Of a stretch of 64,000 nucleotides of DNA, positions 1 through 64,000 are shown piece by piece (the stretch's first letter is position 1; each line of letters opens with the position of its first letter). Both the position numbers and the translations under genes were made by a program. The stretch is from Alphaproteobacteria bacterium. GTDB lineage: Bacteria; Pseudomonadota; Alphaproteobacteria; Ferrovibrionales; Ferrovibrionaceae. The notes under the pieces are model-generated. The model searched no databases, was not told where the DNA came from, and saw only the letters and a program-made list of their open reading frames with translations. The stretch spans positions 124,001 through 188,000 of the forward strand of contig JAFKFH010000014.1 in assembly GCA_017307375.1 (NCBI GenBank), written 5' to 3'.

Positions 1-223
1 CGATCGCCGCGGCCAGCGCGGCATAGAACACCTTGTTGGTCGAACCGACGGGCGGAAACGGCGGAATCTTCTGGTAGGTGGCAACGTAGCCGGTGAAGAA
101 CACCGCGACGGGGGCGAGGCCGGCGGCACGCGCGCCCAGGGCGCGGGTAATGGCGGCGGCGACCAGCCCGGCGCCGAAGCAGAGGGCGACGGTCAGTACG
201 AACGGGTTGTCGAACAGGTCCAT
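1..223 (-). CDS. Integral membrane protein, N-terminal fragment cut by the window edge
   Basis: An open frame runs from an ATG at 223 to the left edge without a stop, giving 74 residues. Residues about 7-25 and 37-50 are hydrophobic and could span the membrane. They are followed by a Pro-rich loop with the motif PPVGSTNK and then another hydrophobic start. I do not recognise the family. No good Shine-Dalgarno is visible, so the start is tentative. The gene points left, away from the methyltransferase region. Confidence 0.5.
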   Translation of the reverse strand, partial: MDLFDNPFVLTVALCFGAGLVAAAITRALGARAAGLAPVAVFFTGYVATYQKIPPFPPVGSTNKVFYAALAAAI

Positions 224-590
224 GGCGGCCGAATGTTTCTGCGCAAAAGGGGATCCATGGGCGGACCGGATGAACAGTCCGCGCCGGCATTGTTCCTGGT
301 GCTTCCCGAAGACCGGCTTGGGCGGCGGCGCCGAGTCGGCCGCCTGCCCTGGCTTGGCGGCACGTCTGCCGCGGCGCTACCATGGATCAGCCGGCCAATA
401 TTTTCAAAATCACGATTATGTATGGTCCGAATCACGGTTGGTGATGAACAAGGCCGACGATTGCGCGATGCCGAGGTCGGGCTGCCGCTGGCGTTCAGCT
501 ACGGCGCAGGTCCCGCACGAACAATGCCGAAATCAATTTATAGTTGAAATATTGTATGAAAAAACACCCAATATCAGCCGAAAGGCTCGC
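224..590. other. Intergenic region without a convincing gene
   Basis: These 367 bp separate two leftward genes. They hold the first copy of a diverged direct repeat (385-496) and an AT-richer tail (about 525-590) before the methyltransferase stop. The open frames that cross it have no ribosome binding site, no family resemblance and no coding-like composition. Confidence 0.6.
385..496 (+). repeat. Diverged direct repeat, copy 1
   Basis: This 112-bp stretch aligns with 1623-1734 over its whole length with two compensating 1-nt gaps. Best-conserved blocks are CAGCC-GCCAA-ATTTTCA, GAATCACGGT-GGTGATGAA and GTCGGGCTGC. The second copy covers the promoter and the first 16 codons of the LysR gene at 1687. 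Copy 1 has no open LysR frame after it, so it looks like a decayed remnant of a related regulator start. Confidence 0.6.
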
Positions 591-1346
591 TTATCTCGGT
601 ATCAGGACGATATGAAACTCGTTACTGCCATAGGCGGGTGTCGTGTGATGCGCAATATGCACATCGAGATATCCGAGATCGCGCAGTTCGGCGACGATGC
701 TGAGAAACGCTGGATGTTCGAAGACCCAGCAATGGCAATCCCGGTAGGTTCCGTTCTCGAAGACATCGCGCGCCAGATTCAGCGCGGCATCTTTGGTGAA
801 CAGAGGATTCATCGGGCGCGGATAGGGCCCGCTTTGCCATAGATCATAGGAATTGACGTCGACGGCTTTGCTGAAGCCGTCGTAAATTTGGGAAGCGCTG
901 GGGCGCTTTCGCTGCTCCATCATCGCTTCCAACAGCTGTCCCGTGGTGCTGAGCGGACGAAGATAGTCGAAGGTATAGCGGCGGTCAGGGATCGCGAGGA
1001 CGATGCGGCCACCTGGATTGAGCGACGCCAGCAGGACGTTCAGCCAGGTGATCACGTCGGGCACATGCTCGATGACGTGCGACGCGATCACGTAGTCGAA
1101 CTTCATTCCCCCGAAACTGTCGGGGCCTATCGCCCCGACGACAAAATCGATCTCGGGGATGTTCTCGATATCGACGTGGGGATCATCCTTTGAACTCTCT
1201 CGCAGATCCTCCCGCGAGGCATAGTCGCAATAATATATGAATGGCGATTCGCTGCGCGGCACCAAAGGTTTGTCGAGCGGACCCAACTCAAGCCCACGCT
1301 CCGATTGCAGATCTATATGCGAAAGCAACGCTTCTCGTCGGCTCAA
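591..1346 (-). CDS. Class I SAM-dependent methyltransferase
   Basis: 251 residues with a Rossmann-type methyltransferase core. The degenerate SAM motif LELGP is at residues 19-23. The FDYVIASHVIEHV segment near residues 83-95 and the LNPGGR turn near residue 109 are typical of the Methyltransf_11/23 group. The start is a TTG: a GGGGAGG Shine-Dalgarno lies 6 nt upstream, and no ATG fits. The acceptor cannot be read from the sequence. GC content is visibly lower than in the neighbours, and the gene sits between two copies of a diverged repeat, which suggests insertion or transfer. It has its own promoter upstream. Confidence 0.85.
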   Translation of the reverse strand: MSRREALLSHIDLQSERGLELGPLDKPLVPRSESPFIYYCDYASREDLRESSKDDPHVDIENIPEIDFVVGAIGPDSFGGMKFDYVIASHVIEHVPDVITWLNVLLASLNPGGRIVLAIPDRRYTFDYLRPLSTTGQLLEAMMEQRKRPSASQIYDGFSKAVDVNSYDLWQSGPYPRPMNPLFTKDAALNLARDVFENGTYRDCHCWVFEHPAFLSIVAELRDLGYLDVHIAHHTTPAYGSNEFHIVLIPR

Positions 1347-1686
1347 GTTCTGCCTCCCCTTTTTTATTTTACGCTCAATATTACTACCGAGAAAGATTCA
1401 AAGTCAAAGAGGCCAGAAATACTGTTACAGCATCGGACCAACGACATGACATTCGTCCGATCAACTTCGCCCGGGTGCCGAACTGCTCACCGAAGGTACC
1501 CGCGGCAGAACATTCGTGCCTAGGCATCCTTCGGAACGAACGCCAAAAGTCGGCTGTCATTCGCGCAGCCGGATGACGCTGCCCGAACTGGCCGGCGGCG
1601 CAGGCGCCGCTGGACAACCCCGGACCAGCCCGCCAACATTTTCAGGTATCAATACTTTTCATGGGCTGAATCACGGTCGGTGATGA
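1347..1686. other. Divergent intergenic region, methyltransferase / LysR
   Basis: 340 bp between divergent genes. The left third is AT-rich and carries the methyltransferase promoter. The middle has no supported gene. Around 1590-1612 there is a GC-rich inverted repeat (GGCGGCGC / GCGCCGCT). The right end is repeat copy 2, containing the LysR promoter. Confidence 0.6.
1378..1407 (-). promoter_or_regulatory. Candidate sigma-70 promoter of the methyltransferase gene
   Basis: On the minus strand TTGACT (1407-1402) and TAATAT (1383-1378) are separated by 18 bp. This predicts transcription start near 1371, about 25 nt before the TTG start codon. Confidence 0.55.
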
Positions 1687-1734
1687 ATGTCGCGGGCGAT
1701 GGGAGATATCGATGTCGGGCTGCTGCGGGTGTTC
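1623..1734 (+). repeat. Diverged direct repeat, copy 2 (LysR promoter and gene start)
   Basis: Partner of 385-496. It includes the upstream region of the LysR gene and its first 16 codons. The similarity continues past the start codon into GTCGGGCTGC, so the repeat is not only a shared operator. Confidence 0.6.
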
Positions 1735-2619
1735 GAGGCGGTGCTGGCCGAACGCCAGATCACCCGGGCGGCGCGCCGGCTGAACATCACCCAGTCGGCG
1801 GTCTCCAACTCGCTGGCCCGGCTGCGCCGGCTGTTCGACGACGAATTGTTTGTGCGCACGCCGGACGGGATGCAGCCGACGGACACGGCGCTGAGCATCG
1901 CCGAACCGGTCGCCGCGGCACTCGACGCCATCCGCAGCGCGCTGGCGGTCAAGCTGCCGTTCGACCCGGCGCGCGACGAGGCGAACTTCACCCTCGGCCT
2001 GTCGGAATATGCCGAAATGGTGCTGGCCCCCGACCTGATCACCCGGCTGGCCCGCATCGCCCCGGGGGTGCGGCTGGCGGTGCGGCATGTCGAGCGTGGC
2101 GACGGCCTGCGGCTGATCGACGACGGGCTGATCGACCTGACGGCCGGGGTGCTGCCGGCGCCGCGCCCGCATATGCTGGCGGCGACGCTGCTGGTCGACG
2201 ACATGGCGACACTGATGCGCCAGGGTCACCCGGCGGCCGGCCGGCTCGACCTCGCCACCTTCCTCGCCTACCCCCATATCCTGGTTTCGGCCAGCGGCGC
2301 GCGCGCCGGCGCGATCGACCGGCTGCTGGAAGCGGAGGGGCAGCAGCGCCATCTGGCCGCCGTGGTCGGTCATCTGTCGGTGGTGCCCGCGATCCTCGGC
2401 CGCAGCGACTATCTCTGCACGATGCCCGGGCGGCTGGTGCGCGGGCTGGCGGCCGCCCATGGCCTTGCCTGGGCGCCGACGCCGATCACGCTGCGCCCGC
2501 TGAAGCTGTCGATGATCTGGCATCGCCGGCAGGACCGGCAGGCCGCGCATCTGTGGCTGCGCGACCAGTTGCACGCGACGGTCGCCGACAAAAATTCGCA
2601 GGCGCCCGCGAATACCTGA
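1687..2619 (+). CDS. LysR-family transcriptional regulator, NodD/NahR-like
   Basis: 310 residues, a normal LysR length. An N-terminal winged helix-turn-helix (residues about 11-68, with RAARRLNITQSAVSNSL) is followed by a substrate-binding domain. The segment FTLGLSEYAEMVLAPDL after residue 100 is the form seen in the NodD/NahR/PcpR subgroup, which often responds to aromatic inducers. The inducer here is unknown. The gene is divergent from the methyltransferase and 76 bp ahead of a VOC protein on the same strand. An upstream start cannot be excluded, but this ATG begins right at the helix-turn-helix. Confidence 0.93.
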   Translation: MSRAMGDIDVGLLRVFEAVLAERQITRAARRLNITQSAVSNSLARLRRLFDDELFVRTPDGMQPTDTALSIAEPVAAALDAIRSALAVKLPFDPARDEANFTLGLSEYAEMVLAPDLITRLARIAPGVRLAVRHVERGDGLRLIDDGLIDLTAGVLPAPRPHMLAATLLVDDMATLMRQGHPAAGRLDLATFLAYPHILVSASGARAGAIDRLLEAEGQQRHLAAVVGHLSVVPAILGRSDYLCTMPGRLVRGLAAAHGLAWAPTPITLRPLKLSMIWHRRQDRQAAHLWLRDQLHATVADKNSQAPANT

Positions 2620-2695
2620 CAAAAGGGTGTCAGCGAGAGGGTCCTAATGTTGCCCCCGCGCCGGCATCGGGCCGGCTGTCCTTTGGGGTCAAACC

Positions 2696-3073
2696 ATGCT
2701 CGACCATGTCTCGCTCGGCGTCGCCGACATCGCCCGCACCCGCAAGTTCTACGACGCCGCACTGGCACCGCTGGGCTACAGGCGGCTGTCAAATAGTGAC
2801 GAATCGCTAGGCTACGGCGCTGATTCCGTTGCGCTCTGGCTCAGCAAAGCTGCCAGGCCGGTTCCGGCCGACCGCGAATCGGGGCTGCATTTCTGCTTTG
2901 CCGCGCCCAGCCGCGAGGCAGTCGACCAGTTCCACCAGGCGGCCCTGGCGCAGGGCGGCAGCGACAATGGCGCGCCGGGACTGCGCGCCGACTATGGTGA
3001 CAACTACTATGCCGCCTTCGTCGTCGACCCGGACGGCTACCGGATCGAGGCCTATTGCAGCCAGCCGGGGTGA
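2696..3073 (+). CDS. VOC (glyoxalase/bleomycin-resistance) family protein
   Basis: 125 residues forming one vicinal-oxygen-chelate module. It opens with MLDHVSLGVADIARTRKFY, whose His4 is the usual first metal ligand. It ends with DPDGYRIEAYC, whose Glu is the usual last ligand. Members are metal-dependent lyases, dioxygenases or resistance proteins, and the substrate is not predictable here. The gene follows the LysR gene on the same strand, so co-regulation is possible. A strong hairpin lies 20 bp after the stop. Confidence 0.88.
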   Translation: MLDHVSLGVADIARTRKFYDAALAPLGYRRLSNSDESLGYGADSVALWLSKAARPVPADRESGLHFCFAAPSREAVDQFHQAALAQGGSDNGAPGLRADYGDNYYAAFVVDPDGYRIEAYCSQPG

Positions 3074-3092
3074 CGGCGGCGGATCGGCCACG

Positions 3093-3120
3093 CCGCGCGC
3101 CATCGAACGATGGCGCGCGG
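3093..3120 (+). terminator. GC-rich hairpin after the VOC gene
   Basis: A perfect inverted repeat with 13-bp arms (3093-3105 and 3108-3120) separated by AA. The realistic structure is a 12-bp stem with a 4-nt loop. There is no T-tract, so it may act as a pause or RNA-end structure rather than a classical terminator. Confidence 0.45.
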
Positions 3121-3219
3121 CCCGATCCCGCCCCCTGGCAGCAAGGCCGCAGCTGATCTAGGATCATCCCGGAAAGCCGGATCGATCGACTCATCGATCC
3201 ATGAAACAGGGATGATCGA

Positions 3220-4086
3220 ATGCGACGGGTCACCTTCGACCTCGACGTGCTGCGCAGTTTCGCCACCGGGATCGAGCTGGGCAGCTTCGCCCGCGCCGCC
3301 GACCGGCTGGGCCGCTCGACCTCGGCGATCTCGGCGCAATTGAAGAAGCTGGAGGAACAGGCCGGCACGCCGATCTTCCGCCGCGCCGGACGCGGCCTCG
3401 GCCTGACCGAGGCGGGCGAGACGATGCTCGCCTATGCCCGCCGCCTGCTGGACTTGAACGACGAGGCGGCGGTGGCGCTGCACGGCCTCGACCTCGAAGG
3501 CTGGATCCGGCTGGGCCTGCAGGAGGATTTCGGCGACAGCCTGCTGCCCGCCGTGCTCGGCCGTTTCGCCCGCGCCCATCCGAAGGTGCGGATCGAGGCC
3601 CGCGTCGCCCGCAATGCCGAGCTGATGGAGCGGCTGGCCGGCGGGCGGCTCGATCTCGCCCTGGTCTGGGGCGAGGCCGCGGGCGGCCCGCATGGCCGGC
3701 GCCTCGCCGAGGTGCCGATGCGCTGGATCGGTGCGGCAAGTCAGCCCCCGGTGCGCGACGACGCCATCCCCCTGATCGCCTTCGAAAGCCCCTGCCTGTT
3801 CCGCGAGACCGCGACGGCCGCGCTCGATCGCGCCGGCATCCCCTGGCGGCTTGCCTTCACCAGTCCCAATCTCAGCGGATTGTGGGCCGCGACCGCCGCG
3901 GGTCTGGGGGTGACGATCCGCACCGGCCTCGGCCTGCCCGGAGCGCTCGCGGTGATCGACGACGCCCTGCCCGGCCCGCTGCCGCGGATCGCGCTGACCC
4001 TGCATCAGGCCGAGGCCGAGCCGAGCCCGCCGGCACGCCGCCTGGCCGACCTGATCGGCCAGGCAGTCGGCGAGATGGTGCCCTAA
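3220..4086 (+). CDS. LysR-family transcriptional regulator, LrhA/HexA-like
   Basis: 288 residues. The helix-turn-helix occupies about residues 7-65 (SFARAADRLGRSTSAISAQL) and is followed by a periplasmic-binding-like sensor domain. The opening FDLDVLRSFATGIELGSF is the pattern of the LrhA/HexA/DgdR-like branch. The stop overlaps the stop of the convergent thioesterase by 4 bp. The upstream 100 bp contain several GATCGATC-type dyads that may be its own operator. No linked target is obvious. Confidence 0.9.
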   Translation: MRRVTFDLDVLRSFATGIELGSFARAADRLGRSTSAISAQLKKLEEQAGTPIFRRAGRGLGLTEAGETMLAYARRLLDLNDEAAVALHGLDLEGWIRLGLQEDFGDSLLPAVLGRFARAHPKVRIEARVARNAELMERLAGGRLDLALVWGEAAGGPHGRRLAEVPMRWIGAASQPPVRDDAIPLIAFESPCLFRETATAALDRAGIPWRLAFTSPNLSGLWAATAAGLGVTIRTGLGLPGALAVIDDALPGPLPRIALTLHQAEAEPSPPARRLADLIGQAVGEMVP

Positions 4087-4514
4087 TCGACCCCGAGAAC
4101 CTTCCACACGCCCGAGGCGGTGAGGCAGAGCCGGCCGGCGGCGTGGATCTCGCCCTCGACCATGACGATGCCGGTCCCCTTGCGCACCAGACTTGCCGTG
4201 CCTTCGACCCAGTCGCCGGGCTTGGCGGCGGCGAGGAAGTCGCAGGACAGCGAGATGGTCGCGCAGGGCTTGCGGTCGACCGTCTCGAAGACCAGCGTGC
4301 CGAGCACCTGATCCATCAGGCTGAGCAGCATGCCGCCATGCACGACGCCGTTGCCGTTGTCGTGGGTCGGATCGGCGCGGAAGGCGAGATGGACCAGCCG
4401 GTCGTCGTCGCGGCGGTACCAGACCGGGCCGATCTTGTCGAAATAGCCGCCGCGGCCATTCAGGCGCCGCCAGCCGTCGAGGGTCGGATCGTGATCGCTG
4501 CTCATGCCGGGCAT
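4083..4514 (-). CDS. PaaI-family hotdog thioesterase
   Basis: 143 residues with a single hotdog domain. The motif NGNGVVHGGMLLSLMDQVLG (residues about 53-72) carries the conserved HGG and acidic residue of the PaaI group, which hydrolyses acyl-CoA thioesters. The N-terminal region resembles alphaproteobacterial stand-alone members. It converges on the LysR gene with a 4-bp overlap and is divergent from the crotonase gene 81 bp away. A second PaaI-type protein is at 61669. Confidence 0.88.
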   Translation of the reverse strand: MPGMSSDHDPTLDGWRRLNGRGGYFDKIGPVWYRRDDDRLVHLAFRADPTHDNGNGVVHGGMLLSLMDQVLGTLVFETVDRKPCATISLSCDFLAAAKPGDWVEGTASLVRKGTGIVMVEGEIHAAGRLCLTASGVWKVLGVD

Positions 4515-4595
4515 GACCTAGCGCGGCCAGGATTGACCGGTCAAGCGCGCCGGCCCAAGCTGCCGCCCGCAAACTTGCCAGGGAGGCCTGCACGC

Positions 4596-5396
4596 ATGGC
4601 GCCGTTTCTCGAGATCGACCGCAGCGGGGCGATCGTCTTCGTCACGATGAACCGCCCGGAAACGCGCAATGCGCTGTCCGATCAGGAACAGTTCGACGAA
4701 TTCGTCGACCTCGCCGCCACGCTCAACGCCGATCCCTCGATCGCCGTCGCGGTGCTGACCGGTGCCGGCAGCGCGTTCTGCGCCGGCGGCAACATCAAGC
4801 AGATGCGCGACCGCCGCGGCATCGCCGAAGGCCCCGCGCCGGCCATCCGCGATCGCTATCGCGCCGGCATCCAGACCATCCCCAAGACGCTCTACGATTG
4901 CGAGGTGCCGCTGATTGCCGCGGTGAACGGCCCGGCGATCGGCGCGGGCTGCGACCTGGCCTGCCTCTGCGACATCCGGATCGCCGGGGCCAGTGCGCGC
5001 TTCGCCGAAAGCTTCACCGCGCTGGGCATCATCCCCGGCGACGGCGGCGCCTGGCTGCTGCAGCGCGCGGTCGGCTATGCGCGGGCCGCCGAGATGACCT
5101 TCACGGCCGAGGCGGTCGATGCCCAGACGGCGCTGGCCGTGGGCCTCGTCACCCGGGTGGTGCCGGACGAGGAGCTGGCCGCGGCGGCACGCGATCTGGC
5201 CCAGCGCATCGCCCGCCAGCCGCCGCGGGCCTTGCGCATGGCCAAGCGCCTGCTGCGCCAGGGCCAGACCGGCCGGCTGGACGAGGTGCTGGAACTGTCG
5301 GCGGCCTATCAGGGGATGCTGCACGAGACCGCCGACCATGCCGAAGCGGTCGCGGCCTTCCTGGAAAAGCGCCCCGGCGTCTATCGCGGGACGTGA
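4596..5396 (+). CDS. Crotonase (enoyl-CoA hydratase/isomerase) family protein lacking both hydratase glutamates
   Basis: 266 residues, the usual crotonase length. The oxyanion-hole segments are present: AFCAGGNIKQM near residues 60-70 and NGPAIGAGCDLA near residues 111-122. The two catalytic glutamates of classical hydratase are replaced by Asp120 and Phe140, so simple hydration is unlikely. The PGDGGAWLL form after that is common in members annotated as isomerases or unknown crotonases. The ATG has a good AGGGAGG Shine-Dalgarno at 4580-4586. A strong hairpin follows the stop. Confidence 0.9.
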   Translation: MAPFLEIDRSGAIVFVTMNRPETRNALSDQEQFDEFVDLAATLNADPSIAVAVLTGAGSAFCAGGNIKQMRDRRGIAEGPAPAIRDRYRAGIQTIPKTLYDCEVPLIAAVNGPAIGAGCDLACLCDIRIAGASARFAESFTALGIIPGDGGAWLLQRAVGYARAAEMTFTAEAVDAQTALAVGLVTRVVPDEELAAAARDLAQRIARQPPRALRMAKRLLRQGQTGRLDEVLELSAAYQGMLHETADHAEAVAAFLEKRPGVYRGT

Positions 5397-5400
5397 TCTG

Positions 5401-5425
5401 CGGGGGCGCCTGTGCGGCGCCCCCG
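5401..5425. terminator. Bidirectional hairpin between convergent genes
   Basis: Perfect 10-bp GC-only arms (5401-5410 and 5416-5425) around a 5-nt loop, lying 4 bp after the crotonase stop and 14 bp from the stop of the opposing gene. There is no T-tract. Confidence 0.5.
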
Positions 5426-5439
5426 CCCCGACCTATCGC

Positions 5440-6276
5440 TCAATGATCGAGGAACACGGCAACCGGGCTGCCGGTGCAGACCTTCTCGGTCGCGCCGCCG
5501 AGGCCCAGGAAGGCCGACAGGCCGCCGCCGCCGAACGCCCCCATCACCAGGCCGTCGGCATTGCATTCGCCGGCGGCGCGGATCAGCGCGCGGCCGCGGG
5601 CGCGGGCCGACGAACCTTCCGAATTGAAGCTGCGATAGCTCGCGACGATGCCGTGGCTGTCGAGGAAGTCGATCAGCGCGCGCGCCTTCGGCCCGCCCTC
5701 GCCCAGGGTCAGCACGGTGACGCTGTCGGCCTTCTCCAGCAGCGGCAGCGCTTCCTTGACCGCGCGCGCGGCCTCGGCCGAACCGTTCCAGGCGACCGCG
5801 ATGTTGCGCATCACCGTCGCGGTCGGCTTGGGCGGCGCGACCAGCACAGGGGCGCCGCCGTCGAAGATCAGCGCGCGGACCAGCGCGGCCGAAACCCCGG
5901 CCGCATCGTCGGTCGGGCGGCCGACGACGATGACGTCGGCCAGCCGGCCCAGCGCCGCGATCGACTGGTCGTCCTGGCCGTCGAACAGCGCGAACTCCGA
6001 CTTCACCGTGCCGTCGCCGAAGACCAGCTGATAGACCGCGCGGGCATTGCCCTCGCGCACTTCGGATTCGGAGGCGATCGCGTCGAACTCGGCCGCCGAG
6101 ATGCCGATCATCGCCTCGCCGGCGACGACCGCCGCGATCGACTGCGCCGTGGTGCGGACATGAACGACGCGCACCCGCGCCTCATGCGCCTGGGCCAGCG
6201 CCTTGGCGGCGCGCAGCGCCCCTTCGGTATTGGGGCCGCCAATGGCCAGTGCCAGGATGTTCTTGAAGATCGCCAT
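5440..6276 (-). CDS. Tandem-domain universal stress protein (UspA family)
   Basis: 278 residues made of two Usp domains of about 140 each. The second starts near residue 150 (MRNIAVAWNGSAEAARAV). The nucleotide-binding signature near the C-terminus is GAFGGGGLSAFLGLGGAT, a variant of the G-x2-G-x9-G-[ST] loop with GG-AT at its end. Such proteins bind ATP or AMP in the cytoplasm under stress. The ATG at 6276 is preferred over an in-frame GTG one codon earlier because of the GGGAGAG sequence upstream. Confidence 0.92.
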   Translation of the reverse strand: MAIFKNILALAIGGPNTEGALRAAKALAQAHEARVRVVHVRTTAQSIAAVVAGEAMIGISAAEFDAIASESEVREGNARAVYQLVFGDGTVKSEFALFDGQDDQSIAALGRLADVIVVGRPTDDAAGVSAALVRALIFDGGAPVLVAPPKPTATVMRNIAVAWNGSAEAARAVKEALPLLEKADSVTVLTLGEGGPKARALIDFLDSHGIVASYRSFNSEGSSARARGRALIRAAGECNADGLVMGAFGGGGLSAFLGLGGATEKVCTGSPVAVFLDH

Positions 6277-6350
6277 CACACTCTCTCCCTCGAGGATCTG
6301 TTCCTGGGTTAAGCCATAGCCCCGGCCCGATCAAGCCGCCGTGATGCCGC

Positions 6351-6983
6351 TCACGCGGGAACGTCGTGGGCGTAGCAGCGGATCAGCCCCTGGTCGAAAG
6401 CGCCGCGATGATAGCGAAAGCCGACGCGCAGGTCGGTGTGGCTGTAGTTGTGCTGGCCGGCCTGGGCCTCGGCCGGCCCGTCGGCCGCCAGCGCCGCCGC
6501 ATCCTTCTCGCTGGGCCGGATGATCGCGATGTGGCCCGCCTTGCGCGGGTTCGGATTGATGAACGAGGCGACGACGAACTGGCCCTGGTTGGCCGCCGCC
6601 TGCGCCGCCGCGTAACCGGCGAGCGGCCGCCACCCGCCCTTGCCCGCGGCCAGCCAGTTGCCTTGCGCGTTGGCCAGCAGGACCTGGCCGTGTTCGGGCG
6701 GCCGCAGGATGTAGACGCCGAGGCGTTCGGCCATCGCCGCGACATAGGCCGAGCAATGGGTGTGGCCCGGCGGCGCATCGGGTGCCGTCGGCAGCGGCAG
6801 CCCGGTTTCCCAGGCGATCCGGTCGCCGGCAAGCCAGCGCCGCTCGACGTCCGACTCGTCCAGCAGCTGGACGATGCGCTGCCCGGCCGGCGTGATCGGA
6901 CCGCAGCAGGGCTGGGCGAAACCAGGACGAACAATGGCCAGCGCGGCAAGGCCGCCCATGGCGGCGCGGCGGGTCAGCAGCAT
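6351..6983 (-). CDS. Secreted papain-like (NlpC/P60- or CHAP-type) hydrolase candidate
   Basis: 210 residues. The N-terminus (MLLTRRAAMGGLAALAIVRPGFA) is a signal sequence with a twin-arginine-like RR. The mature part has HTHCSAYVAAMAERLG with Cys77 at the start of a helix, and AGHIAIIRP with His151 at the start of a strand. This Cys-helix then His-strand order is that of NlpC/P60 and CHAP cysteine hydrolases, which cut peptidoglycan peptides or amides. The family assignment is inferred from this order, not recognised directly. The start overlaps the end of the cyclotransferase gene by 10 bp, so the two are probably co-translated. Confidence 0.65.
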   Translation of the reverse strand: MLLTRRAAMGGLAALAIVRPGFAQPCCGPITPAGQRIVQLLDESDVERRWLAGDRIAWETGLPLPTAPDAPPGHTHCSAYVAAMAERLGVYILRPPEHGQVLLANAQGNWLAAGKGGWRPLAGYAAAQAAANQGQFVVASFINPNPRKAGHIAIIRPSEKDAAALAADGPAEAQAGQHNYSHTDLRVGFRYHRGAFDQGLIRCYAHDVPA

Positions 6984-7432
6984 GCGATGGCCTCGAGCGT
7001 GGCAAGATAGTCCGGCGGCAGGCCGCGTGCCCGTGCGCCGGCCAGGATGGCATCGAGATAACGCCGGCTGGGCCGCGGCTCGACCAGCACGGCGTCGGGC
7101 AGGCCCAGATAGGTGAAGGCGGCAACCGGCGCCTCGCCCTGCACGACCGTCAGCTCGCCACGCCGGTAACGCGGCGGCGACCGATCGAGACCCTCATGAC
7201 GGTCGAGCGTCGCGACATGGGCCGGCGTCAGGTCGTAGAGCACGCCCCAGACGTCGCTGCCCGCGCAAGGGTCGAGCGAGGCGACCGCACCCTTCCAGGT
7301 CGACGCCGAATAGAGCGGGAAATGGAGCCGATGCCCGGGCAGGCGTGCCAGGCCGCGAAAGCCGTGGCCGGGGCAGCGCGCCTCCATCTGGGCGCCATCG
7401 AGATTGGAGCCGTAGGCGAAATAGAGGGTCAC
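6974..7432 (-). CDS. Gamma-glutamylcyclotransferase (AIG2/GGCT) family protein
   Basis: 152 residues. The N-terminus TLYFAYGSNLDGAQM carries the YGSN loop that binds the gamma-glutamyl group. The segment LDRHEGLDRSPPRYRR near residue 75 contains the glutamate expected to be catalytic. Family members release 5-oxoproline from gamma-glutamyl peptides. The start is a GTG that overlaps the TGA of the upstream TPR gene in a GTGA arrangement, and the 3' end overlaps the secreted hydrolase gene. It is the middle gene of a tight three-gene operon. Confidence 0.88.
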   Translation of the reverse strand: MTLYFAYGSNLDGAQMEARCPGHGFRGLARLPGHRLHFPLYSASTWKGAVASLDPCAGSDVWGVLYDLTPAHVATLDRHEGLDRSPPRYRRGELTVVQGEAPVAAFTYLGLPDAVLVEPRPSRRYLDAILAGARARGLPPDYLATLEAIACC

Positions 7433-8802
7433 GCCGCGTCCGCGGCAAGCCGCTGCGCGGTCGCCGTCGCCGCGGCGCCGAGATCGCGGAGGCCGAGACC
7501 TTCATAGAGCCGCGCCAGCAGCCGATGGGTCGGCGCGACATGCGGCCGCGCCAGACGCCGCAGCTCGACCAGTTGCTGGGCCGCGCCCAGATCGCCGGCC
7601 TCGATCAGGGCACGGATATAGAGCTGCTCGAACAGGTCGCGCTGGGCATGGCTGCCGCCGATCTCGTTCCAGCGGCTGCGGGTCTGGGCAAACAGCGGCA
7701 CGGCGGCCCGCGCCTCGCCCTCGCCCAGTTTCAGCAAGCCGCGGGCCAGCGGCACCGCCACCTCGGCCCATGGCGCGCGGGCGGCGCCGGTCAGCATCTC
7801 GGCATGGGCCGCCATCGAGGCGACGAGGTCGCGGGCCTGCGGCCGGCCGGTCCGGGCGAGCCCATAGACGTAGTGCAGGTCGAGGAAGGGTTCGACGTGA
7901 TCGTCGACCCGCCCCGCGAGATGGTCGGCGACATCGTCCCAGCGCTGGCCGACCGGCACGCCGTAGCCTTCGAGCCGGGCCAGCATCGCCACCGCCCCCG
8001 CCTGATCCTGCGAATAGGTCTTGTCGATGCCCCAGATCTGGCTGTCGAACAGCGCCAGCACCTCGTCATAACGCTCGCGGTCCAGCATGAACAGCGCCAG
8101 ATGCCACCAGATATGGGTGTGCATGAACGAGTTCAGCCCGACCCAGCCGTCCGACAGCGCGCGCAGCGTGGTGATGCCCTCGTCGATCCGGCCGGTGGTT
8201 TCCAGCGCATGGGCCAGCGCATGCTGGGCCCAGACTTCGTTGCGGTTCAGCCCGATCGCGCGGCGCGCAGCGGCCTCGGCCCGGTCGAGCAGATGGCATT
8301 GTTCATAGGCGAAGGCGGTCATGCCCAGCGCGTGGGCGTCGTCATGATTGGCGGCCAGCACCGGCAGCAGCGTGCGCAGCATGCCGGCCCAGTCGCCGCA
8401 GCCGATCCGCCGGGTCTGCATCAGCCGGGCGACGGCAAGCCAGCGCGGCTCGATTTCCAGCGCCGCGTCGAAAGCCCCGAGCGAGGCCAGCGGATCGTGG
8501 CGTACCCAGGCGGATACCGCCTCGACCAGCAGCCGCTCATGCGGTAGCGCATGCTGCGCCGCATCAATGGCTGCTGCAATATAATGCAACGCGCGGGTAT
8601 GACTCTCATGATTTTCCATGAACATCATGAGAACAGCGCTCAGGCATTGTGCAACTGCACAATGTTTATCCTGTTCGGCGCTTTCGAGGATTGCAGCGAA
8701 ATCGGTGCCGCCCGCGAGGAACGAGCGCTGAAAACGATTAATCGCTTCAAGGGTTTGGCCGGAACCGACGGTCAGAGCGACGCCACGATCGTCCCGATCC
8801 AC
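7429..8802 (-). CDS. TPR-repeat protein, TTC38-like
   Basis: 457 residues of helical repeats with TPR character, for example HALGMTAFAYEQCHLLDRAEAAARRAIGLN near residue 170. The layout resembles the TTC38 family, which has no defined enzymatic role. I chose the GTG at 8802, because GGAGG lies 5 nt upstream. The TTG at 8814 lacks a Shine-Dalgarno and the nearby ATG is out of frame. A terminator-like hairpin with a T6 tract sits just upstream of the ribosome binding site. The gene leads a coupled operon with the cyclotransferase and the secreted hydrolase. Confidence 0.85.
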   Translation of the reverse strand: MDRDDRGVALTVGSGQTLEAINRFQRSFLAGGTDFAAILESAEQDKHCAVAQCLSAVLMMFMENHESHTRALHYIAAAIDAAQHALPHERLLVEAVSAWVRHDPLASLGAFDAALEIEPRWLAVARLMQTRRIGCGDWAGMLRTLLPVLAANHDDAHALGMTAFAYEQCHLLDRAEAAARRAIGLNRNEVWAQHALAHALETTGRIDEGITTLRALSDGWVGLNSFMHTHIWWHLALFMLDRERYDEVLALFDSQIWGIDKTYSQDQAGAVAMLARLEGYGVPVGQRWDDVADHLAGRVDDHVEPFLDLHYVYGLARTGRPQARDLVASMAAHAEMLTGAARAPWAEVAVPLARGLLKLGEGEARAAVPLFAQTRSRWNEIGGSHAQRDLFEQLYIRALIEAGDLGAAQQLVELRRLARPHVAPTHRLLARLYEGLGLRDLGAAATATAQRLAADAA

Positions 8803-8817
8803 GCATGCCTCCAATGC

Positions 8818-8845
8818 AAAAAACGACGGGCTATAATGCCCGTCG
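8818..8845 (-). terminator. Intrinsic terminator or attenuator in the leader of the TPR operon
   Basis: On the minus strand a perfect 8-bp stem (CGACGGGC / GCCCGTCG) with loop ATTATA is followed at once by six T. It stands directly before the GGAGG of the TPR gene. A transcript entering from the right would be stopped here unless the hairpin is prevented from forming. Confidence 0.55.
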
Positions 8846-8848
8846 CGC

Positions 8849-8877
8849 TTGACTTGTGCTGCGTCGCAGCATAATTT
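8849..8877 (+). promoter_or_regulatory. Candidate promoter of the small RNA
   Basis: TTGACT at 8849-8854 is followed by CATAAT at 8870-8875 (15-bp spacer) or, read as TAATTT at 8872-8877, a 17-bp spacer. Transcription would start near 8882, at the foot of the first sRNA hairpin. Confidence 0.55.
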
Positions 8878-8881
8878 TGTT

Positions 8882-8964
8882 TTCGACGCTTCGGCGTCGT
8901 TCGCCCTTCCTGGGCGTTTCCTCCCTAAGACTTGGGCTGCCGGTTTTCCGGCAGCCTTTTTTTT
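8882..8964 (+). ncRNA. Candidate trans-acting small RNA with an anti-Shine-Dalgarno linker
   Basis: About 83 nt with three ordered elements. Hairpin 1 is CGACGC-UUCG-GCGUCG (8884-8899), closed by a UUCG tetraloop. Hairpin 2 is CGCCC-UUCCU-GGGCG (8902-8916). A linker (8917-8934) containing UUUCCUCCCUAAG stays unpaired. A perfect intrinsic terminator follows (9-bp arms 8935-8943 and 8948-8956, loop UUUU, then eight T at 8957-8964). A sigma-70-like promoter precedes it. Exposed CCUCC segments are a mark of alphaproteobacterial sRNAs that block ribosome binding sites. No protein gene uses this terminator. I do not assign a named family. Confidence 0.65.
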
Positions 8965-9124
8965 GTTCTGTCCCGGCGCGGCGGATTAGAAAGGAAATTG
9001 CGCCCCCGCGTCAAGAGGCGAATTGAGCTTGCGCGGCTGACAGGGTGAAAATGATTTAGTTTCGCTCTCGAACAAAATCCGCCGCCCCTTGCCCGCACAG
9101 GGGCAGTTTGGTTTGCTTTTGGGC

Positions 9125-9556
9125 ATGAGCGAATCACCGGCCGCACATCCGCTGCGCGAGATCACCAGCTATCACGCACACGTCTATTTTTCCGATGATG
9201 CGGCGCGCGACCGGGCCGGCTGGGTGCGCGATCGCGTGGCCGAGCGCTTTCGGGTGCAGATGGGGCGCTGGCACGATCGCCATGTCGGCCCCCATGGCGC
9301 GCCGATGTACCAGATTGCCTTCACCACCGACCTGTTCGCGACGCTGGTGCCCTGGCTGATGCTGAACCGCCGCGGCCTGTCGGTGCTGGTCCATCCGAAC
9401 ACCGACAATCCGCACGACGATCATCTGGTGCACGCGCTGTGGCTGGGCCCGCCCCTGCCGATCGACGGCTCGCGCCTGCCGAAATCGCTGCGCGATACCG
9501 GCGGGGCGATCGAAGTGATAAATCCGAATACCCTCCCCTCGATCGATCCAATCTGA
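9125..9556 (+). CDS. DOPA 4,5-dioxygenase family protein
   Basis: 143 residues. The family motifs are present: SYHAHVYF near the N-terminus, the central [17 protein letters not shown], and [19 protein letters not shown] near residue 100, which supply the histidines expected to bind iron. Characterised relatives open catechol rings, but most bacterial members have unknown substrates. The ATG at 9125 leads straight into the domain. The ribosome binding site is weak. An aminotransferase starts 74 bp downstream on the same strand. Confidence 0.88.
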
Positions 9557-9587
9557 CGGTTGCCACTACCCCTGCCGGCATGCGACA

Positions 9588-9609
9588 GCTTGAAGACCGC
9601 ATTTCAAGC
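9588..9609. promoter_or_regulatory. Inverted repeat before the aminotransferase gene
   Basis: GCTTGAA (9588-9594) and TTCAAGC (9603-9609) are perfect 7-bp arms separated by 8 bp, ending 21 bp before the ATG. The centre-to-centre spacing fits a dimeric repressor operator, but it could also form a leader hairpin. Confidence 0.35.
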
Positions 9610-9630
9610 AGCATCGTCAGGAGCCAAGTC

Positions 9631-11028
9631 ATGACCGCAGCCGCGCTCAATTCGACCCAGGCGCGCGACCTCGCGTATCTCGTGCATCCGCAGTCGAACC
9701 TGCATGCCCATCAGGAAACCGGGCCGCACGTCATCACCCATGGCGAAGGCGTCTACGTCTACGACGACCAGGGCAAGCGCTATATCGAGGGCCTGGCGGC
9801 GCTGTGGTGCGCCAGCCTCGGCTTCTCCGAGCCACGCCTGGTCGAGGCTGCGACCAGGCAGATGAAGACCCTGCCGTTCTACCACATGTTCGGCAGCCGC
9901 TCGCACAACCCGGGCATCGACCTGGCCGAGGCGCTGATCAAGATCGCGCCGAAGTCGGTGACCCACGCCTTCTTCGCCAATTCGGGCTCGGAAGCCAACG
10001 ACACCGCGATCAAGATCGCCTGGTACTACAACAACGCCCTCGACCGGCCGAAGAAGAAGAAGTTCATCGCCCGCAACCGTGCCTATCACGGCGTCACGCT
10101 CGCGGCCGCCTCGCTGACCGGCCTGCCGGCGATGCATGGCGACTTCGACCTGCCGATGGCCGGGATCGTGCGCATCGACTGCCCGCATTTCTATCACGAG
10201 GCCAAGCCGGGCGAGAGCGAGGACGACTTCGCCGCGCGCCTTGCGGCCGATCTCGAGAAGACCATCCTGGCCGAAGGCCCCGAGACGATCGCCGCCTTCA
10301 TCGCCGAGCCGGTGATGGGCGCCGGCGGCGTCGTCGTGCCGCCGGCAGGCTACTTCCCGCGCGTGCAGGAAATCCTCAAGCGCCACGACATCCTGTTCAT
10401 CGTCGACGAAGTCATCACCGGCTTCGGCCGCACCGGCCGCATGTTCGCCTGCGAAACCTTCGGCCTGGTGCCGGACATGATGTCGGTGGCCAAGCAGCTT
10501 TCGGGCTCGTTCCTGCCGATCTCGGCCGTGCTGGTCTCCGACAAGATCAACGACGCGTTGATCAGGCAGTCCGAGAAGCTCGGCGTCTTCGGCCACGGCT
10601 TCACCTATTCGGCCCACCCGGTCTGCGCCGCCGTCGCCCTCGAGACGCTCAAGATCTACGAGGAGCGCAACATCGTCGGCCATGTCCAGGAAGTCGCCCC
10701 GGTCCTGCAGGCCGGGCTGCGCAAGCTCGGCGACCATCCGCTGGTCGGCGAAGCCCGCGGCATCGGCCTGATCGGCGCCCTCGAACTGGTGCGCGACAAG
10801 GGCAAGCACGAGAACTTCGAAGCCAAGCTCGGCATCGGCAACCGCGTGGCCAAGAAGGCGCTGAACTACGGCGTCATGGTGCGCGCCCTGCGCATGGACG
10901 TGATCGGCATCTGCCCGCCGCTGATCATCACCGCCGCGCAGATCGAGGAACTGCTCGACGGCGTGCGCCGCGCGATCGAGGACGTCGCTGCCGAGCTGCA
11001 GCAGGAAGGCGTGTGGAAGCCGGCCTGA
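9631..11028 (+). CDS. Class III (omega) aminotransferase, PLP-dependent
   Basis: 465 residues, the length of omega-amino-acid:pyruvate transaminases. Recognisable features are [19 protein letters not shown], which binds the PLP phosphate, and [17 protein letters not shown], with the Asp that contacts the pyridine nitrogen. The Schiff-base lysine is in [17 protein letters not shown]. Donors may be beta-alanine, putrescine, taurine-like amines or others. The sequence does not decide between them. A GGAG at 9620-9623 supports the ATG. The 3' end overlaps the queG start by 16 nt. Confidence 0.95.
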
Positions 11029-12134
11029 CCACGATCCGCGAGGAGATCCGCGACCAGGCGCTCGCCCTCGGCTTCGATGCGGTCGGCTTTGCCGCCGCCG
11101 ATGACGAGGGCGTGCGCCGCGCGGGCGAACGGCTGAAGGAATTCCTGTCCCAGGGTCGCCACGGCGACATGGGATGGCTGGCGGAGAAGGCCGATCGCCG
11201 CATCGGCCCGCAAGCCCTGTGGCCCGAGGCCCGGACGGTCGTGATGGTCGCGGCCTCCTACGCCCCGGGCCGCGACCCGCTGGCGCTGCTCGACCGGCCG
11301 CAGCGCGGCGCGATATCGGTCTATGCCCAGGGCGCCGATTATCACGACGTGGTCAAGAAACGGCTGAAGGCCCTGGGCCGCTGGCTCGGCGATCGTTTCA
11401 AGACGCCGCTCAAGGTGTTCGTCGACACCGCCCCGGTGCTGGAAAAGCCGCTCGCGGCGGCGGCCGGGCTGGGCTGGCAGGGCAAGCACACCAACCTCGT
11501 CTCGCGCAGCCACGGCTCCTGGCTGTTCCTCGGCGCGCTCTACCTGCCGATCGCGCTCACGCCCGATCCCCGCGAAGCCGACCATTGCGGGCGTTGCCGC
11601 GCCTGTCTCGACGCCTGCCCGACGGCAGCCTTCCCCGCGCCCTACCAGCTCGATGCCCGCCGCTGCATTTCCTACCTGACGATCGAGCATGCCGGGCCGA
11701 TACCGCGGGCGCTGCGCCCGCTGATGGGCAATCGCATCTACGGTTGCGACGACTGCCTCGCGGTCTGCCCCTGGAACAAGTTCGCCAGCGGCCCGGCCGC
11801 CGCCGACTACCTGCCGCGCGCCGAACTGACCGCCCCCCGCCTGCTCGATCTGGCCGCCCTCGACGCCGCCGCCTTCCGCCAGGTCTTCGCCGGATCGCCG
11901 ATCAAGCGGATCGGCCGCGACCGCTTCGTGCGCAACGTCGCGATCGCGCTGGGCAACGGGGCGGACCGGACGGCACTGCCCACACTCGACCGGCTGGCCC
12001 GCGACGCGAGCCCGCTGGTGCGCGGTGCGGCAGTATGGGCTCTGGGGCGGTTGTGCAGCACCGACGAATTCGCCGCACGGCGCGCCGCGGCCGACGAGGC
12101 GGACGCAGCCGTCGGGGAAGAATGGGCGGCGTGA
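11013..12134 (+). CDS. queG: Epoxyqueuosine reductase
   Basis: 373 residues. QueG reduces epoxyqueuosine to queuosine in the tRNA wobble position, using cobalamin and two 4Fe-4S clusters. Both ferredoxin-like cluster motifs are visible: [12 protein letters not shown] near residue 192 and [11 protein letters not shown] near residue 246. The C-terminal tail holds a HEAT-like repeat ([15 protein letters not shown]). The likely start is the GTG at 11013 inside the aminotransferase 3' end, with AGGAAGG just upstream. No ATG lies near the conserved N-terminus [21 protein letters not shown]. Confidence 0.95.
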
Positions 12135-12146
12135 GCCGGCGACCGG

Positions 12147-12911
12147 CTATTTGCCCGGCTTGACGTCCATCGCCTCGAGCGCCGCCTGGGCATCGTCCGC
12201 CGCCGGGCTGCCCGGCGCGATCAGGGCCGTCTGGATGAAATCATCGCGCGCGCCGACGAAATCGCCGGCGGCAAAACGCAGATGGCCGCGTTCCAGATGC
12301 GCCTCGGCATTGCGGCCGTTCAGGGCCAGGGCGGTCTCGACATCGTCCATCGCGCCCTTGGCATCGCCGCTCTGCCGCCGGGCCGAGGCGCGATAGGCGT
12401 AGGTGTCGTCGCGCTGCGGATCGAGCGACAAGGCGCGGTCGAGGTCGGCCATCGCCTTGTCGGTGCGGCCGTCGAGCTGGTAGGCCCGCGCCCGGTCGAC
12501 CCAATAGTCGGCGACGTCGGGGGCCATCTTGATCGCGGCATCGAGCGAGGCGACGGCCTTGCGGCCCTCGCCGGCCAGGATCCAGGCGTTACCGGCCTGG
12601 TCGAACAGGTCGGGCGCCAGTTCCTTGCGGTTCTTCTGGCTTATCGACGCTTCCTCGCCGAGCTGGTCGAGGCGGTCGGCGGCCACCGCGTACTGCTTCA
12701 GCTCGATCAGCGCCAGCGCGGCGCAATGACGCGCCGGCAGGCCGCCGCCCTGGTCGCGCCAGGACATCGCCGATTCGAAGGCATCGCCGGGTTTCTGCCG
12801 GACCAGCGTCAGGCAGGCCTTGTATTGCCGCTCCGCCTCGGTCATCGCGGTCTGTGACAAGGCGGGGGCGGCGGCGAGGCAGGCCAGGACAAGGATTGAA
12901 AGCGCGCGCAT
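12147..12911 (-). CDS. Secreted tetratricopeptide-repeat protein
   Basis: 254 residues. The ATG at 12911 begins a clear signal peptide (MRALSILVLACLAAAPALSQ), so it is preferred to the upstream start. About four TPR units follow, with the best ones near residues 115-215 (ADYWVDRARAYQLDGRTDKA and its neighbours). The protein is presumably periplasmic and mediates protein contacts. No enzyme domain is present. It converges on queG with 12 bp between stops and is divergent from the SIMPL-like gene across 110 bp. Confidence 0.8.
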   Translation of the reverse strand: MRALSILVLACLAAAPALSQTAMTEAERQYKACLTLVRQKPGDAFESAMSWRDQGGGLPARHCAALALIELKQYAVAADRLDQLGEEASISQKNRKELAPDLFDQAGNAWILAGEGRKAVASLDAAIKMAPDVADYWVDRARAYQLDGRTDKAMADLDRALSLDPQRDDTYAYRASARRQSGDAKGAMDDVETALALNGRNAEAHLERGHLRFAAGDFVGARDDFIQTALIAPGSPAADDAQAALEAMDVKPGK

Positions 12912-13021
12912 GCCGTACAAATAATCCACCACGGCTTTTCCGCAAGCGCGCCGTTATTCAGCCGCAAAGCGCGATAGACTGACAACCCGTCGAAGAATTA
13001 TTCAAGTTGCAGGGGATCTCG

Positions 13022-13765
13022 ATGACGCGCCTGTCCACCGCCCTCCTCCTTGCCGCGGCCGCGACCGCGGCGCTGGCGCCGCTACCGGGCCTGGCCCAGC
13101 AGGCCGCCCGCCCGCAAGCGGCCGGCACGGTGCTCGAAATTCCGCGCGACGACCAGGTCATCCTGGAGCTGAAGGCGGAAAGCTGGGTCGAGACCCAGAC
13201 CGCCCTGGTCCGTGCCAGCGTCGATGCCGCCTTCGGCGCCGGCCAGGCCGGCGATATCCGGGCGCAGGTCCTGGAGGCGCTGAAGAAGACCTCGCCCGAG
13301 GCCGACTGGCACCTGACCGCGGTCGACCAGATTCCCGATCCCGCCGGGCTCGAACGCTGGCGCGTGACCGCCGAGACGCGGCTGAAGGACGGCGCGCTGT
13401 CGGGCATCCGCGACCGGGCGCAAGGCGCCTCGCGCTCGGGCCTGAAGGTCCAGATCGACCAGGTCGAGTACACCCCGACCGTCGCCGAGCGCGAAGCGAC
13501 GCTCGCCAAGCTGCGCGAGCAGATCTACCGCGACGCCAAGGCCGAACTCGGCCGGCTGAACGGCCTCTACGATGACGCCAGGTGGCGGCCGCAGCGCATC
13601 GATTTCCTGCCGCCGGGCTCGGTGGCCGAGAACTATGCGCCGCGCGCGGCCAAGACGATGCAGATGGCGGCGCCGGCAATGGCCGCCGACATCGGCGGCG
13701 GAGTGATGGAAGTGGCGCAGAAGCTGACGCTGCGCGCCGTCGTCGTCCTCGCGGCCCGGCGGTAA
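13022..13765 (+). CDS. Secreted SIMPL-like (DUF541-type) periplasmic protein
   Basis: 247 residues with a signal peptide ending near residue 27 (LPGLAQQA). The mature part has the pattern of SIMPL/DUF541 proteins. An N-terminal strand region (VLEIPRDDQVILELKAESWVETQTA) leads into helices and a REQIYRDAKAELGRLN segment. A C-terminal strand (LTLRAVVVLAAR) closes the domain. Function in this group is unknown; an envelope role is likely. AGGGG precedes the ATG. An epimerase gene starts 5 bp after the stop, so the two form an operon. Confidence 0.65.
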   Translation: MTRLSTALLLAAAATAALAPLPGLAQQAARPQAAGTVLEIPRDDQVILELKAESWVETQTALVRASVDAAFGAGQAGDIRAQVLEALKKTSPEADWHLTAVDQIPDPAGLERWRVTAETRLKDGALSGIRDRAQGASRSGLKVQIDQVEYTPTVAEREATLAKLREQIYRDAKAELGRLNGLYDDARWRPQRIDFLPPGSVAENYAPRAAKTMQMAAPAMAADIGGGVMEVAQKLTLRAVVVLAARR

Positions 13766-13770
13766 TCGCC

Positions 13771-14646
13771 ATGCGCGGCCGGCTGTTCTGCTTCGGTTTC
13801 GGCTATTCCGCCCAGCGGGTCGCCACCCTGCTGCTGGAGCGCGGCTGGACGGTCGCCGGCACCAGCCGGGCGCCCGATCCCGCCTCGAGCTGGGCCAAGC
13901 GGGGCGTCACGCTCCATCGCTTCGACCGCGAACACCCGCTGGCGGCGCCGGCCCAGGCGCTGGCCGGCGTCACCCACGTGCTGGTCTCGGTGCCGCCCGA
14001 CGACCACGGCGATCCGGTGGTCGACCGCCATGCCGCCGACCTCGCCCGGCTGCCCGGCCTGGCCTGGATCGGCTATCTGTCGACCACCGGCGTCTATGGC
14101 GACCAGGGCGGCGAACTGGTCGACGAGGCGACGCCGGTGGCGCCCGTCAACCCGCGTGGCGAGCGGCGGGTGACGGCCGAGGCCGCATGGCTCGATGCCG
14201 GGCGGATCCATGGCCTGCCGTCGCAGGTTTTCCGGCTTGCCGGCATCTACGGCCCCGGTCGCTCGGCCCTCGAACGGCTGCGCACCGGTACGGCGCGGCG
14301 CGTCGACCGGCCGGGCCAGGCGTTCTCGCGCATCCATGTCGACGACATCGCCCGGGCGCTGATCGCCTCGATGGAACGGCCCGAACCGGGCAGTTTCTAC
14401 AATCTGTGCGACGACGAACCGGCGCCGCAGGCCCGCGTCATCGAATATGCGGCCGACCTGCTGGGCATGTCGCCGCCGCCGCTGGAATCGTTCGAGACCG
14501 CGCAGCTCACGCCGATGGCCCGCGAATTCTACCTGGGCGGCAGCCGGCGCGTATCGAACGCCAAGCTGAAGCAGAGCCTGGGAATCGACCTGCGCTACCC
14601 GACCTATCGCGAGGGCCTGCGCGCCTGTCTCGAGGCCAGCCCCTAA
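13771..14646 (+). CDS. NAD-dependent epimerase/dehydratase-like protein (extended SDR, YeeZ-like)
   Basis: 291 residues. The N-terminus [15 protein letters not shown] is a variant of the SDR nucleotide-binding glycine loop. [11 protein letters not shown] near residue 105 and the [12 protein letters not shown] segment near residue 187 are conserved in the YeeZ-like branch. The canonical YxxxK pair is not clear, as is usual in this branch, so activity may differ from sugar epimerisation. It follows the SIMPL-like gene by 5 bp. Its stop overlaps the stop of the convergent histidine kinase by 4 bp. Confidence 0.85.
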
Positions 14647-16967
14647 TCGGCAAGCGGGGCGCTGCCGGTCCCCCGCAGGGCGGCGAGGGATTCGGCAAAG
14701 AGCACCTCGATACCGTCGACCGCTTCCGCTGCGGCGTCGATATCGGCGCCGCGGCAGGCCATTTCGATCACCCGGGCCCGTTCGGACAGCCGGGCAAGAC
14801 CGAGATTGCCGGCAGCCGATTTCAGGTCGTGGGCGGCACCGAGCAGCCGTTCGATCAATCGCCCCTCGGCCGCCCGCGTCACCGATTCGATCAGGCCGGG
14901 CGCCTGGTCGGCGAACAGATCGATCAGCCGTCCGAGGCGATCGGGGCCGATGACCCGGCGGTATTCGTCCAGCCGATCGCTCTCGATCAACGGCTTCAAC
15001 GACGGCGGTGGCGCGGACAGCGGCACGACCGGCACGGCGGCCGGGGCGGCCCGGCGGGCAATGGCGGTGAACAGGGCCTCGGGCGTCACCGGCTTGGCGA
15101 CATGGTCGTCCATGCCGGCGGCAAGGCAGCGCTCGATATCGGCGGTCAGGGCATTGGCCGTCATCGCGATGATCGGTACCTGACCGCGCGGCCCTTTCAG
15201 GGCGCGGATCTGTCGCGTCGCTTCCAGGCCGTCCATGCCGGGCATGCGCATGTCCATCAGGACCAGATCGTAGTCGGCGCCCGAGGCCGCCTCCACCGCC
15301 TCGGCACCGTCGGGTACCACGTCGACGTCGTGGCCTTCCTGTTCCAGCAACCCGACCGCGACCTCCTGGTTGATCGGATTGTCCTCGGCCAGCAGGATGC
15401 GCAGCCGCAGGCCGGCGCGCGACGCCCGGTCCCCGGCCGGTCGCAGGCTGGTGGTCGCCACGGCCTGGGCGGCGTCGCCGGGATGCAGCGGTACGGTGAA
15501 CCAGAACCGGCTGCCCTGGCCAAGCCCGCTCTCGGCCCCGATGCGCCCGCCCATCAGCGTGACCAGGCGACGGCAGATCGCCAGCCCCAGCCCTGCCCCG
15601 CCATAGCGGCGCGACGATGTCGAATCGGCCTGCACGAAATCGTCGAACAGCCAGGGCAGCACCTCGGGCGCGATCCCGGCGCCGGTATCGGTCACCTCGA
15701 ACCGGATCAGCGGCGCGGCATCGGCCGTTAGCCGCACCACGATGGTGCCGGATTCGGTGAACTTGATGGCGTTGGCCAGCAGGTTCTGCAGGACCTGGCG
15801 GACCCGGGCGACGTCACCCACAACGTGCCGCGGCAGGTCGGCGGCGACGTCGACGGCAATCGTTATGCCCTTCTCGGCGGCACGCGGCTCGGTGATCGCG
15901 ACGACGCCGCCTACCAGTTCGGCCAGTTCGAACGTCGTCGTCTCGATCGCGACCTTGCCGGCATCGAGCCGGGTGAGGTCGAAGATGTCGTTCAGCAGCG
16001 TCATCAGCGATTCGCCGGACTGCAGCACCAGGTCGGCCTGGGCCCGCTGCTTGGGGTTCAGCTCGCTCTGCAGCAGCAGGCGCACCATGCCCAGCACGCC
16101 GTTCATCGGCGTGCGGATCTCATGGCTCATCACGGCCAGGAAGTCGGACTTGGCGCGGCCGGCCGCCTCGGCCTGGTCGCGGGCACGGATCAGTTCGAGG
16201 TTGGTCTTGACCAGCGAAGCGGTCCGTTCGGCGATCTTGCCTTCGAGATTGGCGTTGACCGCATGCAGTTGCGCCTCGGCCCGCTGGCGCTCGGCCACCT
16301 CGGCGGCGAGACTGTCGCTGAGCGCGCCCAGCCGGGCCGTCAGTTCGGCGTTGCGCCGCGCCACGTCGGCCTGGTCGGCGACCCGGGCGCGGCTGCGCGC
16401 GACGATCAGCGAGACCGCGGCGCCGACGATCAGCAGCGAGACGGCCTTGGCGACCTCGATTCCCGGATCGACGCTGCCCCCGGTGGTCAGTTCGACGAAC
16501 CCGGTGAGGCCGAGCCAGGCGAGACAGGCGGCGACGCCGGCATAGAGCGGCAGGCCCGCGACGAAGCCGGTCCCCGCCAGCGCGACCCAGGCAAACATCG
16601 GAAACTGCTCCAGCGCGCCGAGCACGGTGGCCAGCGGCTGCCCCCGCTCGCCGGGATCGGTGAGCACCATGACGAACAGCGCGGCAAGCTCGACGCTGAC
16701 CGCGATACCGCCCACCAGCGCGGGAACGAGGCGCCGCCGTGCCGTCATCATCCGGGCCAGCGCGACGCCGGCCAGGATCAACAGCGCCCCCCAGGCGGCC
16801 GGCATGATGGCCTGTCCGACCACCGCATGCAGCAGGATCAGGCCGGCGACGAGCCCCAGGCGGATGGCGCCACCCGCCCGTTCCCCGGCGCGGCGCATCG
16901 GCGCCAGCGCCGGCTCGACCTCGGCCTCGCCGGTCGGAGGCGGCGCCGTCTTCGTCGCAATGCTCAT
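14643..16967 (-). CDS. Membrane-bound hybrid histidine kinase with receiver and HPt domains
   Basis: 774 residues. Several hydrophobic segments between about residues 38 and 200 form a membrane sensor region without a recognised ligand domain. A coiled coil (about 205-280) leads to HisKA with the phospho-accepting His in MSHEIRTP near residue 310. The ATPase domain has the [12 protein letters not shown] loop. A receiver domain ([17 protein letters not shown]) and a C-terminal HPt domain ([13 protein letters not shown]) follow. The protein therefore carries a complete His-Asp-His relay, and its output partner is not next to it. The ATG at 16967 is preferred over a farther upstream start because it follows a GGGGAAG site. 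Confidence 0.93.
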
Positions 16968-17040
16968 CGCTTCCCCGACCTCCCCCGCGGCGGCCGGCCG
17001 GCCGTCACATAGGACAATTGTGGCGGGAATTGAGCCAAGA

Positions 17041-17808
17041 TCAACCGCCGATGGCGGCAATCATCGCCGCGACGCTGTTGCCGAGCAGTTCCAGATCCTG
17101 CGGACGCGACAGGCGATGATCGCCATCCTTGATCAGCGTCAGCTGCACGTCGGCACCGGCGAAGGCCGCAACGGTATCCAGGGCATGGCGCCAGGGCACG
17201 TCCGGATCCTCCATGCCCTGCAGGATGCGCACCGGGCCGGCAAAGGCAATCGGCCTGTCGAGCAGGAGGTGGGCACGCCCCTCGTCCAGCAGCCGGCGGG
17301 TGATCGGGTACCCGTCCGGACCGTATTGCGAAGGTCTGATCCACACGCCGTCGCGGTCGATTGCCGCCAGTGCCTCGGCCGGCAGGCCCGGCCGCATCAG
17401 CCGCTCGGTGAAATCGAGCGCCGGGGCGACCAGGACCAGTCCTGCGACTTGCCCGGGCCGCGCCAGGGCTGCGAGCGTCGCCAGCCACCCGCCCATCGAC
17501 GAACCGACCAGAACCTGCGGCCCCCGCGCCACCTCGTCGAGGACGGCCAGGCAGTCGTCGCGCCAGCGCCCGATCGTGCCATCGGCGAAGGCGCCTGTGG
17601 ATTGCCCGTGACCGAAATAATCGAACCGGATATAAGACCTGCCCTCGGCGAGGCAGGCCTGTTCAAGGGCCAGCGCCTTGGTCCCGCCCATGTCGGAGTT
17701 GAAACCGCCGCAGAATACCGCGCCGGGCAGCTTGCCGTGATGGGCGTGGTAGGCGATGGTTGCCCCGTCGGGCCGCGCAAGGCGCTGGACGGCGGCGCGG
17801 TCGGTCAT
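17041..17808 (-). CDS. Alpha/beta hydrolase, ABHD10-like
   Basis: 255 residues. The segment [19 protein letters not shown] near residue 32 is the ABHD10-type oxyanion region. The nucleophile elbow is GSSMGG with Ser104. The acid residue is probably in GMEDPDVPW and the catalytic His in [13 protein letters not shown]. Relatives remove acyl groups from proteins or glucuronides. The substrate here is unknown. Its ATG is only 20 bp from the ATG of the divergent glycosyltransferase. Confidence 0.88.
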
Positions 17809-17828
17809 GGCGTGGTCCCTCGAACTGG

Positions 17829-19055
17829 ATGACGATGCAAAGCTCCCCCCACTCATACACGCCGGCCGCGCCTGCCGATACCCGTCCGCCTACGATCCTG
17901 CAGGTCCTTCCCGCCCTCGGGACCGGCGGGGTCGAGCGCACCACCGTCGACATCACCCGCGCGCTGGTCGAAGCCGGCGCCCGTGCCCTGGTCACCTCGG
18001 CCGGCGGCGCGATGGTCAAGGAGGTCGAGCGCGCCGGCGGCGAGCACATCACCCTGCCGCTCGACACCAAGAACCCGTTCTCGATCCGTGCCAATGCGGC
18101 GCGGATCGCCACGCTTGCGGCCACACATGGCGTCGACCTGATCCATGCCCGCAGCCGCGCCCCGGCATGGAGCGCCTGGATGGCGGCGCGGCGTCTCGGC
18201 CGGCCATTCGTCACCACCTTCCACGGCACCTATTCCGGCTGGAACAATCCGCTCAAGCGCGCCTACAACGCGATCATGACCCGTGGCGATACGGTCATCG
18301 CCAATTCGCAGTTCACTGCCGAACACATCATCACCCACTACCACACGCCCGCCGAGCGGATCGCGGTAATCCCGCGCGGCGTCAATCTCACGATCCTCGA
18401 TCCCCAGCGCGTCTCCGCCGAACGTATCATTCAGCTCGCCCGCTCCTGGGCCTTGCCCGACGGCCTGCCGGTCGTGATGCTGCCCGGCCGGCTGACGCGA
18501 TGGAAGGGGCAACTCGTGTTGATCGAGGCGGTTGCCCGACTGAAGCGCGAAGGAGGGACGCCGGAATTCTGCTGCCTGCTGGTCGGCGACGACCAGGGCC
18601 GTTCAAAATACCGTGACGAGCTGTTTGCGGCGATCAAAGCCAACGGTCTGGAGGGCACGGTGCGCGTCGTCGGCCATTGCCGGGACATGGCAGCCGCCTA
18701 TATGCTTGCAGATGTCGTGGTGTCGGCATCGACCGACCCCGAGGCATTCGGCCGGGTTTCGGCCGAGGCCCAGGCAATGGGCCGGCCGGTGGTGGCCACC
18801 GGGCATGGCGGCAGCCGCGAGATCATCCTCGACGGCATCACCGGCATGCTGGTTGCCCCCGGGGATGCAGGCGCATTGGCGGCCGGCATCCGCGCGGCGT
18901 TGGACCTCGGGGCGGAGGATCGCACCGTCCTGGCGGCGCGGGCACGCGACCATGTGGCCGAGCATTTCACCGTCGAGGGGATGTGCGATGCCACGTTGCG
19001 GGTCTATGGGGCCCTGCTGGTGCGCGCGCAGGAAGCGGCCGGGCAGGCAGGCTAG
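17829..19055 (+). CDS. Glycosyltransferase family 4
   Basis: 408 residues with the two-domain GT-B layout. Typical signs are ALGTGGVERTTVDITRAL at the N-terminus and the ADVVVSASTDPEAFGRVSAEAQAMGRPVVAT stretch near residue 295, whose two glutamates seven apart (E-x7-E) bind the donor nucleotide sugar. The enzyme probably adds a sugar in lipopolysaccharide or capsule assembly on the cytoplasmic side. A second ATG two codons later is an equal start. A GT9 gene follows 27 bp downstream, and the pair likely forms an operon. Confidence 0.92.
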   Translation: MTMQSSPHSYTPAAPADTRPPTILQVLPALGTGGVERTTVDITRALVEAGARALVTSAGGAMVKEVERAGGEHITLPLDTKNPFSIRANAARIATLAATHGVDLIHARSRAPAWSAWMAARRLGRPFVTTFHGTYSGWNNPLKRAYNAIMTRGDTVIANSQFTAEHIITHYHTPAERIAVIPRGVNLTILDPQRVSAERIIQLARSWALPDGLPVVMLPGRLTRWKGQLVLIEAVARLKREGGTPEFCCLLVGDDQGRSKYRDELFAAIKANGLEGTVRVVGHCRDMAAAYMLADVVVSASTDPEAFGRVSAEAQAMGRPVVATGHGGSREIILDGITGMLVAPGDAGALAAGIRAALDLGAEDRTVLAARARDHVAEHFTVEGMCDATLRVYGALLVRAQEAAGQAG

Positions 19056-19082
19056 GGTCAGGAGGGCGGGACGCGTCCGGGC

Positions 19083-20102
19083 ATGAGCGAGGCGGCACGG
19101 GACCAGACTGACGGCGACATCGCGGCGCAGGCCGGCGGCAAGCCGCGCATTCTGATCATCAAACACGGCGCCCTCGGCGACTTCGTGCAGGCTTTCGGCC
19201 CTTTCCAGGCGATTCGCCGCCATCATCGCGATGCCCACGTCACGTTGATGACCACGCTGCCCTATGCGGGTTTCGCACGCGCTTCCGGGCTGTTCGACGC
19301 GATCTGGGTCGACAGCCGCCCGTCGCTGTTTCATCCCCGCGAATTCCTGGCGCTGGCGCGACGGCTGCGCGAGGGCGGCTTCTCGCGCATCTACGACCTG
19401 CAGACCTCGAGCCGGTCGTCCTGGTACTTCCACCTGTTCAACCGCTTCGCCCGGCCGGAATGGTCGGGCATCGCCCAGGGCTGCTCGCATCCGCACGCCA
19501 ACCCTGAACGCAATCACATGCACACGGTCGAGCGTCAGGCGGAACAGTTGCTGATGGCCGGGATCTCCCCGGTGCCGTCACCCGATTTCTCGTTCGCCCG
19601 GGCCGACTGGAAGCAGTTCGGCACCGGCCCGTCCTTCTGCCTGTTCGTCCCCGGCGGCTCGGCCCATCGGCCGACCAAACGCTGGCCGGTGGAACGCTTC
19701 GCCAAGCTCGCCCGGCTGCTGGCCCTCGATCATGTCCGGCCGGTGTTGCTGGGCGGATCGGCCGAGGCGGAGGTCAACCAGCATATCGCCTCGACCTGCC
19801 CCGAAGCTCTTGATCTGACCGGCCAGACCGACCTGTTCGCGATCGCCGAACTGGCGCGACATGCCCGGGCCGCGGTCGGCAACGATACCGGGCCGATGCA
19901 CCTGATCGCCGCGATCGGCTGCCCGTCGCTGGTTCTGTTCTCGGCCGAATCCGATCCGGCGCTCTGCGCCCCGCGCGGCCAGACCGTCAATATTCTGCGC
20001 CGTAAAAGCCTGGCCGACCTGACCGTCGAGGAGGTCGCAGCAGCCTTGCCGCTGAAGCCGCCGCCGCACGCCCCGGCGCCGGCGAAGAAGAAGGGCCGCT
20101 GA
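19083..20102 (+). CDS. Glycosyltransferase family 9 (heptosyltransferase-like)
   Basis: 339 residues. ILIIKHGALGDFVQAFGPF near residue 24 is the N-terminal acceptor loop of ADP-heptose:LPS heptosyltransferases. VGNDTGPMHLIAAIGCPSLVLF near residue 257 is the conserved donor-binding segment. Together with the GT4 gene in front it points to lipopolysaccharide core synthesis. The C-terminus ends in a Pro/Lys-rich tail. A weak hairpin overlaps the region after the stop, where the opposing GH8 gene ends. Confidence 0.92.
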   Translation: MSEAARDQTDGDIAAQAGGKPRILIIKHGALGDFVQAFGPFQAIRRHHRDAHVTLMTTLPYAGFARASGLFDAIWVDSRPSLFHPREFLALARRLREGGFSRIYDLQTSSRSSWYFHLFNRFARPEWSGIAQGCSHPHANPERNHMHTVERQAEQLLMAGISPVPSPDFSFARADWKQFGTGPSFCLFVPGGSAHRPTKRWPVERFAKLARLLALDHVRPVLLGGSAEAEVNQHIASTCPEALDLTGQTDLFAIAELARHARAAVGNDTGPMHLIAAIGCPSLVLFSAESDPALCAPRGQTVNILRRKSLADLTVEEVAAALPLKPPPHAPAPAKKKGR

Positions 20103-20113
20103 CCCGCGTCAGG

Positions 20114-20141
20114 CGGCCCTGCCTTACCCGCATCAGGGCCG
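20114..20141. terminator. Hairpin between convergent GT9 and GH8 genes
   Basis: CGGCCCTG (20114-20121) and CAGGGCCG (20134-20141) are perfect 8-bp arms with a 12-nt loop, lying between the two stops and touching the GH8 stop. There is no T-tract in either direction. Confidence 0.4.
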
Positions 20142-22112
20142 GTAGCGGGTCAACGGTATCTGCCGCCCGTTCGAAAGGGCTAGCACGGCGCTGCCGGTCG
20201 AGGTGAAGCGGATCGACATCGTGCCGATATCGGTCAGCGACGTGGCGGCCGTGTCGGTCGAGGACGAGAGCGGCGAACCACCGCGATAGAGCACCATCGT
20301 GCCCTCGAACAGCGTCGCCGTGGTCATCTGCCCGGCGGCGACATGCCAGGTGGCGTTGCCCTGATCATCGTAGACATGGCCGACGATGTAGGCACTGTTG
20401 CCGCCCGCGGCCGGCTTCTGCACCTCGATGAACCAGCCTCGGCCGCCCTCCGCCGTATTCCACCACCAGCCGTTTTCAGCCGTGCCGGCATCGCCGCCGG
20501 TGATGCCGGCGGGGTTGGCGAAGGGGTAGCGGCCGATCGCGACCGACGTTCCGTTCGGCAGGGTCAGCGTTCCCGCAGTTGCCGACGAGAACGATATCCC
20601 CAGCCGCCCCGCCGAGCCGAGCTGGGCCGGCGCCCGATAGTCGCCCGACAGCGACTGGCCGTTGCCGTACTGTTCGAGCGTCGTGGTGCAGCTACCCGTG
20701 GCCGGGACGTAGGCACAGCTCGAGACGTACCAGACCGGCGACCGCGACGCGTCGGCGCTGTAGACGAACGTCCCCACGAACAGCGTCCCGGTGGCGGGAT
20801 TGTATTCGACACCATAGCCGCGGCCGCCCTGGGCCGGATTCCACCACAATCCGGTCTGGGGCACGATGCTGGCGGTGGCCGAGGTCTGCGTGTCGGGATC
20901 CCACCAGTTTCCGGTCAGGGCGACCATCGACAGCATCTTGAGCGCGTCTTCGTAGTAGCCGCCGCCGATCGCCCGGTTCTTCAGGCGGTTCCACAGGGCA
21001 TCGAGGAAAGCCTGATCCTCGCCCGCCGCCGCGACCGCGACGGCAAAGGGCGCGGCGAAGGCAAGCGACGAATAGTCGACCAGGGCCTGGCCGTTCAGCG
21101 CATAGGGGCCGCGCGTCTTCTCGGCGTCGCCGCCGGTCGCGGATTTCAGCCAGCGGCTGATCCGGGTGACCGCATCCTTGGCGCGCGCATCGCCGGTCTG
21201 CAGCGCGTCGAGCGACAGCCGCCAGGGGTCGCGCACGGCGTTCCAGGCATATTTGCCGTCGTTGTCGCCTTCGAGGAAACCGGCATTGGCCGGGCGGGGC
21301 GTGCCATCGAGGCCGACGGCGAAATCAGGCAGCAGGCCGGTCGACGGCGCATAGGTCGTCTGCAGCGCATTGACGATCCGATAGCTGCGGTCGCGCACGG
21401 TGCGCCAGGTTGCGTCGTTGGTCGCGGTCGCGAAGACCCGGAAGAAGGCAGGGATCTGGTCCGAGGTACGGGTTCCCATGGCGCGGGCGGAATCGCCCAG
21501 CGCCCAGTCGCCGAGCACGACGTGATAGAGGCTCGGATGCACGTTCCAGCGCTTGATCGCGGCGATCGTCGCCTGCGCCTCGGCGGCATAGTTGATCTCG
21601 CCCGCCGATCCCCACTGCTTGTCCGCCATCACCAGCGCATAGGCGATGTCGAGGTCGCCATCGGTCGCCGAACCGTCGCCCCAGCCGGTGATCATCCGGC
21701 AGTCGCGGGTGACGTTCCAGCCCATCAGGTAGGTCGAGCGGGCCGACGGGAAGGTCCGGGCGAAGCGATAGAGATCGTCGAACAGCGACTGCGCCTCGGC
21801 ATCGTGGCCGGCCATCAGCACCGCGAGCAGCATGCCGTAGCCCATGCCCTCGGACACCGCCATCGTCGCGCCGTCGGGGGCGAATTCGACATAGCGCTTG
21901 CGGCTGCCGCAGGCCGACCTGACGTAGCGCGTCTTCCAGGCATCGTATTGCTGGGCGACCACGGCATTGGCCGCAGCCGCGCCACCCGACGGTCTCAATG
22001 CGCCGAATTGCGGGCTCGTCGCCTGCGGGAACGGCCGCGCGGGTGCGGCCAGTGACATCGCGGCCGCGGACAGCCACAAGGCTGCCGCAAGGCCGATGGT
22101 AGCGCGGATCAT
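20133..22112 (-). CDS. Secreted glycoside hydrolase family 8 enzyme with two C-terminal WWN-type repeats
   Basis: 659 residues with a signal peptide (MIRATIGLAAALWLSAAAMSLA). Residues about 30-400 are a GH8 domain. The general acid is Glu88 in VSEGMGYGM and a substrate-binding Asp sits in TDGDLDIAYAL. The base Asp of GH8a cellulases is replaced by Asn291 in AWNAVRDPWR, as in GH8b chitosanases and lichenases. Glu281 could then serve as the base; that is inference. Residues 421-533 and 548-659 are two copies of a module starting G-x-WWN-x-A-x-GGRG, probably binding or anchoring. The genome position beside GT genes hints at a self-made polysaccharide as substrate. Confidence 0.88.
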   Translation of the reverse strand: MIRATIGLAAALWLSAAAMSLAAPARPFPQATSPQFGALRPSGGAAAANAVVAQQYDAWKTRYVRSACGSRKRYVEFAPDGATMAVSEGMGYGMLLAVLMAGHDAEAQSLFDDLYRFARTFPSARSTYLMGWNVTRDCRMITGWGDGSATDGDLDIAYALVMADKQWGSAGEINYAAEAQATIAAIKRWNVHPSLYHVVLGDWALGDSARAMGTRTSDQIPAFFRVFATATNDATWRTVRDRSYRIVNALQTTYAPSTGLLPDFAVGLDGTPRPANAGFLEGDNDGKYAWNAVRDPWRLSLDALQTGDARAKDAVTRISRWLKSATGGDAEKTRGPYALNGQALVDYSSLAFAAPFAVAVAAAGEDQAFLDALWNRLKNRAIGGGYYEDALKMLSMVALTGNWWDPDTQTSATASIVPQTGLWWNPAQGGRGYGVEYNPATGTLFVGTFVYSADASRSPVWYVSSCAYVPATGSCTTTLEQYGNGQSLSGDYRAPAQLGSAGRLGISFSSATAGTLTLPNGTSVAIGRYPFANPAGITGGDAGTAENGWWWNTAEGGRGWFIEVQKPAAGGNSAYIVGHVYDDQGNATWHVAAGQMTTATLFEGTMVLYRGGSPLSSSTDTAATSLTDIGTMSIRFTSTGSAVLALSNGRQIPLTRYRP

Positions 22113-22120
22113 CGCATCTA

Positions 22121-22149
22121 TCCTTTGGTTTTTCTTGACGACCAAAGGA
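22121..22149 (-). promoter_or_regulatory. Leader hairpin that would hide the GH8 ribosome binding site
   Basis: Perfect 9-bp arms (22121-22129 and 22141-22149) with an 11-nt loop. In the mRNA the 3' arm ACCAAAGGA contains the AAGGA Shine-Dalgarno, 8 nt before the ATG at 22112, and the 5' arm UCCUUUGGU is its complement. The same sequence could instead be a DNA operator. Confidence 0.5.
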
Positions 22150-22194
22150 ATGTAGCCGGCCGGCTGCAATCAGCGCTGTGACAAGAATCGGTTT

Positions 22195-22995
22195 TTATTT
22201 TCTTTTTATTTCGAGAAACGCCAGCATCAGGTCGAGCTGCGCGGCCAGCATCGCCTGGCCGTAATGCAATATGCAGCCCCGGGCCTGCCCGGCCGCGAGG
22301 AAGGCCGTTGTTTCCGGCTGCATGATGATCTCGGCCGCGATCATACCGGGCTGCAGACCGGTGATGTCGAGTGGCAAGGCATCGTCCGGCTTCATGCCCA
22401 GCGAGGTCGCGTTGATCACGATATCATGCCCGGCCGGGGTCGCCGTGCCGACGGTCACGGCCATGGCGGGCCAGGCCGCCTGCACGCGGGCCGCCAGGGC
22501 CGCCGCCCTAGCCTCGCCGCGGTTGTGCAGGGTCAGCGCCGCGGCACCGTGCCTGCCGAGCGCAAAGGCGATGCCGGAAGCCGCGCCCCCTGCCCCGGCC
22601 ACGAAGATGCGCCGGCCGCGTACGTCATGGCCTGACTGGCGCAGCCCGGCAACGAAGCCCTCGCCGTCGAACATGCTGCCGACGAGCCGGCCATCGGGGT
22701 CGCGGCGGACGATGTTGCAGGCACCGACCTGCGCCCCTTCGGACGCGAGTTCGTCAAGCAACGGGATGATCGCCTGCTTGTGCGGCATGGTCACCACCAC
22801 GCCCCTGAAACTGCGGATCGCGCGCAGTCCCGCCACCGCCGCGGCCAGCCCCTCGGCCGGCACATGCAGCGGCACCAGCACGCCGTCGAACCCGAGTTCG
22901 GCCATCCGGTCATTGAGCAGTTGCGGCGAGCGGGCCTGGACGACGGGATCGCCGAGAATACCGAGGACCGCGGTGCGGCCGGTGACGCGGCTCAT
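22195..22995 (-). CDS. Shikimate dehydrogenase-like protein
   Basis: 266 residues, the size of AroE. The catalytic Lys73 is in VVTMPHK. Asn94 is in ACNIV and Asp110 is in MFDGEGF. The NADP loop is FVAGAGGAASGIA, and NATSLGM follows. These proteins reduce 3-dehydroshikimate or quinate-type substrates. The N-terminal substrate loop (GDPVVQARSPQLLNDRM) departs from the SxSLSP form of biosynthetic AroE, so this may be a paralogue with another substrate. Its ATG overlaps the stop of the EamA gene (ATGA), so translation is coupled. Confidence 0.88.
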   Translation of the reverse strand: MSRVTGRTAVLGILGDPVVQARSPQLLNDRMAELGFDGVLVPLHVPAEGLAAAVAGLRAIRSFRGVVVTMPHKQAIIPLLDELASEGAQVGACNIVRRDPDGRLVGSMFDGEGFVAGLRQSGHDVRGRRIFVAGAGGAASGIAFALGRHGAAALTLHNRGEARAAALAARVQAAWPAMAVTVGTATPAGHDIVINATSLGMKPDDALPLDITGLQPGMIAAEIIMQPETTAFLAAGQARGCILHYGQAMLAAQLDLMLAFLEIKRK

Positions 22996-23426
22996 TTCCA
23001 GGCCACCAGGATCGCACCGGCAGCGATCAGGGCGATGCCGGCCCAGTTCGCCAGGGTCAGCCGCTCGCCCAGGAAGGTGACGCCGAAGATCGCCACGAGC
23101 ACGACGCTGAGCTTGTCGATCGGCGCGACCTGCGCCGCCGGCCCGAGTTGCAGCGCCCGGAAATAGCACAGCCAGGAGGCGCCGGTCGCCAGGCCCGACA
23201 ATACCAGGAACAGCCAGTTGCGTGCCGACAGCCCGCCGGGCGACACCAGGCGTCCGGTGACGGCCAGGACCCCGGCAAGCGCGGCGACGACGACCAGCGT
23301 GCGGATGAAGGTCGCAAGATCGGAATCGATCCCGGCCACGCCGATCTTGGCCAGGACCGCGGTGGCCGCGGCAAACCCGGCCGATGCCAGCGCCCAGACC
23401 AGCCACGAAGTCGATGACAATGTCAT
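22992..23426 (-). CDS. Half-size EamA/DMT-type membrane protein
   Basis: 144 residues with about five transmembrane helices and one EamA repeat, half of the usual ten-helix transporter. The C-terminal helix-loop (FLGERLTLANWAGIALIAAGAILV) is typical of the family. Such short members act as dimers. I chose the second ATG (23426), which has a G-rich site upstream. The gene is coupled by ATGA overlap to the shikimate-dehydrogenase-like gene, so it may move that enzyme's substrate or product. Confidence 0.85.
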   Translation of the reverse strand: MTLSSTSWLVWALASAGFAAATAVLAKIGVAGIDSDLATFIRTLVVVAALAGVLAVTGRLVSPGGLSARNWLFLVLSGLATGASWLCYFRALQLGPAAQVAPIDKLSVVLVAIFGVTFLGERLTLANWAGIALIAAGAILVAWK

Positions 23427-23448
23427 GCCTGCCCCCATCGCCAGGACG

Positions 23449-23895
23449 CTAGACGAAGAACTCGGTACCGGCGAGGATCATGTCGACGGTGCTGCCATCG
23501 GCGGCCAGCGGCAGCAGCAGCGTCGTGTGCGACCAAGGCCGGCCCATGATCGTCGTTTCCTCGTGACCAGCCCAGGGCCGGGCGTTGCGCTGTACGTGAC
23601 GCAGCACGCGCGAGACGCGGTCGGCATGGGCCCGGTCCGGATGTTCGCCCATCAGCCGTCCGGTAAGGTCGAAGCCCTCCTTCTGGACGAACTCGACCCC
23701 ATAGACGCGAAAACGAAACTGGTCGTCCCGCGGCACATGTTCGAGCAGGCAGAGTCGGCCGAGAATCCACCGCAACTCCAGCGGCTCGACATCCCGGCGC
23801 CCGGGGCAGGCGCGTGCCCCGCGCTTCAGCAGCCAGTAGTCGTAGAGCCGGTTGAGCGATGGCGTGACCACCGCCCGCAATGCCGCCTCCTCCAT
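23449..23895 (-). CDS. PAS_5-family protein
   Basis: 148 residues. The pattern LYDYWLLKRGARACPGRRDVEPLELRWILGRLCLLEHV is that of the alphaproteobacterial PAS_5 (PF07310) group. The rest is a single PAS fold ending in a strand with AGTEFF. No output domain is attached. The function of these small proteins is unknown. It lies 22 bp upstream of the EamA gene on the same strand and may share a transcript. Confidence 0.85.
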   Translation of the reverse strand: MEEAALRAVVTPSLNRLYDYWLLKRGARACPGRRDVEPLELRWILGRLCLLEHVPRDDQFRFRVYGVEFVQKEGFDLTGRLMGEHPDRAHADRVSRVLRHVQRNARPWAGHEETTIMGRPWSHTTLLLPLAADGSTVDMILAGTEFFV

Positions 23896-23967
23896 GCCGC
23901 CTGCCTTTCGACGCGCGAAACCTCAAGCCTCCAGGCTAGGCTCCGCGACGGCAGGCGGCAACGGCTC

Positions 23968-25188
23968 TCATGCGGCCGACGGCAGGGCGACAAGCCGGGG
24001 CACGGGCGACAGCAGGATGATCGTCAGCTGCAGCCCGAAACCGGCCAACCCGACCATGATCGCGACGTCGAGCCCCCAGGCGGCGCCGATCGCGCCGCCG
24101 AGCAGCGCCCCCAGCGGCCGCATGCCCGCAGTCGCCACCTGCTGCACCGCCGAGACCCGGCCGATCAGCGCGTCAGGCACGAGCGCCTGACGCAGGCTGG
24201 TCTGGCCGATGACCCAAAGCAACGGGCCGAAGCCGAACAGGAAGAATGCCGCCAGCAGCAGGACCATGCCGATACCCGGGCCGGCCGCGGCCCCGCCGGC
24301 CATGATCATCGCGGCACCCGCCGACAGGGCAGGTCCCAGCACGATCATCGGACCGAGCCTGAGACGGCGGGCGATCGATGGCGCCGCCAGCGCGCCGGCC
24401 AGCATGCCCGCGCCCTGCGCCCCGAGCGTCACGCCGATCGCCTGGGCGTCCATCCCGAAGCGCCTGAAGGCATAGAGCACGAAAACCGACTGGATCACCC
24501 ACCAGCTGAGATTCCACGCCATCGCGCAGCCGACGATGGCACGCAACAGAGGCTGGCGCCAGGCGAAGGCCATCCCCTCGGCCAGGGCCCGGCCGAGGGC
24601 CTGGTGCGGGGCCGGCACGCGCAGCGGCGGTTCCATCGCCCGGCCGGCCAGCAGCCAGCAGGCCAGGCCCGAGGTCAGCGCCGACAGGCCGAGCGCCAGG
24701 TCGACCGAACCCCATCCGACCACGAGACCGGCAAGACCGGGTCCCGCGATCATGGTGACGGCGCGGGCGAATTCAAGGCGGGCATTGGCGCGCGGCAGAT
24801 CCGACCGATCGACGATGCCCGGCAGGTAGGCCTGGGCAGCGACCCCGAACAGCACCGTGCTGGTCGAGAGGCAGAAGCCCAGTGCGCCCAGTGTCAGCAG
24901 GCCGCCCCAGCCCGCCAGGATCAGGACCGGGAAGGCCAGCAGAAGAATGGCGCGCACCCCCTCGGCGCCGGCCATCAGAAGCCGGCGCGGCCAGCGATCG
25001 GCAAGAATGCCGGCGACCAGCGACAGGATCAGCCAGGGCAGCGTCTGCGCCGCACCGAGCAGGCCCATCTCGCCCGCCCCGGCGCCGAGCGCCAGGGCTG
25101 CCATCAGCGGCAGGGCGGTCAGGGCCAATTGTTCGGCGCCCTGGGCGGCGAAGGTGGCAAACCACAGACGATTGAAACGAGGCGACAT
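23968..25188 (-). CDS. MFS transporter, enterobactin-exporter-like (MFS_3 type)
   Basis: 406 residues with about 12 hydrophobic segments. The loop between helices 2 and 3 (GILADRWPRRLLMAGAEGVRA) carries the MFS signature. The sequence is of the MFS_3/EntS type, mostly exporters. The start is the second of two close ATGs, because GGAGG lies exactly 6 nt upstream of 25188 and directly abuts the first. No substrate clue is present in the neighbourhood. It is divergent from the amidase across 147 bp. Confidence 0.88.
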   Translation of the reverse strand: MSPRFNRLWFATFAAQGAEQLALTALPLMAALALGAGAGEMGLLGAAQTLPWLILSLVAGILADRWPRRLLMAGAEGVRAILLLAFPVLILAGWGGLLTLGALGFCLSTSTVLFGVAAQAYLPGIVDRSDLPRANARLEFARAVTMIAGPGLAGLVVGWGSVDLALGLSALTSGLACWLLAGRAMEPPLRVPAPHQALGRALAEGMAFAWRQPLLRAIVGCAMAWNLSWWVIQSVFVLYAFRRFGMDAQAIGVTLGAQGAGMLAGALAAPSIARRLRLGPMIVLGPALSAGAAMIMAGGAAAGPGIGMVLLLAAFFLFGFGPLLWVIGQTSLRQALVPDALIGRVSAVQQVATAGMRPLGALLGGAIGAAWGLDVAIMVGLAGFGLQLTIILLSPVPRLVALPSAA

Positions 25189-25335
25189 CGGCATCCTCCG
25201 CGAGAGACCGACGCCTTTGTCCCGCCGGCGCCCGGGACGGACTATCCGGATTGCGCCGCAGCAATTCGCTACGGGTTGACGAATCGGCGGCCGGGGGTCT
25301 TCTCTGTCGCCTGACCAGACGATCAACTTTTTCGG

Positions 25336-26739
25336 ATGCCCGTAATGACCGCCATTCCCGACCTCTCCGCCGTCGAACTTGTCGATGCCTATCGCCGCAA
25401 GGACCTGACGCCGCTGGAGGTGACGGAGGCGGTGATCCGCCATATCGATGCACGCGAGCCTGCGCTTTGCGCCCTCTGGGCCTACGATCCCGAAGCGGCG
25501 CTCGCCGCGGCCCGCGCCTCGACCGAACGCTGGGCCAAGGGTGCGCCGATCGGCGCGATCGACGGGGTGCCCACGACGATCAAGGAAAACATCGCGACCA
25601 AGGGCACGGCCGTGCCGGTCGGTACCGCAGCCACCACGCTGGTCCCCGCCCCGGCGGACGCCCCGCCCGCCGCCCGCCTGCGCGAGGCGGGCGCCGTCAT
25701 CCTCGCCAAGACCACGATGCCCGACTACGGCATGCTGTCATCCGGGTTGTCGAGCTTCCACAAGCTGGCGCGCAATCCGTGGGACCTCACCAAGAATCCC
25801 GGCGGGTCGTCGGCTGGGGCCGGCACCGCCGGCGCCGCGGGCTACGGCCCGCTGCATGTCGGGACCGATATCGGCGGATCGGTGCGCCTGCCGGCCGGCT
25901 GGTGCGGCCTGGTCGGCCACAAGCCCTCGAACGGCAGGATCCCGATCGATCCGGCCTATGTCGGTCGCGTCGCCGGTCCGATGACCCGCACGGTCGCCGA
26001 TACCGCCTTGATGATGTCGGTGATGGCCAAGCCCGACTGGCGCGACGGCATGAGCCTGCCGCCGGCCGAGATCGCGTGGAACGACCTGGAGATCGGCGAC
26101 GGCATCAGGGGCTTGCGGATCGGCCTGATGATGGACATCGGCGCGGGCCAGGATGTCGACCCCGAGGTCCATGCGGCCGTGACCGCGGCGGCGCGCGCCT
26201 TCGAGGCCGCCGGTGCGATCGTCACCCCGGTCAGTCCGGTGCTGACCCGCGACATGCTCGATGGCCTCGACCGGTTCTGGCGCGCCCGCGCCTGGGCGGA
26301 TGTCGAGCCGCTGGATGCGGCGACGCGGGCCAAGGTGCTGCCCTACATCTACGCCTGGGCCGCATCGGGGGCCGAGGTCTCCGGCGTCGAAGCCGTGCGT
26401 GGCTTCAACCGCATCATGGAGATGAAGAAGGCGGCCGGCGCCCTGTTCCAGCAGGTCGACGTGGTGCTGTCGCCGACGGCACCGACCGCTTCCTACGCCG
26501 CCGAATGGGCCTCGCCCCTCAACGACCCGATGCGCCCGTTCGAGCATATCGGCTTCACCGTGGTCTGGAACATGTCGGAGAATCCCGCCGTGTCGGTGAA
26601 CTGCGGCTTCACCGCCTCGGGCCTGCCGATCGGCCTGCAGATCGTCGGCCAGCGCTTCGACGATCTCGGCGTGCTGAAGCTTGCTCGGGCCTACGAGCAG
26701 ATGCGACCGGCGCAGCGACCCTGGCCGACCTTCGCCTGA
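25336..26739 (+). CDS. Amidase (amidase-signature family)
   Basis: 467 residues. The Ser-cisSer-Lys triad is visible: Lys83 in TTIKEN, the Ser pair at 158-159 in NPGGSSAGAGTA, and the nucleophile Ser182 in TDIGGSVRLPA. The reaction is hydrolysis of a carboxamide, and the substrate is undefined. Its TGA overlaps the ATG of the next gene (TGATG). It is unlike GatA, because no gatC or gatB is present and the length is that of stand-alone amidases. Confidence 0.93.
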   Translation: MPVMTAIPDLSAVELVDAYRRKDLTPLEVTEAVIRHIDAREPALCALWAYDPEAALAAARASTERWAKGAPIGAIDGVPTTIKENIATKGTAVPVGTAATTLVPAPADAPPAARLREAGAVILAKTTMPDYGMLSSGLSSFHKLARNPWDLTKNPGGSSAGAGTAGAAGYGPLHVGTDIGGSVRLPAGWCGLVGHKPSNGRIPIDPAYVGRVAGPMTRTVADTALMMSVMAKPDWRDGMSLPPAEIAWNDLEIGDGIRGLRIGLMMDIGAGQDVDPEVHAAVTAAARAFEAAGAIVTPVSPVLTRDMLDGLDRFWRARAWADVEPLDAATRAKVLPYIYAWAASGAEVSGVEAVRGFNRIMEMKKAAGALFQQVDVVLSPTAPTASYAAEWASPLNDPMRPFEHIGFTVVWNMSENPAVSVNCGFTASGLPIGLQIVGQRFDDLGVLKLARAYEQMRPAQRPWPTFA

Positions 26740-27497
26740 TGACCGGGCAGGACGACCAGAACGCAGCGCAACTCGCCTCGCCGTCCTACCGGATCGCGGC
26801 ACTCGACCAGGATTTCCTGCTCAGCGATTCGATGCGCGGCGTTCGCTTCCTGCTGGAATACGCCAAGGCCGAGGATGTGCTGCGGGCCTGGCGCATCCGC
26901 TCGACCATCGTGGTCTTCGGCAGTGCGCGTGTCCGGCCCGACGGCGCCCCGAGCGTGGCAAGGTGGTACGAGGAAGCGCGCCGCTTCGGCTACCTCGCCT
27001 CGCGCGAGGGCGGCGCCTTGCTGGATGACGGCGACTATCGCGACCATGTCATCGCCACCGGCGGCGGGCCGGGCATCATGGAAGCGGCCAACCGCGGTGC
27101 GGTCGATGCCGGGGCCTGCACCATCGGCTTCAACATCGTCCTGCCACATGAGCAGATGCCCAACCCCTACACCACGCCGGCGCTGACCTTCCGCTTCCAC
27201 TACTTCGCGATGCGCAAGATGCACCTGGCGATGCGCGCGAAGGCGCTGGTGGTCTTTCCCGGCGGGTTCGGCACGCTCGACGAACTGTTCGAGATCCTCA
27301 CCCTGCGCCAGACGCGCAAGGCGCCGCAGATCCCGACGGTGCTGGTCGACGAAGGCTACTGGCGTTCGGTGATCAATTTCGAGGCGATGATCGAGGCCGG
27401 CATGATCGCCGCCGACGATTGCCGCCTGTTCGACTTTGCGGCGACCGGCGAGGCTGCCTGGAAGCTGCTGGCCGCGAAGGGCCTTGCCGCCGCATGA
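26739..27497 (+). CDS. LOG-family protein (lysine decarboxylase-like fold, TIGR00730-related)
   Basis: 252 residues. The motifs GGGPGIMEAANRGA near residue 108 and FPGGFGTLDELFE near residue 173 are those of LOG phosphoribohydrolases. These release free cytokinin-type bases or AMP-derived ribose phosphate. The longer N-terminus (about 60 residues before VVFGSARV) is of the larger bacterial class whose activity is less certain. Translation is coupled to the amidase through a TGATG overlap. Confidence 0.9.
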   Translation: MTGQDDQNAAQLASPSYRIAALDQDFLLSDSMRGVRFLLEYAKAEDVLRAWRIRSTIVVFGSARVRPDGAPSVARWYEEARRFGYLASREGGALLDDGDYRDHVIATGGGPGIMEAANRGAVDAGACTIGFNIVLPHEQMPNPYTTPALTFRFHYFAMRKMHLAMRAKALVVFPGGFGTLDELFEILTLRQTRKAPQIPTVLVDEGYWRSVINFEAMIEAGMIAADDCRLFDFAATGEAAWKLLAAKGLAAA

Positions 27498-27505
27498 AGA
27501 CTGGG

Positions 27506-27548
27506 GACGGAGCCGATGCCCGGGTATCATCCGGCCATCGGCTCCGTC
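27506..27548. terminator. Long inverted repeat between convergent LOG and chemoreceptor genes
   Basis: GACGGAGCCGATG (27506-27518) and CATCGGCTCCGTC (27536-27548) are perfect 13-bp arms around a 17-nt loop, between two convergent stops. It lacks T-tracts and may serve both directions. Confidence 0.5.
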
Positions 27549-27566
27549 GAGCCCGACGCGCCGTGG

Positions 27567-29942
27567 TTACGACCTTCTGGTCGACCGCAGCGTGTTGAGC
27601 CGCGATATGTTCTCCTGGATCTCGCCGGACTGAGCGGCGATCGTCTGCGAAATGCCGGCCGTCTGACCGGCGACGATCTGGGTACGCTCGGCGATCTCCT
27701 TGGTGGCGGATTCCTGTTGAGAGATCGCGAGGGCGATGCCCTCGGCGACCTCGCGGGCATGGACCGTCGCCGTAGTGATCTCGGAGATCGCGCCGACGGC
27801 CGCGCGCGCCTGTTCCTTCATGTTGTTGATCTGGACCGCGATATCCTTCGTGGCGCTGCCCGACTGCCTGGCCAGCGCCTTGACCTCGTTGGCGACGACG
27901 GCAAATCCCCGCCCGGCTTCTCCGGCCCGCGCCGCCTCGATGGTCGCGTTCAGGGCAAGCAGATTGGTCTGGGCGGCGATGCCGTCGATCAGGTTGACCA
28001 CTGCCGAGATATGCCCGACGGCGGCGACCAGGGCCTCGACGATCTCGGCCGTCGCCAGGGCGCGTTCGGAAGCGCTCGTCGCCGCCTGGGCCGAGAGCGA
28101 GACCTTTCGCGTCACATCGTTGACCGAGGCCGCCAGCTGTTCGGTCGCGGCGGCGATCGTCTGGACATTGCGGGCGGCTTCGGTCGCCGAAGAACCGACC
28201 GACGAACTCATCGTCCCCGCCAGTTCGGCAATCTTGCCCTGTACCGCCAGCTGCTGCTCGAACTCGATCTCCGCCAGCTTCTGCAGGTGGCAATCGATCA
28301 ACGAGCCGCAGGCCCGCAGCGCCGCGCCCGACTTGTCGCGCGCGACCCCGCCGACCGCGCGGTACCAGCGATACTCGCCGCTTTTCGTCTTCAGACGATA
28401 GAGGACGTCGTAGCCGGTGCGGCCGCTGCGGTCGTTCAGGCAACCGTTGAACGCGGCAAACACCTGGTCGGCGTCTTCGGGGTGCAGGCGATCCGCCCAG
28501 GAGCCGACCACATTGGGGAACCCGACGGTATCATCGGGCGAAAAGCCGACCAGCCGGCGGAATTCGGGCGACCAGCGCCAGGCACTCCGCGGATGCATCG
28601 CATCGCCCTCGAACAGCTCGGCATCCCACAATCCGACGCCGGCACTGCGATCGAGCAGGCTGGTGCGTTCGGCCTCGACCGTTTCGTTGTGAACGTCGAT
28701 CAGCGCGCCGCAGGCCCGCAGCGCCGCGCCCGACTTGTCGCGCGCGACCCCGCCGACGGCCCGGAACCAGCGATACTCGCCGCCCTTCATCTTCAGCCGA
28801 TAGAGTACGTCATAGCCGGTGCGACCGGTGCGATCGTTCAGGCAGCCGTTGAAGGCGGCGAACACGCGCTCGGCATCGTCCGGATGCAGACGATCGGCCC
28901 AGGACCCGACGACATCCGGAAAGCCGGCGAGATCGTCATGCGCGAAGCCGACCAGACGGCGGAATTCCGGGGACCAGCGCCAGGCGCTCTTCGGATGCAT
29001 CGCATCGCCCTGGAACAGCTCAGCGTCCCACAAACCCACGCCGGCACTGCGATCGAGCAGGCTGGTCCGTTCCGCCTCGACCCGCTCGGCATGGACGTCG
29101 ATCAGCGCGCCGCAGGCGCGCAACGCGGCACCGGAACCGTCGCGTGCCACCCCGCCGACCGCGCGGAACCAGCGGTAGTCGCCCAGCTTCATCTTCAGCC
29201 GATAGAGCACGTCATAGCCGGTGCGGCCGGTGCGATCGTTCAGGCAGCCGTTGAAGGCGGCGAACACACGCTCGGCATCCTCGGGATGCAGGCGATCGGC
29301 CCAGGAGCCGACGACATCGGGAAAGCCGACGGTATCATCGGGGGCAAAACCGACCAGGCGGCGAAACTCCGGCGACCAGCGCCAGGCGCTGCGCGGGTGC
29401 ATCGCGTCCCCCTGGAACAGTTCCGCGTCCCACAACCCGACACCGGCGCTGCGATCGAGCAGACCGATCCGTTCGGCCTCGACCTTCTCGCCATGGACGT
29501 CGATCAGCGCGCCGCAGGCGCGCAAGGCCAGACCCGACTTGTCGCGCGCCACGCCGCCGACCGCCCGGAACCAGCGATACTCGCCGTTCTTCATCTTCAG
29601 ACGGTAGAACACGTCATAGCCGGTCCGGCCGCTGCGATCGTTCAGGCAGCCGTTGAAGGCGGCAAACACCCGCTCGGCATCCTCGGGATGCAGGCGGTCC
29701 GCCCAGGAGCCGACGACGTCCGGGAAACCCACCATGTCGTCGGAGGCAAAACCGACCAGTCGACGGAATTCCGGCGACCAGCGCCAGGCACTCCTGGCGT
29801 GCATCGCATCGCCCTGGAACAGCTCCGCATCCCATAACCCGACACCGGCATACCTGCCCAGCAAGTCCCAGAGCTGGGCATAGTCGGTCTTGCTGCCCGA
29901 ACCTTCAGCGGCGTTATCCGCCGGATTTTGCTTTTTCCACAT
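27567..29942 (-). CDS. Soluble methyl-accepting chemotaxis protein with four tandem PAS domains
   Basis: 791 residues without a transmembrane segment, so it is cytoplasmic. Residues about 30-550 hold four almost identical PAS units of 134 residues each ([55 protein letters not shown]). The C-terminal signalling domain contains the hairpin tip [20 protein letters not shown] and the following [19 protein letters not shown]. It would pass signals to CheA/CheW, whose genes are not in this window. The ATG at 29942 follows a GAGGA site and is chosen over earlier starts. Cofactor binding by the PAS units cannot be judged. Confidence 0.93.
28296..29850 (-). repeat. Four tandem 402-bp units inside the chemoreceptor gene
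   Basis: The same anchor (CAGCGCCAGGC) recurs at 28573, 28975, 29377 and 29779, exactly 402 bp apart each time. The units are collinear and gap-free, so they arose by in-frame amplification. The last unit (nearest 28300) breaks off into the signalling helix. Confidence 0.95.
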
Positions 29943-30308
29943 ATTTCCTCGATGGACAGCCATATCGCGTGCCGACAGAGATCTGAATAACCCCGGGCCC
30001 TGCGGACGATATGAGCTGTGCATCAGCCATACGAGTAACTTTTAGCAATTGTTCTTCAAATCATCACGATAGATTAGATTCATTTCTCCACATTTATTGC
30101 GACGTCGACTTGGTCTTTTCTTGTAACAGCCCCGCCAGAGATAATTATCTAATATAATTGTGATCCGAGGCCAGATCAGGTTCGGCCGGAAGATCGGGGC
30201 AACCAGGATTATCGTCCTGATGATGCACCCGCCCGCCGGACTGAATTCCGAAGCCCGCAAGGTCGGGACATCGGCAAGACGGCTGGAACGGACGGGTGCA
30301 GGGCGACT
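29943..30308. other. AT-rich intergenic region upstream of the chemoreceptor gene
   Basis: 366 bp between the end of the tauD-like gene and the chemoreceptor start, both leftward. It is clearly richer in A+T than its surroundings, especially 30030-30170. It must hold the chemoreceptor promoter. The palindrome AGATAATTATCT is at 30139-30150. No gene is supported. Confidence 0.55.
30139..30150. promoter_or_regulatory. AT-rich palindrome upstream of the chemoreceptor gene
   Basis: A perfect 12-bp palindrome, followed by TAATATAATTG. It could be an operator or part of a promoter for the leftward chemoreceptor gene, 190 bp away. Confidence 0.3.
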
Positions 30309-31130
30309 TCAGTGAATGGCGATGCGGTGCATGCGCCGGCGGTTGGGGTGGTAGTCGTTGACGGCATAGTGCTGGACTGCGCGATTGTCCCAGATCGCGA
30401 CCGAGCCGGGTTGCCAGCGGAAACGCACCTGGTATTCCGGCACATGGGCCAGCGCGGTCAGGTAGCGCAGCAGTGAATCGCTCTCGCTGCGGGTCACGCC
30501 GACGATCTCCTTCGTGTAGAACTCGTTGACATAGAGAATACGCCGCCCGGTCTCCGGGTGGGTCACCACCACCGGATGCTCGAGCGGCGGAAAGGTCGCG
30601 CGCATCCGGGCGTATTGCGCCGCCGCGTCGGGTTTGGAATTCAGGCTGTCGAGGATTTCGGGCGTCTCCCAGTTATGGATCGCCCGCAGCCCGTCGAGAT
30701 AATCGCGCAGGGTCGGAGCGATCGCCTGGTAGGCCGCGCTCATCGACGACCACAGCGTGTCGCCGCCGGTGTCCGGCACCTCGACGGCATAGAGGCAGGC
30801 GGCCAGCGGCGGTTTGGTCTGCCAGGTCAGGTCGGCATGCCAGACGTCGGTGCCGGTGCGCCGGCCCTTGCTTTCCAGCACTTCGAGATAGGGACTGTCC
30901 GGATGGGCGGGAAAGGTCGAGGACAGCGGCCGGATCTCGCCGAACACCTGGGCCAGGCGCACCTGCGCCTCGGGCGACAGGACCTGGTCGCGGAAGAAGA
31001 TGACCTGGCGGTCCAGAAGCGCCTGGCGCAATGCCGCGCCGTGCCGGGCCAAGGTCTCGGCCTCGCCGAGATCGATGCCGGAAATCAGCGACCCGATGGC
31101 GGGCGTCAGGTTCTCGATAACGAGCGACAT
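30309..31130 (-). CDS. TauD/TfdA-family alpha-ketoglutarate-dependent dioxygenase
   Basis: 273 residues. The iron motif is His98-x-Asp100 in VWHADLTW with the distal His in QHYAVNDYHP. The Arg that binds the alpha-ketoglutarate carboxylate is in the HPNRRRMHR tail. The family hydroxylates sulfonates, phenoxyacetates, carnitine precursors and others. It is the last gene of the Rieske-ABC operon, 10 bp after the binding-protein gene, so it likely acts on the imported compound. ATG 31130 starts right at the domain. Confidence 0.92.
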   Translation of the reverse strand: MSLVIENLTPAIGSLISGIDLGEAETLARHGAALRQALLDRQVIFFRDQVLSPEAQVRLAQVFGEIRPLSSTFPAHPDSPYLEVLESKGRRTGTDVWHADLTWQTKPPLAACLYAVEVPDTGGDTLWSSMSAAYQAIAPTLRDYLDGLRAIHNWETPEILDSLNSKPDAAAQYARMRATFPPLEHPVVVTHPETGRRILYVNEFYTKEIVGVTRSESDSLLRYLTALAHVPEYQVRFRWQPGSVAIWDNRAVQHYAVNDYHPNRRRMHRIAIH

Positions 31131-31140
31131 GGGAAAGGTC

Positions 31141-32124
31141 TCACTCTCCGGTCTGGAAGCGGTTGGTGACGAAGCCGGTGGGATCGACGCCGGCGGGATA
31201 GGAGCCGAACTTCTGCAGGATCTCGGCGCCGGTCCGCGCATCGGCGAGGGAGACGGTGCCGAGCGGCTTACCCTCGGTATCGGGCGAGCGGAACAGCGAC
31301 ATGACGACCCGGGTCTCGTTCAGCGCCATGTCCTTGCTGTATTGGGGATAGACCTTGGAGAAGCTCGCCGCCGCGGCCTCGGGGTCCTGCTCGGTGGCCG
31401 TCATCGACCGCACCGCCGCGGCGACGAAGCGGCGCACCACATCGGACTTGGCCTGGATCAACTGGTTGGAGGCGATCAGATAGAGGCCGGGCGTGACCAC
31501 GCCGAAATCGGCATACATCAGCGAATAGACTTCCTGCCCCTTGGATTCGAGGGTCGGGCGCAGCACCACGTTGGTGGCGACGCCCTCGACCCGGCCGCTC
31601 AGCAGGCTGGTCAGCTTCGGCCCCGGTTGCATGTTGACCTGGGTGACCTTCGAGGCATCGACCTTGTTCAGCTCGAGCAGCGCCGGCAACAGGGCCGACG
31701 GGCCGTCGCCGGCGGTGATCGCGATGCTCTTGCCCGCGAGTTCGGCCGGCGTCTTGATCGGCTTGGCCTTCGGCGAGAACACGACCAGCGGGCTCTTCGC
31801 CGCGACCGACAGGATCGCGGTCGCCGGCAGGCCCTTGGCGGCGAGGGTCAGGAAGGTGCCGCCATCGATGTCGACCCCGAAATCATCGCCGCCCGCCGCG
31901 ACGGTCTGGGCGGTGACCGCCGAACCCTTGCCTTCGCGCAATTCGACCTCGAGCCCGGCCTCGCGGAAGAAGCCGCGCTCGATGCCATAGGTCCAGATCG
32001 CGTCGAGGCCGGTCGCGACGAAACCGAAGCGCAACGATACCTTGTCAGCGGCAGCGGCTGGCCCCGCGGTCAGGCCGAGAACCAGGAGGGAGGCAAGCGT
32101 CACGCGCAGGCTGGCTTGGGTCAT
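31141..32124 (-). CDS. ABC transporter periplasmic binding protein (NMT1/SsuA-TauA type)
   Basis: 327 residues with a signal peptide (LASLLVLGLTAGPAAAADK). The mature domain shows the type II binding-protein pattern of the SsuA/TauA/ThiY group: FGFVATGLDAIWTYGIERGFF, then VAAGGDDFGVDIDGGTF and the hinge LAGKSIAITAGDGPS. It delivers a small substrate to the permease encoded just upstream. AGGA precedes the ATG. Ligand candidates are sulfonates, nitriles, pyrimidines and aromatic acids. The TauD neighbour favours a sulfonate but does not prove it. Confidence 0.9.
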   Translation of the reverse strand: MTQASLRVTLASLLVLGLTAGPAAAADKVSLRFGFVATGLDAIWTYGIERGFFREAGLEVELREGKGSAVTAQTVAAGGDDFGVDIDGGTFLTLAAKGLPATAILSVAAKSPLVVFSPKAKPIKTPAELAGKSIAITAGDGPSALLPALLELNKVDASKVTQVNMQPGPKLTSLLSGRVEGVATNVVLRPTLESKGQEVYSLMYADFGVVTPGLYLIASNQLIQAKSDVVRRFVAAAVRSMTATEQDPEAAAASFSKVYPQYSKDMALNETRVVMSLFRSPDTEGKPLGTVSLADARTGAEILQKFGSYPAGVDPTGFVTNRFQTGE

Positions 32125-32150
32125 GGATCGTTCCTCGGCCAAGTTGGGGG

Positions 32151-32921
32151 TCAAAGCTGTCGTTGGGAGGCATGCCAGGAGATCACCCGGCGCTCGGCGA
32201 AATCGACGCCGTAGAACAGGAGGCTGGCGACCAGCGCCAGCAGCACCACGATCGCAAACATCAGCGGCGTGTCGAGGGTGCCCGAGGCCTGGACCAGCAG
32301 ATAGCCCCAGCCGCGGTCGGAGGCGACGAACTCGCCGATGATCGCGCCGATCACCGCCAGGCTGGTCGCCACCTTGAAGCCGGAGAACGCCGCAGGCAGG
32401 GCATTGGGCAGACGCACCCGCAGGAAGACGTGCAACGGCCGCGCCCGCATCGACCGGGTCAGCCGGATGATGTCGGGATCGACCGACTTCAGGCCGCCGA
32501 CCATCGCCACCAGCACGGGGAAAAAGGCGATCGACACGGTGATCAGCACCCGGGGGAACAGGCCATAGCCGAACCACACGACGAACAGCGGCGCCAGCGC
32601 GACCTTGGGGATCGAGTTGAAGGCGACGAGGATCGGATAGACCAGCCGGTCGATTACCGGCACCGCGACGATGACGATGCCGAGCGGCACCGCGATGACC
32701 GCCGACAGCAGCAGCCCGGCGAGGATTTCGCCGATGGTGGTCAGGCCGTGGCTGGCAATCAGCCCGCGGTCGGTCCAGAAGCGCGTCAGCACCTCCCACG
32801 GGGCCGGCAGCACATAGGCCGGCGGCCTGACCGCGACGACGACGAGCGACCACAGCGCCAGCGTCAGGCCGATCGAGGCCAATGCCCAGAAGATGCGGCG
32901 TCCCTGCGATGCGTCAGCCAT
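32151..32921 (-). CDS. ABC transporter permease (SsuC/TauC type)
   Basis: 256 residues with about six membrane helices. The coupling motif region near residue 165 (MRARPLHVFLRVRLPNALPAAFSGFKVA) is that of BPD-type permeases. Helix 1 starts near residue 12. Its ATG (32921) lies inside the end of the ATPase gene (8-bp overlap), so the two are co-translated. It pairs with the binding protein that follows. Confidence 0.92.
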   Translation of the reverse strand: MADASQGRRIFWALASIGLTLALWSLVVVAVRPPAYVLPAPWEVLTRFWTDRGLIASHGLTTIGEILAGLLLSAVIAVPLGIVIVAVPVIDRLVYPILVAFNSIPKVALAPLFVVWFGYGLFPRVLITVSIAFFPVLVAMVGGLKSVDPDIIRLTRSMRARPLHVFLRVRLPNALPAAFSGFKVATSLAVIGAIIGEFVASDRGWGYLLVQASGTLDTPLMFAIVVLLALVASLLFYGVDFAERRVISWHASQRQL

Positions 32922-33732
32922 GGAGCACCCCGAGCCGGGTGAAGAGGTCATGGATCTCGGCGACATGGCGGCCGAAATCGGGGTGGTTGCGCGTCTGCAC
33001 CGTGCGCGGCCGCGGCAGGTCGATGCGGATCACCTCGCGGATCTGGCTCGGCCGCGCCGTCATCACCACGACGCTGTCGGCCATGAACACCGCCTCGGCG
33101 ATATCGTGGGTCACGAGGATGGTGGTCCGCGTCGCCTCCATCGCGATGCGCTGCAGGTCGAGCTGCATCTGTTCGCGCGTCAGCGCGTCGAGCGCGGCGA
33201 AGGGTTCGTCGAGCAGCAGGATGCTCGGATCCTGGATCAGCGCCCGGCACAGCGCCACGCGCTGGCGCATGCCGCCCGACAGTTCATAGGGCCGCCGGTC
33301 CTCGAACCCGGCCAGGCCGACATGATCGAGCAGCCGGCGCGCCCGGTCGACATGGGCCTGCACCGGCTCGCCGCGCAGCACGAACGGCGACAGCACGTTG
33401 CCCAGCACGGTCTGCCAGTCGAACAGCAGGTCGCGCTGGAAGACGACCGCGAGATCGGGATGGGGCGCCGTCACCGGCTGATCGCCGATCGTCAGGCGGC
33501 CGCCGGAGGGGCTGAGCAGGCCTGCGACCATCATCAGAAGCGTGCTCTTGCCGCAGCCGGACGGGCCGATCAGCGCCATGGTCTCGCCCGCGGCGATGCC
33601 AAGGCTTGCCGCCTCGATCGCGGTGACGCGGCCGCCCGGCGTCTCGAACACCTTGGATACGCCGTCGAGGGCGATGAACGGCCGGGCCGGATCGGGTTGG
33701 GATGCCGGCATCGTCTGTCGCACCGCACTCAT
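32914..33732 (-). CDS. ABC transporter ATPase (SsuB/TauB type)
   Basis: 272 residues. The Walker A is GPSGCGKST near residue 57. The signature LSGGMRQRVALCRAL is followed by Walker B SILLLDEPFAALD, and the switch His is in LVTHDIAEAVFMADSVVVM. The type imports nitrate, sulfonate or taurine-like substrates. The gene starts in an ATGA overlap with the Rieske gene stop and overlaps the permease start. This makes one continuous translational unit from oxygenase to transporter. Confidence 0.95.
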   Translation of the reverse strand: MSAVRQTMPASQPDPARPFIALDGVSKVFETPGGRVTAIEAASLGIAAGETMALIGPSGCGKSTLLMMVAGLLSPSGGRLTIGDQPVTAPHPDLAVVFQRDLLFDWQTVLGNVLSPFVLRGEPVQAHVDRARRLLDHVGLAGFEDRRPYELSGGMRQRVALCRALIQDPSILLLDEPFAALDALTREQMQLDLQRIAMEATRTTILVTHDIAEAVFMADSVVVMTARPSQIREVIRIDLPRPRTVQTRNHPDFGRHVAEIHDLFTRLGVLHG

Positions 33733-34754
33733 GTCGCCGACCGTTCGGCCGCGATCAGCCGTGCCAGCGTGCGCCGGGCGTTGACCGCCGCGGCGTCGGG
33801 CTGCAACAGGACGGGACCGAGGTCCATCAGATCGACGCCGGGGCCGATCTGCTGCTGCTGGGCTTCGATCATCGGCTCGTCCTCCTCGGCGAAGGCCTGG
33901 GTGACAATGCGCCTGACGCGCTCGTCCACTTCCGCGTCGCCGACCTGGCGGTCGCGGATCATCGCCCAGAAATAATGGGTCGACGTCGCGGTCTCCGGCG
34001 TCAGCAGATGCAGGAACGGCGTGGTGACGCCGTCGGCGACCGGCGCGCCGACCTCGGTGACGCCGACGTCCAGGAACATGATCGCCGGCGGATCCCAGCG
34101 CATGTTGGCGCGGGCATCGCCACGTTCGGACGCCGAGCCCCAGAACATGCGCAGGAAGCGACTGACCTTGCAGGCCGGTTTCCAGCGATTGGAATGGATG
34201 GTATCGCCATCGCGCACCAGTTCGGTCCGCGAGGTTTCCAGCACGTCTTCGACCGCGAAGGCGGCATGCAGGAATTCGACGTGGCTCAGGTCGAGCAGGT
34301 TGTCGGTGATCAGCTGGTAGTTGGCCGCGATGCGCAGATAGCCGTCGACCGTGGCGTAGCCGTCATGCCGTCCGAACGGCGCCAGGTCGGGCAGTAGTTC
34401 CGGCTTGTCGTCCGCCTCACCCATCCAGATCCAGACGAAGCCGTGACGCTCCAGCAACGGAAAGCTGCGAACCCGGGCCTGTCGCGGGATCGCACCGCCA
34501 TGCGGATTGTGGGTGCAGGCCCCGGCGCCATCGAAGCGCAGGCCGTGATAGCCGCATTGCAGGTCGTCGCCGACGAGGCGCCCGCGCGAGAGCGGCGCGA
34601 ACCGATGGGGACAGCGATCGGCAAGGGCGACGGGCACGCCATCCTCCTTGCGGTAGAGCACGACGGGTTCGCCCAGCAGGACGCGCCGCAGCGGCTTGCG
34701 CCCGATTTCCGCTGTCGACCCGGCGACATACCAGGCATTGCGCAGGTACTCCAA
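33729..34754 (-). CDS. Rieske non-heme iron oxygenase (VanA-like)
   Basis: 341 residues. The Rieske cluster ligands are Cys48-x-His50 and Cys67-x2-His70 (RCPHRFAPLSRG and QCGYHGL). The mononuclear iron site is announced by DNLLDLSHVEFLH near residue 155. Relatives demethylate aromatic methyl ethers or hydroxylate rings. The likely start is a TTG (34754), 6 nt after AGGAAAGGGG. It gives the family-typical EYLRNAWYVA N-terminus, whereas the GTG at 34778 has no Shine-Dalgarno. No reductase partner is encoded here, so electrons must come from elsewhere. It heads the operon. Confidence 0.92.
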   Translation of the reverse strand: MEYLRNAWYVAGSTAEIGRKPLRRVLLGEPVVLYRKEDGVPVALADRCPHRFAPLSRGRLVGDDLQCGYHGLRFDGAGACTHNPHGGAIPRQARVRSFPLLERHGFVWIWMGEADDKPELLPDLAPFGRHDGYATVDGYLRIAANYQLITDNLLDLSHVEFLHAAFAVEDVLETSRTELVRDGDTIHSNRWKPACKVSRFLRMFWGSASERGDARANMRWDPPAIMFLDVGVTEVGAPVADGVTTPFLHLLTPETATSTHYFWAMIRDRQVGDAEVDERVRRIVTQAFAEEDEPMIEAQQQQIGPGVDLMDLGPVLLQPDAAAVNARRTLARLIAAERSAT

Positions 34755-34918
34755 CGTCCGCCCCTTTCCTGTTCTCACTATTTCATTGACAATATTAGGA
34801 AATTAATAAAAATTGAAACGCTGTTGCAATTATTATGGGTCTGTCGCGCGGGTGCTGTCAACGACGATTGGTCATTCAACAATCGGCAACCAGCATCGCT
34901 GCGCGCGGGGAGGACGAA
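34755..34918. promoter_or_regulatory. Divergent promoter region of the Rieske operon and IclR gene
   Basis: 164 bp, AT-rich in the part next to the oxygenase. Rightward, TTGACA (34786-34791) is a perfect -35 with AT-rich DNA 17 bp later. Leftward, TAATAT near 34797 could be a -10. These overlap, so IclR bound here could control both directions. I found no clean IclR palindrome. Confidence 0.5.
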
Positions 34919-35701
34919 ATGGACAAGAAGGATGCGGCCGACCAGTACGTGGCCGCAGCGCTCGATCGGGGCCTGCAGCTGCTGGAAATCCTGAGCGACG
35001 CGCGCGCGGCGCTGCCGCTGGCCGAGATCGCGCGGCGCATGGGGCTGTCGCGCGGGGTGGCGTTCCGGCTGGCCCATACGCTGGAGCGGCGCGGCTATCT
35101 CGAACGCATCGATGCCGTGCCGAACTACCGGCCGGGCGTCAGGGTCATGGGCCTCGGTTTCTCATACCTGCGTTCGCTCGGCCTGACCGAACTGGCGCGA
35201 CCCTATATGGAGCGGTTGCGCGACGCGACCGACGCCTCGGTCCATCTCGGCGTGCTGGACGGCCGCGACGTCTTCTACGTCGCCCGCATCGCGGCACGCC
35301 ACGGGGTGGTCAGCTATATCGATATCGGCGACCGTTCGCCCGCCCACGCCTCGGCGATCGGCCATGCGCTGCTCGCCAGCCTGGCGGACGACGAAATCGC
35401 GCGGCTCTACCGGGACGCGTCGTTCGAGACGGTGCGCGGCGCCGCACCGCGCAACGCGGTGGAGTTGCTGCAGAAGGTCGCCGAAGTGCGCAGCCAGGGT
35501 TACGCCGTCTCGATCGGCGCGCTGCATTCGAACGTGCTGGCGATTGCTGCGGCCTTCCGCAATGCCGACGGCAAGCTGGCCGGCGCGGTCAGCGTGACCA
35601 GCCTCGATACCGAACGGCTGCGCGATGCGCCGCAACTCGGCGCCTCGGTCATCGCCGCCGCCGCCGAAATCTCGCGGGCGCTGGGCTACACCGGCGCCTG
35701 A
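34919..35701 (+). CDS. IclR-family transcriptional regulator
   Basis: 260 residues. The N-terminal winged helix (residues about 15-75, with LPLAEIARRMGLSRGVAFRLAHTLERRGYLER) is followed by the IclR effector domain (GHALLASLADDEIARLY and the C-terminal AVSVTS strand). A GGGGAGG site at 34907-34913 fixes the ATG. IclR proteins commonly control aromatic or small-acid catabolism. Its divergent position makes the Rieske-ABC-TauD operon the obvious target, and a substrate-derived ligand is likely. Confidence 0.93.
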   Translation: MDKKDAADQYVAAALDRGLQLLEILSDARAALPLAEIARRMGLSRGVAFRLAHTLERRGYLERIDAVPNYRPGVRVMGLGFSYLRSLGLTELARPYMERLRDATDASVHLGVLDGRDVFYVARIAARHGVVSYIDIGDRSPAHASAIGHALLASLADDEIARLYRDASFETVRGAAPRNAVELLQKVAEVRSQGYAVSIGALHSNVLAIAAAFRNADGKLAGAVSVTSLDTERLRDAPQLGASVIAAAAEISRALGYTGA

Positions 35702-35705
35702 GCCG

Positions 35706-37265
35706 TCACGCCTCCTCCAGCGCGCGGCGCAGCCGACGGATCAGCACGGCCCGGCCCCGCTCGTCGGCGATGCGATCGGCGGCAGTACCGATATCGAGCA
35801 GCAGCCGCGACAGGTCGTTGTGGGAATCGAGCCGGCCGAGCTTATCGGGCTCGAGCCGCCGCTCGGCCGGAACGATCGCGCGCGCGCCGTCGGGGGTCAG
35901 CTCGTAGATATCGTCAAGCTCAGGAAGGAAAATATTCCTGTCTTCGAGGCGCGCCTGCATGGCAGCGCGCGAGGGCGCCTCGCCATGGACGAGGAACACG
36001 CCCCGGCCGATCGGGCGACGGGCCGCGATCCATTCGGCCAGCCCGTCGGCATCGGCATGACCGGAGTAGAAGTCGAGCGTGCGGATGCGGGCACGCACCT
36101 CGATGGCGTCGCCCTGGATCCGCACCCGGGGCGCGCCTTCCTGCAGGATCCGGCCCAGCGTTCCCTGCGCCTGGTAGCCGATCAGCAGCACCGTGGCCTC
36201 CGACCGCCACAGCCAGTCCCTGAGGTGATGGCGGATCCGGCCGGCCTCGCACATGCCGGACGCGGAGATAACGATGAAGAAACCGTGGACACGGCTGATC
36301 GCCTTGCTCTGCTCGACCGTCTCGGTGAAGCGCACCTGGGCCGATTCCATCGCGCGGCGCAGCACGTCGCCGTTGACGATCTCGCGCGCATGCCGGGCAA
36401 AGATCGCCGAGGCGCGGGTCGCCAGCGGCGAATCGATGAAGATCGGAATAGCCGGCAGCTCGCCGCCCTCGACCAGCAAGGTCAGGTCGACCAGCAGTTC
36501 CTGGGTCCGTTCGACGGCGAACGAAGGGATGATCAGCGGTCCGCGGGCCGCCATGGCGGCCCGCACCTCGTCGCGCAGACGATGACGGCGCGCCTCCGGC
36601 GTCACCGGCTCGCGCGTGCGATCACCATAGGTGGATTCGCAGACCAGATAATCGATGCCCGCCGGGGCCTGGGGATCGTCCTGCAGCGTCTTGTGGCCAG
36701 GCCCGATGTCGCCGGAAAACAGGATCGTCGCATCGGCGGTGCGCAGTTCGACCGAAGCCGAGCCAAGCAGATGGCCGGCATTCCAGAAACGCGCCTGGAT
36801 GCCCTTCGCCAACGGCGTCCAATGCCCGTACTCGGCCGGACGGAAGCGGGTCAGCACGTCGGCGGCATCCTCGGCCGTATAGATCGGCGTCACTGGCTTG
36901 CGACCGCGCCGGGCATTGCGGCGATTGAGCTGTTCGACTTCCATTTCCTGGATATGGCCCGAATCGGGCAGCATCACGGAACAGAGGTCGACGGTTGCCG
37001 CCGTCGCGTGGATCGGCCCGCCATAGCCGTCGCGCACCAGCCGCGGCAGCAGGCCGGAATGGTCGATATGGGCGTGGGTCAGGACGACGGCATCGATACC
37101 GTCGGCCGCGACCGGCAACGGCCGGTAGTTCAGTTCCTTCTCGGTCTTGGGCCCCTGGAACAGGCCGCAATCGACCATGACGCGGGCGTCGGCGGTTTCG
37201 ACCAGAAAGCAGGAGCCGGTGACCGTTCCCGCCGCCCCGAGAAAGCGCAGCCGTGTCGGGGTCAC
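35706..37265 (-). CDS. Beta-CASP metallo-beta-lactamase-fold hydrolase (RNA-processing type)
   Basis: 519 residues. The zinc motif LTHAHIDHSGLLP is at residues about 62-74. Further signs are SGDIGPG, CESTYGDR and the beta-CASP segments IIPSFAVERTQELL and VISASGMCEAGRI, with YSGHADADGL near residue 396. Relatives are CPSF73-like or YSH1-like RNA nucleases. A role in RNA processing is inferred by family. The start is GTG 37265, overlapping the TGA of a small membrane-protein gene (GTGA). An extra C-terminal helical tail of about 60 residues is Arg-rich. Confidence 0.9.
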   Translation of the reverse strand: MTPTRLRFLGAAGTVTGSCFLVETADARVMVDCGLFQGPKTEKELNYRPLPVAADGIDAVVLTHAHIDHSGLLPRLVRDGYGGPIHATAATVDLCSVMLPDSGHIQEMEVEQLNRRNARRGRKPVTPIYTAEDAADVLTRFRPAEYGHWTPLAKGIQARFWNAGHLLGSASVELRTADATILFSGDIGPGHKTLQDDPQAPAGIDYLVCESTYGDRTREPVTPEARRHRLRDEVRAAMAARGPLIIPSFAVERTQELLVDLTLLVEGGELPAIPIFIDSPLATRASAIFARHAREIVNGDVLRRAMESAQVRFTETVEQSKAISRVHGFFIVISASGMCEAGRIRHHLRDWLWRSEATVLLIGYQAQGTLGRILQEGAPRVRIQGDAIEVRARIRTLDFYSGHADADGLAEWIAARRPIGRGVFLVHGEAPSRAAMQARLEDRNIFLPELDDIYELTPDGARAIVPAERRLEPDKLGRLDSHNDLSRLLLDIGTAADRIADERGRAVLIRRLRRALEEA

Positions 37266-37447
37266 AGCGATTGCGGATGACGCAGGAAAGCGATCATCCG
37301 GACGATCGGCGGCGGCGACGGATCGCGGCGGATATCGCCGCGCATCGCACCCAGCGCGATGCAGCCGAGCAGGCCGAGAAAGGCGGCGATCGAGTAACCC
37401 AGCGCGGTCTGATCAAGGCCCAGTACGTATTGCGTCATCTCGTTCAT
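37262..37447 (-). CDS. Small single-pass membrane protein
   Basis: 61 residues with one hydrophobic helix (LGYSIAAFLGLLGCIALGAM, residues about 16-35) and a basic tail ending IAFLRHPQSL. I do not recognise a family. A GGGGGC stretch precedes the ATG. Its stop overlaps the GTG of the beta-CASP gene, so the two are translated together. It may tether that enzyme to the membrane; this is inference. Below the usual annotation length, but the overlap and the clear helix support it. Confidence 0.6.
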   Translation of the reverse strand: MNEMTQYVLGLDQTALGYSIAAFLGLLGCIALGAMRGDIRRDPSPPPIVRMIAFLRHPQSL

Positions 37448-37648
37448 CGCTGCCCCCGGCGTGGTCAAGGTGGGTTGCTGTCGAGGACGATCCTCGCCCA
37501 ATCGGCGGCTTTTCGACATTCAGGGAAATCCCCTATCCGCCGAATGGCGCACCTCCTCGGGGCCTTCGCCGGCAAGCCGGGATCGTATAGTTATGCGGCC
37601 ACGCGCCGAACAACGTCGCAATGCAAGATACCAAGGACGGGATCCGTG

Positions 37649-38200
37649 ATGACAGGCAAGACGTCGACGACCTCACCCTGCCCACCGCTGTCCGATGCGG
37701 CCTGGCCCGAGGCCATCGCCGAGATGAAGGCGGGCTTCGCCGGCGCGTTGAACGTCTATCGCACGATGGCGCATCACCCGGCGCTGCTGAAGGCCTGGGC
37801 GCCGCTGCGCCAGCATGTCGTCAAGGACAGCGCGCTGGGACCGGAACGGTCGGAAGTCGTGATCCTGCGCGCCGCCCACCGCATGGGCTCCGCCTATGAA
37901 TGGGCGCATCACGTGTCGCGTGCCCGGGCGCTGGGTTTCGCCGACAGCCGCATTGCCGCACTGCGCGGCCAGCCCGAAGGCGAGGACGGCCTGATCGTGC
38001 GGGCCGTCGATGCGCTGTTCGACCAGCGCCGCCTGCCCCCGGACCTGGAAGCGGCGCTGGCGGCCGCGATCGGCCGGCAGGGCGTGTTCGACCTGATCGC
38101 CACGGTCGGGTTCTATTCGGTGTTGGGCAATATCCTGATGACCTACGACACGCCGATCGACGACGGCGTCGCCGCGGAAATGGCAGCCAGGCCGCTATAG
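37649..38200 (+). CDS. Carboxymuconolactone decarboxylase (AhpD-like) family protein
   Basis: 183 residues with the CMD fold. The conserved region is SEVVILRAAHRMGSAYEWAHHVSRARALGF near residue 75. Only Glu and His of the usual catalytic ExxCxxxH motif are present (E-W-A-H-H-V-S), without cysteines, so it is not a peroxidase-type AhpD. Such members are often lactone decarboxylases or of unknown function. AAGGACGGG precedes the ATG. An in-frame GTG one codon earlier is an alternative. It converges on the receiver gene with 4 bp between. Confidence 0.87.
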   Translation: MTGKTSTTSPCPPLSDAAWPEAIAEMKAGFAGALNVYRTMAHHPALLKAWAPLRQHVVKDSALGPERSEVVILRAAHRMGSAYEWAHHVSRARALGFADSRIAALRGQPEGEDGLIVRAVDALFDQRRLPPDLEAALAAAIGRQGVFDLIATVGFYSVLGNILMTYDTPIDDGVAAEMAARPL

Positions 38201-38204
38201 CCGA

Positions 38205-38561
38205 TCAGTGCGCGGCGTCGATCGCCGCCAGCAGGATCGACTGGTCGACCGGCTTGTCCAGGAGACAGCGAATGCCGGCCGCCGCCGCGCGCTGACGCAG
38301 CAGTTCGTCGGAACGGCCGGTGATCATGATGATCGGCAAGGCGGGCGCGCGGGCGCGCAGCATGCCGGCCAGTTGCAGGCCGTCGGTGCCGGGCATGTGC
38401 ATGTCGAGCAGCACGCAATCGTCGCGATCGACCGGCAGGCTCGCCACGAACTCGGCCGCCGAGCCATAACCGCGCACGTCGAGGCCGTGGCAGGACAGGA
38501 GCGCGTCGAGCGAATCCCTTACCGCCTCATCATCGTCGACGACATGAACGATACGCGCCAT
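38205..38561 (-). CDS. Single-domain response regulator (stand-alone receiver)
   Basis: 118 residues, a complete receiver domain and nothing else. The acidic pocket is VVDDDEAVRDS, the phospho-acceptor Asp is in CVLLDMHMPGTDG near residue 53, and the Lys is in CLLDKPVDQS. Three cysteines lie at about residues 24, 49 and 99. It sits 114 bp downstream of fixJ on the same strand and could act as a phosphate sink or feedback element for the FixL-like kinase. That link is inference. Confidence 0.88.
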   Translation of the reverse strand: MARIVHVVDDDEAVRDSLDALLSCHGLDVRGYGSAAEFVASLPVDRDDCVLLDMHMPGTDGLQLAGMLRARAPALPIIMITGRSDELLRQRAAAAGIRCLLDKPVDQSILLAAIDAAH

Positions 38562-38629
38562 CCGGAGTCCCGGCCTTTCGTCCGCACCATGCGGATGGCA
38601 AAGTCTAGGGACGTGCCGACCGGCCCGAT

Positions 38630-38647
38630 ATACGCAATCCCCCGTAT
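38630..38647. promoter_or_regulatory. ATACG-N8-CGTAT dyad upstream of the orphan receiver gene
   Basis: Perfect 5-bp arms (38630-38634 and 38643-38647) flank CAATCCCC, 70-87 bp before the receiver ATG. The size suits a dimeric LuxR-type response regulator such as the adjacent FixJ protein. Confidence 0.35.
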
Positions 38648-38675
38648 GCGACGCCGGAGCGCAGGGGCAAACCGG

Positions 38676-39290
38676 TCACTCGCCGGCAGCGATCGCCGCG
38701 CGCACCAGGTCGGACAGGCTGCGCGCCTCCATCTTCTCCATCAGATGGGCGCGATGGATCTCGACCGTGCGCGGGCTGATGTCGAGCTCGAAGGCGATGA
38801 CCTTGTTGGGCCGGCCCAGCACCAGCAGGTCGAGGACCTGACGCTCGCGCGGGCTCAAAGTCGCAAGACGGGCCCGGGCCGCCGCCGCCGCGGCTTGCCG
38901 GCCCTGGTCCTGGCTGCGCAAGGCGGCGGCACGGGCCACCGACGACAGCAGCTGTTCGTCGTCGAACGGCTTTTCCAGAAAATCGACCGCGCCGGCCTTC
39001 ATCGCCTGGACCGCCAGCGGCACGTCGGCATGGCCCGTCACCACGATGACCGGCAGGCCAAGCTGGCGTTCCGCCAGCGCCGCCTGCAGCGCCAGGCCGT
39101 CCATGCCGGGCATGCGCACGTCGGTGACGAGACAACGCCCGGCATCGAGCCGGTCATAGCCGAGCAAATCGGCCGCCGAGGCGAAGTCCTCGACCTGCCA
39201 GCCCGCCGATTCCAGCAGGGCGCGCAGCGAATCGCGGACATCTTCGTCGTCGTCGACGACAAAGACCACGGCCGTGTCGGGGTCGCTCAT
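38676..39290 (-). CDS. fixJ: FixJ-type response regulator
   Basis: 204 residues. An N-terminal receiver domain has the acceptor Asp in [14 protein letters not shown] near residue 57, the conserved VTGHADVPLAVQAMKAGAVDFLEKPF, and a short linker. The C-terminal LuxR helix-turn-helix is LSPRERQVLDLLVLGRPNKVIAFELDIS and what follows. This is the FixJ arrangement. Its ATG overlaps the TGA of the FixL-like kinase gene, so the two are co-translated partners. Targets probably include oxygen-responsive genes if the kinase senses O2. Confidence 0.9.
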   Translation of the reverse strand: MSDPDTAVVFVVDDDEDVRDSLRALLESAGWQVEDFASAADLLGYDRLDAGRCLVTDVRMPGMDGLALQAALAERQLGLPVIVVTGHADVPLAVQAMKAGAVDFLEKPFDDEQLLSSVARAAALRSQDQGRQAAAAAARARLATLSPRERQVLDLLVLGRPNKVIAFELDISPRTVEIHRAHLMEKMEARSLSDLVRAAIAAGE

Positions 39291-40384
39291 CGCGTGCCTG
39301 CCGGCAGCCGGAAGCGAAACAGCGCCCCGCCGCCCTCGCCGGTGGTGGCGGAAAGCTCGCCGCCATGAGCGTCGACGATGGTGCGGCACAACGAAAGGCC
39401 GATACCCATGCCGTTCTCCTTGGTGGTGACGAAGGGTTGGAACAGCCGCTCGAGCACCTCGGGCGGCAGGCCGGGGCCGGTATCGGCGACCAGCACCTCG
39501 ACGGCGCCGTCGGCCGCAGCCGTCGTCGTGACGCGCAATTCGCGCCGCGGCTGTCCCGCCATCGCCTCGACGGCGTTACGCACCAGGTTGAGGACGACCT
39601 GCTGGATCTGGATGCGGTCGATCATGACTTCAGGCAGGCCGGCGGCGTATTCGAACCGCCGGTCGACGTCGGCACCGGCGGTCAGGCCGAGGGCCACCGC
39701 CTCGGACACCGTGGTGTTGATGTCTTCCAGCTTGCGGTGCGTCTCGCCCTTCTCGACGAAATCCCGCAGGCGGCGGATGATCTGGCCTGCGCGCGTGGTC
39801 TGCCCGGCGGCCTTGTCGACCAGCTCGACCGCACGGACCGCCCGGGGATCGTCGAGCCCCTCGATCGTGCGCCGGGCCGCCTTGACGTAGTTCATGATCG
39901 CGGTCAGCGGCTGGTTCAGCTCATGGGCCAGGCCCGACGACATCTGCCCCATCGCGGTCAGGCGCGAGACATGCAGCAATTCGGCCTGAAGCTCGCGCAG
40001 CCGCCGTTCCGCGGCATGGCGGTCGGAGATGTCGTGGATGATGCCGACGAAGATCGGGCGCGCCTCGACCCGCCCCTCGCCGACCGACAGATACATCGGG
40101 AAGGTCGACCCGTCCTTGCGCCTGCCGACGACCTCGCGCCCGATGCCGATGATCTTGGCCACGCCGGTGCGGTTGTAGGCAGCGATATAGCCGTCATGGG
40201 CATCCCGGTAGGGCGCCGGCATCAGCATCGACACGTTGCGGCCGACAACCTCGTCGGCCGCAAAGCCGAACAGCCGCTCGCACGCCGGGTTGTAGACCTC
40301 GACGATCCCTTGCGCGTCGATAACCACCACGCCGTCGACGGCGGTGGCAATCAAGGCCTCGAACATGCTGTTCGCCGATACCAT
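39287..40384 (-). CDS. fixL: FixL-like soluble heme-PAS histidine kinase
   Basis: 365 residues without a membrane segment. The PAS domain (residues about 5-125) keeps His63 in DAHDGY and Arg83 in IIGIGR, 20 residues apart. That is the spacing of the heme ligand His200 and distal Arg220 of Bradyrhizobium FixL. The equivalents of Arg206 and His214 are Ala69 and Lys77. The kinase core has the H-box GLAHELNQPL (His154) and the ATPase loop GMGIGLSLCRTIV. The FixJ gene overlaps its stop. The start is uncertain (ATG 40384, or ATG 40366). Confidence 0.88.
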   Translation of the reverse strand: MVSANSMFEALIATAVDGVVVIDAQGIVEVYNPACERLFGFAADEVVGRNVSMLMPAPYRDAHDGYIAAYNRTGVAKIIGIGREVVGRRKDGSTFPMYLSVGEGRVEARPIFVGIIHDISDRHAAERRLRELQAELLHVSRLTAMGQMSSGLAHELNQPLTAIMNYVKAARRTIEGLDDPRAVRAVELVDKAAGQTTRAGQIIRRLRDFVEKGETHRKLEDINTTVSEAVALGLTAGADVDRRFEYAAGLPEVMIDRIQIQQVVLNLVRNAVEAMAGQPRRELRVTTTAAADGAVEVLVADTGPGLPPEVLERLFQPFVTTKENGMGIGLSLCRTIVDAHGGELSATTGEGGGALFRFRLPAGTR

Positions 40385-40465
40385 CCGATTGTTCTGTCCG
40401 CAACAAACCCGAATCACGGCGGGCAGAATAGCGGTTTGGTACCGGCTTGGAGAGGGACTTGTCGA

Positions 40466-41113
40466 CTAGATCTTGCGAACTAAGTTGACCCCGTCGCCGA
40501 TCGGCAACAGGCACATGTCGACCCGGGGGTCGCCATGGATCTTGGCATTCAGGGTCCGCAGCGCCACGGTGTCGGCATCGTTGATCGCGGGGTCGGCGAC
40601 CGCGCCGCTCCACAGCATGTTGTCCAGGGCGATGACGCCGCCGGGGCGCAACAGGGTCAGGCAGTCCTCGTAATAGCCGTCATAGCCGGTCTTGTCGGCG
40701 TCGATGAAGGCGAAGTCGAACTGCCCTGCACGCCCCTCGGCGATCAGCCTGTGCAAGGTCGCCGAGCCCGGCCCGATCCGCAGGTCGATCCGGTCGGCCA
40801 CGCCGGCCTCCTGCCAGTAGCGGCGGCCGATCGCGGTCCATTCCTCGGACACGTCGCAGGCGATCAGCCGCCCGCCTGCGGGCAGCGCCTGGGCCACGGC
40901 CAGCGCGCTGAAGCCGGTGAAGGTGCCGATCTCCAGGCAGTTGCGCGCACCCAGCAGGCGGACGAGGAAGGCGAGGATCTGGGCGGTTTCGGGCCCGGCC
41001 TGCATCCGCCCGCGCGGCAGGCGCATGGTCTCCTCGCGCAGGCGGCGCTGCAGGTCGGTCTCGCGGCCGCCCACGGCCAGCAGGTATTTCTCGATGACGG
41101 GGTCGGTGCCCAT
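40466..41113 (-). CDS. SAM-dependent O-methyltransferase (catechol/caffeoyl-CoA type)
   Basis: 215 residues. The SAM site is LEIGTFTGFSALAVAQAL near residue 61. FDFAFIDADKTGYDGYYEDCL carries the metal-binding Asp, and GGVIALDNMLWSG with Asp-Asn completes the divalent-cation site of the class. Acceptors are usually catechol-like hydroxyls. It lies 21 bp downstream of the PadR gene on the same strand, so it may be in the PadR transcript and be its target. Confidence 0.92.
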   Translation of the reverse strand: MGTDPVIEKYLLAVGGRETDLQRRLREETMRLPRGRMQAGPETAQILAFLVRLLGARNCLEIGTFTGFSALAVAQALPAGGRLIACDVSEEWTAIGRRYWQEAGVADRIDLRIGPGSATLHRLIAEGRAGQFDFAFIDADKTGYDGYYEDCLTLLRPGGVIALDNMLWSGAVADPAINDADTVALRTLNAKIHGDPRVDMCLLPIGDGVNLVRKI

Positions 41114-41134
41114 GCCCAGTGCTCCTGACGGTGT

Positions 41135-41719
41135 TCAGCCGCGCTCGATCTCGGCTGCGGCGCGGTCCAGCGTCTCGACGATGCGGCGGGTGTCCTCGGC
41201 GCTCATCGGGCCGCGGGTGATGCGGATCTTCAGCGCCATCCGCAGGTTTTCGGCCGCGCGGCGGATTTCGGGCGCGGGACCGCCGCCGAACTGCGACGCC
41301 GCCTCGTTCATCCGGCCGAGGATGGCTTCGACGGTCGGGCCGTTCTGGGCCAGGAAGGCCGAGCCTTCTTCGGTGACGGTGTAGAGCTTCTTGTTGCCGC
41401 TCTCCACCTCGGACCGCAGATAGCCGTATTCCTCCAGCAGAGTCAGCGTCGGGTAGATGACACCCGGGCTGGGGCTGTAGGCGCCGGCGAACTTCTCCTC
41501 GACCGCCTTGATCAGCTCGTAGCCGTGCGCCGGCTTCTCGGCGATCAGATGCAGCAGGATGAAGCGCAGATCGCCCTGGTCGAGCATGCGCCGACCGCGC
41601 CCGCCGCGCCGGTGATGGTGGTCGTGATCGCCCCAGCCGTGCCGGCCGAATCCAAACAGCTTGTGCATCAGCCGATGATGCCCGCCGAAGCCGTCGCGGT
41701 CATGGAAATGATGAAACAT
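41135..41719 (-). CDS. PadR-family regulator with a histidine-rich N-terminus
   Basis: 194 residues. The first 36 contain 11 histidines (MFHHFHDRDGFGGHHRLMHK and the DHDHHH run near residue 32). The PadR winged helix follows (residues about 50-115: LLHLIAEKPAHGYELIKAVEEKF, GVIYPTLTLLEEYGYL) and then a helical C-terminus. GGAGG precedes the ATG. The His tract suggests metal or heme sensing, which is inference. Its promoter carries a perfect 31-bp palindrome, so autoregulation is very likely. Confidence 0.92.
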   Translation of the reverse strand: MFHHFHDRDGFGGHHRLMHKLFGFGRHGWGDHDHHHRRGGRGRRMLDQGDLRFILLHLIAEKPAHGYELIKAVEEKFAGAYSPSPGVIYPTLTLLEEYGYLRSEVESGNKKLYTVTEEGSAFLAQNGPTVEAILGRMNEAASQFGGGPAPEIRRAAENLRMALKIRITRGPMSAEDTRRIVETLDRAAAEIERG

Positions 41720-41736
41720 CAGATACCTCCGATAGG

Positions 41737-41767
41737 TCAGATATATCGAACAATTCGATATATCTGA
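41737..41767. promoter_or_regulatory. Perfect 31-bp palindromic operator upstream of padR
   Basis: TCAGATATATCGAA (41737-41750) and its exact complement (41754-41767) flank CAA, starting 17 bp before the PadR ATG. A 28-of-28 match in arms by chance is very unlikely. The position fits a repressor blocking the promoter or the ribosome binding site. Confidence 0.75.
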
Positions 41768-41771
41768 AACA

Positions 41772-41783
41772 TAGATATATCTA
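41772..41783. promoter_or_regulatory. Second palindrome sharing the operator core
   Basis: TAGATATATCTA is a perfect 12-bp palindrome containing the AGATATATC core of the larger operator, 4 bp away. It overlaps the stop codon of the LysR gene. It is probably an auxiliary PadR site. Confidence 0.5.
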
Positions 41784-42683
41784 ACTTTGCCGGTCGTCAA
41801 GGCCGGCGGCGAGGTGGTCGAGAAACCGTCGGCCGACCGGCTTCAAGGCGCGCGGCGACGGATAGACGGCATAGAAGGTCATCGGGGGCGGTGACCAGCC
41901 GGGCAGCGCCTCGACCAGCCGGCCGCCGGCGAGGTCTTCGGCGACGATATGACGGCTGAGCCGGGCAAGGCCGAGACCGGCCAAGGCCGCGTCGCGGGCT
42001 ACCAGCAGGTTGTCGGTGACGAAGCGGGGGCGGATGGCGATTTCGGCCGCGGCCGCGCCAGGTCCCTGCAATTGCCAGCGCGGTGCATCGCCTTGCTGCC
42101 ACCAGCCGACCCCGTCGCGGCCGTTGAGCTGGGCCGGCGTGCGCGGCTGCCCGGCCGCGGCGACCCAGGCCGGCGTCGCCACCAGCGCGAACGGCGCGAC
42201 CAGCAGGCGGCGGGCGACCAGCGTCGAATCCGCCAGGGTCGACGGTGTCGGGCGGATCATCAGGTCGCAGCCGGGCGGCATGATCTCCTCGACCCCCGTC
42301 GTCACCGTCACGTTGAGCTGGACCAGCGGATGGGCGGCGGCGAATTCGGCCGCCAGCCGGCCGATGATCAGTTCGGCCAGCACCACCGGACAGGCGATGC
42401 GCAGCGGCCCGCTCGGCTCGGCCAGCGCTTCCTGCGCGATCAGCGCGGCGGCCTCGGCCTCGGCCCGGATCGCCGCGCCGTGGCGATAGAGGCGCAGGCC
42501 CAGTTCGGTCACCGCAAAACGGCGGGCGTCGCGATGGATCAGGGTGACGCCCAGCCTGGCCTCGAGCTCGGCGACACGCCGGCTCAGCCGCGACTTCGGA
42601 ATGCCGGTGCGCCGGCTGGCTGCGGTGAAACCGCCGGCCTCGATCACCTGTGCCAGCAGGCTCAGATCGTCGCTCATCAACAT
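41781..42683 (-). CDS. LysR-family regulator
   Basis: 300 residues. The helix-turn-helix (SLLAQVIEAGGFTAASRRTGIPKSRLSRRVAEL, residues about 8-40) has the Ser-Arg-Leu-Ser-Arg-Arg form of the CrgA/DsdC-like branch that often faces a target gene. The start is uncertain: ATG 42683 gives a normal N-terminus, with ATG 42677 and ATG 42704 as alternatives. It is divergent from the esterase operon across about 107 bp and most likely controls it. Its 3' end runs into the PadR operator region. Confidence 0.9.
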   Translation of the reverse strand: MLMSDDLSLLAQVIEAGGFTAASRRTGIPKSRLSRRVAELEARLGVTLIHRDARRFAVTELGLRLYRHGAAIRAEAEAAALIAQEALAEPSGPLRIACPVVLAELIIGRLAAEFAAAHPLVQLNVTVTTGVEEIMPPGCDLMIRPTPSTLADSTLVARRLLVAPFALVATPAWVAAAGQPRTPAQLNGRDGVGWWQQGDAPRWQLQGPGAAAAEIAIRPRFVTDNLLVARDAALAGLGLARLSRHIVAEDLAGGRLVEALPGWSPPPMTFYAVYPSPRALKPVGRRFLDHLAAGLDDRQS

Positions 42684-42790
42684 CGGATCGGCCCATCGTT
42701 CCATTTTCAGGACGAAACATCGCAGAATCGGAGCGCGCGCGCCATTTTGGCGACGATTAGGCTTGCAACCGTCACAACAGGGGGAAAGCG

Positions 42791-44089
42791 ATGACGGAAA
42801 CCGTCGAGATCGCCACCGCGCTCGGCCGGCTGGCCGGACGGCGCGAAGGCGGGGCCCTAGCCTTCCGCGGCGTGCCCTATGCCGGGCCGACGCCACGCTT
42901 TGCCCCACCCACCCCGTCGGCCGCCTGGCCCGGAACCCGCGATGCCGGCGTGGACGGCCCGATCCCGCCGCAATCGCGGTCACGGCTGGCGGCGGTGATG
43001 GGCGATTTCGACAAGCCGCAGTCGGAAGACTGCCACTCGCTGACGATCTGGACCCCCGCGGCCGACGGGCGCAGGCGGCCCGTGCTGTTCTGGATCCATG
43101 GCGGCGGATTTTCGTCCGGGGCGGGATCGCTGCCCTGGTATGACGGCGCGACCCTGGCCGCGCTGGGCGATATCGTCGTGGTGACCCCGAACTACCGGCT
43201 GGGTCCGTTCGGCTACCTGCTGGCACCCGGCCTGTCCCCGGCCAATCTCGGCCTGCTCGACCAAGCTGCCGCACTGGCCTGGGTTGCCACGCATATCGCG
43301 GATTTCGGCGGCGATCCCGATGCCATCACCGTCGGCGGCCAGTCGGCGGGCAGCCATTCCACCCTGCTGCTGGCCCTGCTCGGCGGCATGCCGATCCGCC
43401 GCACCATCCTGCAGAGCGCGCCGCTCAGCCTTGCACCGCTGGCCGAAGGGCGCGCCGTCGAACTGGGGCAGATGTTCCTCGACCTGCTGGACGGCGATCC
43501 CCGCACCCTGCCGGCGGGCCAGTTGCTCGCCGCCCAGGGGAAACTCGCCGCGGCCATCGCCAGACCGGGCGATCCGACCCCGCCCTTCATGCCGGTCGCC
43601 AGCGGGGCGCTGGCGCGCGACTGGGCCGGCGCGCTGGACGAGGTTGCGGCCGCGACCGACACGCTGGTCGGCGCCACCGCCCACGAGATGGCAGCCTTCG
43701 TGCCGATGACCGCCGAGAACCGCGCCGGCGTGCTTGCCACGGGCAATGCGCTGTTCAACGCGCCGACGCGCGACTACGCGGCCGCGGCCGACGCTGCCGG
43801 CCGTTCGGCCTATCTCTATCGCTTCGACTGGCTCTCGCCCCAGGACGGGCGCGGGGCCTGCCATTGCCTGGAACTGCCCTTCGTGCTTGGCCGGGCCGGC
43901 GCCTGGGACGACGCCCCGATGCTGGCCGGGGCCGACCCCGGCGCCATCGCCGACCTGACCCGGACGATGCAGCGCGCCTGGATCGGCTTCGTCCGCGACG
44001 GCGATGCCGGCTGGCCGGCCTGGCGGCGTGACGCGCCGACCGCCCTCAGCCTCGATACCCCCGCCACGACCTTCGCCTGGCCGCTCTGA
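42791..44089 (+). CDS. Type-B carboxylesterase family protein
   Basis: 432 residues. Typical segments are FRGVPYA near residue 26, SEDCHSLTIWTP, the oxyanion strand WIHGGGFSSG, and the nucleophile elbow GGQSAGS with Ser185. The usual Glu of GESAG is replaced by Gln. The catalytic His is probably in ACHCLELPFVLG near residue 355. There is no signal peptide. It is the first gene of an operon with a periplasmic binding protein and an alpha/beta hydrolase, divergent from a LysR regulator. Confidence 0.92.
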   Translation: MTETVEIATALGRLAGRREGGALAFRGVPYAGPTPRFAPPTPSAAWPGTRDAGVDGPIPPQSRSRLAAVMGDFDKPQSEDCHSLTIWTPAADGRRRPVLFWIHGGGFSSGAGSLPWYDGATLAALGDIVVVTPNYRLGPFGYLLAPGLSPANLGLLDQAAALAWVATHIADFGGDPDAITVGGQSAGSHSTLLLALLGGMPIRRTILQSAPLSLAPLAEGRAVELGQMFLDLLDGDPRTLPAGQLLAAQGKLAAAIARPGDPTPPFMPVASGALARDWAGALDEVAAATDTLVGATAHEMAAFVPMTAENRAGVLATGNALFNAPTRDYAAAADAAGRSAYLYRFDWLSPQDGRGACHCLELPFVLGRAGAWDDAPMLAGADPGAIADLTRTMQRAWIGFVRDGDAGWPAWRRDAPTALSLDTPATTFAWPL

Positions 44090-44100
44090 AGGAGATACCG

Positions 44101-45246
44101 ATGCGCCGCCTGATCGCCCCCGCCCTCCTGCTCGCCTCGCTCAGCGCCCCTGCCTTCGCCGCCGACCCCGTCAAGGTCGGTATGATCACGACGCTGTCCG
44201 GGCCGGGCGGCTATCTCGGCGAGGACATGCGCGACGGCTTCCGCCTCGGCGCCACCGGCGCGACGGTGCCGATCGAACTGCTGGTCGAGGACGATGCGCT
44301 GAAGCCGGGGACTGCAAAGCAGATCGCCGAGCGCATGCTGAAGAGCGACAAGGCGCGGATCTTCACCGGCACGATCTTCACGAACGTCTTCCTGGCGATC
44401 GCCCCCGACCTGCTGGAATCGGGTGCCACGGTGCTGGCGAACGTTCCCGCCCCCAACAACTATGCCGGCAAGGAATGCGAGCCGGGCTACTTCAACTCGG
44501 GCTGGGACGAGACGCTGCATGCGTCGGCCGGCCAGCTGGCCAACAATCTCGGCTACAAGAAGATCTTCCTGATCGCGCCGAACTACCAGGCGGGCAAGGA
44601 CGTGATTGCCGCGGTCAAGCGGATGTACAAGGGCGAGGTCGCCGGCGAACTCTACACCCGTCTCGACCAGACCGACTTCGCCGCCGAGATCGCCCAGATC
44701 CGCGCCGCCAAGCCGGACGCGCTCTACCAGTTCCAGCCCGGCGGCCTCGGCATCACCTTCATCAAGCAGTACGCCCAGGCGGGTCTGAACCGCGAGATTC
44801 CGATGGTGGTCGCCTCGCCCTCGCTCGATGCCCGGATTCTCTCGGCCGTCGGCGACGCGGCTCTGGGCATGCAGGTCGCGGCCAACTGGTCGACCGGCTT
44901 CGACAACCCGGCCAGCCAGGAATTCGTCGCGAACTTCCGCAGCAAGTACGGCCGCGAACCGACGGTCTATGCCGCCCATGGCTATGATACCGCGCGGCTG
45001 ATCGGCGCCGCCCTGGCCAAATCGGGCGGCAATCCCGATGCCCCCGCCTTCCGCACGGAGCTGGCCAAGGCCGACTTCCCCACGGTACGCGGCCATCTGC
45101 GCTTCGCCTCCAATCACGGCCCGGTCCAGGACTGGTATCGCCTCAGCGTCGAGCCCGGCGCCGACGGCCGGCCGGCGCTGGCGCTCAAGGAGAAGTTCAT
45201 GCCCGACGCCGGCGGCTATCTCGCCGACCAGTGCAAGATGAAGTGA
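44101..45246 (+). CDS. Periplasmic binding protein of the branched-chain amino acid (Peripla_BP_6) type
   Basis: 381 residues with a signal peptide (LIAPALLLASLSAPAFAADP). The mature N-terminus VKVGMITTLSGPGGYLGEDMRDGFRL is typical of LivJ/UrtA/aromatic-acid binding proteins. No permease or ATPase gene is linked. An AAGGAG site 6 nt before the ATG is the best ribosome binding site in the area, so the protein is probably abundant. It lies 11 bp after the esterase gene and 7 bp before a secreted hydrolase. The ligand may be an esterase product. Confidence 0.93.
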   Translation: MRRLIAPALLLASLSAPAFAADPVKVGMITTLSGPGGYLGEDMRDGFRLGATGATVPIELLVEDDALKPGTAKQIAERMLKSDKARIFTGTIFTNVFLAIAPDLLESGATVLANVPAPNNYAGKECEPGYFNSGWDETLHASAGQLANNLGYKKIFLIAPNYQAGKDVIAAVKRMYKGEVAGELYTRLDQTDFAAEIAQIRAAKPDALYQFQPGGLGITFIKQYAQAGLNREIPMVVASPSLDARILSAVGDAALGMQVAANWSTGFDNPASQEFVANFRSKYGREPTVYAAHGYDTARLIGAALAKSGGNPDAPAFRTELAKADFPTVRGHLRFASNHGPVQDWYRLSVEPGADGRPALALKEKFMPDAGGYLADQCKMK

Positions 45247-45253
45247 GCGCGCG

Positions 45254-46186
45254 ATGCGCAAGGTCATCGCCGCCACCGCGCTCGCACTCGGCCTCGCCAT
45301 GACCGACGCCTCGGCCCAGATGTACGGACCCGCGACGCCAGCCTTCGCCCCGGCACTGCCCGAGCTGCGGCTGGCCGCCATCCCGGAGGCGGCGCGGCCG
45401 GCCTTCGACGGCAACCGCTTCAGCTACATGGAAGCCGGGCGCGCCGACGCCCCGCCGCTGCTGCTGCTGCACGGCATCGGCGCCAATTCGGCCCATTGGC
45501 GCTTCCAGTACGCCGCACTGCAGGACCGCTACCGCGTGATCGGCTGGAATGCGCCGGGCTACATGCTGACCGACAACCTGAAGGCCGAGACGCCGTCCTG
45601 CGAGGATTATGCCGGCGCGGTCGCAGCCTTCCTCGATGCCCTCGGCATCGGGAAGGCCTATGTGCTCGGCAATTCCTTCGGCTCGGGCGTCGCCCAGTGC
45701 TTTGCGATCAACCACCCCCAGCGGGTGATCAAGCTGGCCCTGACCGGCACGCTGATCGGCCGCGCCAATACCTCGGCCGAGGAAAAGGCGAAGAACCTGG
45801 CCGCGCGTGAAGCATCGATCGCCGGCGGCGGCATGACCCTCGGCCTCTCCGGCCGCGACGAGGTGCTGATCGGCTCCAAGGCCCCGCGCAGCCTGCGCCC
45901 GATGCTGCAGAGCGTTCTGGCCGCCACCAACCCGCGCGGCTATCTGCAGGCGACGCGCTTCATCTCGGCGCTCGAGCCGACCACGGCGCGCGCCGATCGC
46001 CTGACCATGCCGCTGCTGCTGATCCATGGCCGCGAGGACCGGATCACCCCGCTCGATACCGGCGCCGTGCCGCTGCAGAAGGCAGTGCCGGGCGCGCGGC
46101 TCGAGATTCTCGACGGCTACGGCCACCTGCCGGAATTCGAGAACCCGGAAGCCGTCAACGCCCTGCTGGCCGACTTTTTCAGTTAG
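45254..46186 (+). CDS. Secreted alpha/beta hydrolase
   Basis: 310 residues with a signal peptide (MRKVIAATALALGLAMTDASAQ). The fold signs are LLLLHGIGANSAHWRFQ near residue 73 and the nucleophile elbow LGNSFGSG near residue 137. The acid is in GREDRITPL, and the His is in DGYGHLPEFENPE near the C-terminus. It resembles ester or C-C bond hydrolases. The export signal puts it in the periplasm, where it could act on the same compound as the neighbouring binding protein. Confidence 0.9.
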   Translation: MRKVIAATALALGLAMTDASAQMYGPATPAFAPALPELRLAAIPEAARPAFDGNRFSYMEAGRADAPPLLLLHGIGANSAHWRFQYAALQDRYRVIGWNAPGYMLTDNLKAETPSCEDYAGAVAAFLDALGIGKAYVLGNSFGSGVAQCFAINHPQRVIKLALTGTLIGRANTSAEEKAKNLAAREASIAGGGMTLGLSGRDEVLIGSKAPRSLRPMLQSVLAATNPRGYLQATRFISALEPTTARADRLTMPLLLIHGREDRITPLDTGAVPLQKAVPGARLEILDGYGHLPEFENPEAVNALLADFFS

Positions 46187-46252
46187 CCGCCACCGCTAAA
46201 GGCGAGACGGCGACGTTGCCGTGAACCGCATCGGCCATGCTAGTCTCGCCGC

Positions 46253-47209
46253 ATGACCGATATCGACCTGATCGTCCTGAAAGAGGCGAGTCCCGCGGCG
46301 GTGGGGGTCAGTATCGAACTCCTCGACATGGTCAACCGGCTGGGCGGACAGCGGTTGCTGAACTGGCGGATCCTCAGCCCGTCCGGTGCCCAGGCCACGC
46401 TCGGCGGCGGCATGTTCATGGCGGCCCAGCCGCTGGTGCGGGCGCAGGCGCGCGACATCGTCATCCTGCCCGGTCTCGGCACCGAGACGGAGATGGCGGC
46501 CCGCATCGCCGAACCCGATGCGGTGGGGGCGGCACGCTGGGTGGCGCGGGCCTGGGCGCGCGGGGCGACCGTCGCCGCCTCCTGCACCGGCGTCTTCGTT
46601 CTCGGGGCTGCCGGCCTGCTGGACCGGCGGCACTGCACGACGGCCTGGTGGCTGGTGCCCGCCCTGCAGGCCGCCTTCCCCGACGCGCGGGCCACCGCCG
46701 ACGCGATGGTGACCGAGGATGAGCGGGTGTGGACCGCCGGTGCGGCACTTGCCCATCTCGACCTGATGCTGGCGCTGGTCGGGCGTTTCGTCGGGCCGGC
46801 GCTGGCCGACAGCGTCGCCAGGCATCTGCTGGTCGACCGGCGCGCCTCGCAGGCACCCTATGTCATGCCGGCCCGGCTTGCCGCGCACGATCCGCTGGCC
46901 TGTACGATCGAGACCGCGGTGCGTGAGCGGCTGGGCGGCCCGATCGTGCTGGCCGACCTGGCCCGGGCCGCCGGAGTCTCCCCCCGCACCCTCGCCCGCC
47001 GCATTCAGGCCGCGACCGGCCTGTCGCCGATGCGATTCGTGCAGAAGATCCGCCTCGACACCGCCTTGCAGCTGCTGCAATCGACCGGGCTGTCGCTGGA
47101 GGCGATCGCCGACCGGCTGGGCTTTGCCGACGCCGCCACCCTCTATCGTCTGGTGCGCCGCCACACCGGCCAGCCGCCCAGCGCCTTCCGCAGGCCCGAG
47201 CGCTACTGA
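46253..47209 (+). CDS. GlxA-family regulator (DJ-1/PfpI domain plus AraC helix-turn-helix)
   Basis: 318 residues. The N-terminal class I glutamine-amidotransferase-like domain has VAASCTGVFVLGAAGLLDRRHCTTAWW near residue 107 with the conserved Cys. The C-terminal AraC region (residues about 225-315) has LADLARAAGVSPRTLARRI and LEAIADRLGFADAATLYRLVRR. Regulators of this type often answer to amino-acid-like or amidine compounds. The 3' end overlaps the opposing AraC gene by 7 bp. Target genes are not evident. Confidence 0.92.
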   Translation: MTDIDLIVLKEASPAAVGVSIELLDMVNRLGGQRLLNWRILSPSGAQATLGGGMFMAAQPLVRAQARDIVILPGLGTETEMAARIAEPDAVGAARWVARAWARGATVAASCTGVFVLGAAGLLDRRHCTTAWWLVPALQAAFPDARATADAMVTEDERVWTAGAALAHLDLMLALVGRFVGPALADSVARHLLVDRRASQAPYVMPARLAAHDPLACTIETAVRERLGGPIVLADLARAAGVSPRTLARRIQAATGLSPMRFVQKIRLDTALQLLQSTGLSLEAIADRLGFADAATLYRLVRRHTGQPPSAFRRPERY

Positions 47210-48105
47210 CCCAGGCTGCGGGCGAAAGCGCCGGGAGTGATGCCGAAGGCGGCCTTGAAGCGGCGGCCGAGGTGGCTCTGATCGACGAAACCGACCGCCA
47301 CCGCCACTTCCGCCACCGGTTCGCCGGCTGCGATCAGCCGCCGCGCCTCGGCCAGCCGGAGGCGCAACTGGTAGGCATGTGGCGGCAGGCCGTAGCGGCG
47401 CTGGAACAGCCGGCTCAGGTGAAACCGGCTCAAGCCGGCCTCGGCCGCCAGGCGATCGAGGGTCAGCGGCTCGGCATATTCGTCGGCGATCAGCGCGTGG
47501 ACGCGGGCCACCGCGTCGCGGTCATCGCCGCCGCGGGCGAAGCCCGGCCGCCAGTCGGCATGCCGCCCGGCGAGGCCGGTGACCACCTCGATCAGCGCCG
47601 CGTCGCGGGCCAGCGGCTCGGCCGTCGCCTCGGCAAAGCGCCGGTGCAGCCGCAGGATCGCGTTGCCGAGCAGCGGGTCGTCGATCACCGGCGCCCGCGC
47701 CCAGGGCAGGCCGGCCGGGCGCTCGGCCGCGTCCGACAGCACCGCCTGCACCGTTCCGGGCGTCAGATAGATCATGCAGTAGGTGAAGCCGGCCTCGTCC
47801 AGCGCGTGCCCGTCATGGGGCTCGTCGGGGTTGAAGGCCATGATCTGGCCCGCCGCCGAGACATGGCCCGCGCCGCGGCAGGAGAAGGCCTGCGCCCCGG
47901 TCTCGGTCACCCCCAGGCAATAGGCGTCGTGGGCGTGGCGGGCATATTCATGGCTGACATAGCGGGCCTGGAGCACCTCGATGCCCTGGCCGGGCAGTGC
48001 CCGATAGCGCGTCCATTCGCCTGAAGCGGCCAATCCGGAAAGCCCCTGCGCAAGAATGTACAAGCGGGCCCGAGCGCCCGCCGCCACTTTAGCGGGGTTC
48101 GTCAC
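47203..48105 (-). CDS. AraC-family regulator with AraC-type cupin sensor
   Basis: 300 residues. An N-terminal cupin-like ligand domain (YARHAHDAYCLGVTETGAQAF, then AFNPDEPHDGHAL) is followed by the AraC double helix-turn-helix (LTLDRLAAEAGLSRFHLSRLFQRRYG and VAEVAVAVGFVDQSHLGRRFKAAFGITP). The start shown is a GTG with a weak ribosome binding site, only 14 bp from the start of the divergent DUF2000 gene. A start some codons further in is possible. Confidence 0.9.
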   Translation of the reverse strand: MTNPAKVAAGARARLYILAQGLSGLAASGEWTRYRALPGQGIEVLQARYVSHEYARHAHDAYCLGVTETGAQAFSCRGAGHVSAAGQIMAFNPDEPHDGHALDEAGFTYCMIYLTPGTVQAVLSDAAERPAGLPWARAPVIDDPLLGNAILRLHRRFAEATAEPLARDAALIEVVTGLAGRHADWRPGFARGGDDRDAVARVHALIADEYAEPLTLDRLAAEAGLSRFHLSRLFQRRYGLPPHAYQLRLRLAEARRLIAAGEPVAEVAVAVGFVDQSHLGRRFKAAFGITPGAFARSLGQ

Positions 48106-48119
48106 CGCCGAGGAAGCCC

Positions 48120-48530
48120 ATGCGTTTCGAGACCAAGATCGCCATCATCGTCCGCGAGGATCTCGCCACCTGGCAGAAGCTGAACGTCACCGCCTTTCTC
48201 GCCGCGGCGATCGCGGCCTCCGACGCCCAGTTGATCGGCGAACCCTACGAGGATGCCGACGGCGTGCCCTATCTCGCCACCTTGCGCCAGCCCGTGATGG
48301 TGTTCGCCGCCGACGGCGCCGGCATCCGGGCCGCCTTCGACCGGGCCCGCGGCCGCAACCTGCGGCTGATGCCCTATACCGTCGAGATGTTCTCGACCGG
48401 CCATGACGCGGCCAACCGCGAGGCGGTGAAGGCGGTCGGCACCGCCGGCCTCGATCTCGCCGGCTTTGCCTTCCTGGCCGACCGCAAGGATGCCGACAAG
48501 GTGACGAAGGGCCTGAAACTGCATCCGTGA
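48120..48530 (+). CDS. DUF2000 family protein
   Basis: 136 residues. The N-terminus [29 protein letters not shown] and the later [12 protein letters not shown] and [20 protein letters not shown] are the DUF2000 pattern. The fold is related to peptidyl-tRNA hydrolase 2, and the activity is unknown. AGGAAG precedes the ATG. It is divergent from the AraC gene, a pairing that suggests regulation by it. The thrS promoter lies just after its stop. Confidence 0.9.
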
Positions 48531-48572
48531 GGCGATTCGCCGGCAAACCGGGCAGGCTGCGCCGCCCCGTTC

Positions 48573-48600
48573 TTGACTTGGGGCGTGCGGTTTCTATGGT
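48573..48600 (+). promoter_or_regulatory. Promoter of thrS
   Basis: TTGACT (48573-48578) and TATGGT (48595-48600) are separated by 16 bp, giving a start near 48607, about 25 nt ahead of the thrS ATG. Confidence 0.6.
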
Positions 48601-48631
48601 GACGCCTCCAAGCTTCCGTGGAGTCCGCCTG

Positions 48632-50596
48632 ATGTCCAGCCCCGTCACCATCACCCTGCCCGACGGCAAGGAACGCCGCTATGACGCGCCGATCACCGGC
48701 GCGGCGCTGGCCGCCGATATCGGTCCGGGCCTGGCCAAGGCGGCGGTGGCGCTGAGGATCGACGGCGGCCCGCTGGTCGATCTCAAGACCCGGCTGGACC
48801 GCGACGTCCGCGTCGCCATCGTCACCCGCGACGACCCGTCGGAGGAGGTCCTGGAACTGATCCGCCACGATGCCGCCCACGTGCTGGCCGAGGCGGTGCA
48901 GGAACTCTACCCCGGGACCCAGATCACCTTCGGCCCGGCGACCGAGACCGGCTTCTACTACGATTTCGTCCGCGACGAGCCGTTCACGCCCGACGATCTC
49001 GTGGCGATCGAGGCGCGGATGCGCGAGATCGTCGCCCGCGACGAGCAGATCGAGCGCGAGGTCTGGGACCGTTCGGAGGCCGCCCAGCGCTTTGCCGAGA
49101 TGGGCGAGAAGTACAAGGCCGAATGGGTCCATGAACTGCCCCGCGACGCCGATATCACCGTCTATCGCCAGGGCAACTGGCTCGATCTCTGCCGCGGCCC
49201 CCATCTGCCGTCGACCGCCAAGCTCGGCACCGCCTTCAAGCTGACCCGCGTCTCCGGCGCCTATTGGCGCGGCGATGCCAAGAACCAGCAGTTGCAGCGC
49301 ATCTACGGCACCGCCTGGCGCAACCAGAAGGAGCTTGACGCCTACCTCACCCAGATCGAGGAAGCCGAGAAGCGCGACCATCGCAAGCTCGGCCGCGAGA
49401 TGGGCCTCTTCCACATGCAGGAAGAGGCGGCGGGCATGGTATTCTGGCACCCCAAGGGCTACACCCTGTACCGGCTGCTCGAGGAATTCGTCCGCCGCCG
49501 GATTTCCCAGGACGGCTATGTCGAGGTCAAGACCCCGCAGCTGGTCGACCGCAAGCTGTGGGAAGCCTCGGGCCACTGGGAAAAGTTCCGCGAGAACATG
49601 TACATCGCGGAGAACGAGGAAGGCATCAAGGAGTTCGCGGCCGACGGCACCTCGCGCATCTTCGCGCTGAAGCCGATGAACTGCCCCTGCCATGTGCAGA
49701 TCTTCAACCAGGGGCTGAAATCCTACCGCGACCTGCCGATGCGCATGGCCGAGTTCGGCTCGTGCCACCGCTTCGAACCGGGCGGCGCGCTGCACGGCAT
49801 CATGCGCGTGCGCAACTTCGTGCAGGACGATGCCCACATCTTCTGCACGGTCGAGCAGATCGAGGAGGAATCGGTCCGCTTCTGCAAGCTGCTCTACGGC
49901 ATCTACGGCGATCTCGGCTTCAAGGACGTGCGCGTCAAGTTCTCGACCCGCCCCGAGAAGCGCGCCGGCGACGATGCGCTGTGGGACCGGATGGAAAGCT
50001 CGCTGGCCGCGGCCTGCAAGGCGGTCGGCCTCGACTACACGCTGAACCCCGGCGAAGGCGCCTTCTACGGCCCCAAGCTCGAATTCGTCATCCGCGACGC
50101 CATCGGCCGCGACTGGCAATGCGGCACGCTGCAGGTCGACATGGTGCTGCCCGAACGGCTCGAAGCCAGCTATATCGGCGAGGATGGCCAGCGCCACCGG
50201 CCGGTGATGCTGCATCGCGCCATCCTCGGTTCGCTCGAACGCTTCATCGGCATCCTGATCGAGGAATATGCCGGCAAGTTCCCGCTGTGGCTGGCGCCGA
50301 CGCAAGCCGTGGTCGCGACCATCACCTCGGACGGCAACGACTATGCCCGCCAGGTGGCCGGCCGGCTGATGGAGGCCGGCATCCGGGTCGAGACCGATCT
50401 GCGCAACGAGAAGATCAACCTCAAGGTGCGCGAGCATTCGCTGGCCAAGGTGCCTGTGCTGCTGGTGGTGGGCAAGCGCGAGGCCGAGCTGGGGCAGGTG
50501 TCGATCCGCCGCCTGGGGTCCCAGGCGCAAGAAACGCTTGCGCTCGACGATGCGGTGACTAGATTGATCGAAGAGGCGCGCGTACCGGGCGCCTGA
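48632..50596 (+). CDS. thrS: Threonyl-tRNA synthetase
   Basis: 654 residues, the normal length. The TGS domain starts at residue 5 ([17 protein letters not shown]). The editing domain has [17 protein letters not shown]. The class II core contains [12 protein letters not shown] with the zinc Cys, [10 protein letters not shown], and motif 3 in [21 protein letters not shown]. The C-terminal anticodon-binding domain ends near [13 protein letters not shown] 48632 opens directly at the TGS domain. It is followed by the infC leader. Confidence 0.98.
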
Positions 50597-50640
50597 CACC
50601 GTTTTGTGTCAACAGCCGTTTTTTTGTGTCAACAACGGTC
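50594..50640 (+). repeat. Short tandem and inverted repeats between thrS and infC
   Basis: TTTTGTGTCAACA occurs twice (from 50602 and 50622), 20 bp apart. TGACAC (at the thrS stop) pairs with GTGTCA at 50606-50611, and CCGTT (50616) pairs with AACGG (50634). The stretch could fold in the infC leader or be bound by a protein. It is unlike the flanking GC-rich DNA. Confidence 0.4.
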
Positions 50641-50653
50641 GAGGTGAGAGCGG

Positions 50654-50713
50654 ATGGCGTTTGACGGCTCGTTCACGATCTCGCTCGACCATGCCAAGGA
50701 GATCGTGGCATAG
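50654..50713 (+). CDS. 19-codon upstream ORF overlapping the infC start
   Basis: ATG at 50654 follows GAGGTGAGAG and opens a frame of 19 codons ([19 protein letters not shown]) ending at TAG 50711-50713. The stop overlaps the proposed AUA start of infC by two bases (ATAG), and the infC Shine-Dalgarno lies within its last codons. It may be a leader peptide that couples or limits infC translation. Too short for family assignment. Confidence 0.45.
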
Positions 50714-51249
50714 CACGTCCCCCTATGGGCGCCCCCGCCCCGTCCCGCGACGGACCGCGCTTTAACCACTATATCGACGTCCCCCAAGTGCGCCTGATCG
50801 ACGATCAGGGCGAGAACCGCGGCGTCGTCCCGATTCGCGAAGCGTTGCGCCTCGCCGAAGAGGTGGGCCTCGACCTCGTCGAAATTTCGCCGGGCGCGGT
50901 GCCGCCGGTCTGCAAGATCCTCGATCTCGGCAAGTACAAGTTCGAGGCGCAGAAGAAGGCCAACGAGGCGCGCAAGAAGCAGAAGGTCATCGAGGTCAAG
51001 GAGATCAAGCTCCGCCCCGGCATCGACGACCACGACTACGACGTGAAGATGCGCGCGATGCGCCGCTTCCTCGAGGAAGGCGACAAGGTCAAGGTGACCA
51101 TGCGCTTCCGCGGCCGCGAGATGGCGCATCAGGAACTCGGCATGAAGGTGCTGGACAAGGTGCGCGACGAACTGGCCGAGATCGCCAAGGTCGAGCAGAC
51201 GCCCAAGATGGAAGGGCGCCAGATGACGATGGTCATCGCCGCCAAATAA
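50710..51249 (+). CDS. infC: Translation initiation factor IF-3, probable AUA start
   Basis: 179 residues from an AUA at 50710. The body is standard IF-3: [45 protein letters not shown], the Lys-rich linker, and [21 protein letters not shown]. An AAGGAG (50696-50701) lies 8 nt before the AUA, while the in-frame ATG at 50725 has only CCCCC in front of it. Starting at AUA gives [19 protein letters not shown], and the MARPP opening is one I recall from other alphaproteobacterial IF-3 proteins. Rare start codons are the known basis of IF-3 autoregulation (AUU in Escherichia coli). Confidence 0.95.
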
Positions 51250-51300
51250 CGGTTTGCGGGGCTTCCGGGCCGCATGCCCGGGGTTCGAGGTCACGACGGA

Positions 51301-51335
51301 CGGCGGCGGCATCCCGGGATGCGCCGCCGTTTTTG
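51301..51335 (+). terminator. Intrinsic terminator after infC
   Basis: A GC-rich hairpin (GGCGGCGGCATCC paired with GGATGCGCCGCC, one bulge) is followed by TTTTT at 51330-51334. It separates infC from the downstream rpmI-rplT unit, which has its own promoter. Confidence 0.65.
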
Positions 51336-51338
51336 TCT

Positions 51339-51797
51339 TCAGACGATTCGCTGGTCCAGTTCGCGCGGGTCGGCCACGTCGACATGCCAGAATGCCGCGG
51401 CCCCGTCGGGCAGGCCGGCCAGCACCCGATCCAGATCCAGCCGGTTGGTGAAGCGGCGCACCGCCCAGGCCGTCGCCTCGATCGCATTGTCGGGGGTCAG
51501 GTTGTGGTCGGGGCGCACCGCCTTGACCTCGGCCGTCAGGCTGGCCCGGTCGGCGAAGGGCAAGGGCGGATCGTCGACCCGCCAGCCGGCGACGAAGATC
51601 GCCCTGAGGATGCTGGGCAGCACGCCGGCAAAATCGAGGCCCTGCTGGGCGGTCAGCCGCCGGCGGAACACATGGAACACGGCATCCACCGCCGTATAGG
51701 CGGAATTGTCCGACACCAGGTCCATCCGCGCCCGCACGTCGTCGAGAAAGGCGCGCCACTCGCGCGAGGCATGGCGGTAGGTCCAGGGCATCGGCAT
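51339..51797 (-). CDS. DUF2267 family protein
   Basis: 152 residues, entirely helical. The DUF2267 pattern is visible in two halves: SAYTAVDAVFHVFRRRLTAQQGLDFAGVLPSILRAIFVAGW and the later NAIEATAWAVRRFTNRLDLDRVLAGLPDGAAAFW. Function is unknown. The start could be ATG 51797 or 51791, and neither has a strong Shine-Dalgarno. It is inserted in reverse between infC and rpmI, which are normally neighbours. Confidence 0.8.
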   Translation of the reverse strand: MPMPWTYRHASREWRAFLDDVRARMDLVSDNSAYTAVDAVFHVFRRRLTAQQGLDFAGVLPSILRAIFVAGWRVDDPPLPFADRASLTAEVKAVRPDHNLTPDNAIEATAWAVRRFTNRLDLDRVLAGLPDGAAAFWHVDVADPRELDQRIV

Positions 51798-51854
51798 GGC
51801 TGCGGCTCGCGGGCGGGTGGCGACGCCAGGGATGATAGCGCCGGGAAGCCCGGC

Positions 51855-51883
51855 TTGCATTCCCGCCCCGCCCCCGCTATAAG
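51855..51883 (+). promoter_or_regulatory. Promoter of rpmI-rplT
   Basis: TTGCAT (51855-51860) and TATAAG (51878-51883) with a 17-bp spacer. Transcription would start near 51890, leaving a leader of about 75 nt that could hold ribosomal-protein autoregulation. Confidence 0.65.
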
Positions 51884-51964
51884 GCCGCTCTTCGACGGGT
51901 GGCCCGGCTCATCATAGGGCATGCCGAGGCGGCCCGAGGTTCATCCTTTTTGAAAGGACAGGAA

Positions 51965-52165
51965 ATGCCCAAGCTGAAGACCAAGAGCGGCGCCAAGAAG
52001 CGCTTCTCCCTGACTGCGACCGGCAAGGTCCGTCGCGCCAATGCCGGCAAGCGGCATGGCATGATCAAGCGCACCCCCAAGCAGATCCGCGATGGCCGCG
52101 GCACCGAAATCTGCTTCGAGGGCGATGCCGCGAAGATCAAGAAGTACTACCTGCCGAACGCTTGA
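51965..52165 (+). CDS. rpmI: Ribosomal protein bL35
   Basis: 66 residues, standard length. [14 protein letters not shown] at the N-terminus and [15 protein letters not shown] in the middle are the bL35 pattern. AGGA lies upstream of the ATG, and rplT starts 12 bp after the stop. Confidence 0.97.
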
Positions 52166-52177
52166 GGAGAATAAGCA

Positions 52178-52549
52178 ATGGCTCGCGTTAAGCGCGGCGT
52201 GACCAGCCACGCCCGTCACAAGAAGATCCTCAAGCTCGCCAAGGGCTATCGCGGTCGCGGTTCGACGAACTACCGGATTGCCCTGCAGAAGGTCGAGAAG
52301 GCGCTGCGTTATGCCTATCGCGACCGGCGCGTCCGCAAGCGGACCTTCCGCTCGCTGTGGATCCAGCGCATCAATGCCGCCGTCCGCCAGGAATCGGCCA
52401 AGCTGACCTATGCGCGATTTATGAACGGCCTCAAGCTCGCCGGCGTCGAGGTCGATCGCAAGATTCTGGCGGACCTCGCCGTCCGTGAGCCGCAGGCCTT
52501 CCAGGCCCTGGTGGCGCAGGCGGAAGCCGCGATCGCCAAGGCCGCCTGA
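52178..52549 (+). CDS. rplT: Ribosomal protein bL20
   Basis: 123 residues. The basic N-terminus ([23 protein letters not shown]) and the C-terminal globular part ([24 protein letters not shown]) are those of bL20. GAGGAG is just before the ATG. In other bacteria bL20 represses its own operon. Confidence 0.97.
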
Positions 52550-52585
52550 ACCGCGGCCCCACCGGCTATATAGTCTTGCTGCCTG

Positions 52586-52610
52586 GGGGGCCGACTGCAT
52601 GTTGGCCCCC
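52586..52610 (+). terminator. Hairpin between rplT and pheS
   Basis: GGGGGCC (52586-52592) and GGCCCCC (52604-52610) enclose an 11-nt loop, followed by TTAGCTTTT. TATATAGT at 52567-52574 just before it may be a -10 box. The element could be a leaky terminator or a pheS leader attenuator. I saw no Phe-rich leader peptide. Confidence 0.45.
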
Positions 52611-52630
52611 TTAGCTTTTGTGGATAACCG

Positions 52631-53710
52631 ATGACCGAGACGATCGAAGCTCTGGCCGCGAAACATCTCGCCGCCGTCGCCGAGGCCGGCACGCTCGACG
52701 CGCTCGAGGCCGTGCGCCTCGCCGCCCTGGGCAAGAAAGGCGATATCAGCGTCCGGATGAAGGAACTGGGCGGCCTGCCCCCCGAAGAGCGCCGCGCCGT
52801 CGCCGAACGCCTGAACCTCGCCAAGGACCAGCTGACCGAGGCGCTGGGCCAGCGCAAGGCGACATTGGCCGAAGCCGCGCTGAACGCCCGGCTCGCCGCC
52901 GAGACCCAGGACCTGACCCTGCCTGCGCGCCCGGAAGCCGAGGGCCGCATCCACCCGGTCAGCCAGGTGATCGACGAGATCACCGAAATCTTCGGCGCGA
53001 TGGGTTTCTCGATCGCCGAGGGGCCGGACATCGAGGACGATTTCCACAACTTCACCGCGCTCAACATCCCGCCGGAGCATCCGGCGCGGCAGATGCAGGA
53101 CACGTTCTACCTGGCGACGCCCGAAGGGCGCGAGCGGATGGTGCTGCGCACCCACACCTCGCCGGTGCAGATCCGGTCGATGATGTCGATGAAGCCGCCG
53201 CTGCGCCTGATCATCCCGGGCCGCACCTACCGCTCCGACAGCGACATGACCCATACGCCGATGTTCCACCAGCTCGAAGGGCTGGTGATCGGGCGCGACA
53301 TCCACATGGGCCACCTGAAGGGGACGCTGACCGAATTCTGCAAGGCGTTCTTCGAGCTCGACCGCGTCGAGATGCGCTTCCGCCCCAGCTATTTCCCGTT
53401 CACCGAACCGTCGGCCGAGGTCGACATCCGCTGCAGCCGCAAGGGCGGCGAGATCCGGATCGGCGAAGGCGACGACTGGCTGGAAATCCTCGGCTCGGGC
53501 ATGGTCCATCCCAAGGTGCTGCAGAATTGCGGCCTCGATCCGAACGAGTGGCAGGGTTTCGCCTTCGGCATGGGCATCGACCGGATCGCGATGCTGAAAT
53601 ACGGCATCCCCGACCTGCGCGCCTTCTTCGAGGCCGACCTGCGCTGGCTGAAGCATTACGGCTTCGCCGCCCTCGATCTGCCGACCCTGGGACAGGGGCT
53701 TTCGCGATGA
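52631..53710 (+). CDS. pheS: Phenylalanyl-tRNA synthetase alpha subunit
   Basis: 359 residues. An N-terminal coiled coil (residues about 1-90) is followed by the class II core: [32 protein letters not shown], the motif 2 region [22 protein letters not shown], and motif 3 in [17 protein letters not shown]. It forms the alpha2-beta2 enzyme with PheT. Its TGA overlaps the pheT ATG (ATGA). Confidence 0.98.
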
Positions 53711-56106
53711 AATTCACCGAATCCTGGCTGCGCGAGCATCTCGACACCGAGGCCGACCTCGCCACCATCTGCGCCAAGCTGACCGCCATCGGCCTCGAGG
53801 TGGAGGAAGTCCACAACCCGGCCGCAGGGCTGGAAAACTTCGTCGTCGCCCGCGTGCTGACCGCCGAAAAGCACCCGAACGCCGACAAGCTGCGCGTCTG
53901 CACCGTCGATCCCGGCACCGGCCCGATCCAGGTGGTCTGCGGGGCGCCGAACGCGCGCGCCGGCATGGTCGGCGTCTTCGCCCGCGACGGCCTGACCATC
54001 CCCGGCACCGGCCTGGTGCTGAAGCCGTCGACGATCCGCGGCGTCGCCTCGAACGGCATGCTGGTTTCCGAGCGCGAGATGGGGCTGTCGGACGAGCATG
54101 ACGGCATCATCGACCTGCCGGAAGCCGCCGCCGCCCATGTCGGCCGGCCGTTCGCCGAGGTCATGGGGCTGGCCGATCCGGTCGTCACCATCAAACTGAC
54201 GCCGAACCGCCCGGACTGCACCGGCATCCGCGGTATCGCCCGCGATCTCGCCGCCGCCCGCCTCGGCGCGCTGAAGCCGCTGAAGATCGAGCCGGTCGCC
54301 GGGCATTTCACCTCGTCGATCGGGGTCTCGATCGACGACTACGCCGCCTGCCCGCTGTTCATCGGCCGCGAGATCCGGGGCGTGAAGAACGGCCCCAGCC
54401 CGAAATGGCTGCAGGACCGGCTGAAGTCGATCGGGCTGCGCCCGATTTCGGCGCTGGTCGACATCACCAACTGGTTCACCCACGCGCTGGGCCGGCCGCT
54501 GCACGTGTTCGACGCCGACAAGGTCCATGGCGCGCTGCATGTCCGCCTGGGCCGCGCCGGCGACGAGTTGCTGGCGCTGGACGGCAAGACCTACCAGCTC
54601 GGCCCCGAGATGTGCGTCATCGCCGATGCCAATGGCCCCGAATCGATCGGCGGCATCATGGGCGGCGAACAGTCCGGCTGCACCGACGCCACGACGCGCG
54701 TGTTCCTCGAAGCCGCGCTGTTCGACCCGATCCGGACCGCGGCGACCGGCCGCAAGCTCGGCATCATCTCGGATGCCCGCTATCGCTTCGAGCGCGGCGT
54801 CGACCCCGAGTTCGTGCGCCCGGGCGCCGAGCTTGCCACCCGGATGATCCTCGAGCTGTGCGGCGGCGAAGCCAGCGAGCTGGTCGTCGCCGGCGTCGCG
54901 CCGGACTGGCGCCGCCAGTACACCTTCCGGCCCGAGCGCGTCGCCGCGCTGGGCGGCGTGCCGGTGACCGCGGCCGAGGCCGAGGCCGCGCTGGAAGCGG
55001 TCGGCTGCGTCGTCGCGGCCGGGGGCGGCGTGTTCAGCGTCACCCCGCCGTCCTGGCGGCCCGACATCCACGGCGAGGCCGACCTGGTCGAGGAAGTGCT
55101 GCGCCTGAAGGGTTTCGACGCCATCCCGAGCGTACCGCTGCCGCAGGATCGCGCGGTGCCGGCACCGGGGGTCACCCCGATGCAGCGCCGCGTCCGCGTC
55201 ATCCGCCGGGCGATCGCCGCGCGTGGCCTGAACGAGGCGGTGACCTACTCGTTCATCCCGACGCCGCATGCGCTGCTGTTCGGCGGCGGTGCCCCGGAAA
55301 TGGCGGTGGCCAACCCGATTTCCGCCGATCTCGACGCGATGCGCCCGTCGATCCTGCCGGCGCTGCTGGCCGCGTCGAAGCGCAATGCCGACCGCTCGAT
55401 GCCCGATCACGGTCTGTTCGAGGTCGGGCCGCAATATCGCGACGACACGCCGACCGGCCAGGACATGGTCGCCGCCGGCATTCGTGCCGGCCAGACCGGC
55501 CCGCGCCACTGGTCGGCGCGGCCGCGCGGCGTCGACGCGTATGACGCCAAGGCCGACGCGCTGGCGGCGCTGGCGGCGGCCGGCGCCCCGGCCGAACAGC
55601 TGCTGGTGATGGACGGCGCGCCGTCCTGGTACCATCCCGGCCGCTCGGCCACGCTGCGGCTGGGGCCCAAGCAGATCCTGGCCCATGTCGGCGAGTTGCA
55701 TCCGCGCGTGTTGCAGGAATTCGACCTGCGCGGGCCGGTGGTCGCCTTCGAGGTATTCCTGGAGCGGGTGCCGTTCCCGAAGAACCGGGCGGGACGGTCG
55801 AAGGGGCCGCTGGCCCTGAACGACCTGCCGGCGGTCGAGCGCGATTTCGCCTTCGTCGTCGACGACAAGGTCCAGGCCTTCGAGATCGTCAAGGCGGCGC
55901 GCGGCGCCGAGAAGGCCCTGATCACCCAGGTCTCGGTGTTCGACCAGTTCACCGGGGCGGCGATCGGCGAGGGCCGCAAGTCGGTGGCGATCTCGGTGCG
56001 GCTGGAGCCGAAGGAGAAGACCCTGACCGATCCCGAGATCGAGGCGGTGGCGGCGAAGGTGATCGCCGCGGTCGCCAAGGCAACCGGCGCGACGCTTCGG
56101 GGTTGA
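53707..56106 (+). CDS. pheT: Phenylalanyl-tRNA synthetase beta subunit
   Basis: 799 residues, normal length. Domains in order are the N-terminal tRNA-binding fold ([23 protein letters not shown], about 42-64), the B3/B4 editing region, B5, the pseudo-catalytic core ([16 protein letters not shown]) and the C-terminal anticodon-binding FDX-ACB domain ([21 protein letters not shown]). It starts in the pheS stop. A carbamoyltransferase gene follows 7 bp after its stop. Confidence 0.98.
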
Positions 56107-56113
56107 TCCGACC

Positions 56114-57832
56114 GTGCTGATCCTTGGGCTTCATCCGGGCTATCACGACGGCTGCGCCGCCCTCTATGAGGACTACGACCTCCTAGCGGCGGTGGCGCAG
56201 GAACGGCTGACGCGCCGCAAGATCGACGGCGGCCGGGTGCCGACGGAAGCGATGGCGGAAGTATTCCGCATCAGCGGCCGCAGCCCGGCCGAGGTCGGCG
56301 CGGTGGTGCTGGGGCGCGGGGTCTTCCCCTCGCGCTACTTCACCCACCTGACGCTCGGCCGCCAGCTCGAAAGCCTGGTCCGCCGCCGGCTGAACAAGGA
56401 AAAGCACAAGTCGATGGAGCGCGAGGCGATGCGCGCCCTGCGCACCGACAGCGAGGGCATGTTCGACGGCCCCCGTTTCCTGCGCGACCACGGCCTACCG
56501 GCCGGCGCCGCCGTGCGCTTCTTCAACCACCACTACGCCCATGCGCTACCGACCCTGTTCCATACGGACTGGCCGGACGCGCTGCTCTATACCGCCGATG
56601 GCGGCGGAGACAATGCCCAGTATTCCCACCGGCTGTTCCGCGACGGCCGGCTGACCGACCTGTTCGGCGGCGACAGCGACCTGCTCGGCCGCACCCGCAT
56701 CGACAGCCTGGGGCTGGCCTACGGCTTCGCCACCCAGGCGCTGGGTTTCCAGATCAACAAGCACGAAGGCAAGCTGACCGGCCTTGCCGCCTACGGCCAG
56801 CCGCATCTGGCCGAGGCCCTGGCCCAGCGCTTCGCCATCGACGAGCTCGGCGTGATTTCGTCGGACTTCATCGACAACCGCGCGATGAAGACCTTCATCT
56901 TCGACTGGGCGCGCGACCAGAAGCGCGAGGATGTCGCCGCCTCGGTCCAGAAGGTGCTGGAGGACATGATCCTCGAATCGGTACGGCGCCTGCTCGCCCG
57001 CACCGGGGTGCGCCATCTGGGCCTGTCGGGCGGGGTGTTCGCCAACGTGCGGCTGAACCAGCGCCTGGCCGAGGAATTGCCGGTCGACGAGATCTTCGTC
57101 TACCCGGCGATGTCAGACCAGGGCCTGGCTGCCGGCGGCGTGCTGCAATACCTGCTGGAACGCGACGGGCTGGCGACCTGGCTGTCGCGCCGCTGGCGGC
57201 TCGACCATCTCTATTACGGCGGGTCCTACGAGGATACGGCCGATACCGTACTGGGCAGCGACCCGCGCTTCGTCAAGGTCGAGGGGGCGCCGGTCGCCAC
57301 CGCCGCGCGGCTGATCCACGAGGGGCGGATCGTCGCGATCTTCGCCCGCGGCATGGAATACGGCCCCCGCGCGCTGGGCGCCCGCACGATCATGGCGGCA
57401 CCGATCGACCCGACGATCAACCAGACCCTGAACGACCGGCTGGAACGCTCGGAATTCATGCCGTTCGCACCCGTGGTGCGCGAGGACGACGCCGAGGCGA
57501 TCTTCGACCTGGGCCCGGTCAAGACCTATGCCGCCCGCTTCATGACCACGACCTGCCGGGTGCGCGATGCCTGGCGCGACCGCATCCCCGCCACCGTGCA
57601 TGTCGACGGCACGGCGCGGCCGCAGGTGATCCAGCGCGCGCCCAACCCGCTCTATTACGACATCGTCGGGGCCTATGCGGCCCTGTCCGGGATTCCGGTG
57701 CTGATCAACACCTCGTTCAACGTGCACGAGGAACCGATCATCAATACCCCGCAGGAATGCGCCCGCGCGCTCGGCGACGGCCGCGTCGACTATGTCGTCA
57801 CCGAACAGGCGGTCTACGCCCGCGTCGTCTGA
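56114..57832 (+). CDS. NodU/CmcH-type carbamoyltransferase
   Basis: 572 residues, family length. The N-terminal Kae1-like domain has LGLHPGYHDGCAALY at residue 4 and the metal site HHYAHALPT near residue 139. The ATP region is TADGGGDNAQYS and then LGLSGGVFANVRLNQRL. The C-terminal YrdC-like part contains EYGPRALGARTIMA and INTSFNVHEEPIINTP. These enzymes carbamoylate hydroxyls of sugars, Nod factors or antibiotics using carbamoyl phosphate and ATP. The start is a GTG. It lies 7 bp after pheT and is probably co-transcribed. The natural acceptor may be a cell-surface glycan. Confidence 0.94.
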   Translation: MLILGLHPGYHDGCAALYEDYDLLAAVAQERLTRRKIDGGRVPTEAMAEVFRISGRSPAEVGAVVLGRGVFPSRYFTHLTLGRQLESLVRRRLNKEKHKSMEREAMRALRTDSEGMFDGPRFLRDHGLPAGAAVRFFNHHYAHALPTLFHTDWPDALLYTADGGGDNAQYSHRLFRDGRLTDLFGGDSDLLGRTRIDSLGLAYGFATQALGFQINKHEGKLTGLAAYGQPHLAEALAQRFAIDELGVISSDFIDNRAMKTFIFDWARDQKREDVAASVQKVLEDMILESVRRLLARTGVRHLGLSGGVFANVRLNQRLAEELPVDEIFVYPAMSDQGLAAGGVLQYLLERDGLATWLSRRWRLDHLYYGGSYEDTADTVLGSDPRFVKVEGAPVATAARLIHEGRIVAIFARGMEYGPRALGARTIMAAPIDPTINQTLNDRLERSEFMPFAPVVREDDAEAIFDLGPVKTYAARFMTTTCRVRDAWRDRIPATVHVDGTARPQVIQRAPNPLYYDIVGAYAALSGIPVLINTSFNVHEEPIINTPQECARALGDGRVDYVVTEQAVYARVV

Positions 57833-59050
57833 TCAGGGTTTCAGCAGGCTCGGCGCCGGCCGGCGGAACGACCGCCGGCCATTCTTGAACCCGGTCAGCG
57901 GCTGGGCGATCGTGGCCAGCGCGGTCGGCCCGTCGGGCGCGTCCAGTACCACCAGATCGGCCGGGTTGCCCGGGGCGATGCCGTAGTCGCGCAGGTTCAT
58001 CAGCCGCGCCGGCGACGCGGTGACGAGATCGAGGCAGGCGGCGAACCCGTCCGGCCCGACCTGGGCGGCATTGGCGTAGAGATTGGCCATGCGCAGCAGC
58101 GAGCAGTCGCCGAACGGGGTGAACGGGTTCAGCACGTTGTTGGTGGCGATCGAGCAGGTGACGCCATGCCCCGCCAGCAGATGGGCCGGGGCCAGGCCGC
58201 GCGGCACGTGATGATCGTGCCCCCGCCCCATCAGGTAGAGGTCGGTCGCGGGCAGCACGGTCAGCGCCACGCCGGCGGCGGCAAGCTGCCGCGCGATCGC
58301 ATCGCGCCGCGCCGCCGGCATCGCCGACAGCTTGGTGACGTGGCCGATCGCGACCCGCCCGCCCCAGCCATGGGCATCGGTCTGGCGCACGATCTCGGCC
58401 AGATGCGTCCAGGCGGGATCGAGGTCGAAATCGACATGGAAATCGAGATCGAGGTCGAAGCGCCGGGCCAGCGCGAACAGCCGCGCGATCTGCTCGTGCG
58501 GATCCGTGTCGGTATAGGGGCAGCCGCCCAGCGCGTCCGCCCCGGTCTCCAGCGCCTCGACCAGCAACGCCTCGGTGCCGGGATCGTTGGTCAGCCCCTC
58601 CTGGGGGAAGACGCAGATCGACAGCTCGACGGCCCAGCCATAGTCGCGCTTCAGCCGGCGGATGGCCTCGAAGCTGCGCAAGGCCACCCGCGGATCGACC
58701 TCGACATGGGTTCGGATGCGCGTGGTGCCCTGGACGATCGCCTGTTCCAGCACCCGCGCGCCGCGGGCGTAGACGTCATCCTCGGTGAAATCGCGCTTGG
58801 CCGCCGAGACCGCGCGGATCGCCGCGGCCAGGTCGCCATGGCCGTGGCCGCAGCGATCGAGCAGGCAGGCCTTGTCGAGATGGAGATGGCTGTCGACGAA
58901 ACCGGGCAGGACCAGGCGGCCGGCCACGTCCTCGACCGCCGCGTCGAGGTCGGGCACCGGCTCGACCGCGACGATGCGGCCGCCGGCCACGCCGATATCG
59001 ACCGGGTCGGGCCGGTCGGCAAGGCGGCAGCGGCGCAGGACGAGATCCAT
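57833..59050 (-). CDS. Amidohydrolase, cytosine-deaminase-like
   Basis: 405 residues. The metal motif is VDSHLHLDKACL near residue 52. Further ligands appear to be in HVDFDLDPAW and VAIGHVTKLS, with the catalytic Asp in SIATNNVLNPFTPFGDC. The closest described groups are cytosine deaminase and isoguanine or N-acyl deaminases. The substrate is uncertain. It abuts the carbamoyltransferase stop on the opposite strand with no gap, and its ATG faces the SnoaL-like gene. Confidence 0.9.
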   Translation of the reverse strand: MDLVLRRCRLADRPDPVDIGVAGGRIVAVEPVPDLDAAVEDVAGRLVLPGFVDSHLHLDKACLLDRCGHGHGDLAAAIRAVSAAKRDFTEDDVYARGARVLEQAIVQGTTRIRTHVEVDPRVALRSFEAIRRLKRDYGWAVELSICVFPQEGLTNDPGTEALLVEALETGADALGGCPYTDTDPHEQIARLFALARRFDLDLDFHVDFDLDPAWTHLAEIVRQTDAHGWGGRVAIGHVTKLSAMPAARRDAIARQLAAAGVALTVLPATDLYLMGRGHDHHVPRGLAPAHLLAGHGVTCSIATNNVLNPFTPFGDCSLLRMANLYANAAQVGPDGFAACLDLVTASPARLMNLRDYGIAPGNPADLVVLDAPDGPTALATIAQPLTGFKNGRRSFRRPAPSLLKP

Positions 59051-59109
59051 GCGGCGATCCTAGCGCGGATCGGGGTAGCATGGGTATCCATTCAGCCCGG
59101 GAGCCCCCG

Positions 59110-59514
59110 ATGACCGACGACCGGAGCCGGCGCGACGCCGAGACCGTCCGCGCCTATCTCGAAGCCACGATGGTGCCCGACCCCGATACGGCCGAGCGCT
59201 ATATTGCGCCCGGCCTGCGCCTCACCTTCACCGGCGGGCGGAAATTCGGCCACCCGCGCGAGGCGACGGCGTTCAATGCCGCCCGCTACCAGTGGGTGAA
59301 GAAGAAGATGGAGCGGATGGACGTGGTGCCGGGGCCGGACCGGACCATCGTCTATAGCCTGGGCACGCTCTACGGCTGTTGGCCCGACGGCACGCCGTTC
59401 GAGGGCAACCGCTATGTCGACCGCTTCGTCGTCGAGAACGGCCTGATCGTCGAGACCGACGTGTGGAACGACAGCGCCGAACGGCTGCTGGAACGCCATG
59501 GCATCAAGGCCTGA
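59110..59514 (+). CDS. SnoaL-like/NTF2-fold protein
   Basis: 134 residues. The pattern RDAETVRAYLEATMVPDPDTAERYIAPGLRLTFTGG followed by EGNRYVDRFVVENGLIVETDVWND is that of the NTF2-like cone fold used by SnoaL, limonene hydrolases and ketosteroid isomerases. No diagnostic catalytic set is clear. ATG 59110 follows GGGAG and is preferred over an ATG ten codons earlier. It is convergent with the GT2 gene (3 bp between stops). Confidence 0.8.
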   Translation: MTDDRSRRDAETVRAYLEATMVPDPDTAERYIAPGLRLTFTGGRKFGHPREATAFNAARYQWVKKKMERMDVVPGPDRTIVYSLGTLYGCWPDGTPFEGNRYVDRFVVENGLIVETDVWNDSAERLLERHGIKA

Positions 59515-59517
59515 CGG

Positions 59518-60414
59518 TCACGGGGCCAGCAGGCCCGAGACCGTGCCGACCAGATGGCCCGCGTCGCGGCGGGCCTTGGCCGTATGGCCGGCCAGGCCAT
59601 GGCCGACCGTCTTGCCGGCATAGCGCAGGCCCGCCGCCACCCCGTGAACCGCGGCGGCGGCCCAGCCGCCGTATTTGCGCTCGAACAGCACGCGCGAGCG
59701 GGCCATGTGCAGCGCCCGGAAGAACAGCCGGCCGGGATTGCGCGGTGCCGAGGCGCCGCCCAGGTGCAGCGCGGTGGCGCCGTCGACCAGGACGAGGCCA
59801 TGGCCGGCGGCACGCAGCCGCAGGCAGAGGTCGTCATCCTCGTAGAACAGGAAGAAACGCTCGTCGAAGCCGCCGATCGCCTCCCACGCCGACCGGCGGA
59901 CGACGAAGGCCGCGCCGGACAGGAAATCGGCGCAGAGATCGCCTTCCGGCACCTCCCTGCCCCGCCGGCCCAGCAAGCGGCGGGCGGACAGGGCCACGTC
60001 GTGCGACGGCTGGATGCGGCAGGAGGAATCGACCAGTTGCGGCGCGAACAGCGCGGCATCGGGATAGCGGTCGCTGGCGGCGATCAGGGCGGCGGCGGCC
60101 CCGGGTGCCAGCCGGCAGTCCGGGTTGATCACCAGCGCCAGTTCGCGCCGGGTCCGGGTCATGCCGAGATTGACGGCGCGGCCGAAGCCGAGATTTTCCG
60201 GATTGGCGACGATCACCGCATCGGGCCGCAGCGCGCGGACCAGCGCCACGGTGCCGTCGCGCGAGGCGTTGTCGACAACGACGATGTCGGCGGCGACCGG
60301 CAGCGCGGCCAGGCAGCCGCCGATGACCGCCGCCGAATTATGGGTCACGACCACGATCGACAGGCGGCCGGCCGCCGATTTCTGATCGAGATGGGCCAGT
60401 AGCGGTTGTGTCAT
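59518..60414 (-). CDS. Glycosyltransferase family 2 (rhamnosyltransferase-like)
   Basis: 298 residues. GT-A signs are SIVVVTHNSAAVIGGCL at residue 19, VVDNASRDGT, VINPDCRLAPGA with the acidic metal motif, and FFLFYEDDDLCLRLRAAGH, typical of WbbL-like rhamnosyltransferases. A C-terminal helical region follows. It probably builds O-antigen or exopolysaccharide. It is divergent from an acyltransferase gene across 133 bp, a pairing that suggests joint polysaccharide work. Confidence 0.93.
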   Translation of the reverse strand: MTQPLLAHLDQKSAAGRLSIVVVTHNSAAVIGGCLAALPVAADIVVVDNASRDGTVALVRALRPDAVIVANPENLGFGRAVNLGMTRTRRELALVINPDCRLAPGAAAALIAASDRYPDAALFAPQLVDSSCRIQPSHDVALSARRLLGRRGREVPEGDLCADFLSGAAFVVRRSAWEAIGGFDERFFLFYEDDDLCLRLRAAGHGLVLVDGATALHLGGASAPRNPGRLFFRALHMARSRVLFERKYGGWAAAAVHGVAAGLRYAGKTVGHGLAGHTAKARRDAGHLVGTVSGLLAP

Positions 60415-60547
60415 AGGGCAAATCCTTCGCGTTCGAGCCACCCCACCGGATGGTTAACGCGGCCTTCACCATAACCCTGCGCAAGATTTTCGGGGCGGCA
60501 TCGGCTAGGGTGCCGGCCGGTTGCTTACCCCCGGAGACGCCTGAACG

Positions 60548-61600
60548 ATGCTCTACAATGTGCAGGCCGGACGCGCGCTGGCCGCCCTGATGGTCGTCTA
60601 TCTGCATGTCACCGCGATGATTTCCGAACGCTTCGGCGGCATGGAGTGGTTCTATCCGGGGGCCGCCGGCGTCGACATCTTCTTTGCGATCTCGGGCTTC
60701 CTGATGGTGATGACCACGGCCGGCCAATGGGGCCAGCCCGGCGTCTGGCGCAGCTTCATCGTGCGCCGCATCATCCGCATCGTGCCGCTCTACTGGCTGA
60801 TGACCGCGGCGAAGCTGGCCCAGATGCTGGTCATCCCCGCGCTGGCCCAGCGCTCGACCCTGGTCCCCTGGCACGTCGTCGCCTCCTTCCTGTTCATTCC
60901 CGCCTGGAATGCCGAGCATGAGGCCATTCCCCTGATACCGCTGGGCTGGACGCTGTCGTTCGAGATGCTGTTCTACGTGTTGTTCGCCGCGGCGCTGGCC
61001 CTGCGCCTGCGGCCGGTGCCCTGGCTGACCGCGGTGCTGGTGGCGGGCGCGGCCATCGGCCTGTTCCGCACCGACGGCTGGGGGGCCGAGGCCAGGCTGC
61101 TCGACCCGCTGCTGCTCGAATTCGTCTTCGGCATGGGTATCGCCATGGCCGCTCTGCGCGGCCGCTACCTGCCGGTGCCGGTGGCGCTGGTCGGCGCGCC
61201 GGCGATGTTCCTGGTGCTGGTCGCGACCAACTGGCTCGACCCCGGCTGGGCCAACGGCCATCGCGCGCTGGTCTGGGGCGTGCCGGGGGCGATCCTGCTG
61301 GCCTGCCTCGTGGCGCTGGAGGGGCGGTGGCGGGGCCGGCTGTTCCGGCTTGCCTGTTTCCTGGGCGATGCCTCCTACGCGATCTACCTGGCCCATGGGT
61401 TCGTGCTGTCGATCGTCGGCGTCCTGTTCACCCGGCTGTTCGGGCCGCGCTTCGACTGGTCGGGCTGGCTGTTGCTGCCGACTTTCGTGCTGGCGGTGGC
61501 GGGCGGCGTGATCGTCCATCTGCTGATCGAGCGGCCGGTGACCGACTGGCTGCGCCGCCGCTGGCACGAACGGCGGCTGCGCCGGGCGGTATCGGCCTGA
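60548..61600 (+). CDS. Acyltransferase-3 family membrane protein (OafA/WecH-like)
   Basis: 350 residues with about ten transmembrane helices. The opening LYNVQAGRALAALMVVYLHVTAMI carries the conserved Arg and His of the family. VDIFFAISGFLMVMTTAG and the RRIIRIVPLYWLMT loop follow. GWTLSFEMLFYVLFA is also characteristic. Members O-acetylate or succinylate exported glycans. The nearby GT2 gene supports a glycan acceptor. Confidence 0.94.
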   Translation: MLYNVQAGRALAALMVVYLHVTAMISERFGGMEWFYPGAAGVDIFFAISGFLMVMTTAGQWGQPGVWRSFIVRRIIRIVPLYWLMTAAKLAQMLVIPALAQRSTLVPWHVVASFLFIPAWNAEHEAIPLIPLGWTLSFEMLFYVLFAAALALRLRPVPWLTAVLVAGAAIGLFRTDGWGAEARLLDPLLLEFVFGMGIAMAALRGRYLPVPVALVGAPAMFLVLVATNWLDPGWANGHRALVWGVPGAILLACLVALEGRWRGRLFRLACFLGDASYAIYLAHGFVLSIVGVLFTRLFGPRFDWSGWLLLPTFVLAVAGGVIVHLLIERPVTDWLRRRWHERRLRRAVSA

Positions 61601-61668
61601 CGGCGCCAAGGCGGACGGAACCCCTTGGCATTGCCCGAACAGGGGGGCGATGCTAAAAGGCGGCCGAC

Positions 61669-62133
61669 ATGTCAGCGAACGCGACCGACGATACCGTGCC
61701 GGCCGGCTTCAAGCCGTTCCCGATAGCGGAGGGTTTTGCCGCCCATAATGGCCCGCTCTATATCCGCCGCGATGCCGGGGGCGGCGTGCGCCTGGGTTTC
61801 CGGGTGGACCGCCAGCATCTGAACGCCGGCGGGGTGTGCCATGGTGGCATGCTGATGACGCTGGCCGACATGGCGCTGGGAATTTCCGCGACCGTCGCCG
61901 CCGGCGGGCGCAAGTTCCTGCCGACCGTGACGATGGCGACCGAATTCCTGCGTCCGGCCGAGCTCGGCCAGTGGGTCGAGGCGATCGGCGAGCCGTTGCG
62001 CATCACCCGCAATCTCGGCTTTTCCGTCTGCCGGGTGATGGCGGGCGGCGAACTGGTCCTCCATGCCTCGGGCACGCTGAAGGTGCCGCAGGCCGAATGG
62101 GCCCATGACTTCAACCAGATCCTCGCCGATTGA
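61669..62133 (+). CDS. PaaI-family hotdog thioesterase (second copy)
   Basis: 154 residues. The hotdog core has [21 protein letters not shown] near residue 45, with the HGG of the PaaI group, and [19 protein letters not shown] later. It is related to the protein at 4083 but not close. The gene lies 5 bp upstream of lepA, so the two are co-transcribed. The meaning of this link is unknown. Confidence 0.92.
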
Positions 62134-62138
62134 GCGCC

Positions 62139-63944
62139 ATGACCGAGCTGTCCCAGATCCGCAATTTCTCCATCGTCGCCCATATCGACCACGGCAAGTC
62201 GACCCTCGCCGACCGCCTGATCGAGGCTTGCGGCGCGCTGGAAAGCCGCGAGATGACCAGCCAGATCCTCGACTCGATGGATATCGAGCGCGAGCGCGGC
62301 ATCACCATCAAGGCCCAGACCGTGCGGCTGCGCTATCGCGCCAAGGACGGCAAGGACTACGTGTTCAACCTGATGGACACGCCCGGCCATGTCGACTTCG
62401 CCTATGAAGTCTCGCGCTGCCTTGCCGCCTGCGAAGGCTCGCTGCTGGTGGTCGACGCCTCGCAGGGCGTCGAGGCGCAGACGCTGGCCAACGTCTACCA
62501 GGCGATCGAGGCCAACCACGAGATCGTGCCGGTCCTGAACAAGATCGACCTGCCGGCGGCCGACCCCGAGCGGGTCAAGGCGCAGATCGAGGAGGTGATC
62601 GGCCTCGACGCCTCCGACGCCGTCGAGATCTCGGCCAAGACGGGCCTGGGCATTCCCGACGTGCTGGAGGCGCTGGTCACCCGCCTGCCGCCGCCGAAGC
62701 ACGGCGACCGCGATGCGCCGCTGAAGGCGCTGCTGATCGACAGCTGGTATGACGCCTATCTCGGCGTCGTCGTGCTGTTCCGCATCATCGACGGGGTGAT
62801 GAAGAAGGGCATGAAGGTCCGCTTCATGTCGAACAAGTCGAACTACCTGGTCGAGCGTGTCGGCGTGTTCAACCCCAAGCGCACGATCGTCGACGAGCTC
62901 GGCCCCGGCGAGGTCGGGTTCCTGACCGCCGCGATCAAGCAGGTGGCCGACACCAATGTCGGCGATACCATCACCGACGACCGCAACCCGATCGCCGAGC
63001 CGCTGCCCGGTTTCAAGCCGTCGGTGCCGGTGGTGTTCTGCGGCCTGTTCCCGGTCGACGCCGCCGATTTCAACGTGCTGCGCGAGAGCCTCGCCAAGCT
63101 GCGGCTGAACGATGCGAGCTTCCATTTCGAGACCGAGAGCTCGGCGGCGCTGGGCTTCGGCTTCCGCTGCGGCTTCCTCGGCCTCCTGCATCTGGAGATC
63201 ATCCAGGAGCGGCTGGAGCGCGAATTCAACCTCGACCTGATCACCACCGCCCCCTCGGTGGTCTACAAGGTCTACATGACCGACGGGACGATGCAGGAAT
63301 TGCACAACCCCGCCGACATGCCCGACGTGATGAAGATCGACCGCATCGAGGAACCCTGGATCAAGGCCCAGATCCTGGTGCCGGACGAGCATCTCGGTTC
63401 GATCCTGAAGCTGTGCGAGGACCGCCGCGGCCGGCAGATCGAGCTGACCTATCACGGCAGCCGGGCGATGGTGACCTATCGCCTGCCGCTGAACGAGGTG
63501 GTGTTCGATTTCTACGACCGGCTGAAATCGGTCAGCCGGGGTTATGCCTCGTTCGACTACCAGATGGACGGGCACGAGATCGGCGACCTCGTGAAGATGT
63601 CGATCATGGTCAATGCCGAGCCGGTCGACGCGCTCGCCATGATCGTGCACAAGAGCCGGGCCGAGATGCGCGGCCGCCAGCTCTGCGAGCGGCTGAAGGA
63701 GCTGATCCCGCGGCAGCTGTTCAAGATCGCGATCCAGGCGGCGATCGGCGCCCGCGTGATCGCCCGCGAGACCATCTCGGCGATGCGCAAGGACGTGCTG
63801 GCCAAGTGCTACGGCGGCGACATCAGCCGCAAGCGCAAGCTGCTCGACAAGCAGAAGGAAGGCAAGAAGCGCATGCGGAACGTCGGCAATGTCGAGATCC
63901 CGCAGGAAGCCTTCATCGCAGCCCTGAAGATGAACGACGACTGA
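62139..63944 (+). CDS. lepA: Elongation factor 4 (LepA)
   Basis: 601 residues, normal length. GTPase motifs are [14 protein letters not shown] (G1), [12 protein letters not shown] (G2), [13 protein letters not shown] (G3) and [13 protein letters not shown] (G4). The LepA-specific C-terminal domain ([20 protein letters not shown]) is present. The factor promotes back-translocation or rescue of stalled ribosomes. ATG 62139 is chosen over an in-frame TTG three codons earlier. Confidence 0.98.
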
Positions 63945-64000
63945 CCAGCGCTGCGGTCAGCAGGACGATCCCGACGCCCAGCAGGACGATCGAGGCCGGC
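63913..64000 (-). CDS. C-terminal end of a membrane protein, cut by the right edge
   Basis: An open frame enters from the right edge and ends at TGA 63915-63913, 32 bp inside the end of lepA on the opposite strand. The 28 visible residues hold one hydrophobic helix ([18 protein letters not shown]) and a basic tail (SRRSSSGLR). This is the look of a transporter C-terminus. No family can be named. Confidence 0.4.

Follow-up and report, generated by a model that had tools for sequence, protein, structure and literature searches.

On sequence grounds, the interval 8849–8964 holds a genuine, conserved and ordinary member of the αr8/MmgR family, encoded as a stand-alone small RNA (sRNA) gene. Its predicted transcript is very probably a trans-acting αr8 RNA (MmgR/SisA, RF00519) that would act by anti-Shine-Dalgarno pairing. 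The initial annotation had already read the locus as an sRNA gene of the anti-Shine-Dalgarno type, and this is now supported by an Rfam match, by conservation of the linker and by covariation in the terminator. Coordinates refer to the window, the whole 64-kb stretch of DNA analysed (G+C content 68.6%), and the features are the following.

7429–8814, minus strand: left neighbour, TPR-like gene
8849–8854, plus strand: −35 box TTGACT (five of six bases as in the consensus; direct sequence reading)
8860–8871, plus strand: predicted PhaR/AniA-type operator TGCGTCGCAGCA, inside a dyad at 8854–8874 in the promoter spacer (exact match to TGCRNYGCASMA)
8870–8875, plus strand: −10 box CATAAT (five of six bases as in the consensus; 15-nt spacer; direct sequence reading)
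8882–8964, plus strand: predicted sRNA transcript, 83 nt (start placed from the −10 box; folds)
8884–8899, plus strand: 5′ stem-loop CGACGC-UUCG-GCGUCG with a 6-pair stem (folds; the Rfam match covers only its last four bases)
8896–8971, plus strand: match to RF00519 (suhB/MmgR, αr8), model positions 1–77 of 77 (67.5 bits, cut-off 41, E = 9.3e-12)
8902–8916, plus strand: family hairpin CGCCC-UUCCU-GGGCG with a 5-pair stem (fold, Rfam match, alignment)
8917–8929, plus strand: linker UUUCCUCCCUAAG
8917–8926, plus strand: αr8 10-mer seed UUUCCUCCCU, anti-Shine-Dalgarno (conservation; same 10-mer as in PMC12559287)
8934–8964, plus strand: intrinsic terminator, 10-pair stem and eight U (fold, terminator scan, covariation)
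9125–9556, plus strand: right neighbour, DOPA dioxygenase gene (start 160 bases past the terminator)

Gene layout, fold and family

Both promoter boxes named in the initial annotation are present where it had placed them, and TTGACA or TTGACC stands in a similar position before the dyad in three other αr8 copies (L002, L017 and L010). A promoter scan called no promoter at the sRNA locus because the 15-nt spacer lies outside the 16–18 nt that the scanner requires. The surrounding genes encode a TPR-like protein, a DOPA dioxygenase and an aminotransferase, and all three proteins are encoded only at the window's own locus among the loci compared, most of which span about 3 kb each. As initially observed, no protein gene appears to share the sRNA terminator: the left neighbour lies on the minus strand, pointing away, and the right neighbour begins downstream, an arrangement that also led to the rejection of a 3′-UTR or attenuator origin. 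In the gap that separates the sRNA promoter from the divergently oriented TPR-like gene, an inverted repeat at 8823–8846 has a minus-strand T-run and may serve transcription of the minus strand as a terminator or as a leader attenuator.

The segment 8880–8964 folds with −40.7 kcal/mol (z −5.81), and none of 200 shuffled sequences folds equally well. The two hairpins described at the outset, one of 6 bp with a UUCG loop and one of 5 bp, are recovered, and the linker that had been called exposed is so in the ensemble fold, the ten seed bases being 95–100% unpaired. The terminator, originally described as a perfect 9-bp stem with eight T, consists of nine Watson–Crick pairs plus one basal G–U pair (8934–8943/8948–8957), with the eight T at 8957–8964; it has the most pairs among the 12 terminator-like sites listed for the first 20 kb (mean in shuffles 9.4).

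The 34 bases 5′ of the family hairpin have a mean z of −2.33 in 40 αr8 copies, compared with −0.34 for control segments from the same loci, with single copies ranging from about 0 to −5.6. Single folds of these 40 copies show a 5′ stem-loop that differs in sequence between genera and retains its stem; the case for this stem is made from such folds and not from pair counts because the 5′ part of the alignment (A1) aligns poorly. A third stem-loop is not new to the family, since MmgR has already been described with three (PMC7143759).

The covariance search against Rfam that had been suggested as a check returned a match to the full RF00519 model, which supersedes the earlier statement that the RNA could not be placed in a named family. 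This is the single match at gathering thresholds across the whole 64-kb window; one overlapping match from the RF00519 clan scored below it, and sub-threshold matches at the sRNA to SorY, anti-hemB, sbrA, ar9 and others were rejected as all lie far under their own cut-offs. RF00519 matches occur in 41 of the 61 genomes searched (above the cut-off in 38) and, within the host's own order, in all 18 genomes examined (above the cut-off in 17). Membership in the αr8 family also suggests Alphaproteobacteria as the class of the host.

Alignment A1 comprises 21 of the 25 places from the host's family (L009, L059, L064 and L066 are omitted). Nine of the ten seed bases (TTTCCTCCC) are invariant in all 21 aligned copies and the last T is present in 20, so that the linker conservation anticipated for related genomes is borne out; AGACTTGGGC is likewise invariant in these copies of the order. 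The covariation anticipated for the stems is found in part. In the terminator, six of ten pairs carry compensatory changes in which both sides are altered and pairing is retained, whereas the family hairpin is nearly invariant across the order and consequently yields almost no evidence of this kind.

The locus thus combines a score above the curated cut-off, a single-stranded seed 3′ of a weak hairpin and a Rho-independent 3′ terminator, all features of αr8 RNAs. Linkage to an FGase gene, which is common but not obligatory in the family, is absent, the four FGase genes found lying elsewhere. With MmgR of Sinorhizobium meliloti it shares a full-length RF00519 match, three predicted stem-loops, an intrinsic terminator and, between −35 and −10, a PhaR-type dyad. 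MmgR is, however, reported as a 77-nt RNA without a second αr8 copy in its genome, whereas the host has two copies above the cut-off. The resemblance to SisA–D of Caulobacter crescentus lies in the same 10-mer seed past a weak hairpin, the terminator and the presence of several copies per genome. In contrast, sisA is described as adjoining an FGase gene, which neither above-cut-off host copy does, and according to PMC12559287 no conserved motif lies upstream of sisA–D, whereas both host copies carry the PhaR consensus.

An AbcR (αr15) identity has to be weighed against this assignment. AbcR sRNAs are described as having partial suhB homology and unpaired CU-rich motifs and as regulating ABC-transporter mRNAs (PMC7143759); the RNA reported here similarly exposes a CU-rich anti-Shine-Dalgarno motif, and solute-binding proteins make up ten of the 27 seed-matched genes considered below, in line with the transporter mRNAs targeted by AbcR1 and AbcR2. 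Those two RNAs are, however, given as 120 and 114 nt long with two CU-rich motifs, whereas the present transcript would be about 83 nt with a single CU-rich linker, and the best Rfam model is RF00519, matched over its full length with the overlapping same-clan match scoring lower. AbcR membership is accordingly rejected as highly improbable, and the αr8 assignment is retained.

A predicted PhaR operator in the promoter

The initial annotation left the trigger of the sRNA open. A candidate is now available in PhaR (AniA), which probably gates transcription of the gene; the predicted binding site is the exact consensus at 8860–8871, TGCRNYGCASMA being the PhaR consensus deduced for Bradyrhizobium diazoefficiens (PMC6201568). 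A conserved dyad has been reported in the mmgR promoter (PMC8401924), and in S. meliloti mmgR is repressed by PhaR, which shifts the mmgR promoter in EMSA; these shifts are reported to be abolished when the palindromes are omitted or mutated (PMC12542648).

Of 40 αr8 copies, 21 have the consensus in the 100-base span between positions −120 and −20 relative to the seed, with 0.15 expected from shuffling and six occurrences in 986 control windows from the same loci. It is found in 16 of 25 copies in the host's own family and in five of 15 in other families, and according to kinship labels the copies that carry it span five families of the class. The 40 copies, which also underlie the 5′-hairpin counts, come from 56 above-cut-off places, of which 15 were left out; L022 was also omitted, having a broken T-run that the search expression does not accommodate. 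L022 carries the consensus, and the count becomes 22 of 41 if it is included. As some of the 40 copies come from near-identical species, they are not independent.

In the host genome, which comprises 7.54 Mb in 41 contigs, a phaR-type gene lies on contig 30, the contig that also carries the sRNA, some 33 kb upstream and outside the window. Hfq, PHB synthase (PhaC) and phasins are encoded as well, and of the three phasin genes identified, two are preceded by the PhaR consensus. Further exact 12-mers of the consensus occur in the window at 25252 (plus strand) and 8552 (minus strand).

The dyad could instead be the site of another regulator or a chance palindrome, with the gene controlled otherwise, for example by NtrC, which has been reported to activate S. 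meliloti mmgR (PMC8401924); the strict consensus is indeed absent from 19 of the 40 αr8 copies. Such an explanation is unlikely given a chance expectation of only 0.15 in 40, the presence of the motif ahead of two phasin genes in the host and the EMSA binding of PhaR to the S. meliloti mmgR promoter (PMC12542648), and repression by PhaR remains the preferred interpretation of the dyad.

Other αr8 copies

The second above-cut-off αr8 copy of the host (L002; contig 16, 203492–203568, minus strand, 62.2 bits) immediately follows a thiolase-family gene of the same orientation. It has the same UUCG 5′ hairpin and seed, preceded by TTGACA, a PhaR consensus of its own and CATAAA. The existence of this near-identical copy, together with the 15-nt promoter spacer at 8849–8964, could indicate that the latter is a silent or decaying gene and that the contig-16 paralogue provides the active αr8 RNA. 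This is rather improbable, since the seed and the PhaR consensus at 8849–8964 are intact and its terminator stem is regular (8934–8957), whereas that of the contig-16 copy is irregular; a functional gene at 8849–8964 is therefore favoured.

A weak third RF00519 match in the host reaches 31.4 bits. A sub-threshold αr8-like RNA (L003; host contig 3, 597129–597205) has GCCTCCCT at the seed position and is preceded by a TTGCGTTGCAACA dyad, and similar GCCTCCC variants are seen in relatives (L060, L069 and L070); these RNAs perhaps form a sister sRNA family. In another genome (G050, contig 7, 54432–55030; L018/L055), three tandem αr8 genes lie inside 600 bases, two of them with the PhaR consensus.

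Mechanism, targets and significance

Caulobacter SisA belongs to αr8 and shares the 10-mer. It has been reported to pair with the 5′ UTR of a TonB-receptor mRNA, upstream of the start codon, and thereby to repress this mRNA, as demonstrated with compensatory point mutations; it is also reported to repress a broad gene set and to be titrated by the sponge CrfA (PMC12559287). Since the identical 10-mer of SisA pairs upstream of a start codon, anti-Shine-Dalgarno repression is the best mechanism to propose here. The single-stranded seed would pair with ribosome-binding sites of the GGGAGG type and repress translation of a set of mRNAs, probably in an Hfq-dependent manner as judged from homology and the presence of an hfq gene. 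Repression of the sRNA gene would come from PhaR (AniA) bound to the dyad in the promoter spacer, and would be lifted once PHB granules titrate PhaR away. The predicted target mRNAs are most likely to be those for nutrient uptake and carbon use.

The pattern GGGAGGAA-N2–10-ATG has 94 matches in the host genome compared with three for the reversed pattern, and the control AGGAGGAA at the same placement has 42 compared with six, a few overlapping matches at single sites being counted twice in these figures; the excess of the seed pattern over AGGAGGAA is not significant (Fisher p = 0.06). In G+C-rich DNA, GGGAGG is in any case a strong Shine-Dalgarno sequence. Solute-binding proteins account for ten of 27 seed-matched genes and three of 23 controls (p = 0.10, not significant), and with permeases and ATPases added the figures become 12 of 27 and five of 23. 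The seed-matched genes derive from the first 30 of the 94 matches, with L076, L083 and L085 dropped, and the controls from the first 30 of the 42, after removal of six for which no frame could be used and of one duplicate (L150); all ten solute-binding genes and all 23 controls were checked individually. The best seed-matched genes, all of them candidate targets, encode a DctP-type solute-binding protein, a member of the alanine dehydrogenase family and a putative cyclase (L137, L142 and L143). The two excesses, neither of them significant, are suggestive of nutrient uptake, and the case for this being the main target class is about evenly balanced.

Direct targeting of phasin mRNAs, as suspected in S. 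meliloti, was looked for as well. The ribosome-binding sites of the host phasin genes pair with the seed at −8.8, −3.6 and −12.6 kcal/mol, compared with −28.1 kcal/mol for the full complement, and no good seed match was found at phasin mRNAs across 31 phasin loci, in a table that is rough because the frame or start codon is uncertain in several of them. These poor matches do not support direct phasin repression, and in this respect the host gives no indication of the phasin down-regulation associated with MmgR. With no more than one mismatch allowed, the seed has nine complementary sites (TTAGGGAGGAAAC) beyond the two sRNA genes, and six of these precede reading frames of at least 258 codons. 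None of the nine resembles a close CrfA-like sponge, with no run of five T within about 100 bases downstream, which differs from the situation described for SisA; a weaker sponge in the host is possible.

The gene is in itself ordinary, a new member of the known αr8 family. What the sequence comparison adds is the occurrence of the PhaR consensus in many αr8 promoters, with the proviso that the literature search on such breadth was non-exhaustive. This breadth makes a general circuit from PHB to sRNA a testable proposal. Tentatively, and with somewhat less than even confidence, PhaR control of αr8 sRNAs may be old and widespread, with PHB granules titrating PhaR and so releasing an sRNA that lowers nutrient uptake. 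If so, the PHB state of the cell would be a common input of αr8 sRNAs, and a storage polymer would regulate import through an RNA.
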